Of a stretch of DNA of 47,133 nucleotides, positions 1 through 47,133 are shown piece by piece. The stretch comes from Planktothrix paucivesiculata PCC 9631. GTDB taxonomy: Bacteria > Cyanobacteriota > Cyanobacteriia > Cyanobacteriales > Microcoleaceae. Location: the NCBI RefSeq assembly GCF_900009265.2, contig NZ_LR735028.1:16084-63216 (forward strand), in the 5' to 3' direction. A program made the translations under genes and the position numbers. Each line of letters begins with the position of its first letter. The stretch's first letter is position 1. Under the pieces are notes generated by a model. That model was not told the DNA's origin. It was given only the letters and a program-made list of their open reading frames with translations, and did no database searches.

Positions 1-919
1 CTTTGACCCAATGTACTTGATTTTCAATTAACCAATGTGCTTTAATTTTTTCTGCAAATGTTTTCGCACTTAATTTCTGACTACTAATATAATATAAAGT
101 CTCATTATATTCTTGATCACCCCGAAAACCCGTTCTTTCTACCTGAATAAAACTTTGAAGATGAGGATAATTTTTATGGTTGACATTTTGGCTATCAAAT
201 ACTGATACTTTTCTGCTAATATTTCGCCCATGACTGACATCTTTTTCTTCATATACCGTTAAAGGTTTTTCGATTTCTGCTAAAATCTTGATCCGATTGT
301 GCAATTTAATTTGATTCCCTTTTACCGTAATTAAATAATTATTTTTGCTCTCAATTATTGCCTGAGTTGTTTCCTTACTACAATGGAGAGCATCGAGGGT
401 AAATACTTTATTTAATAACCCGCATTTTTCTATCATAGACAGAACTTTAGCGTTTTCAGAACTTTGTTTACTTTCAAAACTTTCCGATTTAATTACTAAC
501 TTTGTTTCTTGACTAAACCAAGATACCATAATTAACATATTTTGTTTCTGATTTTCATAGTTAGTCAGGGTGTTTTTTAAAGATTTTCCATCGATCGCAA
601 TCCAATCAACGCCTTCTTGTTGCCAATAATATTCCTGGACTATTGACTGAAAAACCAACTGAATTTCTATTGAATTTATTCCGAGCATTACTCGTCTTAT
701 GGTACTATAAGACGGCAATTTTTTAGTGTTAGTTTCTAATAATTTAATTAGCTTATTTTCTTCATTTTTTCTAAAATTATCTATTTGCTTATAAGTAACA
801 TTGCCAGTTAGCAGTGCTAAAACAATGATAGTCAACACTACCCATAATTCATGTCTTTTACCACGATTTTTCCGAAAATCCTTGACTAACTTCAGTTGTT
901 CGATTATACTGTTTAACAT
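1..919 (-). CDS. ISAs1-family transposase, partial (3' end beyond window)
   Basis: A reading frame starts at the ATG at 919 and runs without a stop to the left edge (306 codons visible). It resembles the ISAs1 (H-repeat) DDE transposases. An N-terminal helical segment with the KNRGKRHELW motif (residues 20-29) is followed by the first catalytic Asp in IAIDGKS (about residue 108), then TLDALHC, LITVKGNQ and, near the edge, the HWLIENQ segment typical of the catalytic core. It mobilises the host element by cutting and joining its ends. No frameshift is visible in the part present, so the gene may be intact, but its 3' end is outside the window. The ISAs1 family assignment is confident; the exact element cannot be named. 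Confidence 0.88.
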   Translation of the reverse strand, partial: MLNSIIEQLKLVKDFRKNRGKRHELWVVLTIIVLALLTGNVTYKQIDNFRKNEENKLIKLLETNTKKLPSYSTIRRVMLGINSIEIQLVFQSIVQEYYWQQEGVDWIAIDGKSLKNTLTNYENQKQNMLIMVSWFSQETKLVIKSESFESKQSSENAKVLSMIEKCGLLNKVFTLDALHCSKETTQAIIESKNNYLITVKGNQIKLHNRIKILAEIEKPLTVYEEKDVSHGRNISRKVSVFDSQNVNHKNYPHLQSFIQVERTGFRGDQEYNETLYYISSQKLSAKTFAEKIKAHWLIENQVHWVK

Positions 920-933
920 AGTTTTTTAAAATC

Positions 934-984
934 AAATAAAAGTGATCTTTCTTTGATTTTACCAAAAAAAGATCACTTTTATTT
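934..984. repeat. 17-bp perfect inverted repeat upstream of the transposase
   Basis: Arms at 934-950 and 968-984 are perfect reverse complements over 17 bp (AAATAAAAGTGATCTTT and its complement), separated by a 17-base spacer. The structure sits between the transposase start codon and the presumed IS end. In RNA it would form a strong hairpin in the leader. It could block read-through transcription from flanking DNA into the transposase, a known protective strategy of insertion sequences, or it could be a transposase-binding site. The repeat is seen directly; the role is inference. Confidence 0.75.
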
Positions 985-1016
985 TCTTTTTTACCCCCGA
1001 CAATGAAAACACCCTG

Positions 1017-1089
1017 CTATCAATAGTAGGGGTAATTCATGAATTACCCCTACATCTAGGGTTATATCCCCAAATTTGCGTAAGTCCTG
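1017..1089. repeat. Remnant of an AGGACTTACGCA-type miniature element
   Basis: A perfect 28-bp palindrome (1026-1053, starting GTAGGGGTAATTC) is followed at 1077-1089 by TGCGTAAGTCCTG, the right terminal repeat of the miniature elements seen complete at 36349-36652 and 39170-39359. The matching left terminal repeat is absent; the IS end at about 1016 lies where it would be expected. Confidence 0.65.
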
Positions 1090-1244
1090 TTAAATATTCC
1101 GATCGCTCAATGATATAATAAGCCGATATTCCCTGTAAATAAACAAACTGCTCCGTTAATAATCCCATATAGAAACCGGGTTTTTAATAATTTTAACCGC
1201 CAAAATCACTTAATTAATAAGTCAATTCCAATGGAGGAAAAGTG

Positions 1245-1832
1245 ATGGAATTTGCCACAATTAATTTATCGACTCCTCTACAATTAACGATTGATTTAAC
1301 AGAGGAGCAGTTTTTTCAGTTATGTCAAAACAATCGAGATTTAAAATTTGAACGGACTGCATCAGGAGTTTTAACAATTATGTCACCAACGGGAGGAAAT
1401 ACAGGCAGACGTAGTATTAAAATAGCGACTCAACTCGAAATTTGGAGTAGTAAAACCAATCTCGGTGAGGCTTTTGATTCTTCGACCGGATTTAAACTTC
1501 CCAATGGTGCGGATCGTTCTCCTGATGCGTCTTGGATTAAACGCGATCGCTGGGATACTTTAACCCCCAAACAACGGGAAAAATTTGTACCTTTATGCCC
1601 TGATTTTGTGATCGAATTACGGTCAGCAAGTGATACGTTAAAACCGTTACAAAATAAAATGGTAGAATATCAAGAAAATGGAGCAAAATTGGGCTGGTTA
1701 ATTGATCCCCAAAATAAACGAGTTGAAATTTATCGCCCAGATCAAGAAGTAGAAATCCTGGAAAATCCCCCAACCTTATCAGGGGAAAATGTTCTCCCCG
1801 GATTTATATTAGACCTAACCTTAATTTGGTAA
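1245..1832 (+). CDS. Uma2-family endonuclease-like protein (DUF820)
   Basis: A 195-residue protein of the Uma2/DUF820 family, which is greatly expanded in cyanobacteria and has a PD-(D/E)XK nuclease-type fold. Family hallmarks are visible: the ELTEEQF-like N-terminus, MSPTGG near residue 47, the acidic PDAS at about 92-95, VIELRS at about 123-128, and a C-terminal segment with NGAKLGWLIDP and the IYRP motif. The ATG at 1245 is chosen over the GTG at 1242 because a GGAGG ribosome-binding site at 1233-1237 lies 7 bases upstream. The biological role of these proteins is unknown; nuclease activity is inferred from fold relatives. It stands alone between repeats, as these genes often do. Confidence 0.85.
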   Translation: MEFATINLSTPLQLTIDLTEEQFFQLCQNNRDLKFERTASGVLTIMSPTGGNTGRRSIKIATQLEIWSSKTNLGEAFDSSTGFKLPNGADRSPDASWIKRDRWDTLTPKQREKFVPLCPDFVIELRSASDTLKPLQNKMVEYQENGAKLGWLIDPQNKRVEIYRPDQEVEILENPPTLSGENVLPGFILDLTLIW

Positions 1833-1842
1833 AACGTAGTAA

Positions 1843-1857
1843 GCCCTTTAGGGCTTC
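1843..1857. repeat. Short palindromic repeat (AGCCCTTTAGGGCTT)
   Basis: A small palindrome directly after the Uma2 gene, repeated at 29976-29990 and, in the variant AGCCCTTCAGGGCTT, at 30181-30195. It is a dispersed intergenic repeat able to form a short hairpin. Here it may serve as a weak transcription stop for the upstream gene. Confidence 0.55.
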
Positions 1858-1975
1858 AATTCCCTATTTTAATCCTGAACAAATGAAACCCGCCCAATAA
1901 AAAAGAAGATTATGCAGCGTTTTCGCCGAAATAATTAATGAAAATCAATTTAAGTTTTCTCACCCGGGTTCTTGA

Positions 1976-1981
1976 TATAAT
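1976..1981 (+). promoter_or_regulatory. Candidate -10 element for argJ
   Basis: A perfect TATAAT lies about 37 bases upstream of the argJ start codon. No convincing -35 box lies 16-18 bases upstream, so this would be a -10-dependent promoter, which is common in cyanobacteria. Assignment rests on motif and position only. Confidence 0.45.
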
Positions 1982-2017
1982 CCCTTGTCAGTCATAGTGC
2001 AAACACAAGGGGAAATC

Positions 2018-3259
2018 ATGACAGATTGGACAGTGATTGAGGGTGGGGTGACTGCTCCTAGAGGGTATCGGGCATCGGGAATTACGGCGGGATTGAAAGC
2101 ATCAGGATTACCGGATTTAGCCTTAATTGTCTCTGATGTAGATGCGATCGCAGCAGGAGTATTTACCACCAGCCAAGTTAGAGCCGCCTGTGTGGATTAT
2201 TGCCGTCAACAACTGCAAGCCAAACCCAGTGCCAAAGCCATTTTATGTAATTCAGGACAAGCTAATGCCGCCACGGGATCAGCCGGTTGGACAGATGCGG
2301 TAGACTCTGCCCAAGCCTTAGCCGGAGTCTTAAATATTGCACCGGAATCGATTTTACTGGCTTCTACCGGAGTCATTGGTCAACGGATTAAAATGGATAT
2401 CCTCAAGGCAGGAATTCCCAAGTTAGTCGAGGAATTGTCAGAAAATGGTAACGCGGCGGTAGCCAAAGCGATCATGACCACGGATTTAGTCCCGAAAACC
2501 ATTGCCTTAGAAACCCTGTTTGGCGATCGCCCTGTGAGAGTGGGGGGAATTTGTAAAGGTTCGGGGATGATTCACCCCAATATGGCAACTATGTTAGCTT
2601 TTGTCACCTGCGATGCGGTGGTTTCCCCTCCCCTGTGGCAAGAAATGTTAAGCCGTGCCGCTAACCGGAGTTTTAATCAAGTTACCGTTGATGGCGATAC
2701 CAGCACCAATGATTGTTTAATCGCCTTGGCTAATGGGGCGTCTCGGACTCCCGCAATTACGGGTATGGGGCCAGAAGCCGAAAAATTAGAAGGGATGTTA
2801 ACGGCCGTTTGTGAATATTTGGCCAAAGCGATCGCCCGAGACGGAGAAGGAGCGACCTGTTTAATTGAGGTTCAGGTTTCCGGGGCGGAAGATGAAGCCT
2901 CAGCCTGTAAAGTGGCTAAAACCATTGTCGGTTCTTCTTTGGTGAAGTCCGCCATTTTTGGCAATGATCCCAACTGGGGAAGGATTGCGGCGGCCGCAGG
3001 CCGGGCGGGAGTCCATTTTGACCAGAATGATTTAGAAATCAAATTAGGGGATTTTGTTTTAATGCAGCAGGGTCAACCCCTAGCTTTTGATCGGAATCTG
3101 GCTAACGAGTATTTAAAACAAGCCAAAACAGGAGAATATCTCAAAGAAGATACGGTATTAATTTCAGTTAAAATCGGCAACGGCTCCGGCGTGGGCAAAG
3201 CCTGGGGATGCGATTTAAGTTATGACTATGTAAAAATTAACGCGGAATACACCACTTAA
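2018..3259 (+). CDS. argJ: Bifunctional glutamate N-acetyltransferase / ornithine acetyltransferase
   Basis: ArgJ makes N-acetylglutamate and recycles the acetyl group from N-acetylornithine in arginine synthesis. The 413-residue protein has the family length and the autoprocessing motif KGSGMIHPNMATML: the precursor splits between Ala190 and Thr191, and Thr191 becomes the catalytic nucleophile of the beta subunit. GNDPNWGRI near the C-terminus is another ArgJ signature. The ATG at 2018 is chosen because AAGGGG lies just upstream at 2008-2013 and because MTDWTVIEGGVTAP matches the usual N-terminus; an in-frame GTG farther upstream (1985) would add 11 unlikely residues. Several HIP1 octamers lie inside the gene. 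It is monocistronic and followed by repeats. Confidence 0.96.
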   Translation: MTDWTVIEGGVTAPRGYRASGITAGLKASGLPDLALIVSDVDAIAAGVFTTSQVRAACVDYCRQQLQAKPSAKAILCNSGQANAATGSAGWTDAVDSAQALAGVLNIAPESILLASTGVIGQRIKMDILKAGIPKLVEELSENGNAAVAKAIMTTDLVPKTIALETLFGDRPVRVGGICKGSGMIHPNMATMLAFVTCDAVVSPPLWQEMLSRAANRSFNQVTVDGDTSTNDCLIALANGASRTPAITGMGPEAEKLEGMLTAVCEYLAKAIARDGEGATCLIEVQVSGAEDEASACKVAKTIVGSSLVKSAIFGNDPNWGRIAAAAGRAGVHFDQNDLEIKLGDFVLMQQGQPLAFDRNLANEYLKQAKTGEYLKEDTVLISVKIGNGSGVGKAWGCDLSYDYVKINAEYTT

Positions 3260-3271
3260 TCAGTGATCAGT

Positions 3272-3322
3272 GTAGAGACGTGCCTGAGCGCAGCGATGCC
3301 GTAGGCTATTGGCGCGTCTCTG
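3272..3322. repeat. GTAGAGACG...CGTCTCTGC inverted repeat
   Basis: A dispersed repeat whose ends (GTAGAGACGTGCC and GGCGCGTCTCTGC) are near-complementary. Relatives occur at 31570-31597, a compact 28-bp palindromic form, and at 34388-34411, a degenerate form. The copy here has an extra internal segment of about 25 bases. Confidence 0.6.
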
Positions 3323-3327
3323 CCATG

Positions 3328-3352
3328 ACTGATTACTGATTACTGATTACTG
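3328..3352. repeat. Heptamer tandem repeat (ACTGATT x3)
   Basis: Three tandem copies of ACTGATT plus a partial unit, a cyanobacterial short tandemly repeated (STRR-type) array. It overlaps the 3' end of the minus-strand tyrosine-kinase gene: the last sense codons (T-V-I-S-N-Q) and the stop codon at 3333-3335 are read out of the repeat. Confidence 0.8.
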
Positions 3353-5621
3353 TTTCCTGTTCATATTGTGGTTCTAAGTTAACTAAAGAGGGTGTTAGGT
3401 AAAAGGGATAAGTGATAGAAGAATTAAGCTGAATATGATTAACAATTAAGCCAATACAAGGCATTCGATAAGTATTAAGTTGATCTAAAGTTTCCTGAAA
3501 AACTGTTTTATGAGTCTTATGAACAGTGGCGACTAAAATTAAACCATCCAAATGTTCCGCCAAAAATATACCATCGGTATATTCATGTAATTCTGGAGTG
3601 TCATAAATCACTAAATCATAACTATCTTGAAGGGTTTCGATCACTTTTTGCATTTGTTCTGAACCCAATAATTTAAAGGTATTAGCGTAGGGAACTCCGG
3701 CTGTTAAAACAAATAGAGTTTCTGCCAAAGGTGTTCGCTGAATCACAGAACTTGGTGTATTTTTTCCCATTAATAAATCACTAAGTCCCTTTTGATTAGA
3801 TACTCCTAAAACCGTATGTAGTTGGGGATAACGTAAATTAGCATCTACTAACAAAACACGCTGCCCCATATTCGCAATTGTTTGAGCCAAATGCAAAGCA
3901 ATAGTTGATTTTCCATCCTTAGATTCGGCTGAACAAATGGCAATCGAACGAATTAAAGAATCAGCATATAAAAATCTAACATTAGCATAAACTTGATCAA
4001 AAGCACCCAAAAACTGAGCCATTTTTTCTAACATTCGGCGGTTTGATTTTGCCAATTTTGGACTTCTGAGATCAACAGAAACAGCAAAATTATTATGGCG
4101 AGGAATCTCCCCTAAAAGGGGAAATTGAATAATATCTTCCAAGTCCTCACGGGTATAAAAAATATTGCGGAATCGTTCTAATAAAAGTGATAATAAAACA
4201 CCCAAAGCCAGACCTGCACCCCCCACCATAATTAGCTTTTTCATCGGCCCCTCAGCTTCAGAAGAAACCGGTTTTCCTTTGGCATCCAAGAGAATACTAG
4301 GTTGAGAAATAACCTCCCAAGGAACGTTATTTTGAGCCGCTTCAATGCGTAATTTTTCTCGCTCGTCTAAAAATAAATTCAATCGTTTATTAGTTAAATC
4401 AAGTTGTTGTTGAATTTCAGTATATTGACGAACGACACCGGGAAATATTTGGGCTTGTTGATTTAAAGTATTCAATGTCTTATTTAACCCTTGTAGCCTA
4501 ACCTCTAAGGATTTCATTAGACTATTCGTATTCACCAGTTGTACAATCAAACTTTGACGAATTGAGGTTTGAAAAGCCATTACCGAAGAATTATTTTCTA
4601 ATTGTGAGGCTTTTTCTCCGAGAACTTTTTTATTTTCTGCTTCTAATAATTGGGATAAATTAGCCTGTTGTTCTTTTAATTGTTGAAGTTCTGGACTATT
4701 AGAATTAAAGGTGGCTGATTGAATCGCAATTTGAGTTTCGACCGCCATCAAACTATCTAATATTTGTTTGCGGAATGGACTTTCACTTAAGGCGGAAGCG
4801 GCAACTGCTTCCTCGGGATTCAGTGATAATTGTTCTTGAAGGTGTTGATATAAAACTTTCTGTTCTTCCAGTTGCCTTTCGGTTTCTTGACTCTGATTTT
4901 GTAAAGTCCGAATTTGTTCATATAAAGCCTGACCGCCTTGGGTTGGCTCTAATAATTCATACTCCTGTTGAATCTTTTCTAATCTACCTCTATATTCATC
5001 AACTCGTGTTTGCAATAAAGGCAGTTGTTCATCAATGAATTTAACCCCTTGACTAATCCGAGATTTCCGCTCATCCAAACTGTATTTTAAGTATTTTGCT
5101 TTAGCTTTCTCTAAAACAAATAGGATTTCTTTTTGGTCTTCTCCCTTATAGTTAACTTCTAAAATTTTAGTTCTATCCAGGGGGCTTTTACCATTGGATA
5201 CCCGTGCTAATTTTAATTTATCTGCCAAAGTTTCCGCCGTTATTTTAGGATAACGAGTTTGAACTTGTTTAGCAATATTATTTAAAACTTCGGGACTGGT
5301 TAAAATTAGAATTTGAGTCGGATAATCTAACGTAAAAAATTTGTCACTGACTTCTCCATCAGAACGAGTAAAGGTTAAAGGGTCTGATAGTTTTTGTTCA
5401 CTGGTAATCGGTTCAACTAGCAGTTGAAAGTTACCTTTATAAACCGAGGGTAACTCTGCTTTAATAAAAGGTAATCCAGCAATAGTGGTAATCCCTGTCA
5501 CCCCAATAATCAGAAATATCTTGCGTTTTAAGGTTCGCAGTAAGGGACGAATACCGGGACGGCTAGTTTTGGGTTCCGCTAGGGGTTGTTGATCTTCAAG
5601 AACTGCTATTTCTTGCTGCAT
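3333..5621 (-). CDS. Wzc-like polysaccharide copolymerase / bacterial tyrosine autokinase
   Basis: This 762-residue inner-membrane protein combines a Wzz chain-length domain with a BY-kinase domain. Such proteins control polymerisation and export of exopolysaccharide and are regulated by autophosphorylation. TM1 is at about 34-52 and TM2 at about 462-482; the periplasmic part between them is rich in coiled coil (about 200-265, 295-335, 370-430). The cytoplasmic kinase domain has Walker A SAESKDGKST (564-573), Walker A' VLLVDAN (589-595) and a Walker B-like LVIYDTPE. Only a few tyrosines lie near the C-terminus, not a dense Tyr cluster. The last seven codons, including the stop, derive from a heptamer repeat. 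It lies downstream of the Wza-like gene with a 208-base gap and probably works with it. Confidence 0.9.
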   Translation of the reverse strand: MQQEIAVLEDQQPLAEPKTSRPGIRPLLRTLKRKIFLIIGVTGITTIAGLPFIKAELPSVYKGNFQLLVEPITSEQKLSDPLTFTRSDGEVSDKFFTLDYPTQILILTSPEVLNNIAKQVQTRYPKITAETLADKLKLARVSNGKSPLDRTKILEVNYKGEDQKEILFVLEKAKAKYLKYSLDERKSRISQGVKFIDEQLPLLQTRVDEYRGRLEKIQQEYELLEPTQGGQALYEQIRTLQNQSQETERQLEEQKVLYQHLQEQLSLNPEEAVAASALSESPFRKQILDSLMAVETQIAIQSATFNSNSPELQQLKEQQANLSQLLEAENKKVLGEKASQLENNSSVMAFQTSIRQSLIVQLVNTNSLMKSLEVRLQGLNKTLNTLNQQAQIFPGVVRQYTEIQQQLDLTNKRLNLFLDEREKLRIEAAQNNVPWEVISQPSILLDAKGKPVSSEAEGPMKKLIMVGGAGLALGVLLSLLLERFRNIFYTREDLEDIIQFPLLGEIPRHNNFAVSVDLRSPKLAKSNRRMLEKMAQFLGAFDQVYANVRFLYADSLIRSIAICSAESKDGKSTIALHLAQTIANMGQRVLLVDANLRYPQLHTVLGVSNQKGLSDLLMGKNTPSSVIQRTPLAETLFVLTAGVPYANTFKLLGSEQMQKVIETLQDSYDLVIYDTPELHEYTDGIFLAEHLDGLILVATVHKTHKTVFQETLDQLNTYRMPCIGLIVNHIQLNSSITYPFYLTPSLVNLEPQYEQETVISNQ

Positions 5622-5829
5622 AGTGATGTAATACCCTTGTTATATAAAGTTACTTAGTGGGTGTGCTCAACCCTGACTGGAGTTTCTTCTCCACCTTTAA
5701 AATGATTTGAAATAACTTAGACAATCTAATCAAGAATAATCAATGGATAAAACTTTTGGAAATTATACTTCAATTGGTGAGAATTTCAAGAACGCCTTAA
5801 GTAATAACTACGGGTTTTTACTTAGAACT

Positions 5830-7278
5830 TTACTTACTCGGTATGAAAACCTCAAATAACCGATAAAAGGTAAAGAAGTTCTGAATTGGCTGTAACAATG
5901 AAGCACCACCATCACCCATTCTAGTTACGAAAGACCGACGGACAATAATCACATCATTATTGTGTAATACGGGATTATTCTCCTGGGCATTTCCTAATTC
6001 AAAATCGACATCAATGGTTCTTCGAGTCACCGAACCATTGGGGTTCAGGCGAATTAATTCGACAGACCTCTTATTAGCTCGGGTGTTCTCAAACCCCCCC
6101 GCCGATAATAAAGCTTGATTTAAAGGACGATTAGGGGGAATTTGAATCAAACCGGGACTTTTAACTTCCCCAACTACATTCACCGTGATTGTTGATGGAG
6201 AAAAGCTGGCGGAAGCAATTTTCTGTAAGTCAGTGGCAGCGATATCCTCAGCCGTGGGGACAATGATCGTATCTCCCTCCTGTAAAAAGACATCTTGGTT
6301 GATATCTCCCGACTGCAACAATTCCCAAAGATTGATGGTTGTGGTTTGTACCCCAGTTCTGGTGATCCTCTGGACTTCAATATTACGAATATCGGCCACA
6401 TTGGTAATCCCTCCAGCCGTTTGTAATGCCCGGGTAATAGTGGGTAAATTTGTTGTGACTGCTACGGCTGTGTTTCCACCGTTAGTATCAGTTGCACCTC
6501 CTTCTTGACTCAGAGAATATGCCCCCGGACGAAATACAGCCCCGACAATCACTACCTGAATCGATTGACTCGGCGGCGCAGCCAAACTAGAAGAAGCGAT
6601 TTGGCGCATTTGTTCGGAGTTAAAACCCGTCATTGTCGGAACAAAAATACTATCCCCGTCCCGGAGAATCGGATCTTGCATTAGGTTTCCCTGATCTAAT
6701 AACTCCGCCAAATTTAAAGTCACAATCGGTTGTTGCGTGGTCGCCCGTCGCAGTTGCACTAAACTTAAATCCGCCGCTTGAGTCAGACCGCCAGCTATTT
6801 TAATCGCTTGGGTCAGTCGGGCAAATTGTTGATCTCCGGCTAAATTATAGGAACCCGGACGATAGACTTCACCGGCGATCGCAATCTGTACAGGACGAGG
6901 TGCGGTTAAATTAACCGTAACGATCGGTTGTCGGAGGATAGAAGAATAGAGTCGAGTAATCAATTTTTGAGTTTCCACCAGGGTTAAACCCACAACGGGT
7001 ATGGGCCCAATCCCTTGCAGACTAATGGTTCCATCGGCGAGAACCGATTGTTCACCCCCATATCGTTCTACCCCAAAAACATCCACCCGAATCCGATCGC
7101 CCACTCCTAAAAGATAGGGAAAATCTCTAACTGGATTTTCTGCAATGGGTTGCTGTTTAGGCGGCACAGGATTAATTAAACGGGGAGTTTGGGCTTGTAG
7201 GGGCAACACAGAGATCAGGGGAACTCCTAAAACCAAAATTAGGGAAGTTAGAGGCGGGCAAACACAGCGAACAAACAT
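5830..7278 (-). CDS. Wza-like polysaccharide export protein (SLBB domains)
   Basis: A 482-residue secreted protein of the polysaccharide biosynthesis/export family. A signal peptide covers about residues 1-29 (hydrophobic LTSLILVLGVPLISVLPL, then an Ala-Gln-Ala type cleavage region). It is followed by the poly_export domain (LGVGDRIRVDVFGVE, about 57-71) and by three SLBB-type modules, each beginning with a strand such as IAIAGEVYRPGSYNL, VVIVGAVFRPGAYSL or VNVVGEVKSPGLIQI. There is no lipobox Cys, unlike E. coli Wza. Proteins of this type form the periplasmic/outer-membrane channel for exported chains. Gene order, divergent from two glycosyltransferases and ahead of the kinase gene, supports an exopolysaccharide role. 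Confidence 0.9.
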   Translation of the reverse strand: MFVRCVCPPLTSLILVLGVPLISVLPLQAQTPRLINPVPPKQQPIAENPVRDFPYLLGVGDRIRVDVFGVERYGGEQSVLADGTISLQGIGPIPVVGLTLVETQKLITRLYSSILRQPIVTVNLTAPRPVQIAIAGEVYRPGSYNLAGDQQFARLTQAIKIAGGLTQAADLSLVQLRRATTQQPIVTLNLAELLDQGNLMQDPILRDGDSIFVPTMTGFNSEQMRQIASSSLAAPPSQSIQVVIVGAVFRPGAYSLSQEGGATDTNGGNTAVAVTTNLPTITRALQTAGGITNVADIRNIEVQRITRTGVQTTTINLWELLQSGDINQDVFLQEGDTIIVPTAEDIAATDLQKIASASFSPSTITVNVVGEVKSPGLIQIPPNRPLNQALLSAGGFENTRANKRSVELIRLNPNGSVTRRTIDVDFELGNAQENNPVLHNNDVIIVRRSFVTRMGDGGASLLQPIQNFFTFYRLFEVFIPSK

Positions 7279-7597
7279 ATAATTATTAAACGCTAATTCT
7301 AAACAGGAGAGGCTTAAACCTAATCATATTACTTCTAATTATTTTTCAGAGTTTTTGGCTCTGGTCTTGATCTGCTATGGTTAAGCCAGTATATGGGAAT
7401 TCTGGGAGCCTGGATTCTTGTATTCTAACTAACAATTCTCCATAATTTGAAGATCGAGAAAACAGAATAACTCTCCTTATTCAGAAAAATTGTAAACATT
7501 TAGTAAAGCTATTGTAAAAATGCACCATTTAGGCTTTAAGTTTCCCGGATGGAGAAGATACGATAGACTTTTAAGATCTTTAAAATAATTTTTGGCC
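7279..7597. other. Divergent intergenic region between export and glycosyltransferase genes
   Basis: About 320 bases without a gene separate the minus-strand wza-like gene from the plus-strand GT2 gene, so it must hold promoters for both directions. AT-rich stretches near 7490-7530 and 7575-7595 are candidate promoter elements, but no box pair is clear enough to name. No open frame of note is present. Confidence 0.5.
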
Positions 7598-8800
7598 ATG
7601 ATTATAGCAATAATACTTACCGCAGGACTAACGCTGATTTCCCTAGCCCTGGCTATCCCGGTTTCAGTGTTTTTTACCGAATGTCTGGCAGCATTAATTA
7701 AAAAGCCACCCCCAAATCAGAAATTTGTGGGGATTGATCCTAAGATTGCTGTTTTAATTCCAGCCCACAATGAAGCATCGGGAATCGCAGCCACCTTAAA
7801 TACTATTTTACCCCAAGTTAATTGTAGAAAAAGTATTGTAGTCATTGCCGATAACTGCACCGATGAAACGGCCGCTATTGCCCGTCAATTAGGAACAACG
7901 GTTTTAGAACGCCATGATTTAGTACATCGTGGTAAGGGCTACGCCTTGGATTATGGTTTAAAGTTTTTAGCTGAAAATCCCCCGGAAGTTGTTGTCATGA
8001 TTGATGCCGATTGTCACGTTGAACCGGGTACTATCTCTAAAATTGCTCACAAAGCGATGAGTAAACGGCGACCTGTGCAATCGACTTATTCAATGGAAAC
8101 CCCCCCTAATCCGACTCCTAAAGATTCCATTTCTGCCTTTGCCTTTTTAGTAAAAAACTCGGTTCGTCCTCAAGGAATCGCTCGATTAGGGTGTCCCTGT
8201 GTTCTCACCGGAACGGGCATGGCCTTTCCCTGGTCAATGATTAGTAAAGTTTCCCTAGCCAGTTCTAATATCGTGGAAGATATGCAGCTTGGGATTGATT
8301 TAGCTCTAATGGGAGCTTCCCCCATATTTTGTCAAGAGGCTAAAGTGATTGGGGTTTTACCCGCCCAAGAACAAGTGGCTAAAACCCAAAGAACTCGCTG
8401 GGAACACGGACACTTAAAAACTTTATGTACTCAAGTTCCCCGCCTGCTTGACGCCTCTATTCGTCTCAAGCGCCGAGATTTACTAATCCTGGCCCTAGAC
8501 CTCTGTGTTCCTCCCTTAGCCTTTTTAGTCATATTATGGGCGATCGCTTTAGTTCCCAGTGTCTTAATCGCTATCTTCAATCTCAGCCTTTTCCCCTTGC
8601 AATGTTTGCTCGTTCAAGGAATCATGTTATTAATGGCAATTCTGATCACCTGGGCTAATTTTGGCCGTTCTGTCATGTCTCTGAAAACCCTATTGAGTAT
8701 TCCCCTTTATATTCTCTGGAAATTGCCTATGTATTTGGGATTCTTTAAAAAACCTCAACAGGAATGGGTCAGAACCCAACGGGATATTCTGTTATCCTAA
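7598..8800 (+). CDS. Membrane glycosyltransferase, family 2
   Basis: A 400-residue inner-membrane GT2 enzyme. An N-terminal TM (about 2-26) leads into a GT-A domain with VLIPAHNEA (52-60), the DAD metal site (D136/D138), ED at 227-228 and the QRTRW signature (Q264, R267, W268) shared with processive beta-glycosyltransferases. Two or three hydrophobic segments close the protein (about 290-365). It probably transfers sugars to a growing exopolysaccharide or a lipid acceptor; the substrate is unknown. The ATG at 7598 is preferred over the TTG two codons earlier. The next gene starts 27 bases downstream in the same direction, so they form an operon. Confidence 0.88.
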   Translation: MIIAIILTAGLTLISLALAIPVSVFFTECLAALIKKPPPNQKFVGIDPKIAVLIPAHNEASGIAATLNTILPQVNCRKSIVVIADNCTDETAAIARQLGTTVLERHDLVHRGKGYALDYGLKFLAENPPEVVVMIDADCHVEPGTISKIAHKAMSKRRPVQSTYSMETPPNPTPKDSISAFAFLVKNSVRPQGIARLGCPCVLTGTGMAFPWSMISKVSLASSNIVEDMQLGIDLALMGASPIFCQEAKVIGVLPAQEQVAKTQRTRWEHGHLKTLCTQVPRLLDASIRLKRRDLLILALDLCVPPLAFLVILWAIALVPSVLIAIFNLSLFPLQCLLVQGIMLLMAILITWANFGRSVMSLKTLLSIPLYILWKLPMYLGFFKKPQQEWVRTQRDILLS

Positions 8801-8827
8801 CTCGCTTTAGACCCGCTATCCACAAGC

Positions 8828-10027
8828 ATGAAAGTCGCTTATCTCGTTAATCAATATCCCAAGGTCAGTCATAGTTTTATTCGCCGTGAAATCAAGGCCC
8901 TGGAAGCCCAAGGAGTAGAGATTCGGCGTTTCTCAATTCGGTCTTTAGAGTCGGAATTGATCGATCAAGGGGATTTAGAAGAATATCAAAAAACTCAGTT
9001 TATTCTCCATGTCGGAATTGGGGGTTTACTCTGGAATTTCTTCCGAGTTTTATTGACTCATCCCCGGAAGTTGTGGCGTGCGGTAGGACTGACTTTAAAA
9101 TTGGGTTGGGGTTCAGAACGGGGTATTATCCTTCACCTTGTCTATCTAGCAGAAGCCTGTGTTTTATTAAATCAGTTATCCCAAGCCCCTGTCGAACATC
9201 TTCATGTTCATTTTGGCACTAATTCTACAACCGTCGCTCTGCTCTGTAATGCCCTAGGGGGGCCACCCTATAGTTTTACGATCCATGGGCCAGAGGAATT
9301 TGATAAACCCCAAGCGATCGCACTACCTGAAAAAATCAAACGGGCTAAATTTGTCGTAGCTATTAGTTCTTTTGGGAAAAGTCAGATCCAGCGCTGGTGT
9401 GATTATCAAGATTGGTCAAAAATTCATATCGTCCATTGTGGTGTTGATCCCCTGTTTTTGGATCATAGTTTTGTGCCTTTACCTTCGGAACCTCGTTTTG
9501 TTTGTGTCGGTCGTTTAAGCGAACAAAAAGGTCATTTAATCTTAATTGAAGCCCTTAGTCAACTCGTAGCCATGGGCTTGAAGTGTAAACTGATCTTTGT
9601 GGGTGACGGCCTCCTAAGAAATCAGATTGAACAATTAATTAATACCCTAGAATTAAATAATTATATTGAGATTACGGGTTGGGCTACCAATACCCAAGTC
9701 CAAGAACAGATTTTAGCTGCACAGGTGTTTGTCTTACCCAGTTTTGCTGAAGGGTTGCCTGTGGTTTTGATGGAAGCATTCGCCCTATCTCGTCCGGTAA
9801 TTAGTACCTATATTGCGGGTATTCCCGAATTAGTTGAACCGGGGAAAAATGGTTGGTTAGTTCCAGCCGGATCTTTAGAAGATTTAACCCTCGCCCTGAA
9901 AACCGCCCTCACTACTCCGCTTGAGGAGTTGACCGCCATGGGAAAACACGGTGCGGCTAAGGTAGCTGAAGATCATAATATTAATATTGAAGTCCAAAAA
10001 CTGATCGATTTGTTTGGCAGTCATTAA
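8828..10027 (+). CDS. Glycosyltransferase family 4 (GT-B)
   Basis: A 399-residue cytosolic GT4 enzyme, similar to those that add sugars to a polyprenyl-linked repeat unit. The N-terminal half starts with MKVAYLVNQYPKVSHSFIRRE, the N-terminal pattern of colanic-acid-type GT4 enzymes. The C-terminal half has the nucleotide-sugar site with FVCVGRLSEQKG (224-235) and the E-x7-E motif (E308 and E316 in PSFAEGLPVVLMEAF), followed by the GIPELVEPGKNGWLV signature. It is co-transcribed with the preceding GT2 gene. Donor and acceptor cannot be told from sequence. Confidence 0.92.
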   Translation: MKVAYLVNQYPKVSHSFIRREIKALEAQGVEIRRFSIRSLESELIDQGDLEEYQKTQFILHVGIGGLLWNFFRVLLTHPRKLWRAVGLTLKLGWGSERGIILHLVYLAEACVLLNQLSQAPVEHLHVHFGTNSTTVALLCNALGGPPYSFTIHGPEEFDKPQAIALPEKIKRAKFVVAISSFGKSQIQRWCDYQDWSKIHIVHCGVDPLFLDHSFVPLPSEPRFVCVGRLSEQKGHLILIEALSQLVAMGLKCKLIFVGDGLLRNQIEQLINTLELNNYIEITGWATNTQVQEQILAAQVFVLPSFAEGLPVVLMEAFALSRPVISTYIAGIPELVEPGKNGWLVPAGSLEDLTLALKTALTTPLEELTAMGKHGAAKVAEDHNINIEVQKLIDLFGSH

Positions 10028-10073
10028 GAGGGGAAAAAATCTATCTCAAACTGGGGATTTAGGATTAGGGGGG

Positions 10074-10103
10074 TTGACAAACTATAAAAAGCTATGTTAT
10101 ATT
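10074..10103 (+). promoter_or_regulatory. Sigma-70-type promoter for tRNA-Val
   Basis: TTGACA at 10074-10079 and TATATT at 10098-10103 are separated by 18 bases and end 12 bases before the mature tRNA 5' end. Both boxes are close to consensus, as expected for a stable RNA gene. Confidence 0.75.
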
Positions 10104-10115
10104 AATAAATTGTGC

Positions 10116-10187
<72 letters not shown>

Positions 10188-10243
10188 TTAATTTTGTCGA
10201 TTAACAATAAGGATTCATAGTTTTATTGTATTGATTTTCCCAA

Positions 10244-12613
10244 TTAAGCTGCAATGTCCTGTGAATACAAATACTGCTGAAACCCGATAAATACTGCGCT
10301 GATATTCGCAACGCTCCCTAGTTCTTCAACAGCATCACGAACAGTATGATATTTTAACTCTAACAGTTGAGGTAATTTAGTCCGGTCAAGTTCTCCCACG
10401 CCTGCTTTGATATATTGATCCAGCACAAAGTCAATAAATTCTTGCTGTTTGCCGAGATACTGCGAGAAGATTAAGGACTTGTGAGCGAGGACGCGCTCTC
10501 GGCGGCTCATGGGTGGAAAGGCATAAGCGATATAAGCCAACACATCATATAAATCGCTTTTTTCGGCATCAATCAATCGACTAATTTCTGTTAATTGATC
10601 CTCCCCGTAGCCCTTTTCTGCTAGTCCTTCTAATAATGCTTTACGGGTATCTGGGCGACCCCAGATTGTTCTTAATTCGTTTTCATTTTTGAATAATTCA
10701 GGAATTTCACCAAACAGACGTTCGACAAACTCTGTGGCGTTCATCGGTTTACCGTCTGGACTCCAAAAGCTGGTAGACATTCGGTTCTCAAAGGTGCGTT
10801 CTTTACCATCAGCAAGTTTAATTTTAATTTTGATGGTTTTGGGGCGGGTAACTTCTGTAATTTCGTTTGTATCTTTAGCTTTGTCTCTATCAATGTTGGT
10901 TGTGGATAATTCCTTGGGTTTTCTGCGAGTTTTGACAATTACCCATTCTTGGGGTTTGCCGTCCCATTTATCATCGTTGAAGTGTTCGTAGGCGTTGACA
11001 AAATCATAAATGGTGAAGTAGTCTTTGCCATCAAATAGGCGAGTTCCTCTACCGATAATCTGCTTAAATTCAATCATCGAATTGATCGGGCGCATTAGAA
11101 CAATATTACGAACATTCCGAGCATCAACCCCAGTGGAGAGTTTTTGAGAAGTGGTGAGAATTGTTGGAATATTTTTCTCGTTGTCTTGAAAAATCTTGAG
11201 ATATTGTTCTCCCAATTTCCCATCATTGGCAGTAACGCGGACACAGTAATTAGGGTTACTGCTAATCTTCATTTGATTGATTAAATCTCGCACGGCTAAG
11301 GCGTGATCTTGGTTGGCACAGAATACCAGGGTTTTTTGATTCTGATCAATTTCTTCCATAAACAGTTGCACGCGGTAACGTTCGCGATCTTCGATTTCAA
11401 TGATGCGGTTGAAGTCTGCTTCAGTGTAGGTTCTGGCTTCGTCTATTGCACCTTCTATTAATTCATCTTCAGGGCTGTAAATATATTCATCGAGGTTTGT
11501 TTCGATTTGCTTGACTTTAAAAGGAGTGAGAAACCCATCGTTGATACCGTCTGTGAGGGCGTAGGTGTAGACTGGCTCGCCAAAATAGGCATAAGTATCG
11601 ACGTTGTTGGCTCGTTTAGGGGTGGCAGTTAGTCCTAGTTGTACGGCTGGTGAGAAATATTCCAAAATACCGCGCCAGGTGCTTTCGTCACTGGCTCCGC
11701 CTCGGTGACATTCATCAATAATGATAAAGTCGAAGAAGTTAGGGAGATAGTCACTAAATTTAGGGGTGGGATTACCTTCTTCATCCCGTCCCGTCATAAA
11801 AGTTTGGAAAATGGTAAAAAAGATACTGGCATTTTTGGGGACTCGATCACGTTTTTTGATGGCTTCGGGGTCTATTCGCAACAGAGCATCATCGGGGAAA
11901 GCTGAGAAAGAGTTATAGGCTTGGTCGGCTAAAATATTACGGTCTGCGAGAAACAAAATTCGCGGGCGACGGGCGGTCACTGAGCCTTGCCGAAGTGTGG
12001 GTTGTCGGCTGAGGTTCCAACGACTTTGAAACAGTTTCCAGGCCAGTTGAAATGCAATGAAGGTTTTACCCGTACCCGTTGCCATTGTTAATAAAATCCG
12101 GTTTTGCCCGTGATAAATCGCTTCTAAAACGTGCTTGATGGCATTGTGTTGATAGTAACGGGCTTCATAAGTACCGCTTCTGTCTTCAAAGGGGATGACA
12201 GCAAAGTTATCTCGCCACTGGTTATCTTCGCTAAAGGTGGCTGACCACAGTTGCTCAGGGGTGGGATATTCGTTGATGTAGCCTTCTACCCCGGTGACCA
12301 TATCGACTTGGTAGATACGGAGGCCATTTGTAGAGTAGGCAAATCGGGTTTCCAGTTTTTTGGCGTATATTTTTGCTTGTCCTAAACCCTCGGTATCTGG
12401 TAAGTCGCGTTTTTTTGCTTCGATGACGGCGAGTTTTTCACCCTGATACATGAGGACATAATCGCTATATTGGGGGTTAGCGCGTTTACCGTTGCCAATT
12501 AGGAGTCCAGGGGCAATAACTTCGCGACGGATGCGACTATTTTCGATAACTCCCCAGCCTGCGGCTTTTAGTGCAGGGTCAATTAGTTCGGCACGGGTTT
12601 CAGTTTCATTCAT
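10244..12613 (-). CDS. hsdR: Type I restriction enzyme, R (motor/nuclease) subunit
   Basis: A 789-residue HsdR of the EcoEI-like branch, which translocates and cuts unmodified DNA in complex with HsdM and HsdS. The N-terminal PD-(D/E)XK nuclease has D51 and E65-x-K67. The SF2 motor has Walker A MATGTGKT (about 177-184), DECH (300-303) and LTATPKR. A later segment (VLMRPINSMIEFKQIIGRGTRLF) is helicase motif VI, and the C-terminal region matches EcoEI_R_C. The ATG at 12613 overlaps the hsdS stop as ATGA, indicating translational coupling. Residues about 204-217, with the peptide TLRQGS, correspond to a palindromic repeat (CACTGAGCC-TTGCCGAAGTG, 11978-12000) inserted in frame just before ILFLADRN. 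All catalytic motifs are intact. Confidence 0.95.
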   Translation of the reverse strand: MNETETRAELIDPALKAAGWGVIENSRIRREVIAPGLLIGNGKRANPQYSDYVLMYQGEKLAVIEAKKRDLPDTEGLGQAKIYAKKLETRFAYSTNGLRIYQVDMVTGVEGYINEYPTPEQLWSATFSEDNQWRDNFAVIPFEDRSGTYEARYYQHNAIKHVLEAIYHGQNRILLTMATGTGKTFIAFQLAWKLFQSRWNLSRQPTLRQGSVTARRPRILFLADRNILADQAYNSFSAFPDDALLRIDPEAIKKRDRVPKNASIFFTIFQTFMTGRDEEGNPTPKFSDYLPNFFDFIIIDECHRGGASDESTWRGILEYFSPAVQLGLTATPKRANNVDTYAYFGEPVYTYALTDGINDGFLTPFKVKQIETNLDEYIYSPEDELIEGAIDEARTYTEADFNRIIEIEDRERYRVQLFMEEIDQNQKTLVFCANQDHALAVRDLINQMKISSNPNYCVRVTANDGKLGEQYLKIFQDNEKNIPTILTTSQKLSTGVDARNVRNIVLMRPINSMIEFKQIIGRGTRLFDGKDYFTIYDFVNAYEHFNDDKWDGKPQEWVIVKTRRKPKELSTTNIDRDKAKDTNEITEVTRPKTIKIKIKLADGKERTFENRMSTSFWSPDGKPMNATEFVERLFGEIPELFKNENELRTIWGRPDTRKALLEGLAEKGYGEDQLTEISRLIDAEKSDLYDVLAYIAYAFPPMSRRERVLAHKSLIFSQYLGKQQEFIDFVLDQYIKAGVGELDRTKLPQLLELKYHTVRDAVEELGSVANISAVFIGFQQYLYSQDIAA
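11978..12000. repeat. CTGAGCC/GCCGAAG-type palindromic repeat inside hsdR
   Basis: A copy of the short cyanobacterial repeat family related to CCCTGAGCGGAGTCGAAGGG. It lies in frame in hsdR and encodes about 8-14 residues between motor motif I and motif Ia. Confidence 0.55.
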
Positions 12614-13854
12614 GCTACAATCTCCTCCTTAACAGTTTTTGAAGTATCTGCGGTGGTCGGTGAGCTAAGTCGAACCGTGAGTTCGCCAGCAAAGGCTTTT
12701 TGCAGGATGGATTGTTTGAGTTCGTTGAGGGTGGCGATTTTTTGGCGGTAGATGGCTTCGAGACGTTGGGTTTCAGAAGAAAGATCATCCATCTTAAAAA
12801 CAATAGACTGCTGCTCGGCTAGTGAAGGAAGGGGTATTTGTAAACCCCTGAAAAACCCAAGACTTAGATTTGCTCGTGCATTATTAATTTCATTTTCATG
12901 AAGAATCTGCCGAAAATATGGAGAGTTAAGAAGATAAGAAAGGTATTTATTTATGAGTTTATCGGACTTACACCTTATTAAACATACTGCCTGATTAATA
13001 TTCGCTAAATCTTCTCGGTCATAAATTGCTGTTCGACCAATAGAAGCACCAACAATATTAGTTAATACATCACCAAAAGAAAGAATGGATTTACTATCTT
13101 TTTCGTTAAAATTTTCCTCAACATATTTTGTTTTTTCAAACAGCATCTGATTTTCTCCAACGTTTTCGCTGGTAACAAAAAGGATGCCTGGTTCATCTAC
13201 GTAATTTATACCTTGCCATTTAGGAGACGACCCTTTTGTAATACGTTCGCTCAAAGAACCTAATTCTACTTCTTCCCACTCGTCGCCTTTCTGGGTAAAG
13301 ATAGCGTTGAGATAGCTTTCAAACACTTGGCGGGAGTTGGCGAGGTTTTTTTCGGTGTTGGCGATCGCTCTATTAATCCCCTCAAACGCCTCATCCAAAA
13401 TTGCCACAATCTGCTTTTGTTCGGGAAGTGGTGGGAGATAAAGTTTGAGGTTTTTGATCATGTCTAACTTCAAAAATTTAGTACCTGCGCCAACAGATTT
13501 TAACTTGAAATCTTTTAAAGCACTTTCTACCTGAAGATAAAGATATTTATATAAAAGTGTCTCTTCTTGGTTTATCGTAATCACATAAGTTCTTTGGTAC
13601 GCATTAAATTTTCCTTTGTAGTGCTTTACATTGAAATCACCTACAGCGTTATTTCCTGCCAATAAAATTGCTTCACAATCAAAGGCAAAGTGATCAATAG
13701 TGAATATTTCCCTTGAACAAGTGAAGAATGGATATTTTCCATTTTCAACAGCAGCATTGGCATTTAGCTTTCCTGTTGAAATATTGCAAACTTCACCGAG
13801 TTTTTTAACTTCCCAGCCCATCGGCAACTGTTTACTATCAATTGTCAACTGCAT
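12610..13854 (-). CDS. hsdS: Type I restriction-modification specificity subunit
   Basis: A 414-residue HsdS that recognises the two halves of the target site. It has the usual two-fold layout. TRD1 follows LPMGWEVKKLGEV, and a conserved helical spacer starts at PPLPEQKQIVAILDEAF (about residue 140). TRD2 starts with WEEVELGSLSERITKG, and a second spacer has PLPSLAEQQSIVFKMDDL (about 340), ending in ELKQSILQKAFAGEL. Both TRDs are full length, so the recognised sequence is probably bipartite; it cannot be predicted by eye. The stop overlaps the hsdR start by 4 bases; the upstream GIY-YIG gene ends 9 bases before the start codon. Confidence 0.95.
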   Translation of the reverse strand: MQLTIDSKQLPMGWEVKKLGEVCNISTGKLNANAAVENGKYPFFTCSREIFTIDHFAFDCEAILLAGNNAVGDFNVKHYKGKFNAYQRTYVITINQEETLLYKYLYLQVESALKDFKLKSVGAGTKFLKLDMIKNLKLYLPPLPEQKQIVAILDEAFEGINRAIANTEKNLANSRQVFESYLNAIFTQKGDEWEEVELGSLSERITKGSSPKWQGINYVDEPGILFVTSENVGENQMLFEKTKYVEENFNEKDSKSILSFGDVLTNIVGASIGRTAIYDREDLANINQAVCLIRCKSDKLINKYLSYLLNSPYFRQILHENEINNARANLSLGFFRGLQIPLPSLAEQQSIVFKMDDLSSETQRLEAIYRQKIATLNELKQSILQKAFAGELTVRLSSPTTADTSKTVKEEIVA

Positions 13855-13863
13855 ACAATCCCC

Positions 13864-14229
13864 CTAATTATCATCATCCTCATAATCCTCTACGGGTTCA
13901 ATTTCATTTGCTGGTTGAGCGAAGCCGAAACCAGCATTTCTATAATGTGACTCATTCTGACACTCCGCCAAAATATGAAGCCGATCCCACTCACTATTCA
14001 TTAAAGAAACCTTCTTGGCCCGACTCCAACCCTGAACCTGTTTTTCCCGATAAAAAGCATCAGCTACATGATCATAATGTTCTGCATAAACTAACTTTAC
14101 AGGTAATCGCTTTTTAGTATGATTTGCACCCAAACCATTTTGATGCTCCCATAAACGCCGAGGTAAATCTTTTGTACTCCCTGTGTAGAAAGAACCATCA
14201 GCACATTCCAGAATATACATATAGGGCAT
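13864..14229 (-). CDS. GIY-YIG nuclease-domain protein inside the hsd operon
   Basis: A 121-residue single-domain GIY-YIG (URI/UvrC-like) protein. MYILECADGSFYTGSTKDLPRR carries the GIY and YIG strands as MYI and YTG with the downstream Arg, and the later YREKQVQGWSRAKK region provides the conserved Glu and the Trp-Ser-Arg motif. The ATG at 14229 is chosen because an AGGAGG at 14237-14242 lies 7 bases upstream; a longer start (14250) has no such site. The last 30 or so residues are acidic and low-complexity, and part of them (FGFAQPAN) is encoded by a GCTTCGCTCAACC repeat at 13915-13936, so the native C-terminus may have been replaced. Whether it acts with the type I system or is a passenger is unknown. 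Confidence 0.85.
   Translation of the reverse strand: MPYMYILECADGSFYTGSTKDLPRRLWEHQNGLGANHTKKRLPVKLVYAEHYDHVADAFYREKQVQGWSRAKKVSLMNSEWDRLHILAECQNESHYRNAGFGFAQPANEIEPVEDYEDDDN
13915..13936. repeat. GGTTGAGCGAAGCCGAAACC repeat in the GIY-YIG gene
   Basis: The same 20-base core recurs at 14290-14310 between this gene and hsdM. It belongs to the TTCG(A/G)CTTCGCTCA family of dispersed palindromic repeats. Here it is read through in frame near the 3' end of the gene. Confidence 0.7.
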
Positions 14230-14249
14230 TATTATGACCTCCTGTAACA

Positions 14250-14312
14250 AACTACGGACTTCGACTTCGCTCAGTCCTCATCTTTTGGTGGTTGAGCGAA
14301 GCCGAAACCACA
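14250..14312. repeat. Two short palindromic repeats between hsdM and the GIY-YIG gene
   Basis: GGACTTCGACTTCGCTCAGTCC (about 14257-14278) and GGTTGAGCGAAGCCGAAACC (14290-14310) lie back to back in the short gap. They probably form hairpins in the operon mRNA downstream of the hsdM stop, and could influence the relative expression of hsdM and the downstream genes. Confidence 0.65.
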
Positions 14313-14315
14313 TTT

Positions 14316-15899
14316 TCATAGTATTCCTCCAATACCCGCCAAAATTTCTGCACTCTCCACGTCTAACGCAGCAATTTCATCTAAAATTTCCTGCGGTTCT
14401 CGTAACAGCGATTCCTCAGCTTTATTTGGATTCTTCACCGACAGATCAAACGTCTGCTGATCAATATCAGCAATATCCACCAGCCAAGACTTTTCCGACT
14501 CTGCAAAGGTAGCTTGTAACTCTACAAACTCCCGCAAATCCTCATCATTCAGGGAATTGGTTTTACCCATATTTCGCCCCGGAGCGAGTTGATAATACCA
14601 AATTTTTTGGGTAACCATCCCCTCAGTTAAAGATTTTCCCTGAACAAATAAAGGCAGTCCCTGAGCGAACTTGTACTGAGCGGAGTCGAAGAGCGTTCCC
14701 TGAGAGAAGTCGAAGGGAACCGAAGCTGCTCCCTGAGCGGAGTCGAAGGGAGCTTTCTCAAAAAACAGCACCACAGTTTTCACCCCCGCCCCGATAAAAG
14801 TACCCCCAGGACAATCTAAAATAGTATGTAAATTACAACTACTCAAAAGCTCTTGACGCAAAGCCCGTGAAGCATTATCAGAATTTGACAAAAAAGTATT
14901 TTTAATAACTACTGCCGCCCTACCGCCGACTTTGAGAATTTTGATAAAATGCTGCAAAAACAGAAAAGCCGTTTCTCCAGTTTTTATCAGAAAATTCTGC
15001 TGTACTTCCTTGCGTTCCTTCCCCCCAAAGGGCGGATTTGCTAAGATTATATCAAAACGATTCTTGTCCTGAATATCACTGAGATTTTCCGTCAAAGTAT
15101 TAGTATGAATGATATTCGGCGCATCAATGCCATGCAAAATCATATTCATAATCGCAATCACATACGCCAAACTTTTCTTTTCTTTACCAGTAAAAGTATT
15201 AGTCTGAAGTATCTCAAGCTGTTTTGTTGTCAGCTTACCCCGGCGTAAATAATCATAACTCTCACACAAGAAACCCGCCGAACCGCAAGCACCATCATAA
15301 ATTTTTTCACCGATTTTCGGCTTCACGACTTGAATAATTGCCCGAATCAACGGGCGTGGTGTGTAATATTCTCCCCCATTACGCCCCGCATTTCCCATAT
15401 TCTTGATTTTGGCTTCATAGAGATGGGATAACTCGTGTTTTTCCTGTTGGGATCTAAACCTTAATTCATCAATATATTCCAGAGCATCTCGCAAACTGTA
15501 GCCACTTTGAAACTTGTTTTTTATCTCGCTAAAAATTTCCCCAATCTTGTATTCAATAGTATCTGGACTGGTAGCCCGTTGCTTGAAACCCTGTAAATAT
15601 GGAAATAGCTTGCGGTTAACATAATCAATCAGATCATCGCCAATTAGCGCATGATCATGATCTACCGTACCATCCGCTTTTTTGGGGGCTGCCCAAACTG
15701 ACCAGCGATGCGCCTCATCAATAATAAATTGGTATGGTTTACCGACTAATTCCGCCTCTAGCGCCCTCTCCTGTTCTAAGTCATCCAAATACTTCAAAAA
15801 TAGCAGCCAAGAGGTTTGCTCGGTGTAATCTAACTCTGTAGTACACCCCGCCTCTTTCCAGAGAACATCATCAATATTTTTAAAGGTTTGCTCGAACAT
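14316..15899 (-). CDS. hsdM: Type I restriction-modification N6-adenine methyltransferase subunit
   Basis: A 527-residue HsdM, the first gene of the operon. An N-terminal HsdM_N helical domain (about 1-150) is followed by the methylase fold. The AdoMet-binding motif I is DGACGSAGF (202-210), and the catalytic motif IV is NPPF (288-291), typical for N6-adenine methylation. GGEYYTPR at 175-182 is another HsdM hallmark. Between FFEKA and TQKIWYYQLAPGRNMGKTN lie about 45 extra residues (about 383-428) made of repeated peptides such as PFDSAQG, PFDFSQG and LFDSAQY, coded by three or four copies of the CCCTGAGCGGAGTCGAAGGG-type repeat (14655-14755). In homologues these flanking motifs are close together. 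The frame is kept, so the enzyme may still work. Confidence 0.95.
   Translation of the reverse strand: MFEQTFKNIDDVLWKEAGCTTELDYTEQTSWLLFLKYLDDLEQERALEAELVGKPYQFIIDEAHRWSVWAAPKKADGTVDHDHALIGDDLIDYVNRKLFPYLQGFKQRATSPDTIEYKIGEIFSEIKNKFQSGYSLRDALEYIDELRFRSQQEKHELSHLYEAKIKNMGNAGRNGGEYYTPRPLIRAIIQVVKPKIGEKIYDGACGSAGFLCESYDYLRRGKLTTKQLEILQTNTFTGKEKKSLAYVIAIMNMILHGIDAPNIIHTNTLTENLSDIQDKNRFDIILANPPFGGKERKEVQQNFLIKTGETAFLFLQHFIKILKVGGRAAVVIKNTFLSNSDNASRALRQELLSSCNLHTILDCPGGTFIGAGVKTVVLFFEKAPFDSAQGAASVPFDFSQGTLFDSAQYKFAQGLPLFVQGKSLTEGMVTQKIWYYQLAPGRNMGKTNSLNDEDLREFVELQATFAESEKSWLVDIADIDQQTFDLSVKNPNKAEESLLREPQEILDEIAALDVESAEILAGIGGIL
14655..14755. repeat. Cluster of CCCTGAGCGGAGTCGAAGGG repeats inside hsdM
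   Basis: At least three near-copies lie in tandem: ACTGAGCGGAGTCGAAGAG, CCCTGAGAGAAGTCGAAGGG and CCCTGAGCGGAGTCGAAGGG, plus a degenerate CCCTGAGCGAACTTGTA. Each can pair with its inverse (CCCTTCGACTCCGCTCAGGG). They keep the hsdM frame and add a repeated F-D-S-A-Q-type peptide. Confidence 0.85.
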
Positions 15900-16035
15900 T
15901 TAGCTTAACTCTGGGATTTTTAATCTTAAAAATTGCGCCGATCTTTGCACTTACAAGGTTAAATAATAGGACACGGGGAACACCGGAACACCAAAAGCCC
16001 AAATATTAACAGAGTCAGTGCCCAATAAGCCTTGC

Positions 16036-16821
16036 TTAAGGCTCAATTCTGCGTTTTAATCTTTCTCCTAATCTGAGAATTTGGCACGCTAAAATGGCCG
16101 CCCCAAAACCATTATCAATATTCACCACTCCTACCCCCGTGGCGCAGGAATTCAACATGGTTAATAGGGGGGCTAACCCGTTAAAACTAGCCCCATAACC
16201 AACGCTAGTGGGCACCGCAATCACGGGACAATCGGCTAACCCTCCCACCACCGTCGGTAAGGCGCCTTCCATCCCAGCCACCACAATTAACACATCCGCA
16301 TCGGCAATTATCGGCCAATTACTCAGTAACCGATGAATTCCGGCCACTCCCACATCCGATAACCGTTTAACCTTAAAACCCGATAGGGTAGCAGTGACGG
16401 CGGCTTCCTCGGCCACGGGTAAATCGGCCGTTCCGGCTGTTAAAATGCTGATGATTCCTTGAGCAGTGGCTTGGGGAATTTCCCCCGGATGAATGGCACA
16501 AATTTTAGCGGTTTCGTAATACTTTAAATCCGGGATTTGGGTTTGCAATTCTTGATAAACATGGGGTTCAATTCGAGTTGCCATAACTACCGGATTTCGC
16601 TGACGCATGACCTCGATAATCTTAATAATTTGTTCCGGGGTTTTATTCAATCCCCAAATCACTTCAGGAAATCCGGTTCTTAATTTGCGATGGTGGTCAA
16701 TGTGGGCAAAATTTCCGACGGGTTCAAAATCAAAGTATTTGATTTTATCTAGGGCATCATTCGGGGTAATTTCACCGGATGCGACGGATTCAAGTAACTG
16801 TTGTAAGGCTTCAGGATTCAT
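16036..16821 (-). CDS. larB: Nickel-pincer cofactor synthesis protein LarB
   Basis: LarB carboxylates and hydrolyses nicotinic acid adenine dinucleotide to pyridinium-3,5-biscarboxylic acid mononucleotide, the first step of the nickel-pincer nucleotide made for lactate racemase and related enzymes. The 261-residue length, the N-terminal helical part with FDFEPVGNFAHIDHHR, and the PurE-like C-terminal domain with TAGTADLPVAEEA, DVGVAGIHRL, VVAGMEGALPTVVGGL and PTSVGYGASFNGLAPLLTMLNSCA fit the family closely. LarC and LarE are not in the window. It follows the binding lipoprotein gene with a 17-base gap, so the two are probably co-transcribed; whether that transporter serves nickel is not shown. 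Confidence 0.92.
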   Translation of the reverse strand: MNPEALQQLLESVASGEITPNDALDKIKYFDFEPVGNFAHIDHHRKLRTGFPEVIWGLNKTPEQIIKIIEVMRQRNPVVMATRIEPHVYQELQTQIPDLKYYETAKICAIHPGEIPQATAQGIISILTAGTADLPVAEEAAVTATLSGFKVKRLSDVGVAGIHRLLSNWPIIADADVLIVVAGMEGALPTVVGGLADCPVIAVPTSVGYGASFNGLAPLLTMLNSCATGVGVVNIDNGFGAAILACQILRLGERLKRRIEP

Positions 16822-16838
16822 CAGGATTCAATAACTAA

Positions 16839-18605
16839 TTATTCAGCAATTTTGAGTTCATACAAATTCCAAAATCCTCCCCCCAAGGGTGTGTATTCCA
16901 CACCTTCAACCCGATCTCGGATAGCTTCAAAGGCAAGGGGATTAACCATATATAATAACGGTAGTTCTTCGGAAATAATTTTCTGCGCTTTTCCATAGAG
17001 TTCTTTGCGTTTTTTCGGATCAAATTCCTGGGAAGCCTTCACAAATAAATCATCTATTTGTTTTTCCCAATCGGAAACTTGCCAATCAGTAATCCCGGTT
17101 TCTCCCGGTTGCGGCCCTTGATTAAAGGTGTGTAACCGTCCATTCACTGACCATATATTATAACCCCCGTGAGGTTCAATTCCTCCCCCACTAAATCCAC
17201 CTAAATAGGCATCCCAATTCCGAGAACTAGAAAGACGTTCTACTAGGGTATTAAAACTGAGAAATAATAAATCAACTTGAATCCCAATTTTACCCAGATC
17301 TTGGTTAATTTGGGTAGCCATTTGTTCCCGAATTTTTTTCCCCGCACTGGCTAAAAGGGTAAAACGAACCTGATTACCTTCACTATCGAGTAATTGTCCC
17401 TGATTATTATACTTAAACCCCGCATCAATTAGCATTTGTCTAGCTTTTTCGGGATTGTGTGTATAGGTTTTTAATCCTGCTTCTGGGGATAAATAAAAGG
17501 GGCTTTGGACTGGCAGGGGAGAATGTTGCAGTTCTCCTAATCCTAAATAAAAATTATTTTTCATCGCCTCCCGATTAATGGCATAATAAACCGCCTGTCG
17601 AAAGGCTTTATTATTAAACCATTTAGACTTAATCGGATCAACAAAGGGTTTTCCTTGGGGATTTTTTCCCCGATTCATATTCAATGACATAAACACGGTT
17701 CCCATATCGGGGCCAGAATTATAGATAGTATATTTCCCTCGTTTTTCTTCTGGCTTTAATAGAGGAAATGTTTCCGGTTGCAGGGTTAAAGTATCTAAGG
17801 AACCCGAACGAAAATCTAATAATTGAGTATCGGTACTTTCAATAATTTGCCAGACAATTTCTTCAATATAGGGTTGGGGATTTCCCTGGTCATCTTTGCG
17901 CCAATAATAGGGATTTCTTTCTAAAATTACCCGTTGATAAGGGGTATAACTTTTGATTCGATATTGACCATTTCCCACAATATCTTGGGGGTTGGTATCG
18001 GTTCCCCAGGTGGTTAAAAATTTGGGGTTTCCCTCACTATCGGTTTCAGTAATTGAGTCTTTTAAAATATGGGCGGGTAAAATACTTAATCCGGCTACAT
18101 ATTGTAAAAAAGGTGCAAAAGGTTCGGAAACGGCAAACTCCACCCGGCGATTATCTAATTTTTTGACCGTGGGAAAGCTGCGACTTTTTCCTACTCGTAA
18201 AATATCTTTAAAACTCGTAGGAATTTTATCGTTTAAATAAATATCGTTATAGGTGAAAATAATATCATCCACGGTTAATGGCTTGCCATCTGACCACTTC
18301 AACCCATCTTTTAAAGTAATAATAATTTTTTGTTTATCATCAGAAATTTCCCACCCTTCAGCTAACCCTGATTTGGGCATTAATTCTCCAGTCACGGGGT
18401 CGTCTTGAATTAACGGGTCATACAAATAACCAAAAACCGTATAGGCCGATTGACTCAAGGGCGGATTAAAGGTGGCTGGGCCGCTGGGGGTGGCGACCAC
18501 CAACCGAGACGGAATTTGGGATTGGGCGGTACTACAGGCGCTCAGAACCAGGGCTAAGAGGATGAATAAAGTCTTTTGGAACCAATGGGTTTTGAATAGA
18601 ATCAT
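16839..18605 (-). CDS. ABC transporter substrate-binding lipoprotein, family 5
   Basis: A 588-residue periplasmic binding protein of the peptide/nickel (OppA/DppA/NikA) type. A lipoprotein signal ends in LVLSAC with the lipidated Cys at 24. Domain features include YDPLIQDDPVTGELMPKSGLAEGWEISDD, the family signature in which the substrate-binding proteins start to fold, and LKDGLKWSDGKPLTVDDIIFTYN. The C-terminal third has the NPEKARQMLIDAGF motif. It would capture a peptide or another small ligand for an ABC importer; the permease and ATPase genes are not adjacent, which is common for such orphan binding proteins in cyanobacteria. It lies directly upstream of larB on the same strand. Confidence 0.9.
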   Translation of the reverse strand: MILFKTHWFQKTLFILLALVLSACSTAQSQIPSRLVVATPSGPATFNPPLSQSAYTVFGYLYDPLIQDDPVTGELMPKSGLAEGWEISDDKQKIIITLKDGLKWSDGKPLTVDDIIFTYNDIYLNDKIPTSFKDILRVGKSRSFPTVKKLDNRRVEFAVSEPFAPFLQYVAGLSILPAHILKDSITETDSEGNPKFLTTWGTDTNPQDIVGNGQYRIKSYTPYQRVILERNPYYWRKDDQGNPQPYIEEIVWQIIESTDTQLLDFRSGSLDTLTLQPETFPLLKPEEKRGKYTIYNSGPDMGTVFMSLNMNRGKNPQGKPFVDPIKSKWFNNKAFRQAVYYAINREAMKNNFYLGLGELQHSPLPVQSPFYLSPEAGLKTYTHNPEKARQMLIDAGFKYNNQGQLLDSEGNQVRFTLLASAGKKIREQMATQINQDLGKIGIQVDLLFLSFNTLVERLSSSRNWDAYLGGFSGGGIEPHGGYNIWSVNGRLHTFNQGPQPGETGITDWQVSDWEKQIDDLFVKASQEFDPKKRKELYGKAQKIISEELPLLYMVNPLAFEAIRDRVEGVEYTPLGGGFWNLYELKIAE

Positions 18606-18691
18606 GTTGGATCAATTCATATATGGCTATTTTTCATTATAAAACATCTGTTGTAACTGAAATTCCAACGATATAACTATTTATAGGAATG

Positions 18692-19174
18692 TTAACTCAC
18701 TTTTTCTAATAAAGCCACGGCATAGGCGGCAATGCCTTCTTCTCGACCCACCGGGCCTAATTTTTCGTTAGTGGTGGCTTTGACACTAATTTGATAAATA
18801 TCTAAGTTTAATGTTGTAGTCAGAATATAGCACATTGCTTTAATATGGGGTTTTAATTTAGGACGTTCTGCTACAATTACAGAATCAATATTTCCGATTT
18901 TCCAACCTCGATCTAATATTAGTTGATTTACCTGTTTTAATAAGACTAAACTATCAGCACCCGCCCATTTTTCATCGGTTGGGGGGAAATAATGCCCAAT
19001 ATCTCCTAAACTTAACGCCCCTAACATGGCATCCATAATGGCATGGGTTAAAACATCCGCATCACTATGTCCTAATAGTCCCAATTCATGATCAATTTTA
19101 ATCCCGCCTAAAATTAATGCCCGTCCGGGGACTAATTTATGAATATCATAACCATTGCCAATGCGAATATTCAT
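18692..19174 (-). CDS. ispF: 2-C-methyl-D-erythritol 2,4-cyclodiphosphate synthase
   Basis: IspF closes the cyclodiphosphate ring in the MEP pathway to isoprenoids, which feeds carotenoids, the chlorophyll tail and the hopanoids made farther along this window. The 160-residue protein has the family length. The metal ligands D10 and H12 (in GYDIH) and H44 (in [15 protein letters not shown]) are present, as are the [11 protein letters not shown] segment and a C-terminal [17 protein letters not shown] that completes the CDP pocket. A complete trimeric enzyme is expected. It starts at the ATG at 19174. Confidence 0.97.
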
Positions 19175-19296
19175 GGATCTTTTTTCCTATTAAAATTAAT
19201 ACACTTTCTGATTTTACCATTAATAGGTAATATCAAGTCCACAGTTAAGGGTTAACCAAAACTTCAGAAGAAATTTAAGAATAGATAAAAAAACCT

Positions 19297-19488
19297 TTAT
19301 GACCCAGAATGATAGGATTGAACAGACTTAACAGAAACATCAGGAGATTGAGAAGCCGCGACACAAAAAAAAGTAAATAAAATTAAAAATATACTAACTA
19401 CATAACCCAGACCCATCATAGCATAGGAATTAGTCATACCATTACGGAAATATTTGAACAGTAAGACATTGGGAAGCAAGGTTTTCAT
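19297..19488 (-). CDS. Small single-pass membrane protein, unknown
   Basis: A 63-residue protein starting MKTLLPNVLLFKYFRNGM. One hydrophobic segment (YAMMGLGYVVSIFLILFTFFCVAA, about residues 22-45) is followed by a short Ser-rich tail. The ATG at 19488 is supported by a GGAGG at 19497-19501, 8 bases upstream; longer starts exist without such a site. The good ribosome-binding site and clear membrane segment argue that it is real. I do not recognise a family. It is separated from ispF by 122 bases. Confidence 0.55.
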   Translation of the reverse strand: MKTLLPNVLLFKYFRNGMTNSYAMMGLGYVVSIFLILFTFFCVAASQSPDVSVKSVQSYHSGS

Positions 19489-19944
19489 GATAGTAACCTC
19501 CATGGTATTAACCTTAATAATAGTTGACACTTAAACCGCGAGAATCTCATGACGCTATTGACCTTATTAGGTGATTTTAGCGTTGTTTTAGTAAATGACT
19601 CTCTGGGCTAATTTTAATTTTGATGGGAGTTCGTTTAATCAAACTAAACGAAATAGAATAGAAACAGTATTGACTACTAAGAGCAATTTTTGACTGTTGT
19701 TTTGTAGCTATCGTCACCCCAAAAAGGTAGCAAGATCTTAGTATAAAGTTTTGGTGTTTAAAGCCTGCGTGCGCTTGAATTTAGACACCAAAACCCTGCC
19801 CCTTTTTTGATTAACGCGATATGGATTACTAAATCGACGGTGAGTAAACTGGCATGATGGAACCTACAAAGCCATCATACCACAATGATCGCTAACTCGC
19901 TCAATTAAATATAATCACCTTGGCGGGTGATGGTTGTATTCCTT
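19489..19944. other. Intergenic region with several hairpins, possible small RNA
   Basis: About 455 bases without a convincing gene. Three inverted repeats stand out: TTCGTTTA/TAAACGAA (19630-19652), a 15-bp stem GTTTTGGTGTTTAAA with one G-T pair (19748-19762 with 19780-19794) followed by a T6 run at 19803-19808, and ATGATGG/CCATCAT (19854-19878). The middle one could be a bidirectional terminator for the converging or flanking transcripts, or the 3' end of a small RNA. It is not recognisable as tmRNA or RNase P. Confidence 0.5.
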
Positions 19945-21063
19945 CTATTCACTCACCAAAAAGGATGCAAAATCCGGTACATTTACCCAAGTTCCTGTTG
20001 CATTGGATTCCTGGGTTAAATCCATTAACAGTTGCGAATAAACCCCTTCTTTCAGCGAAGGTGTTAAACTTATTCCCTGTTCAATTCCTGTTATCCATTG
20101 GTCAATCACTCGTAGCAAAGGCGCAATCCGACCATCGGGATAAATGCGGGGAAATTCTAAGGTTTGGGGGATAGAAATTTCACTTAAAGGTTGCCCCTTT
20201 TGACTCCCCCATAATCGAAATCCATGCACATAATCCTGTTGATTATCACTACCTAAAATTAATGTACCTTCACTACCATAAATTTCTAGCCAATGTCCCC
20301 GTCCTTGGTAGGTGACAGAACTTAAACAAACTTGACAGGGAGTGCCATCATTTAGTTCTAAAATTAGGGTGCAAATATCATCAGCATCAACAGGTTTTAA
20401 TTCTCCCCCAGCTTCAGGGTCGGGACGCCAAGTAATCGAAGTATTCAGTTGTCCGCAGAGGCGTTTAATTGAACCCAACAACCAGGAAATATAATCAAAA
20501 CTATGGGAACCAATTGCCCCGAGTACCCCGCCCCCTTTGTCTTTTTGAGCATACCAATTCCAGGGACGAGTCTCATCAGCACGACTAGAAACTAACCAAT
20601 CAATTTTGATTAATCTTTTCTGTCCTACATAATTTTCAGCTAACAGTTGAGATAAATGTTGCCAAGCGGGAATAAACCGAAATTCAAAATCTAAGCTGGT
20701 AATACAACCTTTCGATTGGGCGAGGTGATAGAGATATTTTGCTTCCGCCACCGTTAGGGTTGTGGGTTTTTCTAATAACAGATGTTTACCCGCATTCAAG
20801 GCTATTTTAGCCATATCAAAATGCAAAAAAGGCGGGGTAGAAATGGCAACTGCTTGAACTTCAGATAAAGCACAAATCTCCTCAATACTATTACAAGCAT
20901 GGGGAATATTATGACTAGAGGCGATCGCTTTGGCTTTTTCTAAATCTCGATGATAAACTGCAACTACTTGGGTTTTAGGATGGTCTTGAAAGGCAGGAAT
21001 ATGAACTTTTTTGCCAAATCCCGTTCCAATCACAGCGATGCCAATTTTTTCGTCGGTTGTCAT
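19945..21063 (-). CDS. Gfo/Idh/MocA-family NAD(P)-dependent oxidoreductase
   Basis: A 372-residue sugar-type dehydrogenase. The N-terminal Rossmann fold has VIGTGFGKKVHIPAF (11-25) and the family EKP motif at 98-100 (LLLEKPTTLTVAEA), whose Lys is catalytic in relatives. The C-terminal alpha/beta domain carries GGGVLGAIGSHSFDYISWLLG with the conserved His. It probably oxidises or reduces a sugar, inositol or biliverdin-like substrate; the length and the GxGxx(G) start fit generic family members better than BvdR. Its substrate cannot be assigned. The next upstream gene on this strand is about 160 bases away. Confidence 0.9.
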   Translation of the reverse strand: MTTDEKIGIAVIGTGFGKKVHIPAFQDHPKTQVVAVYHRDLEKAKAIASSHNIPHACNSIEEICALSEVQAVAISTPPFLHFDMAKIALNAGKHLLLEKPTTLTVAEAKYLYHLAQSKGCITSLDFEFRFIPAWQHLSQLLAENYVGQKRLIKIDWLVSSRADETRPWNWYAQKDKGGGVLGAIGSHSFDYISWLLGSIKRLCGQLNTSITWRPDPEAGGELKPVDADDICTLILELNDGTPCQVCLSSVTYQGRGHWLEIYGSEGTLILGSDNQQDYVHGFRLWGSQKGQPLSEISIPQTLEFPRIYPDGRIAPLLRVIDQWITGIEQGISLTPSLKEGVYSQLLMDLTQESNATGTWVNVPDFASFLVSE

Positions 21064-21223
21064 GATTTCTCCTGATCAAAAAAGTGTCAGTTTCTGCGAT
21101 TAGTTTTTATAGCAGTTGCCGCTGACAATCAGAACATCAACCGATGCTCAAACGGGTGAATTTTTTTCTGGCGTTGTTGTGGCTTTCCCTGCTATAATTT
21201 CATCGGTATTCTATCTCCCAAAG

Positions 21224-21880
21224 TTATACTTTAACCTTGGCTTCTTGAGCCACAATCTCAACTTCATCCTCTGCTAATTGTTTTAATGACATTTCAACTT
21301 CACTTCCCCCTAAACGACCCAACGCTTGGGCAACCCGATAACGAATTTGCCAATCTGAATTCGTTACAAAAGGAACTAATAAAGAAACTGCTCTTCTGTC
21401 GCCTAATTCCCCTAAAGCACTAATAGCAACGGTTTGAATTAAACTATTATCATCTTGAAGTGCTGTTTCTAATAATTCAAAAGCCCGAGGTTCTTCGATG
21501 ACTCCCACCGCCGCCACAATACTCAGTTTAACTAACCATTCTGGCGTAGTATTATAGAGGTTTTGCAGGTCATCAAAGGCATCCTTAAGTTTCAAAGCTC
21601 CCAACGCATCCGCCGCCGCCGCTTGCACGTCAATTTCGGGATCATTTAATAAGTGATAGTGCAGGACTTGATAAGAAGTTTCTAAATTCTGCTCTCCCAA
21701 AGTTGCCATCTGACTAACGGCCGCATATCGTACTCGACTATTACTATCCTTAATGGGGGCTTGAATTAACTCAAAAGCGATCGCCGGGGGTAATTTTCGG
21801 AGTTGATTGACACCGCTTAAGCGATCACCCAAATCACTAGAACTTAACAACTGCTGAACAGATTCAGGGGTAATTGTCAT
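21224..21880 (-). CDS. nblB: HEAT-repeat protein, NblB-like phycobilisome degradation factor
   Basis: A 218-residue all-helical protein with five to six HEAT repeats (for example DSNSRVRYAAVSQMATLGEQ, DPEIDVQAAAADALGALK, DDNSLIQTVAISALGELGD, NSDWQIRYRVAQALGRLGG). NblB is related to the CpcE/F bilin lyases, is about this length, and is needed for phycobilisome breakdown in nutrient starvation. The N-terminal SVQQLLSSSDLGDRLSGVNQLRKL and the EVEIVAQEAK C-terminus match what I know of cyanobacterial NblB. A generic HEAT protein or bilin lyase subunit is the alternative. No phycobilisome genes are adjacent. Confidence 0.65.
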   Translation of the reverse strand: MTITPESVQQLLSSSDLGDRLSGVNQLRKLPPAIAFELIQAPIKDSNSRVRYAAVSQMATLGEQNLETSYQVLHYHLLNDPEIDVQAAAADALGALKLKDAFDDLQNLYNTTPEWLVKLSIVAAVGVIEEPRAFELLETALQDDNSLIQTVAISALGELGDRRAVSLLVPFVTNSDWQIRYRVAQALGRLGGSEVEMSLKQLAEDEVEIVAQEAKVKV

Positions 21881-22064
21881 AAAAATTAAGGTTTTGAATT
21901 AAAGACTCTAAAAGGTTTTGAATTGATCAGGATAATATCATATTGCTTGATGTGAATAGATCAATATTGTCTGTGATTAAACTTTGCAAAAACACAGCAA
22001 ATATCCGAGTCGAAACCCCCTGTCCCGACCCGTCCAATTTTTATTAACAACATCCGAGCAGATT

Positions 22065-22532
22065 TTAACCCTGTGCCGTTGCCATCACCCGCAGAATATC
22101 CCCACAGGTAAGAATCCCAATCACCTTACCCGAATCATCCACCACGGGTAAACGATGAATGCGCTTTTCATTTAATAACCGGGCGGCATCGGATAAAGAT
22201 TTATGGGGAGTAATGGTAATAATCGGGGCCCGAGTCATCACTTCCCCGACGGTTTGACCTAATGCCTTATGCAATTCCTGTTCATAGCGGGAAAAGTTTT
22301 CCAGATAAATAATACTATCAAGGAACGTAATATAAGTGGGTGGAGTCACACCGCTTTCTTGCCACATCAAATCCGTTCCCGAGATAAAACCCACCAAATG
22401 ACCGGATTCGTTTACCACAGGTAAACAACCAATATGTCTTTCCACCATCAGTTGTAGCGCTTCTCTGAGTGGCATCTCTGGCCTAACCAGAATTGGATTC
22501 GGGGTCATCACCTCAGCAACAGTCTTAGGCAT
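22065..22532 (-). CDS. CBS-domain pair protein
   Basis: A 155-residue protein made of two CBS domains and little else. The first starts MPKTVAEVMTPNPILVRPEMPLREALQLM; the second starts TVGEVMTRAPIITITPHKSLSDAARLL and ends in HRLPVVDDSGKVIGILTCGDILR. Such stand-alone pairs bind adenine nucleotides and regulate partner proteins; in plants and cyanobacteria some act on thioredoxin-linked targets. The start at 22532 (MPKTV) is favoured because the domain begins there; an upstream ATG at 22571 adds 13 residues and has no better ribosome-binding site. The partner is unknown. Confidence 0.85.
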   Translation of the reverse strand: MPKTVAEVMTPNPILVRPEMPLREALQLMVERHIGCLPVVNESGHLVGFISGTDLMWQESGVTPPTYITFLDSIIYLENFSRYEQELHKALGQTVGEVMTRAPIITITPHKSLSDAARLLNEKRIHRLPVVDDSGKVIGILTCGDILRVMATAQG

Positions 22533-22632
22533 GATTTCTGTGTGTTTGTTAAACTTATCAATCCCGATCATATCAGGTATGAGCTCCCCTGACCTGTTGC
22601 CATCAAAGCCGCATCTCAGGCCAACACAAAAA

Positions 22633-22674
22633 TCCGTCCTATGGCGCTACTAAGCCTATCGAGGTTAGGACGGA
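22633..22674. repeat. 9-bp stem-loop upstream of tnpB
   Basis: TCCGTCCTA (22633-22641) pairs with TAGGACGGA (22666-22674) across a 24-base loop. It lies in the gap between the CBS gene and tnpB and may be part of the left end of the IS200/IS605-type element, whose ends are recognised as hairpins, or a terminator/attenuator. No transposase tnpA is present to define the ends. Confidence 0.45.
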
Positions 22675-22845
22675 GCTTGATTCCCCTATTTTTTGGGAAA
22701 TTGGATTGGACAGCAATTGTCCAACTTATCAGAAAAATGGGTTTAAAACCCCGTCCCTTCGACAGGCTCAGGGCAGGCCGTTCTACGACGGCTTTTTATT
22801 CTATTTTAGAGTACACTAAAGAAGTGCTCGTAAGCAACAAAAACA

Positions 22846-24144
22846 ATGAAAGCCAGGTATCGGTACAGAATCTACCCAACTAACCAACAAAAGAGGCTGA
22901 TGTCTCAATTGTTTGGCTGTTGTCGTGTAGTTTTTAACGATGCTTTAGCTTACTGTCAAGATCAACACCGTGCGGGTAATAAAAAACCTTCTAGCAGTGA
23001 ACTCTCTAAAAGACTTACAGAACTCAAGAAAACCGAGGAAAAAGAATGGTTGACAGAAGTTTCCTCTGTTCCTTTGCAACAGTCTTTGAGAGATTTAGAG
23101 CAGGCTTATTCCAACTTTTTTAAATCCTGTAAAGGACAAAGAAAAGGCAAAAAAGTTAAACCGCCTAGATTTAAGAAACGTAAATCCAAGCAATCAGCTA
23201 GATTTACCGATAATGGGTTTAAACTCTATCCTGATTCTCATTACATTCACCTAGCTAAAATAGGTGATATCAACGTAATCTGGAGTAGAGAATTACCCGC
23301 AATTCCTTCTAGTGTCACCCTAATCAAAGATAGTGCTGATAGATATTTTGTCAGCTTTGTGGTTGAGTTTAATCCTAAACAATTACTCAAGAATGGACAA
23401 AGTGTAGGAATTGACTTAGGCATCACTGATTTTGCTACACTAAGCAACGGTGAAAAAGTTAAATCACCTAAACCTTTAAAGAAACAATTAAAGCGTTTAA
23501 AAAAATTACAGCGCAATTTATCAAGGAAACAAAAGGGTAGTAAAAGAAGGGAGATTGCTAGAAAGAAATTAGCTAAACTTCACGTTAAAATTTCTGATAC
23601 CAGAAATGATTTTTTGCACGAACTGTCAACTAAGATTATTCGTGAAAATCAAACAATAGTCTTAGAAGATTTGAATGTGTCAGGAATGATCAAAAACAGA
23701 AAATTATCTCGCGCTATTTCTGATTTAGGCTGGCGTAGTTTTAGAACTATGTTAGAGGCTAAGTCAGTCATGTACGGGCGTGATTTTCAAGTGATTGAGA
23801 GATGGATTCCTACTTCTCAAATTTGCTCTTGTTGTGGTTTTCACAGTGGCAAAAAAGAGCTAAATATTAGAGAGTGGATTTGTTTAAATTGCGGTACATC
23901 TCACGATCGTGATGTTAATGCCGCAGTAAATATTTTAGCCTGCACTGAGCCCCATTCGACCCCGCTCATGGCAGGCTTCGACTGCGTTCAGGAGAACCCA
24001 GGTCGAATTGTCGCCGGAGGGCTTTCGGAGACTTTAAACGGACGTGGAGGCAGACATAAGACTACCGCTAAGGTAGCAGTAGCCAGCGAAGCGTCAACCC
24101 ACCCAGCATTTCAGCAGCTATCAATTTTTGATCTGCTTAAATAG
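22846..24144 (+). CDS. tnpB: TnpB RNA-guided nuclease (IS200/IS605-type), stand-alone
   Basis: A 432-residue TnpB. The N-terminal RYRIYPTNQQK motif and HTH part are followed by the split RuvC nuclease: D190 in GIDLGITDFA, E274 in IVLEDLNVSGM, and the HDRDVNAAVNIL motif with D354/D356. The zinc ribbon has C327-x2-C330 and C346-x2-C349. All catalytic and zinc residues are present, so the protein is probably active as an RNA-guided nuclease that uses an RNA from its 3' region. No tnpA is in the window, so the element would depend on a TnpA in trans. A palindromic-repeat-like segment (about 23948-23995) contributes residues after NAAVNIL in the C-terminal tail. Confidence 0.93.
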   Translation: MKARYRYRIYPTNQQKRLMSQLFGCCRVVFNDALAYCQDQHRAGNKKPSSSELSKRLTELKKTEEKEWLTEVSSVPLQQSLRDLEQAYSNFFKSCKGQRKGKKVKPPRFKKRKSKQSARFTDNGFKLYPDSHYIHLAKIGDINVIWSRELPAIPSSVTLIKDSADRYFVSFVVEFNPKQLLKNGQSVGIDLGITDFATLSNGEKVKSPKPLKKQLKRLKKLQRNLSRKQKGSKRREIARKKLAKLHVKISDTRNDFLHELSTKIIRENQTIVLEDLNVSGMIKNRKLSRAISDLGWRSFRTMLEAKSVMYGRDFQVIERWIPTSQICSCCGFHSGKKELNIREWICLNCGTSHDRDVNAAVNILACTEPHSTPLMAGFDCVQENPGRIVAGGLSETLNGRGGRHKTTAKVAVASEASTHPAFQQLSIFDLLK

Positions 24145-24180
24145 ATGGAATCCCCGCCCGTTCACGGCGGGGCGGATGTC
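23995..24180 (+). ncRNA. Predicted reRNA/omega-RNA and right end of the tnpB element
   Basis: TnpB-associated RNA usually covers the 3' part of tnpB and ends at the element's right end, with the guide read from flanking DNA. Here a GC-rich hairpin (CCCCGCC at 24152-24158 with GGCGGGG at 24166-24172) is followed by CGGATGTCA, the common right-end pattern of cyanobacterial IS605-type elements. The predicted guide would be the sequence after about 24180, which is the 3' end of the next gene. The 5' limit is not visible; the start given is nominal. This is inference from known TnpB biology. Confidence 0.5.
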
Positions 24181-24490
24181 AATCAGGACTAGATTCGGAA
24201 GTGGGATTACGAATTTGTTCAGCTTCGGGACAATCTTCAGAAATCGGCAGATCAAAATAGCACTTAGGAACAGAGGCTAACTTCTGACTAATTGACCCAA
24301 TACTGTCTATACGGATCATTTCTTCCCACGAACAGACCTCATCCTCCTCATCTGTCTCATAACGTAGCGTGACCAGATCTCCCTCAATGTCTGTAATTCG
24401 AGCTTTCTCAATCCAACGTTGCTGATCTCGTAAGAAAATAGAGACTTCCCGACCGTCACAACAAAGCTGATAAATCTTGCGATGTAGCAT
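24179..24490 (-). CDS. Conserved cyanobacterial protein, DUF6679-type
   Basis: A 103-residue soluble protein beginning MLHRKIYQLCCDGREVSIFLRDQQRWIE, followed by ARITDIEGDLVTLRYETDEEDEVCSWEEMIRIDSIG, a compact beta-rich domain with an acidic C-terminal tail (EDCPEAEQI). It matches a family conserved across cyanobacteria and without a known function (I believe DUF6679). The stop codon (24179-24181) coincides with the right end of the tnpB element, so the last bases of the gene may be supplied by, or border on, the insertion. Confidence 0.75.
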   Translation of the reverse strand: MLHRKIYQLCCDGREVSIFLRDQQRWIEKARITDIEGDLVTLRYETDEEDEVCSWEEMIRIDSIGSISQKLASVPKCYFDLPISEDCPEAEQIRNPTSESSPD

Positions 24491-24575
24491 TTTTTACTTT
24501 TCCTGAGAAGTTCGCTGGCTGATCTGAATTTCCCCTGTCAACCTAAGTATTCAAGGTTTAACAGGATACCTAAGC

Positions 24576-24604
24576 ACCTGGGATTATACCGGATTACCAG
24601 GTGA
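24576..24604. repeat. CACCTGG/CCAGGTG stem-loop
   Basis: A perfect 7-bp inverted repeat with a 15-base loop lies between the DUF6679-type gene start and the stop of the 51-residue minus-strand frame. It may be a terminator for that frame or an operator for the DUF6679-type gene. No T-run follows. Confidence 0.4.
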
Positions 24605-24667
24605 TCAGTCTAGTTAAAACCATTGTCCTTATATTTTAACGCCTAACATAGATTTAGCCTAAGAAAT

Positions 24668-24823
24668 TTAGTCTGTACTGACTTCTTTTCCGGTTAGGGC
24701 ATTTCTAGTATAGGGCTTAAATTCACTGGGAGTTGGCTCGGGCCATAAATCTGCCGTGCTCTGGAACACCCTTGGCGATCGCACTTCGCAGACATCCGAC
24801 AATAAACCTGTTAAACTTTTCAC
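24668..24823 (-). CDS. Probable small conserved protein, 51 residues
   Basis: A short frame in an otherwise gene-free gap starts at the GTG at 24823 (a TAA lies eight codons upstream, so no longer start exists) and ends at the TAA at 24668-24670. The translation contains SPRVFQSTADLWPEPTPS and EFKPYTRNALTGKEVSTD, a protein-like composition with Trp, Pro-rich turns and no low complexity. It runs codirectionally ahead of the DUF6679-type gene. No Shine-Dalgarno site is clear upstream of the GTG. I do not recognise a family. Support is the composition of the frame, not a match. Confidence 0.5.
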   Translation of the reverse strand: MKSLTGLLSDVCEVRSPRVFQSTADLWPEPTPSEFKPYTRNALTGKEVSTD

Positions 24824-24968
24824 CAGAAAGTTATAGTGTTAGGAAAAAGTGTCCTGTTAAAACCGTTGAATCCAATCATCAACCGTTTGATATGACCAAG
24901 GGTTAAGGTTATTTTTATTGTTCAACTAAACTGCCATCTAAATTTTTAAGGGAGAGGATCGTATTTTC

Positions 24969-26993
24969 ATGGTTTATGCAGAATATTTAGGTCAACCTTC
25001 TATTTTTGAATTAGCCCGTACCGGGGACTTCAGGGCAATTAACGATTTAATTAATACCTATCTTCGACCCGAAGGGATATCCGCGAGGGTCGCCCCCCCC
25101 GATCATAAAGGCTGTTTACCCGTTCTTGTCGAATTCCAGCAAGAACCCATAGCCGAGAGCATTGTTAAATTTATCTGTCATCTGCTATGGAAACTCAACG
25201 CCCCTAACCTAGCAGGAGTAAAAATTGCAGCCCGGTATCAAGGAGATGGGGAGATTCTCTGGAAACAGTCCGTGCGGCTAGTGACCCCAGCTAATCGAGG
25301 GGCTCGAGGACAGGGATACCGACGGTGGTTAAACCCGGACTGGATTAAGTTTAAAACCCTGCGATTAATGTTTATGATGGGTTCGGCCGTTTCTGCCTTT
25401 GTTTTAGGCTGTTGGGTGAGTTACTACGAAGTCAACGCCCAGCAACTGCCCCTCTCTGACCCTCAACCCAAGGTAGCGATGGTCGCACCGCCCTCTAAAC
25501 GTTCTGATACCGTCCAAGCTGCCCTGGAAGTGGTTCCGGTTGTTCAACACCAGGACGTGAAAAACCCCCAAGATCCCACGGTGACCTTAGTATTTGGGGG
25601 AGATGTTACCCTATCCGATCACGTTGAAAATGTGATTGGGACGAACTACTCCTTACCCTTTGCCCAACTCCCCGAATATCGCGACGCCGACGTGGCAATG
25701 GTGAATTTAGAAAATCCCCTCACCCGTTCTACTTTGCGCCGTCCCAACAAACAATTTAATTTCAAAGCTGACCCAGAATCCGTTCAGGTATTGACTCAAG
25801 GAGGAATTGATATTGTCAATCTTGCCAATAATCATACGATGGACTACGAAGAACCCGGGCTACTGGAAACCATCGCCACTTTAGACCAAGCTGGAATTAA
25901 GGCTGTGGGAGCAGGTCGAGATCTTAAAGAAGCCCGTCGCCCCTCCATTATTGAAGTCAAAGGTCAACGGATTGCCTATTTCGGCTATTATGATGCCGAC
26001 TTTCATGCCGCCACCGAGAGCCTAGCGGGAACCAATCCCCGTTATGATGAGCGGGTCGCCGCCGATATTAAGGCCATTCGAGATCAGGTGGATTGGGTGG
26101 TGGTCAACTACCATTGGGGGGTAGAACTGGCGGAATATCCGGGGGACTGGCAAATTGACCTAGCCCGATTTACCATTGACCAGGGAGCCGATGTGGTGAT
26201 TGGTCATCATCCCCATACTTTACAGGGTGCAGAAATTTATAAAGGTCGGCCAATTGTTTACTCCCTGGGAAATTTTATTTTTGGGGGAAATAGTCGGAAA
26301 GACTATGATACGGCCGTTGTTAGGGTGGCTTTAAATGCCAATCGTCAAATGAAGGTGGAGTTTTTACCTGTAGAAGTTACCCAATATCAAGCCCAGGTGA
26401 TTTCAACTCCCAAGGGTGAGGATATTATTAAGCGGCTGGGGCGACTCTCCCAAATTTTTGATCAACCCATGCACTCGGGGGTAGTTTTAGACACCCCACA
26501 ACGGCAGATTCAAACGGTTGATAGAACCTTAACGCCAACCCCCGAAACAACTGTGCCCTTGGTCACCGAAACGGAGCCGGAAAGTCCATCAACTGTAACA
26601 GAGATAGTCCCCTCGGAACCGTCGAAAACGTTATTCTCCGAACCCATGCAGTCTCCAGTTTCTGAGGAGTCGGGGTCTAGGTCACAGACCGAATCTTCCC
26701 TATCCCCTAAACTGGATGAAAATACCCAAACCCCGGAGGATCTCGAACCTTATATTGATCAACCGTTTATTCGAGATCCGTTTATTTCCCTGCCGTCTTT
26801 TCCCCAGACCCCTATGCCTAACACCCAAAGTTACAAGGGTTCCTCCTCCCCGATCTCCTTTCAAATTGCCATTCCTAAACCGGAATCCCTAGCAACGGAG
26901 TCGGAGGGTTCGGTCTCAAACCGAGAGAGAGGATCTCACGCTAAGATTGATCTTCCTCTAAAACATTGGGAGTTTAATCAAGCCCTAGGCTAA
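24969..26993 (+). CDS. Membrane-anchored CapA-family protein
   Basis: A 674-residue protein with three parts. The N-terminal cytosolic domain (1-120; YLGQPSIFELARTGDFRAINDLINTYL) occurs in several cyanobacterial proteins with unknown role. One TM lies at about 132-152. A periplasmic CapA/metallophosphatase domain follows, with GD at 211-212, NLENPLTR (247-254), NLANNHTMD (284-292), YHW (381-383) and IGHHPH (411-416), then SLGNFIFGG. The C-terminal 170 residues are Pro/Ser/Thr/Glu-rich and probably disordered. CapA proteins belong to poly-gamma-glutamate or capsule synthesis, but no CapB/C genes are nearby, so a cell-envelope hydrolase or scaffold role is as likely. Confidence 0.88.
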   Translation: MVYAEYLGQPSIFELARTGDFRAINDLINTYLRPEGISARVAPPDHKGCLPVLVEFQQEPIAESIVKFICHLLWKLNAPNLAGVKIAARYQGDGEILWKQSVRLVTPANRGARGQGYRRWLNPDWIKFKTLRLMFMMGSAVSAFVLGCWVSYYEVNAQQLPLSDPQPKVAMVAPPSKRSDTVQAALEVVPVVQHQDVKNPQDPTVTLVFGGDVTLSDHVENVIGTNYSLPFAQLPEYRDADVAMVNLENPLTRSTLRRPNKQFNFKADPESVQVLTQGGIDIVNLANNHTMDYEEPGLLETIATLDQAGIKAVGAGRDLKEARRPSIIEVKGQRIAYFGYYDADFHAATESLAGTNPRYDERVAADIKAIRDQVDWVVVNYHWGVELAEYPGDWQIDLARFTIDQGADVVIGHHPHTLQGAEIYKGRPIVYSLGNFIFGGNSRKDYDTAVVRVALNANRQMKVEFLPVEVTQYQAQVISTPKGEDIIKRLGRLSQIFDQPMHSGVVLDTPQRQIQTVDRTLTPTPETTVPLVTETEPESPSTVTEIVPSEPSKTLFSEPMQSPVSEESGSRSQTESSLSPKLDENTQTPEDLEPYIDQPFIRDPFISLPSFPQTPMPNTQSYKGSSSPISFQIAIPKPESLATESEGSVSNRERGSHAKIDLPLKHWEFNQALG

Positions 26994-27050
26994 GATCCCC
27001 TGGGTTAATTTGTTCACCTGTCCAAAGTTTATTTATTCCTAATTATTACT

Positions 27051-27944
27051 GTGTTTGCGATCGCACTGAAACCCCATCAACAATATAAAACCTACGTCCT
27101 ATCTGACCCGACTACCCAGTCGAGCTTAGAAGTTGTACCCGAACGCGGCGGAATTATTACCCGTTGGCAAGTCGGGGGTCAGGATTTACTGTATTTAGAT
27201 AGTGAACGGTTTGCTAACCCGGAGTTAACGGTACGCGGCGGAATTCCGATTTTATTCCCCATTTGTGGGAATTTACCCGATGATACCTACACCTATCAGG
27301 GTCAACCCTATCACCTCAAACAACATGGTTTTGCTCGAAATTTGCCCTGGACAGTAGCCCAACAGGGGACAAATCAGGGGGCTTCGATTACCTTGGTCTT
27401 GCAAAGTAATCCCCAAACCCGGTCGGTTTATCCCTTTGATTTTGAAGTGGAGTTTATCTATACCCTCAAAGGTAATTCTTTACGGATTTTCCAGCGCTAT
27501 ACAAACCTTTGCGGGACAATGGATAGTCTACCCGCCCAGACCATGCCCTTTTCCACCGGGTTACATCCTTATTTTTTAACTTTGGATAAGGAGCAGTTGG
27601 CTTTTGAAATTCCAGCCATGCAGTATCGAGATCAACGTAACCAGAAAAACCATGTGTTCACGGGGCGCTTTGATCCCTTGGAGGAGGAAATAGACGGGCT
27701 GTTTAATCCCCTAACCGGGTTAGCCACCACGACCCTTGATCACAGTCGTCGCTCTAAAATTATTATGGGCTATAGTTCCGCCTATTCTAGTGTGGTCTAT
27801 TGGACACTCAAGGGCAAAGATTACTATTGTTTGGAACCTTGGACAGCCCCTCGCAATGCGATGAATACGGGAAAATTATTGACGTATCTCAAGCCCGGAG
27901 CCAGTTGTGAGATGCTCGTCCACCTGAATGCAACATTTTTTTGA
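27051..27944 (+). CDS. Aldose 1-epimerase-like protein (GalM/YeaD type)
   Basis: A 297-residue beta-sandwich protein of the galactose-mutarotase superfamily, which interconverts sugar anomers. Visible motifs are VRGGIPILFPICGN (61-74), the conserved active-site region KQHGFARNLPW (90-100), ample aromatic residues, STGLHPYF (169-176) and the C-terminal CLEPWTAPRNAMNTG with the catalytic Glu. The glycine-rich GGIPILFP variant is closer to the glucose-6-phosphate 1-epimerase (YeaD) branch. A GTG at 27051 is taken as start since no ATG precedes the domain. It lies 57 bases after the CapA gene and may be co-transcribed. Confidence 0.88.
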   Translation: MFAIALKPHQQYKTYVLSDPTTQSSLEVVPERGGIITRWQVGGQDLLYLDSERFANPELTVRGGIPILFPICGNLPDDTYTYQGQPYHLKQHGFARNLPWTVAQQGTNQGASITLVLQSNPQTRSVYPFDFEVEFIYTLKGNSLRIFQRYTNLCGTMDSLPAQTMPFSTGLHPYFLTLDKEQLAFEIPAMQYRDQRNQKNHVFTGRFDPLEEEIDGLFNPLTGLATTTLDHSRRSKIIMGYSSAYSSVVYWTLKGKDYYCLEPWTAPRNAMNTGKLLTYLKPGASCEMLVHLNATFF

Positions 27945-27952
27945 GAAACCCC

Positions 27953-27981
27953 TTGTCAACCCGAAAGTGTTGTGTTACTAT
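27953..27981 (+). promoter_or_regulatory. Sigma-70-type promoter for tRNA-Lys
   Basis: TTGTCA (27953-27958) and TACTAT (27976-27981) are spaced 17 bases apart and end 34 bases before the mature tRNA. The pair lies directly after the epimerase stop codon. Confidence 0.65.
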
Positions 27982-28015
27982 TAGAAACTGTGCGTGGGAA
28001 AAGTACAAAACGCGC

Positions 28016-28087
<72 letters not shown>

Positions 28088-28099
28088 TAAAACATTTAC

Positions 28100-28140
28100 C
28101 AGTCATGCCATTCATCAACCAACAGTGAATGACATGACTG
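28100..28140. terminator. 15-bp stem-loop after tRNA-Lys
   Basis: CAGTCATGCCATTCA (28100-28114) pairs with TGAATGACATGACTG (28126-28140) with one mismatch and an 11-base loop. It lies between tRNA-Lys and the convergent EVE-DUF262-HNH gene. No T-run follows on either strand, so a terminator or processing role is plausible but unproven; it could also mark a mobile-element edge. Confidence 0.5.
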
Positions 28141-28178
28141 ATAATGACTTATGTTCAGCATTCGCAGTATATGATTTT

Positions 28179-29918
28179 TTAATGTTCTCGTTGCAAATTG
28201 CATTGACGATGCACTAAACGAGCATTTTCTGGAATAGTCTTACCGCCTCGCCAGTAATGTTTTTCATGATCGAGAGCAGCATCATTAATTAAGGTAATGC
28301 GCTGATTACAAATTTTGCAAGTTGGGTCTTGTCGATAAATTTCTTCTTTCAACTGGCGGGAAAATACTCGTTGCGAGTCATTAGGATATGTAACCTTCAT
28401 CACTTCAGCTAATCGTTGTTTCCACGTTGAAAATGAGTAATCAATTCTTTGAATATCTCCTGTTGAAGTTTTAACACAATCCACCCATTTTTCATCTGTA
28501 CTAATTAAATCTAAATATTCCTCATAAATTAGATCAGAAGCACGGGTTAAAGCACCTAAATCATAATCGGCAAATGAAACAGTAAGAACTTGAAAAATAG
28601 AAGCATTAAGCTGTGTTGACCAACTTCCTCTTTCTGTTCTTAATCGAAAGGCTTGAATTCCGAAAATAGTATAAGCTGCTTTCATTGATTTTTTAAAAGT
28701 CTCTCTAAATTCGTTAAGTTTGTCTGCGCCTGGATTTCGATAAGCTTGTAGAAACTCATTTAAAAAATTCTTCATTCCTTTTCGAGCATTCCTATAATTC
28801 ATTTGTAAGAAAGCCAAGTATCGTAAAACTAAACCTCGATCTTTCATGCGTTTATCCAAATTTTTTTGATTAACACAAGCTAAAAATTCATCTGATTTAG
28901 CCAGTTTTCGGATTAAGTCATTTAATTGACCTCGATAGAGACAGTTCCTAATTTCCATGTCATTCAAAACAATACCACCCGTATTCAAACGTTCAAAAAT
29001 TAAAAATTTTAGGTTCTTGTCTGTATCCTTGGGCAGTTCAAAGGCTCTCATGGTAGAATCTTCTAAATTGTTTTGATCTTTTTGAGGAAGTTGATTAAAC
29101 TTATGCCCATTAAATTGCCGTAAGCTTTCTAATCCTCGAAGCGCGTATTCATTATCAAAAAAATTAAAAATAGATGTTAACCTTTGTAACCCATCAATAA
29201 CTTCACGGGCTCCTTCTTCATTAGATGCTAAATAAATAACTGGGACAGGTAAACCAATTAAAAATGATTCAATTAATCGAGACGCTTTTTTCAAATCCCA
29301 AACATATTCGCGTTGCCATTCAGGAGCAATAATTAAGCTTCCTCTTTTATACCATCTATGATATTCTGATAAACTGCGATCGCTTTTATCTAAAGATACA
29401 CTTTGAGGTTCTACAACAATATCTCCTTCCTCATTACCCTCAAGATCAACTTCTTCAGATTGACGAGATGGTATTATAGATTCAGTACCATTAATTAATT
29501 GTTTTACTCTTTCCCATTGATCGAGGGTAACTGCATAGTTTGTTGATTGAGGTTGGCGAATTACCATCAATTCTTTTAAAATATCGTCTTCTTTAACTTG
29601 GTTTCTGAGAATCGGATTATTAACCAATTTGTTGGTAAACTGAATAATTGCAAAGGTTAGATTTTTATCTTTAATTCTTCTTTCCTGATCAATCCAGTAA
29701 TCTTCATCAGGAAAATTATTAATCGCTTGAGGGAGTTCAAGGATTTTTGCAATAGCATAAATTCCTGAATCTTGGCCTGATATCCAAATTAATACACCAT
29801 CACCAACAGACATTTGATTAGCAAATCGATTGACTAACCAAGGCATTTGTTCTAAATCTTGGATAGCATCAAGGATTCTGTAATACTTAGGGTTACTTTG
29901 AAATAGCCAATAAGCCAT
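28179..29918 (-). CDS. EVE-DUF262-HNH fusion, putative modification-dependent nuclease
   Basis: A 579-residue single-gene defence candidate. Residues 1-140 form an EVE (PUA-like) domain (YWLFQSNPKYYRI, then VGDGVLIWISGQDSGIYAIAKI), a fold that reads modified bases. Residues about 185-330 are DUF262 with PEWQREYVWD (199-208) and the ParB-like DGLQR nucleotide-binding motif (242-246, DGQQR in relatives). The C-terminus is an HNH nuclease: C534-x2-C537, DH at 550-551, N565 and H570-x2-C573. GmrSD-type type IV enzymes pair DUF262 with an HNH-type DUF1524; here one protein adds a base-reading domain. The start is supported by GAGGAG just upstream. It lies beside tRNA-Lys, and AT-rich octamer repeats precede it. 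Restriction of modified phage DNA is inference. Confidence 0.88.
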   Translation of the reverse strand: MAYWLFQSNPKYYRILDAIQDLEQMPWLVNRFANQMSVGDGVLIWISGQDSGIYAIAKILELPQAINNFPDEDYWIDQERRIKDKNLTFAIIQFTNKLVNNPILRNQVKEDDILKELMVIRQPQSTNYAVTLDQWERVKQLINGTESIIPSRQSEEVDLEGNEEGDIVVEPQSVSLDKSDRSLSEYHRWYKRGSLIIAPEWQREYVWDLKKASRLIESFLIGLPVPVIYLASNEEGAREVIDGLQRLTSIFNFFDNEYALRGLESLRQFNGHKFNQLPQKDQNNLEDSTMRAFELPKDTDKNLKFLIFERLNTGGIVLNDMEIRNCLYRGQLNDLIRKLAKSDEFLACVNQKNLDKRMKDRGLVLRYLAFLQMNYRNARKGMKNFLNEFLQAYRNPGADKLNEFRETFKKSMKAAYTIFGIQAFRLRTERGSWSTQLNASIFQVLTVSFADYDLGALTRASDLIYEEYLDLISTDEKWVDCVKTSTGDIQRIDYSFSTWKQRLAEVMKVTYPNDSQRVFSRQLKEEIYRQDPTCKICNQRITLINDAALDHEKHYWRGGKTIPENARLVHRQCNLQREH

Positions 29919-29940
29919 TGACTGCTCCTCTTATTTTTTA

Positions 29941-29963
29941 TATTTTTATATTTTTATATTTTA
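29941..29963. repeat. AT-rich octamer repeat (TATTTTTA) upstream of the EVE gene
   Basis: Two perfect copies of TATTTTTA and a third one base shorter lie 23-45 bases upstream of the start codon of the EVE-DUF262-HNH gene, in the position of its promoter/leader. Copy number changes could alter promoter spacing. Confidence 0.6.
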
Positions 29964-29975
29964 TATTAATCGGAG

Positions 29976-29990
29976 TCAGCCCTTTAGGGC
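29976..29990. repeat. Short palindromic repeat (AGCCCTTTAGGGCTT)
   Basis: A second copy of the palindrome found at 1843-1857, here in the divergent region between the EVE gene and the aldolase gene. Confidence 0.55.
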
Positions 29991-30048
29991 TTAATATTAT
30001 GGTGTGATAACGAGCGATCGCAGAATTGCCAAAAGCCAACAGTGATAC

Positions 30049-30077
30049 TTGACAAAAGTAACATTATGTCATATAAG
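30049..30077 (+). promoter_or_regulatory. Strong sigma-70-type promoter for the aldolase gene
   Basis: A perfect TTGACA (30049-30054) and TATAAG (30072-30077) are separated by exactly 17 bases. Transcription would begin near 30084, leaving a leader of about 275 bases before the aldolase ATG. A second TTGACA at 30247-30252 has no good -10 box at the right distance. Confidence 0.7.
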
Positions 30078-30180
30078 AAAGTTCAAAACCGATACGAGCC
30101 AACAATATCAATGGTTGTAAGCTTTTCTGGGCTTAACTTAGAGTGATTTTGAAGTTCCTTACCTGTAGCCATGGGATTGA

Positions 30181-30258
30181 AGCCCTTCAGGGCTTACTAC
30201 AATTTTGAAGCCCTGAAAAGCTGACTTCGATGCTGATTCACCAAATTTGACAAATTTG
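30181..30258 (+). promoter_or_regulatory. Structured leader of the aldolase mRNA
   Basis: TTCAGGGCTT (30186-30195) pairs perfectly with AAGCCCTGAA (30208-30217) over 10 bp with a 12-base loop; the first arm also belongs to the palindromic AGCCCTTCAGGGCTT. Farther down, CAAATTT-GAC-AAATTTG (30242-30258) is a perfect 7-bp interrupted palindrome of the size of a repressor site. The hairpins and palindrome are seen directly; a regulatory role is inference. Confidence 0.5.
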
Positions 30259-30358
30259 TGATCCGATCCACCGGAAATTACCAAATTGTCTTAATATTGT
30301 TTTAATTAGTGACGACCTCGGAACAAATTTACAAAACAACAACTTAGGAGGCAATTTT

Positions 30359-31438
30359 ATGGCGCTCGTACCCATGCGGCTTTTGCTAGATCATGCGGCT
30401 GAAAATGATTATGGACTTCCTGCATACAATGTGAATAACATGGAGCAGATCCAAGCCATTATGCAGGCTGCTCAAGAAACTAATAGCCCTGTGATCTTGC
30501 AAGCTTCTCGCGGCGCTCGTCAATATGCTGGTGAAAGCTTCCTGCGCCACCTGATTTTAGCGGCGGTGGAAACCTATCCCAACATCCCCATTGCCATGCA
30601 CCAAGACCACGGCAACTCCCCCGCCACCTGCTATTCTGCCATGCGTCATGGCTTTACTAGCGTGATGATGGATGGTTCCCTGGAAGCCGATGGTAAAACC
30701 CCCGCCAGCTTTGAATATAACGTGGCTGTCACCTTGGAAGTGGTGAAAGTGGCTCACTCCATTGGGGTTAGCGTTGAAGGCGAACTGGGTTGTTTAGGTT
30801 CCCTGGAAACCATGCAAGGTGACAAAGAAGATGGTCACGGTGCAGAAGGGAAATTGACCATGGAACAGTTGTTAACTGACCCTGACCAAGCCGTTGAATT
30901 CGTAGAACGTACCCAAGTAGATGCTTTAGCGATCGCTATTGGAACCAGTCACGGCGCTTACAAATTCACCCGGAAACCGACCGGAGAAATTCTGGCTATT
31001 AGCCGTATTGAAGAAATTCACCGCCGTTTACCGAATACTCATTTGGTCATGCACGGTTCTTCTTCTGTTCCCGAAGATTTGTTAGAAATCATCAACAAAT
31101 ACGGCGGTCAGATCCCTGAAACCTACGGTGTTCCTGTGGAAGAAATCCAAAAAGGAATTAAGAGCGGTGTCCGTAAAGTTAATATTGATACTGACAACCG
31201 TTTAGCGATTACCGCAGCCTTCCGGGAAGCGGCTTTCTCAGATCCTTCTAACTTTGATCCTCGTCACTTCCTGAAACCTTCTATTAAATATATGAAGAAA
31301 GTTTGTGCGGATCGTTATAATCAATTTGGTTCTGCGGGTAATGCAGATAAGATCAAAGTTCAAACTTTAGATGAGTTTGCCGCTAAATACGCTAAAGGTC
31401 AATTGAGCGCTACTACTAAAACAACTGTTGCCGTTTAA
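30359..31438 (+). CDS. fba: Class II fructose-bisphosphate aldolase, Calvin-cycle subtype
   Basis: A zinc-dependent aldolase acting on fructose-1,6- and sedoheptulose-1,7-bisphosphate in the Calvin cycle and glycolysis. The 359-residue protein has the [18 protein letters not shown] start, the metal site HQDH (81-84), [11 protein letters not shown] with the catalytic Glu, [12 protein letters not shown] with a metal His, VMHGSSSVP with the third metal His, and [14 protein letters not shown] for phosphate binding. The length and the KFTRKPTG segment fit the CbbA subtype. An AGGAGG site lies 8 bases upstream of the ATG. Strong codon use, a consensus promoter and a clean terminator indicate high expression. 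Confidence 0.97.
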
Positions 31439-31487
31439 TTAGACCCTCAATTTTGGGATTAAACCGTCTCAGTTAATCGATTAAAAG

Positions 31488-31519
31488 CCTGGTTTCTTGA
31501 AAAAGAAGCTAGGTTTTTT
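31488..31519 (+). terminator. Intrinsic terminator of the aldolase gene
   Basis: CCTGGTTTCTT (31488-31498) pairs with AAGAAGCTAGG (31503-31513) over 11 positions with two mismatches, with a GAAA loop, followed directly by six T residues (31514-31519). It lies 50 bases after the stop codon. Confidence 0.75.
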
Positions 31520-31569
31520 GTTGTATCCTGTATGAGCAATTATCCGCTATAGAGCTACGCATTACAGTT

Positions 31570-31597
31570 GTAAAGACGCGCCATGGCACGTCTCTAC
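31570..31597. repeat. 28-bp GTAAAGACG...CGTCTCTAC palindrome
   Basis: An almost perfect palindrome with the CCATGG centre, the compact form of the repeat also seen at 3272-3322 and, degenerate, at 34388-34411. Confidence 0.65.
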
Positions 31598-31611
31598 TAA
31601 ATCTGTACTCA

Positions 31612-31667
31612 TTCCCTATTCCCTATTCCCTATTCCCTGTTCCCTGTTCCCTGTTCCCTGTTCCCTA
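31612..31667. repeat. Heptamer tandem repeat (TTCCCTA/TTCCCTG x8)
   Basis: Eight contiguous 7-base units: three TTCCCTA, four TTCCCTG and a final TTCCCTA. This is a typical cyanobacterial STRR array, here in the convergent gap between the aldolase and response-regulator genes. A four-unit array of the same motif lies at 36665-36692. Confidence 0.9.
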
Positions 31668-31682
31668 GTCCTATAATTTCAA

Positions 31683-32366
31683 CTATTCCGCAAAACGATA
31701 TCCTTTTCCATAAACCGTATGAATTAGGGGTGTTTCTCCATTAATTTCAATTTTTCTTCTTAACAGGCGAATTTGTGCGGCTAATACATTGCTGCTGGGT
31801 TGTTCACCCTCTCCCCAGAGATGGTGATGGATTTGATCATGGGTTAATAACTGTCCGGGAGAGCGCATCAAATACCCTAAAAGTTGACTTTCCTTTTCCG
31901 ATAAATCAATGATTCGTCCCCCTCGATAGGCGAGTTGATTATCGAGGTCTAATTCTAAGTCTAAGACCTGTAAACGGTTAGCATTAGTGACAGAGGATTC
32001 TATGACTTGATAACGACGGAGGAGGGCGCGAACTCTGGCTAATAATTCCCGTAATTCAAAGGGTTTCATTAAATAGTCATCTGCGCCCGCGTCTAACCCT
32101 TTAACTCGGTCATTTAGGGTATCCTTTGCGGTTAAAAATAGAATGGGGGTTTGATCTGAATGCGATCGCAATTCCTGACAAATTTCTAAACCGGATTTTT
32201 GGGGCAACATCCAATCTAAAATCAATAAATTATATTGATTTTTACGAGCTAAATCACAACCTAAATGACCATCTGTTGCAATATCAACGGTATAGCCTTC
32301 CCGGGTTAATACCCGACTCAAAGGTTCTGTTAATTCGACTTCATCATCAACTAATAAAATTCTCAT
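31683..32366 (-). CDS. OmpR/PhoB-type response regulator
   Basis: A 227-residue two-component regulator. The receiver domain has the acidic pocket DDE (7-9), phosphoacceptor D51, T79 and K101. The C-terminal winged helix (about 130-225) has the recognition part HDQIHHHLWG and the end LIRLLRRKIEINGE...IHTVYGKGYRFAE. The start at 32366 (MRILLVDDEVE) is the family start; a TTG-initiated extension upstream would add 19 unlikely residues. No histidine kinase gene is adjacent, so the partner is unknown. It resembles the RppA/NrsR type of cyanobacterial regulator, but I do not assign a symbol. Confidence 0.92.
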   Translation of the reverse strand: MRILLVDDEVELTEPLSRVLTREGYTVDIATDGHLGCDLARKNQYNLLILDWMLPQKSGLEICQELRSHSDQTPILFLTAKDTLNDRVKGLDAGADDYLMKPFELRELLARVRALLRRYQVIESSVTNANRLQVLDLELDLDNQLAYRGGRIIDLSEKESQLLGYLMRSPGQLLTHDQIHHHLWGEGEQPSSNVLAAQIRLLRRKIEINGETPLIHTVYGKGYRFAE

Positions 32367-32432
32367 TAAATGAATTAATTTACCTAAAGAGCAGCGACTA
32401 TTCTGGTTTTCATTGATTGACAAAAAATGGAA

Positions 32433-32666
32433 TTAAATTTGTTTCCCATCCCCTAATTCCTCTAACAATGGGTAATCAGGTGATGGTTGCTCCAGTGAAT
32501 CTTCTCTGATGGAGTGATGATGGAGAACCAATACTAAAGACACAATGGCAAGTAATCCCAAAACTTTCCAAATTGTCGCCGAACTCAAGCTCGTTACCGG
32601 AAAGTGTAGGGTGCGCTTCCGATTCCGACGCTCGCGCCACTCTTGATACTCACGTTCGGTGGTCAT
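32433..32666 (-). CDS. Small membrane protein, unknown
   Basis: A 77-residue protein with a basic N-terminus (REYQEWRERRNRKRTLHFP), one TM (about 31-48: IWKVLGLLAIVSLVLVLHH) and an acidic tail (DYPLLEELGDG). It lies directly upstream of the response-regulator gene on the same strand and may share its transcript. The positive-inside pattern predicts a cytosolic N-terminus. No family is recognised. Confidence 0.6.
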   Translation of the reverse strand: MTTEREYQEWRERRNRKRTLHFPVTSLSSATIWKVLGLLAIVSLVLVLHHHSIREDSLEQPSPDYPLLEELGDGKQI

Positions 32667-32905
32667 AACAAAAATCCCCTTCAGTCGTGTTCAATTAACT
32701 TATTTTCCCAACGAGTAGGGACTACGACAGAAGCTACACACCAACCCACAGGACGCTCATGGGTTTGCCATCAATTAATTTCCCTAGCCAGTCAGGAGTA
32801 GAATATCTGTCTCCATTTTACACCCAAATACTATCAGATGTCTATAGATTTTAAACTCCGATCAAATATCCTGCTTCTAGGGATTAAAGCCTAAACTAAA
32901 ACCGA

Positions 32906-33547
32906 TTAAAAGTGCATAATTTCCGGTTCTAAATAAGCAGCATTAATCCATTCCTGCATGGCTGGAAGTGCCCAAACGGTTTCAACATAATCTTGTTCAA
33001 TTTCTCCCAACTTCACATCATAGGTAACAAATCGAGAAATAACTGGGGCAAACATAGCATCTACAATGGTAAAACTTCCGAATAAAAATTCACCGTGAGA
33101 ACCATATTTTCCCCGACATTCTCGCCAAATTGAGGTAATGCGATCAATATCGGTTTGTACGTCCGGTTTCATTCCCTCTCTGGGGTAACGAGTCCGACAA
33201 TTCATCGGCATTTGTTGCCTTAAATTCATAAATCCGGCGTGCATTTCATAACTGACACAACGCGCATAGGTTCGGGCTTCTAATTCTTGAGGCCATAAAT
33301 CATGAATCAAATTTTCAGCAACATATTCACAAATAGCGAGGGATTCCCAAACCGTTAAATCTCCATCTAATAAGACCGGAACTTTTCCCGACGGAGAATA
33401 GCGCCTGATTTGCTTATAGGTGGTGGGATTTCCTAAATCAATTAAAATTTCCGAAAAATTAACTCCGGCTTGCTTCAGAAGTAACCAAGGACGCAACGAC
33501 CAAGAAGAATAATTTTTATTCCCAATCACCAGAGTTAACTGTCCCAT
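32906..33547 (-). CDS. Glutathione S-transferase family protein
   Basis: A 213-residue GST with an N-terminal thioredoxin fold (LTLVIGNKNYSSWSLRPWLLLKQAG, the catalytic Ser near residues 12-14; then the SGKVPVLLDGDLTVWESLAICEYVAE glutathione-binding loop with the cis-Pro and ES motif) and a helical C-terminal domain with FTIVDAMFAPVISRF. The start at 33547 (MGQLTLVIG) is the conserved one; a longer frame to 33610 adds an unsupported leader. The substrate is unknown. Confidence 0.9.
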   Translation of the reverse strand: MGQLTLVIGNKNYSSWSLRPWLLLKQAGVNFSEILIDLGNPTTYKQIRRYSPSGKVPVLLDGDLTVWESLAICEYVAENLIHDLWPQELEARTYARCVSYEMHAGFMNLRQQMPMNCRTRYPREGMKPDVQTDIDRITSIWRECRGKYGSHGEFLFGSFTIVDAMFAPVISRFVTYDVKLGEIEQDYVETVWALPAMQEWINAAYLEPEIMHF

Positions 33548-33649
33548 AATCTGGTAAATAAAAGTTAAGGTAATTATTGCAGTTTCATCAGATACCGAAT
33601 TTTCGGCCAACTGTATTAATAAATCCTAAATCCCTCATTTCCCATCTTT

Positions 33650-34294
33650 ATGATCACCGTAGCATTACCTAAAGGCGCTTTATTGATAGAAACGATTCGG
33701 CTTCTGCAAGCTGTCGGACTTGATTTTAGCGGTTTTTTAGATCCCAGCAATCGACAACTTCAAATTCATGATCCCACCCAAACGGCCAAGGCGTTATTAG
33801 TGCGGGCGCAAGATGTCCCGGTTTATGTGGAATATGGTCAGGCCCAGTTAGGCATTGTCGGTTATGATGTCCTGCGGGAGAAAAAGCCGCAAGTGGCTTC
33901 ACTGGTTGATCTCAAGTTTGGCAAGTGCCGGATGTCGGTTGCGGTTAAACAATCAAGTCCTTATCAAATTCCGGTAGAATTACCGCCCCATAGTCGGGTT
34001 GCTTCTAAATTTGTCCACTGTGCCAGCGAGTATTTTGAGAGTTTGGATTTACCTGTAGAAATTATACCACTCTATGGTTCTGTGGAATTAGGGCCGATTA
34101 CGGGAATGTCTGAAGCGATTGTGGATTTAGTTTCTACGGGTAAAACATTACAGCAAAATGGATTGACAGAAATTGAGGTTTTATTTGAAAGTACCGCCTA
34201 CTTAATTGCCCATCCCTTAAGTTATCGTTTGAATACGGGTGGACTGAAAGATTTAATTACTCAAATTGAAGAACAATTAACAGTTAAATGTTAA
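33650..34294 (+). CDS. hisG: ATP phosphoribosyltransferase, short form
   Basis: HisG catalyses the first step of histidine synthesis, joining ATP and PRPP. At 214 residues this is the short form, which lacks the C-terminal His-binding domain and needs HisZ as regulatory subunit; hisZ is not in the window. Motifs are [23 protein letters not shown] at the N-terminus, [16 protein letters not shown], and the PRPP loop region [23 protein letters not shown] with the E-A-I-V-D-L core. It is divergent from the GST gene with only about 100 bases between the start codons. Confidence 0.96.
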
Positions 34295-34299
34295 TTGTT

Positions 34300-34360
34300 G
34301 TAGGGGCAGGTTCGTCCAGATTTAGGTGATTAACAAAGATCTAAAAGAACCTGCCCGTAC
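34300..34360. repeat. GTAGGGGCAGGTTC inverted repeat after hisG
   Basis: Arms at 34300-34313 and 34347-34360 match in 13 of 14 positions with a 33-base spacer. It belongs to the same GTAGGGGC-type palindromic repeat family seen at 1026, 39218, 39297 and 47090 and may act as a terminator for hisG. Confidence 0.7.
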
Positions 34361-34387
34361 CAAATTAAGTTTTAACTCTTAACTCTT

Positions 34388-34411
34388 GGGGACGTGCCAA
34401 GAGCGCGTCTC
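34388..34411. repeat. Degenerate GGACGTGCC...GCGTCTC repeat
   Basis: A decayed copy of the 3272/31570 palindromic family between hisG and the ABC transporter gene. Confidence 0.4.
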
Positions 34412-34448
34412 TAAACTGAACACTAATTACTTTTAATTCTTACACTGA

Positions 34449-34469
34449 TAACTGCTAACTGCTAACTGA
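34449..34469. repeat. Heptamer tandem repeat (TAACTGC x3)
   Basis: Two perfect TAACTGC units and a third ending in A, just 6 bases before the start codon of the ABC transporter gene. The array occupies the position where a Shine-Dalgarno site would be, and none is visible. Confidence 0.7.
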
Positions 34470-34474
34470 TTAAA

Positions 34475-36313
34475 ATGGCTACCCTAATTTCTCCTAACAA
34501 TACTCCTAACTCCCGTGAAACAGATTGGCGCTTACTACTGCGGGTTGCTGAGTATGCGAAACGCAATCAACGGTTATTAATTTTGTGCTTAATTTTATTA
34601 ATTCCCCTATCGGTTTCCGGTGCAGTTCAACCGATTATAGTCGGACAAGCGATTTCTCTGATTCGTCAAGAACCGACCACCCATCCTTGGCTCAGAGAAA
34701 TGTCTGTATCGGATGGATTGAATATTTTAGCAATGATTCTTCTGATCACAATTTTAGTCCGATTTTTACTGCAAGCCATTCAAGGATATTGGGTACAAAA
34801 AATTGGTCAACAAATCACGACGGATATCAGAAATGATTTATTTGATCATGTCACCTCTTTAGCGGTGAAATTTTTCGATCGCACTCCCGTAGGACGATTA
34901 ATTACCCGTTTAACCAGTGATGTTGATGCCTTGGGGGATGTATTTTCTACGGGGGCAATTGGGATTATTAATGATTTATTTTCCATTTTAGTCATTGCCA
35001 TTTTAATGTTTATGATGCAATGGAAATTAGCATTGATTTTAGTTTTGATGATGGTTCCGGTAACGGCTGTAATTGTTTATTTTCAACAACAATACCGAAA
35101 AGCCAATTATAAATCCAGAGACGAACTTTCTAATCTTAATTCCCAGCTTCAAGAAAATATGGTAGGAATTGGGGTAGTACAATTATTTCGCCGAGAAAGA
35201 TTTAATTCTGAATTATTTCGGGCTACTAATCTGCGGTATATTAAAGCAGTAGATGAGACTATTTTTTACGATTCGGCGGTATCTGCAACTTTGGAATGGA
35301 TTGCCTTAATTGCCATTGGCGTTGTTCTCTGGTTTGGCGGTCAGCAAGTTGTAGAAAATGAATTAACTTTTGGGACGTTATCGACTTTTATTTTATATGC
35401 CCAACGATTATTTGATCCACTGCGACAATTTGCGGAAAAATTCACGGCTATTCAATCAGGATTAACCGCAATTGAACGGATTAATAATATTCTCAATGAA
35501 CCGATAGAAATTCAGGATCTTGATCAAATTACTGCCCATCTTTCCACCTTAGATTCTGATGATCATAACTGGGTACAAATGGGAGAAATTCGGTTTGAAA
35601 ATGTTTGGTTTGCCTATAAAGATGATGACTATGTGATCAAAAACCTGAATTTAACCATTCGTCCCGGGGAAAAAGTGGCTTTAGTTGGGCCGACGGGGGC
35701 TGGAAAAAGTACAATTATTCGGCTCCTGTGTCGATTATATGAACCGACTCAAGGACGAATTTTAGTCGATGGGATTGATATTCGAGAGTTACGCCAAACT
35801 GAACTTAGACGTCATATTGGGGTGATTTTACAGGATGGTTTTTTATTCGCTGGAGATGTTAAAAGTAATATTACCCTGGGAGAATCCTATAGTTTTGAAG
35901 ACATTGAACAGGCGGCGAAAAGTACGAATGTCAATCGTTTTATTGAACAGTTACCCCAAGGATATAATACCGAACTTCGAGAACGGGGAACTAATTTATC
36001 CAGTGGTCAAAAACAACTGTTAGCCTTTGCCCGAGCCGCTATTCGGAATCCTCAAATTTTAGTCTTAGATGAAGCTACGGCTAATTTAGATGTGGGAACG
36101 GAAGTTTTAATTCAAGAAGCCTTAGAACGTCTGTTAAAAGAACGTACTGCGATTATTATTGCTCACCGTCTTTCAACCATTAGAAATGTGGATCGAATTT
36201 TAGTATTAAAACGGGGTCAATTGGTTGAGTCGGGAAGTCATGATGATCTGCTGACACAAAATGGATTGTATGCCAGTTTATATAACTTGCAAATGTTAAC
36301 AATAAAGGAATAG
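34475..36313 (+). CDS. ABC exporter half-transporter (ATP-binding and permease)
   Basis: A 612-residue type IV ABC exporter that should work as a homodimer or with an unseen partner. Six TMs span about residues 30-330 (first LLILCLILLIPLSVSGAVQP), with the coupling region KFFDRTPVGRLITRLTSDVDALG. The nucleotide-binding domain (about 370-600) has Walker A VGPTGAGKST, a Q-loop, the signature LSSGQKQ (LSGGQ variant), Walker B ILVLDEATANLD and the switch IIAHRLSTIRN. The relatively short TM part and the FDR/GRL motif fit MdlB/MsbA-like exporters of lipids or drugs. A heptamer repeat replaces the usual ribosome-binding site. Confidence 0.94.
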   Translation: MATLISPNNTPNSRETDWRLLLRVAEYAKRNQRLLILCLILLIPLSVSGAVQPIIVGQAISLIRQEPTTHPWLREMSVSDGLNILAMILLITILVRFLLQAIQGYWVQKIGQQITTDIRNDLFDHVTSLAVKFFDRTPVGRLITRLTSDVDALGDVFSTGAIGIINDLFSILVIAILMFMMQWKLALILVLMMVPVTAVIVYFQQQYRKANYKSRDELSNLNSQLQENMVGIGVVQLFRRERFNSELFRATNLRYIKAVDETIFYDSAVSATLEWIALIAIGVVLWFGGQQVVENELTFGTLSTFILYAQRLFDPLRQFAEKFTAIQSGLTAIERINNILNEPIEIQDLDQITAHLSTLDSDDHNWVQMGEIRFENVWFAYKDDDYVIKNLNLTIRPGEKVALVGPTGAGKSTIIRLLCRLYEPTQGRILVDGIDIRELRQTELRRHIGVILQDGFLFAGDVKSNITLGESYSFEDIEQAAKSTNVNRFIEQLPQGYNTELRERGTNLSSGQKQLLAFARAAIRNPQILVLDEATANLDVGTEVLIQEALERLLKERTAIIIAHRLSTIRNVDRILVLKRGQLVESGSHDDLLTQNGLYASLYNLQMLTIKE

Positions 36314-36348
36314 GTAATTACGAATTACGAATTGGTAATAAACTGGTA

Positions 36349-36652
36349 CAGGACTTACGCAAGCAGGCTATATATAGCGTGTCAAAAGTAGGCGATCGCA
36401 TACCAATGATAATAGCAATCGCCCTAAAAAGTCCTAATTATTTATTTTCCCCCCAATGTTGGGGGCTAGGGGGCTAGATGGCTTGAAATGTATAGTGTAT
36501 TTTCCGCCTAAATCCCCCAAAATTTGGGGACTTTAAGAGGTTGTCCTGTTAAAGCGATCTCGTTTGAGTTACGAGCGCGATGGCAGTACCGCCGCCTGTC
36601 GGCATCGCCAACTCATTAGTACGCTACATATAGCATAACTGCGTAAGTCCTG
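36349..36652. mobile_element. 304-bp miniature element with AGGACTTACGCA ends
   Basis: Terminal repeats start CAGGACTTACGCA and, after a variable stretch, both continue to GCTATAT(A/G)TAGCGT; about 26 of 32 outer positions are complementary. There is no transposase inside. Internal segments differ from those of the 39170 element, so only the ends define the family. It lies between the ABC gene and the STRR array at 36665. Confidence 0.75.
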
Positions 36653-36664
36653 CACTGCTTACTG

Positions 36665-36692
36665 TTCCCTGTTCCCTGTTCCCTGTTCCCTA
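36665..36692. repeat. Heptamer tandem repeat (TTCCCTG x3, TTCCCTA)
   Basis: Four units of the array type found at 31612-31667, next to the right end of the miniature element. Confidence 0.85.
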
Positions 36693-36713
36693 GTGCGTAG
36701 CACTATAACTGAT

Positions 36714-38948
36714 TTATATGCCCGTTGCTGGAGTGGTCAGGGGTTTATTCAACTCAATCGGAGGTTGATTTGATACTTCTGGGATGGGGGGCGGTTCTGG
36801 GGATGGTTGATCATAGGTTTCAACGGGGGGTTGTGCCTGTTCCACCGGAGATTCGTAGGTTTCGGCGGGGGGTTGATATTCCGGTTGCGGGGCGGGGGGA
36901 TTTAACCATTGTTGCCAATCTTGGATTTGGGCTTGAGCTTGGGAATAGGCGGCACTTTGAGGGGGAATTTTCTTTAAGATCCCAATGGCGCCAGGGACAT
37001 CATAGGTGGACTGATCTAAACCCAATTGCAATAGATTTTGACCCCATTGATCAATCAGTTGCTCAACCCGACTCCTTAATCTACTGGAATTGGAGACTTG
37101 ATTGGCCATTCTAATCGCTGCCACATAGGAGTCCGGGGTTCCCGGTGAGGCTAGAGTTTCGGAATTACGAAGGTTTTCGGCATCTCGGAGTTGGCTTTTC
37201 CACTGGCTAATTTTAGTTTTGGCGGTGTTGTATAATACGATACCAGAGTTGATTTGTTGGGCTTGGGCGATCGCCTCGGCATAATTGCCTTCGGTTGCCA
37301 ACTGTTCAGCCCGATCTAAAATAGGCTGATATTCTAATCGCTGACTGCGATCTGTCCATTGGCCAATCTGATTTTGAGCCGTTTCATAGAGGGTGCGTCC
37401 TCTACCAATTTTTTGGGCCTGGGCGATCGCTTGTTTGAGAGAATCAGCATCGCCAAAACTGGCCAACTGTTCCGCCGTATCTAATAACGGTCTATCTTCA
37501 ATTTCTTCGATCCGCCTGATCCAACTGACCATTTCAGTTTTAGCCTCGGTTCCCCGGGGGTTCGAGGCTGGGATAGTTTGAACTTGGGCAATGGCCGCCC
37601 GCAGGTCACTAACACCGCCGGGTTGGGCTAATTGTCGCGCCCGTTCTAGGGTAGCAACATCGGCAATGGAGCCTTGCCAATTGCGAATATAGGATTGAGC
37701 TTTTTGATAAAGCGGTCGATCTTGACCAATTTTTTGAGCTTGGACGATCGCATCTTTTAAACCCGCCACCGTATCTAATAAAGCTGGAACATTAGCTTTT
37801 GCTAAGACCGTAAAATCCTTAACATTTTCTTGTAAATTCGCACTGCCGGGAATTTTATTGGCGATATTAATTGCTTCTTGCCAGTTGCCATTTTTGAGGG
37901 TTTCTTCCGCCAAATTCATCATTTTATTGCCGACGGTGGTAATTTCTTTTTGTCCGGCTTCTTTTAAATAACTTTCAGTAGATAGTTGGTCAATTAACTT
38001 AGTTGCTTCTATCCAACTGTCTAAACTGTTTTCTGCAATTAAACCCCTAGCTTTGGCTAATTTTTGGCTATCTTCGCGGGTAATCGCAATCAAATCCGTC
38101 AGTTCTTGATATTTAGTTGTTCCCCAATAATTATTCCCTAAATTTAATAATAAAGTTGCTTCTTTGAACGCCAAATTTAACTTTTCTTGGCGCATTAATT
38201 CTTCGGATTTCTGATAGGTTTCTTCGGCTTTATCCCAAATAGAATTCCATTGGTCAATCCGTTTAGAAACTTCGGCGGCGGCGGGAGTATGTTCCGGGGT
38301 TTTTTCTGCCGAGGCGATGGCTTCTGAAAGTTGTCCGGCTTGAAACATTTCCTCAGCCAAATTCAGAATATCCATTGACCAGTTTTCAATTTGGCGATTA
38401 ATTTCCGGGCGCAGGGGATGATCTTTCGATAAACTATTCACTAAATCAATAGCGACTAATAAGTCTTGAACAGTTTGTTTATTGGCGGCGGACTCTGCAC
38501 AATATAACCGTAGGGAAGCCGAGGCTACGGGCCAGAAAATTTTAGGACAATTGGGTAAAGCCGGCAAACGGAACAACAGACTCACGGCTAAGACCCCAAT
38601 TCCCCCCGGAACCAAAATCAATAGTGCTAAGACCAGGGGCAGCAGGTTAACGGGAATAGTTTTGGGAAAAACAAAGGGTTGGCGTTTTTTGGGTTGAGGA
38701 GAAGATGAGGCTTGAGGCTGTTGATAAAGCACCATCTGGCCGGCCGTTTCTGTCAATGCGGGGGAATTCGGTGTTTCATCGGCCGTTGGTTGGGGGGTAT
38801 TCCCGGCTTCCAAGCTCGTGCAAAGTTCTTTCAGCCATTCCGCACGACTTTTTCTCACCAGGGAACGAATCGGAACTTGGGGCGAACTCCCTGAAGCAGT
38901 GGCATTAGAAGATGGGCTTTGACTTTGTTCTTGTTGGTTTTCGCTCAT
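36714..38948 (-). CDS. Large membrane-anchored helical-repeat protein, unknown
   Basis: A 744-residue protein. Residues 1-100 are polar and probably disordered. One or two hydrophobic segments (about 104-140; INLLPLVLALLILVPGGIGVLAV-like) are followed by about 550 residues of helical repeats. Units of about 60 residues recur, each with A-I-A-Q-A-Q-K-I, a short loop with G-R-x-L-Y, and A-Q-x-x-I-x-x-W, reminiscent of TPR/Sel1 solenoids. The last 80 residues are Pro/Glu/Gln-rich. Cyanobacterial genomes carry homologues often labelled as chromosome-segregation-like; I do not endorse that. The ATG at 38948 is preferred; the longer frame (38999) has an atypical leader. A periplasmic scaffold is a guess. 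Confidence 0.75.
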   Translation of the reverse strand: MSENQQEQSQSPSSNATASGSSPQVPIRSLVRKSRAEWLKELCTSLEAGNTPQPTADETPNSPALTETAGQMVLYQQPQASSSPQPKKRQPFVFPKTIPVNLLPLVLALLILVPGGIGVLAVSLLFRLPALPNCPKIFWPVASASLRLYCAESAANKQTVQDLLVAIDLVNSLSKDHPLRPEINRQIENWSMDILNLAEEMFQAGQLSEAIASAEKTPEHTPAAAEVSKRIDQWNSIWDKAEETYQKSEELMRQEKLNLAFKEATLLLNLGNNYWGTTKYQELTDLIAITREDSQKLAKARGLIAENSLDSWIEATKLIDQLSTESYLKEAGQKEITTVGNKMMNLAEETLKNGNWQEAINIANKIPGSANLQENVKDFTVLAKANVPALLDTVAGLKDAIVQAQKIGQDRPLYQKAQSYIRNWQGSIADVATLERARQLAQPGGVSDLRAAIAQVQTIPASNPRGTEAKTEMVSWIRRIEEIEDRPLLDTAEQLASFGDADSLKQAIAQAQKIGRGRTLYETAQNQIGQWTDRSQRLEYQPILDRAEQLATEGNYAEAIAQAQQINSGIVLYNTAKTKISQWKSQLRDAENLRNSETLASPGTPDSYVAAIRMANQVSNSSRLRSRVEQLIDQWGQNLLQLGLDQSTYDVPGAIGILKKIPPQSAAYSQAQAQIQDWQQWLNPPAPQPEYQPPAETYESPVEQAQPPVETYDQPSPEPPPIPEVSNQPPIELNKPLTTPATGI

Positions 38949-38999
38949 TACAATTAACTCAAACGGCTTCAAGCAAACTAGGATTCTAACCCCATTCAA

Positions 39000-39168
39000 A
39001 GCCCGGGAAACACTCTGGGCTTCTTGGGTGTTATAGCATTACACAGACTCAAACAGCAAGGGGATCGAGGGATTTGGGGGAATTAGGAGCCACGGCTTAC
39101 CCCAGTCTCGGCCAACGGACTACAAGGGTTTAAAGATTTAGGCCTATTTGATTTCAGCTTAATCAAAA
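39000..39168. other. Gap upstream of the repeat-protein gene
   Basis: No gene or clear RNA is seen between the start of the repeat-protein gene (38948) and the miniature element at 39170. It probably holds the minus-strand promoter of that gene. Confidence 0.5.
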
Positions 39169-39169
39169 C

Positions 39170-39359
39170 AGGACTTACGCAAAACAACCATATCTATAGC
39201 AATCCTAAATAGGTTATGGTAGGGGCAATTCATGAATTACCCCTACCACAACGATTAAATTTCAACAAATATTACAACTTAAATAGGATTGCTATAGTAG
39301 GGGCGAACGGCCGTTCGCCCCTACAGATGGTGTATAATTGGGTATTCTGCGTAAGTCCT
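39170..39359. mobile_element. Miniature element with a second element nested inside
   Basis: Perfect 12-bp terminal repeats AGGACTTACGCA (39170-39181) and TGCGTAAGTCCT (39348-39359). The outer element carries a perfect 28-bp palindrome (39297-39324). Inside, 39197-39294 is a foreign 98-bp insert. The same outer sequence without the insert occurs at 47063-47133, base for base over the shared part. Confidence 0.85.
39197..39294. mobile_element. Nested 98-bp miniature element with TA target duplication
   Basis: The insert begins TAGCAATCCTA and ends TAGGATTGCTA, an 11-bp perfect terminal inverted repeat. It is flanked by TA on both sides (39195-39196 and 39295-39296), whereas the empty site at 47088-47089 has a single TA. 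This is the pattern of IS630/Tc1-mariner-type miniature elements. It contains a near-perfect GTAGGGGCAATTC palindrome (39219-39246) but no gene. Confidence 0.85.
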
Positions 39360-39379
39360 ACAAAAGTCAACTGGGGAAA

Positions 39380-39823
39380 TTAATTCGGTTTGACCTGAAC
39401 AGTTTTGAATTCTTGGAGTTGACAATCACCCAAGCGATTTACAATAGCGGAGTTGATCTCTTTTTGATTATTTTCCCAACTCATAACTCTATTTCTAAAC
39501 TGAATGTTTCCCGGGTTATAAGGATGCCAAATTTTTTCTATTTTCCTTAAATCTGCACAAGGAAGTTTGGCAATATCCCTTTTTTTTAATTCAACGGGAT
39601 CGGAATATTTAGGATTTTTGCCTAAAGCTAATAACATCACCCGGTAGGTTTGTCGTTCTGCTTTGGTAAATTGTTTGGCAGATAATAAATAGGCTAATCG
39701 TTCATAATCGGGTTTAACCTTAGTTTTTTCCGACACTGTAGCCGTCCTAGCTATTCCCATCACTAAAGATGTAATTGATGCGATTATACCCAATAAAACA
39801 ATAACTTTTTCTCGATTACCCAT
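39380..39823 (-). CDS. Membrane-anchored GUN4-like protein
   Basis: A 147-residue protein with an N-terminal signal anchor (VIVLLGIIASITSLVMGIA, about 7-25) and a GUN4-type domain: DYERLAYLLSAKQFTKAERQTYRVMLLALGK (about 39-69), then KLPCADLRKIEKIWHPYNPGNIQFRNRV, matching the DLR-x-I-D-x-L-W and F-G-F-S-V-Q part of the family. GUN4 binds porphyrins and stimulates Mg-chelatase; stand-alone GUN4 in cyanobacteria is larger and soluble. Here the last conserved part appears short, the FGFSVQ motif is degenerate (IQFRNRV), and the protein is exported or membrane-bound. Signalling or porphyrin sensing is possible; function is unknown. Confidence 0.75.
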   Translation of the reverse strand: MGNREKVIVLLGIIASITSLVMGIARTATVSEKTKVKPDYERLAYLLSAKQFTKAERQTYRVMLLALGKNPKYSDPVELKKRDIAKLPCADLRKIEKIWHPYNPGNIQFRNRVMSWENNQKEINSAIVNRLGDCQLQEFKTVQVKPN

Positions 39824-39941
39824 GTTAAATTAAAGTTAATTCGTTGTTGAGGTTTAGCCCTAATTGCAAAAATTATAAACCCTGAATCCACTCTTGACAC
39901 AAATTAAATTGAGGATAGGGTAAAAACCCTGCAATATTGAG

Positions 39942-41885
39942 TTAAAGTTGTTGTAATTTTTGATAACGACCTAACGCTAACAAGGGAAAATAATGTTGAT
40001 AGTAATGATATTTGATATAAAAATGACCCGGGAATCCAGTTCCCGTAAATTCCGATTCATCCCAGCGACCATCAGCTAGTTGGGTTGAAATTAAATAGTT
40101 AATTCCCCTTGGAATTGCCTCCAGTTTATCAGATTCCGTTGCCATTAACCCAATTAACGCCCAAGCCGTTTGTGATGGGGTACTAACGCCCTTTCCTTTC
40201 AATTTGGGGTCATTATAACTCTGGCAAGTTTCCCCCCAACCTCCATCAATATTTTGACAACTGACTAACCAATTTGCCCCCCTTTCTATTAAGGGGTTAA
40301 GAGAAGTATAACCCCAATTTTTATAAATCGGATTAATTACTGCTAAAGCTGATAATACTCCACTGGTTCCATAAATATAATTAACTCCCCAACGCCCGAA
40401 CCAACTCCCATCGGTTTCTTGTTCCTGTTTCAAATAGGAAATCGCCCGTTCAATTGAGGGTTTTAAAGATTGAATTTTCAATTGAAATTCTGAGGAATTA
40501 GGATCTAATTCTCCTAACATTTCAATCACTCTCGCTGTAACATCGGCCGTATTCGGATCAATCATGGCTTTTAAATCCCCATAGGGAACCGCATTAATCC
40601 AATCCTGATCATTATCCATGTCAAAAGCAGCCCAACCTCCGGGTTTACACTGCATTGAGAGCATCCAATCAATCCCTCTAATCATTGTTGCTATTTTCAA
40701 GGATTCATCAGCAATTTTAGCTTGATTTAATGCCATAACTACCACAGCAGAATCATCTAAATCAGGATAAAATCGATTCACAAATTCAAACGCCCACCCC
40801 CCAGGTTTTCCCCGTTTATTTTTAATTGTCCAATCTCCATAATCTAAAATTTGTTGACGAATTAACCATTCTGAACTTTGCATAATAGCAGAATGATTAG
40901 AGGTAATTCCTGATTCAATTAAAGCTCGAATTACCCAAGCTGTATCCCAAACTGGAGATATACAGGCTTGCATCCGATAACTTTCTTCTGTTTCTATGGC
41001 AAAATTATCTATAGCTTTTAAACCCCGTTGAATAATCGGATCAAATACCGGATAATCTAAGCATTTTAAGGCTAATAAAGAATTTAACATAGCCGGAATA
41101 ATTCCAGCCCAATCTCCAGTAACTTCTTGTCGTTCTAAAATCCATTTTTCTGCCGCTTGTAACCCGGCTTCTCGTAAGGGAACAAGATTAAAATTTTCGG
41201 CAAGTTTAAAAATATTATCTAACTCGATAAATATATCTGTCCAATCATTATTTTTAGACAGTTCAAAGATAGCATTTTCTCGTCCTTCTACATATAATTC
41301 ATCTAAATTAATACTAGAATCGAATCGAAATACAGGTTTTTTATCAAATACAATTAATAGAGGAACCGTACTACTTCTAGCCCAACTAGACATTTCATAA
41401 ATCGTAAAGGGAGAACCTTCGGGTAACAACATAATCCCAGGGGGAATTGAGGGAATCCCGCGCCAATCATAACATCCAATCAAGGCTAAATGTAGTTTTG
41501 TAAAAATCCGAGTTTTGGTAATTCCTCCCCGTTCTAAAATGAATTGTTTGGCTTTAATTAAAGCATAATCTGTTTCAGATACCCCCAATATTTTTAATGC
41601 CATATAGGCTTCAACGGTGGTACTCAGTTCCCCTCCATCCCCATAGAATAATTCCCAACCCCCATGATCTCGTTGTTGGGAACGTAGGTAGGTTTCGGCT
41701 TTAGATAAAGGGCGAGTTTTATCGGTTCCCCAAATCTTGTGTAAAAGGATAATTTCTGATATGATCGTGACATTAGATTCTAATTCAGCCCACCAATAAC
41801 CTTCGGGATATTGTTGAGATAAAAGAAAGTTTTGGCTGGCTGCGATCGCATCTTTTAATTGAGTTACAGAGATTTTATTTTCCAT
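39942..41885 (-). CDS. shc: Squalene-hopene cyclase
   Basis: This enzyme cyclises squalene to hopene/hopanol, the first committed step to hopanoids, at the membrane. The 647-residue protein has the family length. The catalytic DXDD motif is D375-L-D377-D378 (in DLDDSAVVV). Several QW repeats are visible (for example QQYPEGYWWAELES, SQQRDHGGWELFYGD, MQCKPGGWAAFD, KQEQETDGSWFGRWG, CQNIDGGWGE, TQLADGRWDE). The N-terminus has SVTQLKDAIAASQNFLL. The ATG at 41885 (MENKISV) is taken; an upstream ATG at 41909 is also possible, and neither has a clear ribosome-binding site. It is divergent from the DUF4160-DUF2442-hpnB operon. Confidence 0.96.
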   Translation of the reverse strand: MENKISVTQLKDAIAASQNFLLSQQYPEGYWWAELESNVTIISEIILLHKIWGTDKTRPLSKAETYLRSQQRDHGGWELFYGDGGELSTTVEAYMALKILGVSETDYALIKAKQFILERGGITKTRIFTKLHLALIGCYDWRGIPSIPPGIMLLPEGSPFTIYEMSSWARSSTVPLLIVFDKKPVFRFDSSINLDELYVEGRENAIFELSKNNDWTDIFIELDNIFKLAENFNLVPLREAGLQAAEKWILERQEVTGDWAGIIPAMLNSLLALKCLDYPVFDPIIQRGLKAIDNFAIETEESYRMQACISPVWDTAWVIRALIESGITSNHSAIMQSSEWLIRQQILDYGDWTIKNKRGKPGGWAFEFVNRFYPDLDDSAVVVMALNQAKIADESLKIATMIRGIDWMLSMQCKPGGWAAFDMDNDQDWINAVPYGDLKAMIDPNTADVTARVIEMLGELDPNSSEFQLKIQSLKPSIERAISYLKQEQETDGSWFGRWGVNYIYGTSGVLSALAVINPIYKNWGYTSLNPLIERGANWLVSCQNIDGGWGETCQSYNDPKLKGKGVSTPSQTAWALIGLMATESDKLEAIPRGINYLISTQLADGRWDESEFTGTGFPGHFYIKYHYYQHYFPLLALGRYQKLQQL

Positions 41886-41960
41886 TTTTATTGTTTTTGA
41901 GGATATCATTTTTTAAATGGGTTATAGACATTCTATCATATTTTTTATTGAATTAATCGG

Positions 41961-41982
41961 AAATTTATTATATAATAAATTT
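41961..41982. promoter_or_regulatory. 22-bp perfect palindrome between shc and the hpnB operon
   Basis: AAATTTATTAT followed directly by ATAATAAATTT forms a perfect 22-bp palindrome in the divergent intergenic region, 62 bases from the DUF4160 start and 76 from the shc start. Its length and position fit an operator controlling both directions, but such an AT-only palindrome may also arise by chance in AT-rich DNA or contain overlapping -10 elements. Confidence 0.5.
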
Positions 41983-42044
41983 TAAAGCTAATTTTGTAAT
42001 TTTCTGTTAACTGCCGATTTAATATTGTTATCAAGAAGGTGTTT

Positions 42045-42305
42045 ATGCCAGAAATTAGCCGATTTTTTGGGGCTGTAATTACTATGTATTATAACGATCA
42101 TCCTCCCCCTCATTTTCATGTTCGCTATGGTCAACAGAAGGCATTGATCAGCATTCAAACTGGAGAAATATTAGAAGGAAATCTTTCGCCCAGATTGCTA
42201 AAATTAATTCAAGAATGGACAGCATTATACAAAAATGAACTACTTGCTAATTGGGAATTAGCCCGACAAAATCTAATTTTGAATAAAATTGAACCCCTGG
42301 AGTAA
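42045..42305 (+). CDS. DUF4160 protein
   Basis: An 86-residue DUF4160 protein with the family core PEISRFFGAVITMYYNDHPPPHFHVRYG (about 2-29) and LSPRLLKLIQEWTALYKNELLANWELA in the helical half. DUF4160 genes commonly precede DUF2442 genes and are suspected toxin-antitoxin-like pairs, but no activity is established. The ATG at 42045 is preceded by AAGAAGG at a good distance (a GTG at 42039 is less likely). The next gene follows after 3 bases. Confidence 0.85.
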   Translation: MPEISRFFGAVITMYYNDHPPPHFHVRYGQQKALISIQTGEILEGNLSPRLLKLIQEWTALYKNELLANWELARQNLILNKIEPLE

Positions 42306-42308
42306 ATC

Positions 42309-42584
42309 ATGCTTAAAGATATTGTTGAAGTTTATCCATTAATAAATTACCAGCTAAAACTTCGTTTTGAAGATGGAGTAGAAGGAGTAATTGATGTGTC
42401 TAAACTCGTTCAGTTTACAGGGGTATTTGAACCTCTAAAAAATCCTGATTACTTTAGTCAAGTCAAACTTTCTAGCGAGTGGGGAACTGTTTATTGGGAT
42501 AGTGGTGCTGACTTAGATCCGGATGTATTATATTCCCATTTGTCCAGGGAACCGATACAGTTAAAAACTACGAGTATTTATTGA
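42309..42584 (+). CDS. DUF2442 protein
   Basis: A 91-residue DUF2442 protein, usually found directly after DUF4160. Core features are the N-terminal DIVEVYPLINYQLKLRFEDGVEGVIDVSKLV and the C-terminal LKNPDYFSQVKLSSEWGTVYWDSGADLDPDVLY. It lies 3 bases after DUF4160 and 7 before hpnB, so the three genes form one operon. The pair is typically mobile; here it sits in front of a metabolic gene. Confidence 0.88.
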   Translation: MLKDIVEVYPLINYQLKLRFEDGVEGVIDVSKLVQFTGVFEPLKNPDYFSQVKLSSEWGTVYWDSGADLDPDVLYSHLSREPIQLKTTSIY

Positions 42585-42591
42585 TTGTAAA

Positions 42592-43845
42592 ATGGGAAAC
42601 TTGGTTTTAATTTTGACGCTATTGTCTCTAATAATATGGCTAATATTATTATTATTTAGAGGACGATTTTGGCAAGCAGATCAACGGATTTCTGAGGTTC
42701 AAGAACCTTTATTAAATTATCCATCCGTTGCTATAATTGTACCAGCTAGAAATGAAGCAGAGTTAATTTCTAGGAGTTTGCGGTCGCTTCTTAATCAAAA
42801 TTATCCCGGTTCATTTTCTATTATTTTAGTTGATGATCATAGTCATGATAAAACCGCAAATATTGCCCAAGAAACCGCTAAATTATTAAACCAAACAGAC
42901 CGATTAAATATTATTACCTCTCAACCTTTACCTGCGGGATGGACGGGGAAACTTTGGGCGATGGAACAGGGAGTTAAATATACGACTCTGTTAAATTATA
43001 TCCCCCAATATATTTTATTTACCGATGCTGATATTGAACATTCTCCTAATAATTTAAAGCAATTAGTTGAAAAAGCCGAAACTGAAAACTTACAATTAGT
43101 TTCCTTAATGGTATTATTAAGGTGTCAGAGTTTTTGGGAAAAGTTATTAATTCCCGCCTTTGTGTTTTTCTTTCAAAAATTGTATCCTTTTCCTTGGGTA
43201 AATCATCCCCAAAGTCAACTGGCGGCGGCGGCGGGGGGATGTATTTTAATTCGTCAGGAAGCATTAACTAGAATTGGGGGTTTAGCAATATTAAAACAAG
43301 CTTTGATTGATGATTGTTCCTTAGCTCAAGCGGTGAAAAATACCCCGCCAAGCACCCTTAGTAATGGGGTAGAAGAAAGAGAATTTAATCAAGGGTTTTC
43401 TCTAAGAAGTTTTATCTTTCCCTTTACCTCCAAATCCTATTATCCCATTTGGTTAGGGTTAACAGAAACAACCTACAGTTTAAGACCCTATCCTAATTTA
43501 TCGAGTATTTGGGATATGGTAGCTAGAACAGCATTTAGTCAACTGAATTTTTCAACTGTTTTATTAGGGTTAACCCTAGTCGGGATGGTTTTAATTTATT
43601 TGATATCACCTCTAAGTTTAATTTGGGGAATTGTTCATGGAAATGGGTTAGTTATGCTTTTAGCTTTATTAACCGGGTTATTAATGGAAATTGCCTATTA
43701 TCCTACCTTAAAACTCTATCGGCTTTCTCCAATTTGGGGATTAACTTTACCCTTGATTGGATTTTTATATGCGTTAATGACTTTAGATTCAGCCTTGAGA
43801 TATTGGCGAGGAAAAGGAGGAAGTTGGAAAGGTAGAACCTATTAA
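42592..43845 (+). CDS. hpnB: Hopene-associated glycosyltransferase HpnB
   Basis: A 417-residue membrane GT2. The N-terminal TM (about 2-22) is followed by VAIIVPARNEAELISRSLRSLLNQNYPG, DDHSHDKT, TDAD (about 143-146) and LIDDCSLAQAVK. PLPAGWTGKLWAMEQGV is a signature of the hopene-associated HpnB family, and several C-terminal TMs complete the protein. Position next to shc supports hopanoid metabolism. Between DDCSLAQAVKNTPPS and PIWLGLTETTYSLRPYP lie about 35 residues (TLSNGVEEREFNQGF and on) that seem longer than usual for the family. Neighbouring upstream genes are DUF4160/DUF2442; the AI-2E gene is convergent 17 bases away. Confidence 0.9.
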   Translation: MGNLVLILTLLSLIIWLILLLFRGRFWQADQRISEVQEPLLNYPSVAIIVPARNEAELISRSLRSLLNQNYPGSFSIILVDDHSHDKTANIAQETAKLLNQTDRLNIITSQPLPAGWTGKLWAMEQGVKYTTLLNYIPQYILFTDADIEHSPNNLKQLVEKAETENLQLVSLMVLLRCQSFWEKLLIPAFVFFFQKLYPFPWVNHPQSQLAAAAGGCILIRQEALTRIGGLAILKQALIDDCSLAQAVKNTPPSTLSNGVEEREFNQGFSLRSFIFPFTSKSYYPIWLGLTETTYSLRPYPNLSSIWDMVARTAFSQLNFSTVLLGLTLVGMVLIYLISPLSLIWGIVHGNGLVMLLALLTGLLMEIAYYPTLKLYRLSPIWGLTLPLIGFLYALMTLDSALRYWRGKGGSWKGRTY

Positions 43846-43862
43846 GAAACCCGGTTTATGGG

Positions 43863-44945
43863 TCAAGATTTAGCTTCAAGAGAATCTCTACTTCCTTCCT
43901 TAGATTGCATTTCTTCAATATCTAATAAATTAACAATTACTCCAGCAATAGGAACGGATAGAAATACGCCTAAAATTCCGGCTATTCTTGCCCCAATCAT
44001 TAAGGAAAAAAACAAAACCACAGGGTTAATATTAACAGAACTTTGCATGATTTTAGGGCCAATAAAATTATCCTGAATTTGTTGTAAAATTATACTGGCA
44101 ACCACTACTTTCAACATCACAAACCAACCACTTTGAATTAAAATAATTAAACTGATGGTTAAAATTCCCAAAGTTGCCCCAATTCCTGGGATAAAATCAA
44201 ATAAGGCAATAATAATAGCTAGGGATAAAGAAAAGGGTATTCCTAAAATACTATAAACGATAAAACTAGATGTTCCCAAGAAAATTGAGAGTAAAAGTTG
44301 ACCTCGAAAGAAGCCTAGAAAACTTCTTTGAACAGCTAAAGAAAATTGACTCCGATGGCTATAAGGAATTATTTTTAAGAGTAAAAACCATAGTCTTTCT
44401 CCATCAATCAACATAAAAAAGGAAATCACAAAAATAATCACAAATGAAAGGAAAGCATTCGGTAAAGAAGAAAAAGTACCTACAAGAAAACTCGCGAGTG
44501 CGACTAAAGATTTATTAAATTCAGCTTCTAGGGGAGCGAGATTAATATTAACTTTCCGATTGGTAAAAAACTCTTGTAAATCATCAAAAGGATTATCGGT
44601 TGAGGTTAAATTTTCAACCACAAGGGAGAGAAGTTGTTGGAACTGATTAAAGAACATAGTTCCTAAAGCTAATCCGATTGCCACCACTATAAATAGACTG
44701 ACAAATAGGACAATTCCTAGGGCGAATCCTCGACCCAAATAGCGTTCTAAATATCGCACAGGATAGTTGAGAAGAAAGGCAAAAATAGCAGCTAATATAA
44801 AAGTAAAAAAGATACTTTCAAAATAGTTAAAAATTAAAATTAATGCCCATCCAGAGGCAAAAAATAATAAAAACCGTACTAAACCATTCGTGCTAATCTG
44901 GTTCCAAAAAGCACTATCCTGAGAATTGGGGGGTAAATTATCCAT
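43863..44945 (-). CDS. AI-2E-family (PerM/UPF0118) membrane transporter
   Basis: A 360-residue inner-membrane protein with about eight TMs in the family layout: paired hydrophobic stretches (LLFFASGWALILIFNYFESIFFTFILAAIFAFLLNYPVRYLER), a central soluble coiled part (about 100-160), and the conserved C-terminal core with ALFDFIPGIGATLG and QDNFIGPKIMQSSVNINPVVLFFSLMIGARIAGILGVFLSVPIAGV. Members export varied small molecules or ions; the substrate cannot be inferred. It is convergent with hpnB and divergent from the GTPase gene. Confidence 0.93.
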   Translation of the reverse strand: MDNLPPNSQDSAFWNQISTNGLVRFLLFFASGWALILIFNYFESIFFTFILAAIFAFLLNYPVRYLERYLGRGFALGIVLFVSLFIVVAIGLALGTMFFNQFQQLLSLVVENLTSTDNPFDDLQEFFTNRKVNINLAPLEAEFNKSLVALASFLVGTFSSLPNAFLSFVIIFVISFFMLIDGERLWFLLLKIIPYSHRSQFSLAVQRSFLGFFRGQLLLSIFLGTSSFIVYSILGIPFSLSLAIIIALFDFIPGIGATLGILTISLIILIQSGWFVMLKVVVASIILQQIQDNFIGPKIMQSSVNINPVVLFFSLMIGARIAGILGVFLSVPIAGVIVNLLDIEEMQSKEGSRDSLEAKS

Positions 44946-45080
44946 TGGAACGACTCAATTTTAGCCAACTTTAACATTTTAGCGGATCTTGTTGACTTAC
45001 AATCCTACTTTTTTAATTGGTTAAATTCTAATTGAATGATCTATCTTTAATAATAGTCTGTAAATTTTGAGGAAGCAACG

Positions 45081-47003
45081 ATGATTAGACTCAAACTATG
45101 GCAATGGATAGTATTGATCACACCGATTGCAATGATTGTGATTTTTTTGCTCACGGCGGCGGGGGTCACGATTCATGATTGGGGAATTAATTGGATTTGG
45201 GCGGTATTTACCTTGATTTTTGTGGGTTGGCGTTGGTTATTAGTTAAATGGACTCAACCGATGCTCAAAGAGATGGAAAGCATCACGGCTAAAGTTAATC
45301 AAGAACTAGAATTATCCCTAGATCAATCAAGATTAGAACCTTCTACAAATCCTAATATTACCCAAGTTGAAACATCCCTACAAAAAATTTTAAAATCAGC
45401 CCAAAATGATCCTCCAATTTGGGAAGAAAGTTCAATTTTTTGGAAACGTTGTCAAGATGTGGTGACAACCGTTGCTAATATTTATCACCCGGAAGTTAAG
45501 TATCCTCTTTTGAGTATTTATATTCCCCAAGCCTATCAGTTAATGCGGGGAACTGTGGATGATTTAGATCAATTAATGCAAAAATTATCTCCAGCATTAA
45601 ATCAAGTAACTGTTGGACAAGCCTATCAAACCTATCAAGTTTATCAGAAGTTAGAACCCTCGGCGCGTAAACTTTTAAAAGTCTGGAATTGGGCGCAATG
45701 GTTGTTAAATCCAGTCTCGGCTTTGGCGCGGGTTTCGACTCAAAAAACTACAACTCAAGCCACACAACAATTATTAGTTAATTTGGGTCAATCTTTACGA
45801 GAAGTAGCACTCAGAAATTTGTGTTGTCAAGCGATCGCTCTCTACGGTGGAAATACTTTACCCGTAAGTGAATTTTCTGTTACTAATCTTTCCCTTCCTC
45901 AAGCTAAAACTCAAACTTTACGAGATATTTTAACGGCAACAGAACCAGTTGAAATCTTAGAACAAAAACCCGTTAATTTGCTTTTGGTTGGACGCACAGG
46001 GGCAGGAAAAAGTAGTTTAATTAATACATTGTTTAAAGCTAATCAAGCCGTTGTTGATGTCTTACCTAGTACCGATCAGATTCAAAATTATCAGTGGCAA
46101 ACCGACACCGGAGAAAGCCTAAATTTATGGGATACTCCCGGTTATGAACAGGTGAATCGTCCTGAGTTACGAGAACAGGTTTTAGACTATGCAAGTAACG
46201 CAGATTTGTTATTATTAATTACTCCAGCCCTTGACCCGGCTTTACAAATGGATGTAGACTTTTTACAAGAGATTAAAAACCAGAAATTAGAGGTACCAAT
46301 TATTATAATTGTTACCCAAGTTGATCGCTTACGTCCCATTCGCGAATGGCAACCGCCCTATGATTGGCAATGGGGAAATTGTCCCAAGGAAAAAGCCATT
46401 CGAGATGCCACACAATACCGATTAGAACAGTTAGGAGAATATGCCGATCGCGTTTTACCAATTGTTACCCAAGATAGTCAAACCCAGCGCCAATCTTGGG
46501 GAGTAGATTTGTTATCAATTGCAATTTTAGAAACGATTAATCCCGCTAAACAAATGCGTTTAGCTCGATTTTTAAGAAATCAAGAAGCTCGGATTTTAGC
46601 AACGGCTAAAATTATTGATCATTATACCTTTCAAATGGCAACCACTCAAGGATTAGCCGCTTTATTAAAAAGTCCAATTCTGAGCTTTATTTCCACCTTA
46701 GCAACGGGATCTCCTACCTTAGCATTATTACTAGCTGAAAAAATTCCCGTTGAACAATTACCCGTTGTAATTGGTAAATTGCAGATGGCCTATGACTTGT
46801 TTTTGTTGTTAAATTCAGGAGAATCTGATCCGCTCAATTTTGATTTACTATCCCTCTGGCCGTTACTATTAGAAAATCCCAATCCTCCAGAGAAAAATGC
46901 TTGGGCGTTTGGTCATGCTTTAGTGGAATATTGGACACAAAAACTAACAATAGAACAAATGCAAGAGCGATTTCAATTTTATTTACAGTCAGGAATAGCT
47001 TAA
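45081..47003 (+). CDS. Membrane-anchored Era/YcjX-like GTPase
   Basis: A 640-residue protein with two N-terminal TMs (about 9-29 and 36-55), a helical region (about 60-290) and a P-loop GTPase domain: G1 GRTGAGKSS (about 302-310), G3 DTPG (about 353-356) and G4 TQVD (about 411-414, a variant of NKxD). The last 150 residues are helical and hydrophobic (FISTLATGSPTLALLLAEKIP), with a DUF697-like feel. Cyanobacteria carry several such GTPases with unknown role, perhaps in membrane or cell-envelope maintenance. The GGAAG just upstream of the ATG supports the start. Confidence 0.85.
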   Translation: MIRLKLWQWIVLITPIAMIVIFLLTAAGVTIHDWGINWIWAVFTLIFVGWRWLLVKWTQPMLKEMESITAKVNQELELSLDQSRLEPSTNPNITQVETSLQKILKSAQNDPPIWEESSIFWKRCQDVVTTVANIYHPEVKYPLLSIYIPQAYQLMRGTVDDLDQLMQKLSPALNQVTVGQAYQTYQVYQKLEPSARKLLKVWNWAQWLLNPVSALARVSTQKTTTQATQQLLVNLGQSLREVALRNLCCQAIALYGGNTLPVSEFSVTNLSLPQAKTQTLRDILTATEPVEILEQKPVNLLLVGRTGAGKSSLINTLFKANQAVVDVLPSTDQIQNYQWQTDTGESLNLWDTPGYEQVNRPELREQVLDYASNADLLLLITPALDPALQMDVDFLQEIKNQKLEVPIIIIVTQVDRLRPIREWQPPYDWQWGNCPKEKAIRDATQYRLEQLGEYADRVLPIVTQDSQTQRQSWGVDLLSIAILETINPAKQMRLARFLRNQEARILATAKIIDHYTFQMATTQGLAALLKSPILSFISTLATGSPTLALLLAEKIPVEQLPVVIGKLQMAYDLFLLLNSGESDPLNFDLLSLWPLLLENPNPPEKNAWAFGHALVEYWTQKLTIEQMQERFQFYLQSGIA

Positions 47004-47028
47004 TGGGATAGAAATAGTCAGGACTTAC

Positions 47029-47133
47029 GCACCCAAGCAAAGAAACCGGGTTTTTTACGAACAGGACTTACGCAAAACAACCATATCTAGTAGGGGCGAA
47101 CGGCCGTTCGCCCCTACAGATGGTGTATAATTG
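47029..47133. mobile_element. Miniature element(s) at the right edge
   Basis: CAGGACTTACGCA occurs at 47029-47041 and again at 47062-47074. The second begins a copy identical to the outer element at 39170-39359 but without the nested insert: the single TA at 47088-47089 is followed directly by the 28-bp palindrome (47090-47117). The right terminal repeat lies beyond the window. Confidence 0.8.

Follow-up and report, generated by a model that had tools for sequence, protein, structure and literature searches.

EDH gene and domain architecture

The window, that is, the whole stretch of 47,133 nucleotides of Planktothrix paucivesiculata PCC 9631 analysed here, carries on its reverse strand a 579-aa gene (28179..29918), delimited by open reading frame list and domain scan. 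The scan finds in one chain an EVE domain, a DUF262 (GmrSD_N) domain and a C-terminal HNH nuclease domain, in this order, and EDH is used below as shorthand for this EVE-DUF262-HNH fusion gene and its protein. A GAGGAG ribosome-binding-like site, read from the sequence, is located 6 nt upstream of the ATG (29925..29930, same strand). The EVE domain (aa 1-142; 29493..29918, reverse strand like all parts of the gene) contains a candidate aromatic pocket made of W27, Y74 and Y128, and is followed by a linker modelled with low confidence (aa 143-170; 29409..29492; pLDDT <50 at 145-155). Then come the ParB/Srx-like DUF262 domain (aa 171-340; 28899..29408), with D242-G-L-Q-R246 and FERLNTGG (308-315), a helical middle region delimited from the secondary structure of the model (aa 341-520; 28359..28898), and the HNH nuclease (aa 521-579 and the stop codon; 28179..28358).

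Conservation is assessed in an alignment of 18 rows, comprising the window EDH, those of three congeners and of Cuspidothrix, and 13 EVE-less homologues; among the 18 GTDB or viral loci, L106 and L108 (cut), L107 (different C-terminus) and L110 (remnant) were left out. EVE is found in 5/18 rows, and GmrSD_N and the PF01844 HNH domain in 18/18. The PF03235 (DUF262/GmrSD_N) match of EDH has an E-value of 2.1e-28, and its HNH match is slightly under the Pfam cut-off. All HNH residues are invariant in the 18 rows, as are D, G, Q and R of the D-G-x-Q-R motif; the third position of the motif is L in 16 rows, EDH itself included, and Q in the other 2. The DUF262 domain with a nucleotide motif and the intact HNH domain proposed in the preliminary description are thus both confirmed. 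So is the single-protein layout, the three domains being kept in one conserved chain, intact in five species. This presence in five species also led us to reject an assembly or annotation artefact. The best PADLOC match is NsnA (4.1e-95 over aa 155-508), which is matched in 18/18 rows and spans most of the helical region, and no NCBIfam family exceeds its cut-off for EDH.

The preliminary description had also placed an EVE domain at the N-terminus and had suggested a search for structural matches of this region. In this search, the N-terminal part of the predicted model does match EVE structures; YTH structures, which are RNA readers, are among the matches. A core-only predicted model gives no Foldseek match against the PDB at an E-value of 0.001 or better, the best ones being BrxU (1.9e-3) and SspE (2.7e-3). 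The VIA-align rows cover almost only residues 1-149 for the whole model, and parts of the core for the core model.

W27 and Y74 are invariant in 17/17 EVE rows, and all of them have Y or F at residue 128. The VcaM4I paper names W26 and Y82 for 2eve (PMC7897488), and a profile alignment places EDH W27 and Y74 at these positions. As a single-sequence alignment places residue 76, and not Y74, at Y82, Y74 is a likely, not a certain, counterpart of 2eve Y82. That residue 128 corresponds to VcaM4I Y130 is a guess.

An exchange hotspot between tRNA-Lys and fba

EDH lies in a variable segment (28089..30148), in whose place congener G007 has about 27 bp. The left edge is a tRNA-Lys (ttt) gene (28016..28087, forward strand) and the right edge an aldolase-like gene (30359..31438, forward strand), which we take to be fba and which is conserved at 91-97% in relatives; an aldose epimerase gene is the other neighbour. 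An imperfect inverted repeat read from the sequence (28100..28140; 15-nt arms, 14 matching; 11-nt loop) sits between tRNA-Lys and the 3' end of EDH. It is not called as a terminator, the terminator scan finding none between tRNA-Lys and EDH, and promoter-like sites are no more numerous there than in shuffled sequences. Elsewhere in the window, a TnpB-like gene on the same strand as the tRNA (22846-24144; 432 aa; OrfB_IS605, Cas12f1-like_TNB) is found about 4 kb before the hotspot, and an ORF of 655 aa (39942-41909, reverse strand) is presumably a squalene-hopene cyclase.

The content of this gap differs between congeners, G005 (73% complete, with a masked stretch) being left out of the count. 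EDH occupies it in G000, G002, G003 and G009, accompanied in G003 by a DUF433/DUF5615 pair, presumably of toxin-antitoxin type. A nearly identical pair is present in G008, together with a TnpB-like gene and a PIN gene. The G004 gap encodes a 422-aa protein without a Pfam match, a relative of which is split into two ORFs in G001, and the G007 gap is empty, homology ending at the tRNA end and restarting at 30149. In G006 (L067), 117 bp of the 3' end of EDH are left (4738-4854, 94% identity). They adjoin a gene for a 757-aa protein (2360-4633) with PADLOC matches to 'Helicase' (7.6e-76) and, as a weak similarity, to 'NERD+UvrD' (3e-10), which suggests that one gene supplanted another at this site. 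In G001 (L063), about 1.7 Mb separate the tRNA-Lys part of the hotspot from the fba part, a rearrangement having thus broken at the hotspot.

The tRNA-Lys/fba gap is therefore an exchange hotspot within the genus. The earlier idea of a mobile gene next to a tRNA stands in so far as the site is variable, with genes swapped in and out, but signs of tRNA-directed integration are missing: a direct repeat of the tRNA end, of at least 9 nt, is not found at the window site, and none of the hotspot ORFs read was noted as an integrase gene. Exchange thus probably occurs through the flanks rather than by site-specific integration.

Distribution of EDH and of its EVE-less relatives

A search of genomes for the same domain order, as had been advised, recovers the intact chain in 4/10 genomes of the genus (G000, G002, G003 and G009, window genome included) and in Cuspidothrix. 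The EDH proteins of the three congeners are 94-96% identical to that of the window. A whole-protein query of 98 related genomes gives no further full-length EDH among the matches listed, best E-value first. Of 386 genomes across the phylum, to which the genus contributes at least 4, only that of the window has a full-length copy (E up to 1e-30), and 388 genomes of the order contain the same four, plus three genomes with the core only (E up to 1e-70). One full-length EDH is present among 217 genomes from the family that includes G142; its genome, G696, is taken to be the Cuspidothrix issatschenkoi genome detected by the GTDB scan (L094, full-length, 70% identity), since gene length and identity agree. 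All these genome samples overlap. No plasmid or phage record has a single place covering 80% of the EDH query.

Besides L094, the 17 loci of the GTDB scan comprise one remnant (L110) and 15 core-type or partial homologues, which match EDH from residue 118-163 onward, or in part. Their hosts are Planctomycetota, Tepidiformaceae (Chloroflexota), Hydrogenedentota, Pseudomonadota, Nitrospira, Acidobacteria, Poribacteria, a Synechococcus, a Bdellovibrionaceae fragment and the archaeon Methanocalculus. One more EVE-less core homologue is found on a viral contig (L111), and the order-wide core relatives L112-L114 (445-453 aa) are also devoid of EVE. The Poribacteria protein (L107, 6019-7527) keeps DUF262 and ends in a different C-terminus, with no Pfam match where HNH would be. 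At least two of the 13 EVE-less homologues (L096, 7631-10084; L109, 844-3240) adjoin genes for SMC-like ATPases (SMC_N/AAA_23, LmuB-like in PADLOC), and the L096 one also adjoins an FRG-domain gene. These loci are possible multi-gene defence systems, and some EDH relatives may thus be multi-gene.

Origin of the fusion and selection

An acidic DEGDL/DEGEL-like stretch is present near the N-terminus of 12/13 EVE-less homologues, L111 being the exception. It aligns with EEGDI (163-167) of the window EDH, so that what was joined behind a complete EVE was a complete enzyme, and the junction is placed by the alignment directly before this motif. The EVE part itself shares 48-58% identity with 12 stand-alone EVE proteins of cyanobacteria (140-143 aa). 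In both the core tree (100/99) and the EVE tree (98/97), which are rooted for drawing only, the fusions make up a single group, and the core relatives closest to them are the EVE-less proteins of the Synechococcus and of the viral contig L111 (85/80). The DUF262-HNH enzyme without EVE occurs in several phyla. Judging from alignments and trees, EDH is one derived fusion, arisen once, of a complete DUF262-HNH enzyme with a cyanobacterial EVE gene. As to a fusion precursor, the sole EVE match in 21 core loci is the Cuspidothrix fusion itself, and none of the 12 stand-alone EVE loci contains a DUF262-HNH core within the available flanks; several of these are short, and the EVE profile, built from cyanobacterial proteins, could miss distant EVE genes.

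Over the six pairs of the four genus genomes, dN/dS is 0.14-0.24 for the whole of EDH and 0.03-0.12 for its EVE part (142 codons). EDH is under purifying selection in these four carriers. Its dS over the same pairs is 0.11-0.16, whereas that of the neighbouring fba is 0.23-0.42, and this lower dS points to a recent transfer of EDH between species. The window and Cuspidothrix proteins are 62.6% identical over EVE, 78.2% over DUF262, 75.0% over the helical part and 72.9% over HNH. The gene preceding EDH in Cuspidothrix encodes an AbiEii relative.

Comparison with known systems

NsnA, which we take to be the DUF262 part of Menshen, is the best HMM match of EDH, but the matched model stops before HNH and, unlike the NsnA system, EDH has no companion genes alongside. 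Nothing relevant on NsnA appears among the literature matches listed.

EDH shares the DUF262/GmrSD_N domain with GmrSD, a family characterised also by the cleavage of glucosylated 5hmC DNA. It does not belong to GmrSD in the strict sense, however, its nuclease being a PF01844 HNH and not the DUF1524 of GmrD: PF07510 (DUF1524) gives no match in the 18 rows at E up to 0.01. GmrSD and BrxU have this DUF1524 domain, not PF01844, and are described in the excerpts of PMC4619093 and PMC8565348 without an N-terminal EVE. The extra domains of the 2015 GmrSD survey are DUF4268, DUF4357 and DNA_binding_1, in the C-terminal part of its alignment (PMC4619093, excerpt). SspE and DndI likewise differ by a DUF1524-type HNH, a phosphorothioate mark and, in the excerpts of PMC13251355 and PMC11662687, no EVE. 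With the VcaM4I class (EVE-HNH), EDH has in common an N-terminal EVE with a candidate base pocket. Its EVE is however separated from HNH by DUF262 and the helical region, whereas in that class a helical linker joins the two, VcaM4I being described, in the excerpt of PMC7897488, as a 309-residue chain without such a nucleotide gate.

The EVE reader within the same chain had been singled out as the unusual part. The arrangement is indeed uncommon, but Bell, Wolf and Koonin 2020 (PMC7641849) already mention EVE-GmrSD-type fusions, in a single sentence, as 'rare'. Like EDH, these combine EVE with a GmrSD homologue and are predicted to act in modification-dependent restriction. As excerpted, that sentence names no member, phylum or nuclease type, and may or may not cover the EDH family; our analysis adds to it a PF01844 HNH nuclease and the traced origin of the fusion. 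It is the only direct mention of EVE-GmrSD found among the matches listed in the open-licence literature, which yield no characterised case of EVE with DUF262 or GmrSD; the excerpts of PMC12707154, PMC11090510, PMC12839542 and PMC8281217 name no EVE-DUF262/GmrSD protein. EDH is an uncommon arrangement of known parts and not a new kind of system, and it probably works like both GmrSD and EVE-HNH enzymes.

Cytosine methylation, phosphorothioation and the target

All ten genomes tested have C5-cytosine methyltransferase hits, from 5 to 14 each, some of them fragments (PF00145, E up to 1e-10): 8, 11, 14, 10 and 5 in the carriers G000, G002, G003, G009 and G696, and 10, 8, 9, 8 and 8 in the non-carriers G001, G004, G006, G007 and G008. 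Modification-dependent enzymes are described, in the excerpt of PMC7897488, as non-toxic to hosts with non-modified DNA and as having no accompanying methyltransferases. The methyltransferases of the carriers thus make cutting at any 5mC unlikely, and plain 5mC is not likely to be the trigger, barring protection of the host by context or gating. Either EDH ignores plain 5mC, or it reads 5mC only in a context, or it is restrained on self DNA. For the same reason, EDH probably responds to a modification that is bulkier or rarer (5hmC, a glucosylated or another hypermodified base), or to 5mC within a limited context. The sensing of modified cytosine in phage DNA, as put forward in the preliminary description, is a prediction to be narrowed accordingly.

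The clustering of these hits (88/91 in 19 clusters, 3 small fragments being dropped and G005 excluded) reveals one solitary methyltransferase family present in 4/4 genus carriers and in G006, which has the EDH remnant, vs 0/4 other near-complete congeners (G001, G004, G007 and G008); Cuspidothrix has a 57% relative. This co-occurrence is weak, because the family is common elsewhere (38/98 relatives, carriers included; 32/217 genomes in the family shared by G142 and G696) and was chosen afterwards among 19 clusters. The copy of the window genome (L204, 5822-7098) ends early, just before a transposase-like ORF, and its orthologues in four congeners are longer. As for phosphorothioation, DndC (TIGR03183) is above cut-off in 5/5 carriers, but also in 86/98 relatives and 10/10 genomes of the genus. 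Phosphorothioation genes thus look near-universal in the 98 related genomes, and an association with EDH was rejected. None adjoins EDH in the window, the genome search being for DndC only. Neither the solitary methyltransferase nor DndC is supported as a dedicated partner of EDH.

Proposed mechanism and alternatives

From its domains and the predicted model, we propose, with a probability of roughly 60%, that EDH is a single-protein, modification-dependent and nucleotide-gated defence nuclease, whose trigger would not be just any 5mC. The EVE domain would flip and bind a modified base in invading DNA, as that of VcaM4I flips 5mC or 5hmC into a pocket of P24, W82 and Y130 (PMC7897488). Base binding would alter nucleotide binding or hydrolysis in DUF262, and this change would free HNH to nick or cut DNA, in a recognise-hydrolyse-activate cycle like that of SspE, where recognising the mark sets off GTP hydrolysis and licenses HNH (PMC13251355). 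DndI requires the R of D-G-Q-Q-R to act as an ATPase, and its HNH Asn to nick (PMC11662687). The D-G-L-Q-R of EDH differs from this published motif at the third position, which is a point against the proposal. Further points against it are the HNH match slightly under the Pfam cut-off, the core-only model lacking a Foldseek match at 0.001, the RNA readers among folds of the EVE class, the methyltransferases of the carriers, which would be harmful if plain 5mC set off cutting, and the EVE-less homologues next to SMC-like ATPase genes. In VcaM4I, EVE and linker block DNA binding by the nuclease (PMC7897488).

As EVE was joined once to a complete enzyme that exists elsewhere without it, it most likely adds or narrows specificity. 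The DUF262-HNH core could instead be the whole active defence enzyme and read the trigger itself, EVE being an accessory DNA-binding or regulatory part. The 13/18 rows that keep DUF262 and HNH without EVE are in favour of this, as are SspE and DndI, which sense their mark without EVE according to the excerpts of PMC11662687 and PMC13251355. The strong constraint on EVE (dN/dS 0.03-0.12) and its invariant W27 and Y74 argue otherwise, and we hold this alternative to be unlikely. A little harder to credit is that EVE reads host 5mC, or DUF262 host phosphorothioate, as a self mark, the enzyme damaging unmarked DNA like SspE and DndI, which use a host mark (PMC13251355, PMC11662687). The many methyltransferases of the carriers, the pattern of the solitary family with its Cuspidothrix relative and DndC in 5/5 carriers would all fit. 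The solitary family is however frequent without EDH and was picked post hoc, its window-genome copy ends early, and DndC shows no association.

Both inputs could also be combined, EVE reading host cytosine methylation as either a licence or a brake and DUF262-HNH cutting unmarked DNA. This is improbable, but, if true, EDH would be a 5mC-licensed counterpart of the phosphorothioate-licensed SspE and DndI, obtained through one cyanobacterial gene fusion. Finally, a selfish or housekeeping nuclease, or an enzyme acting on RNA, might be considered, as EVE/PUA-like folds include RNA readers (the YTH structures matched) and the gene is next to a tRNA. We regard this as very improbable: DUF262 relatives are defence proteins (PADLOC match; PMC10952713, excerpt), the presence of EDH is patchy, other genes take its place at the site, and it belongs to no conserved housekeeping operon.

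Significance

EDH is a clear-cut example of the gain of a separate base reader by a ready-made DUF262-HNH enzyme, and its EVE-less homologues are natural controls. To our knowledge, DUF262 proteins are a large group with few characterised members, and swapping or removing EVE would directly test the coupling of sensing to nucleotide gating in these proteins. Moreover, the survival of carriers with 5-14 C5-methyltransferase genes makes the self/non-self question testable for modification-dependent enzymes.
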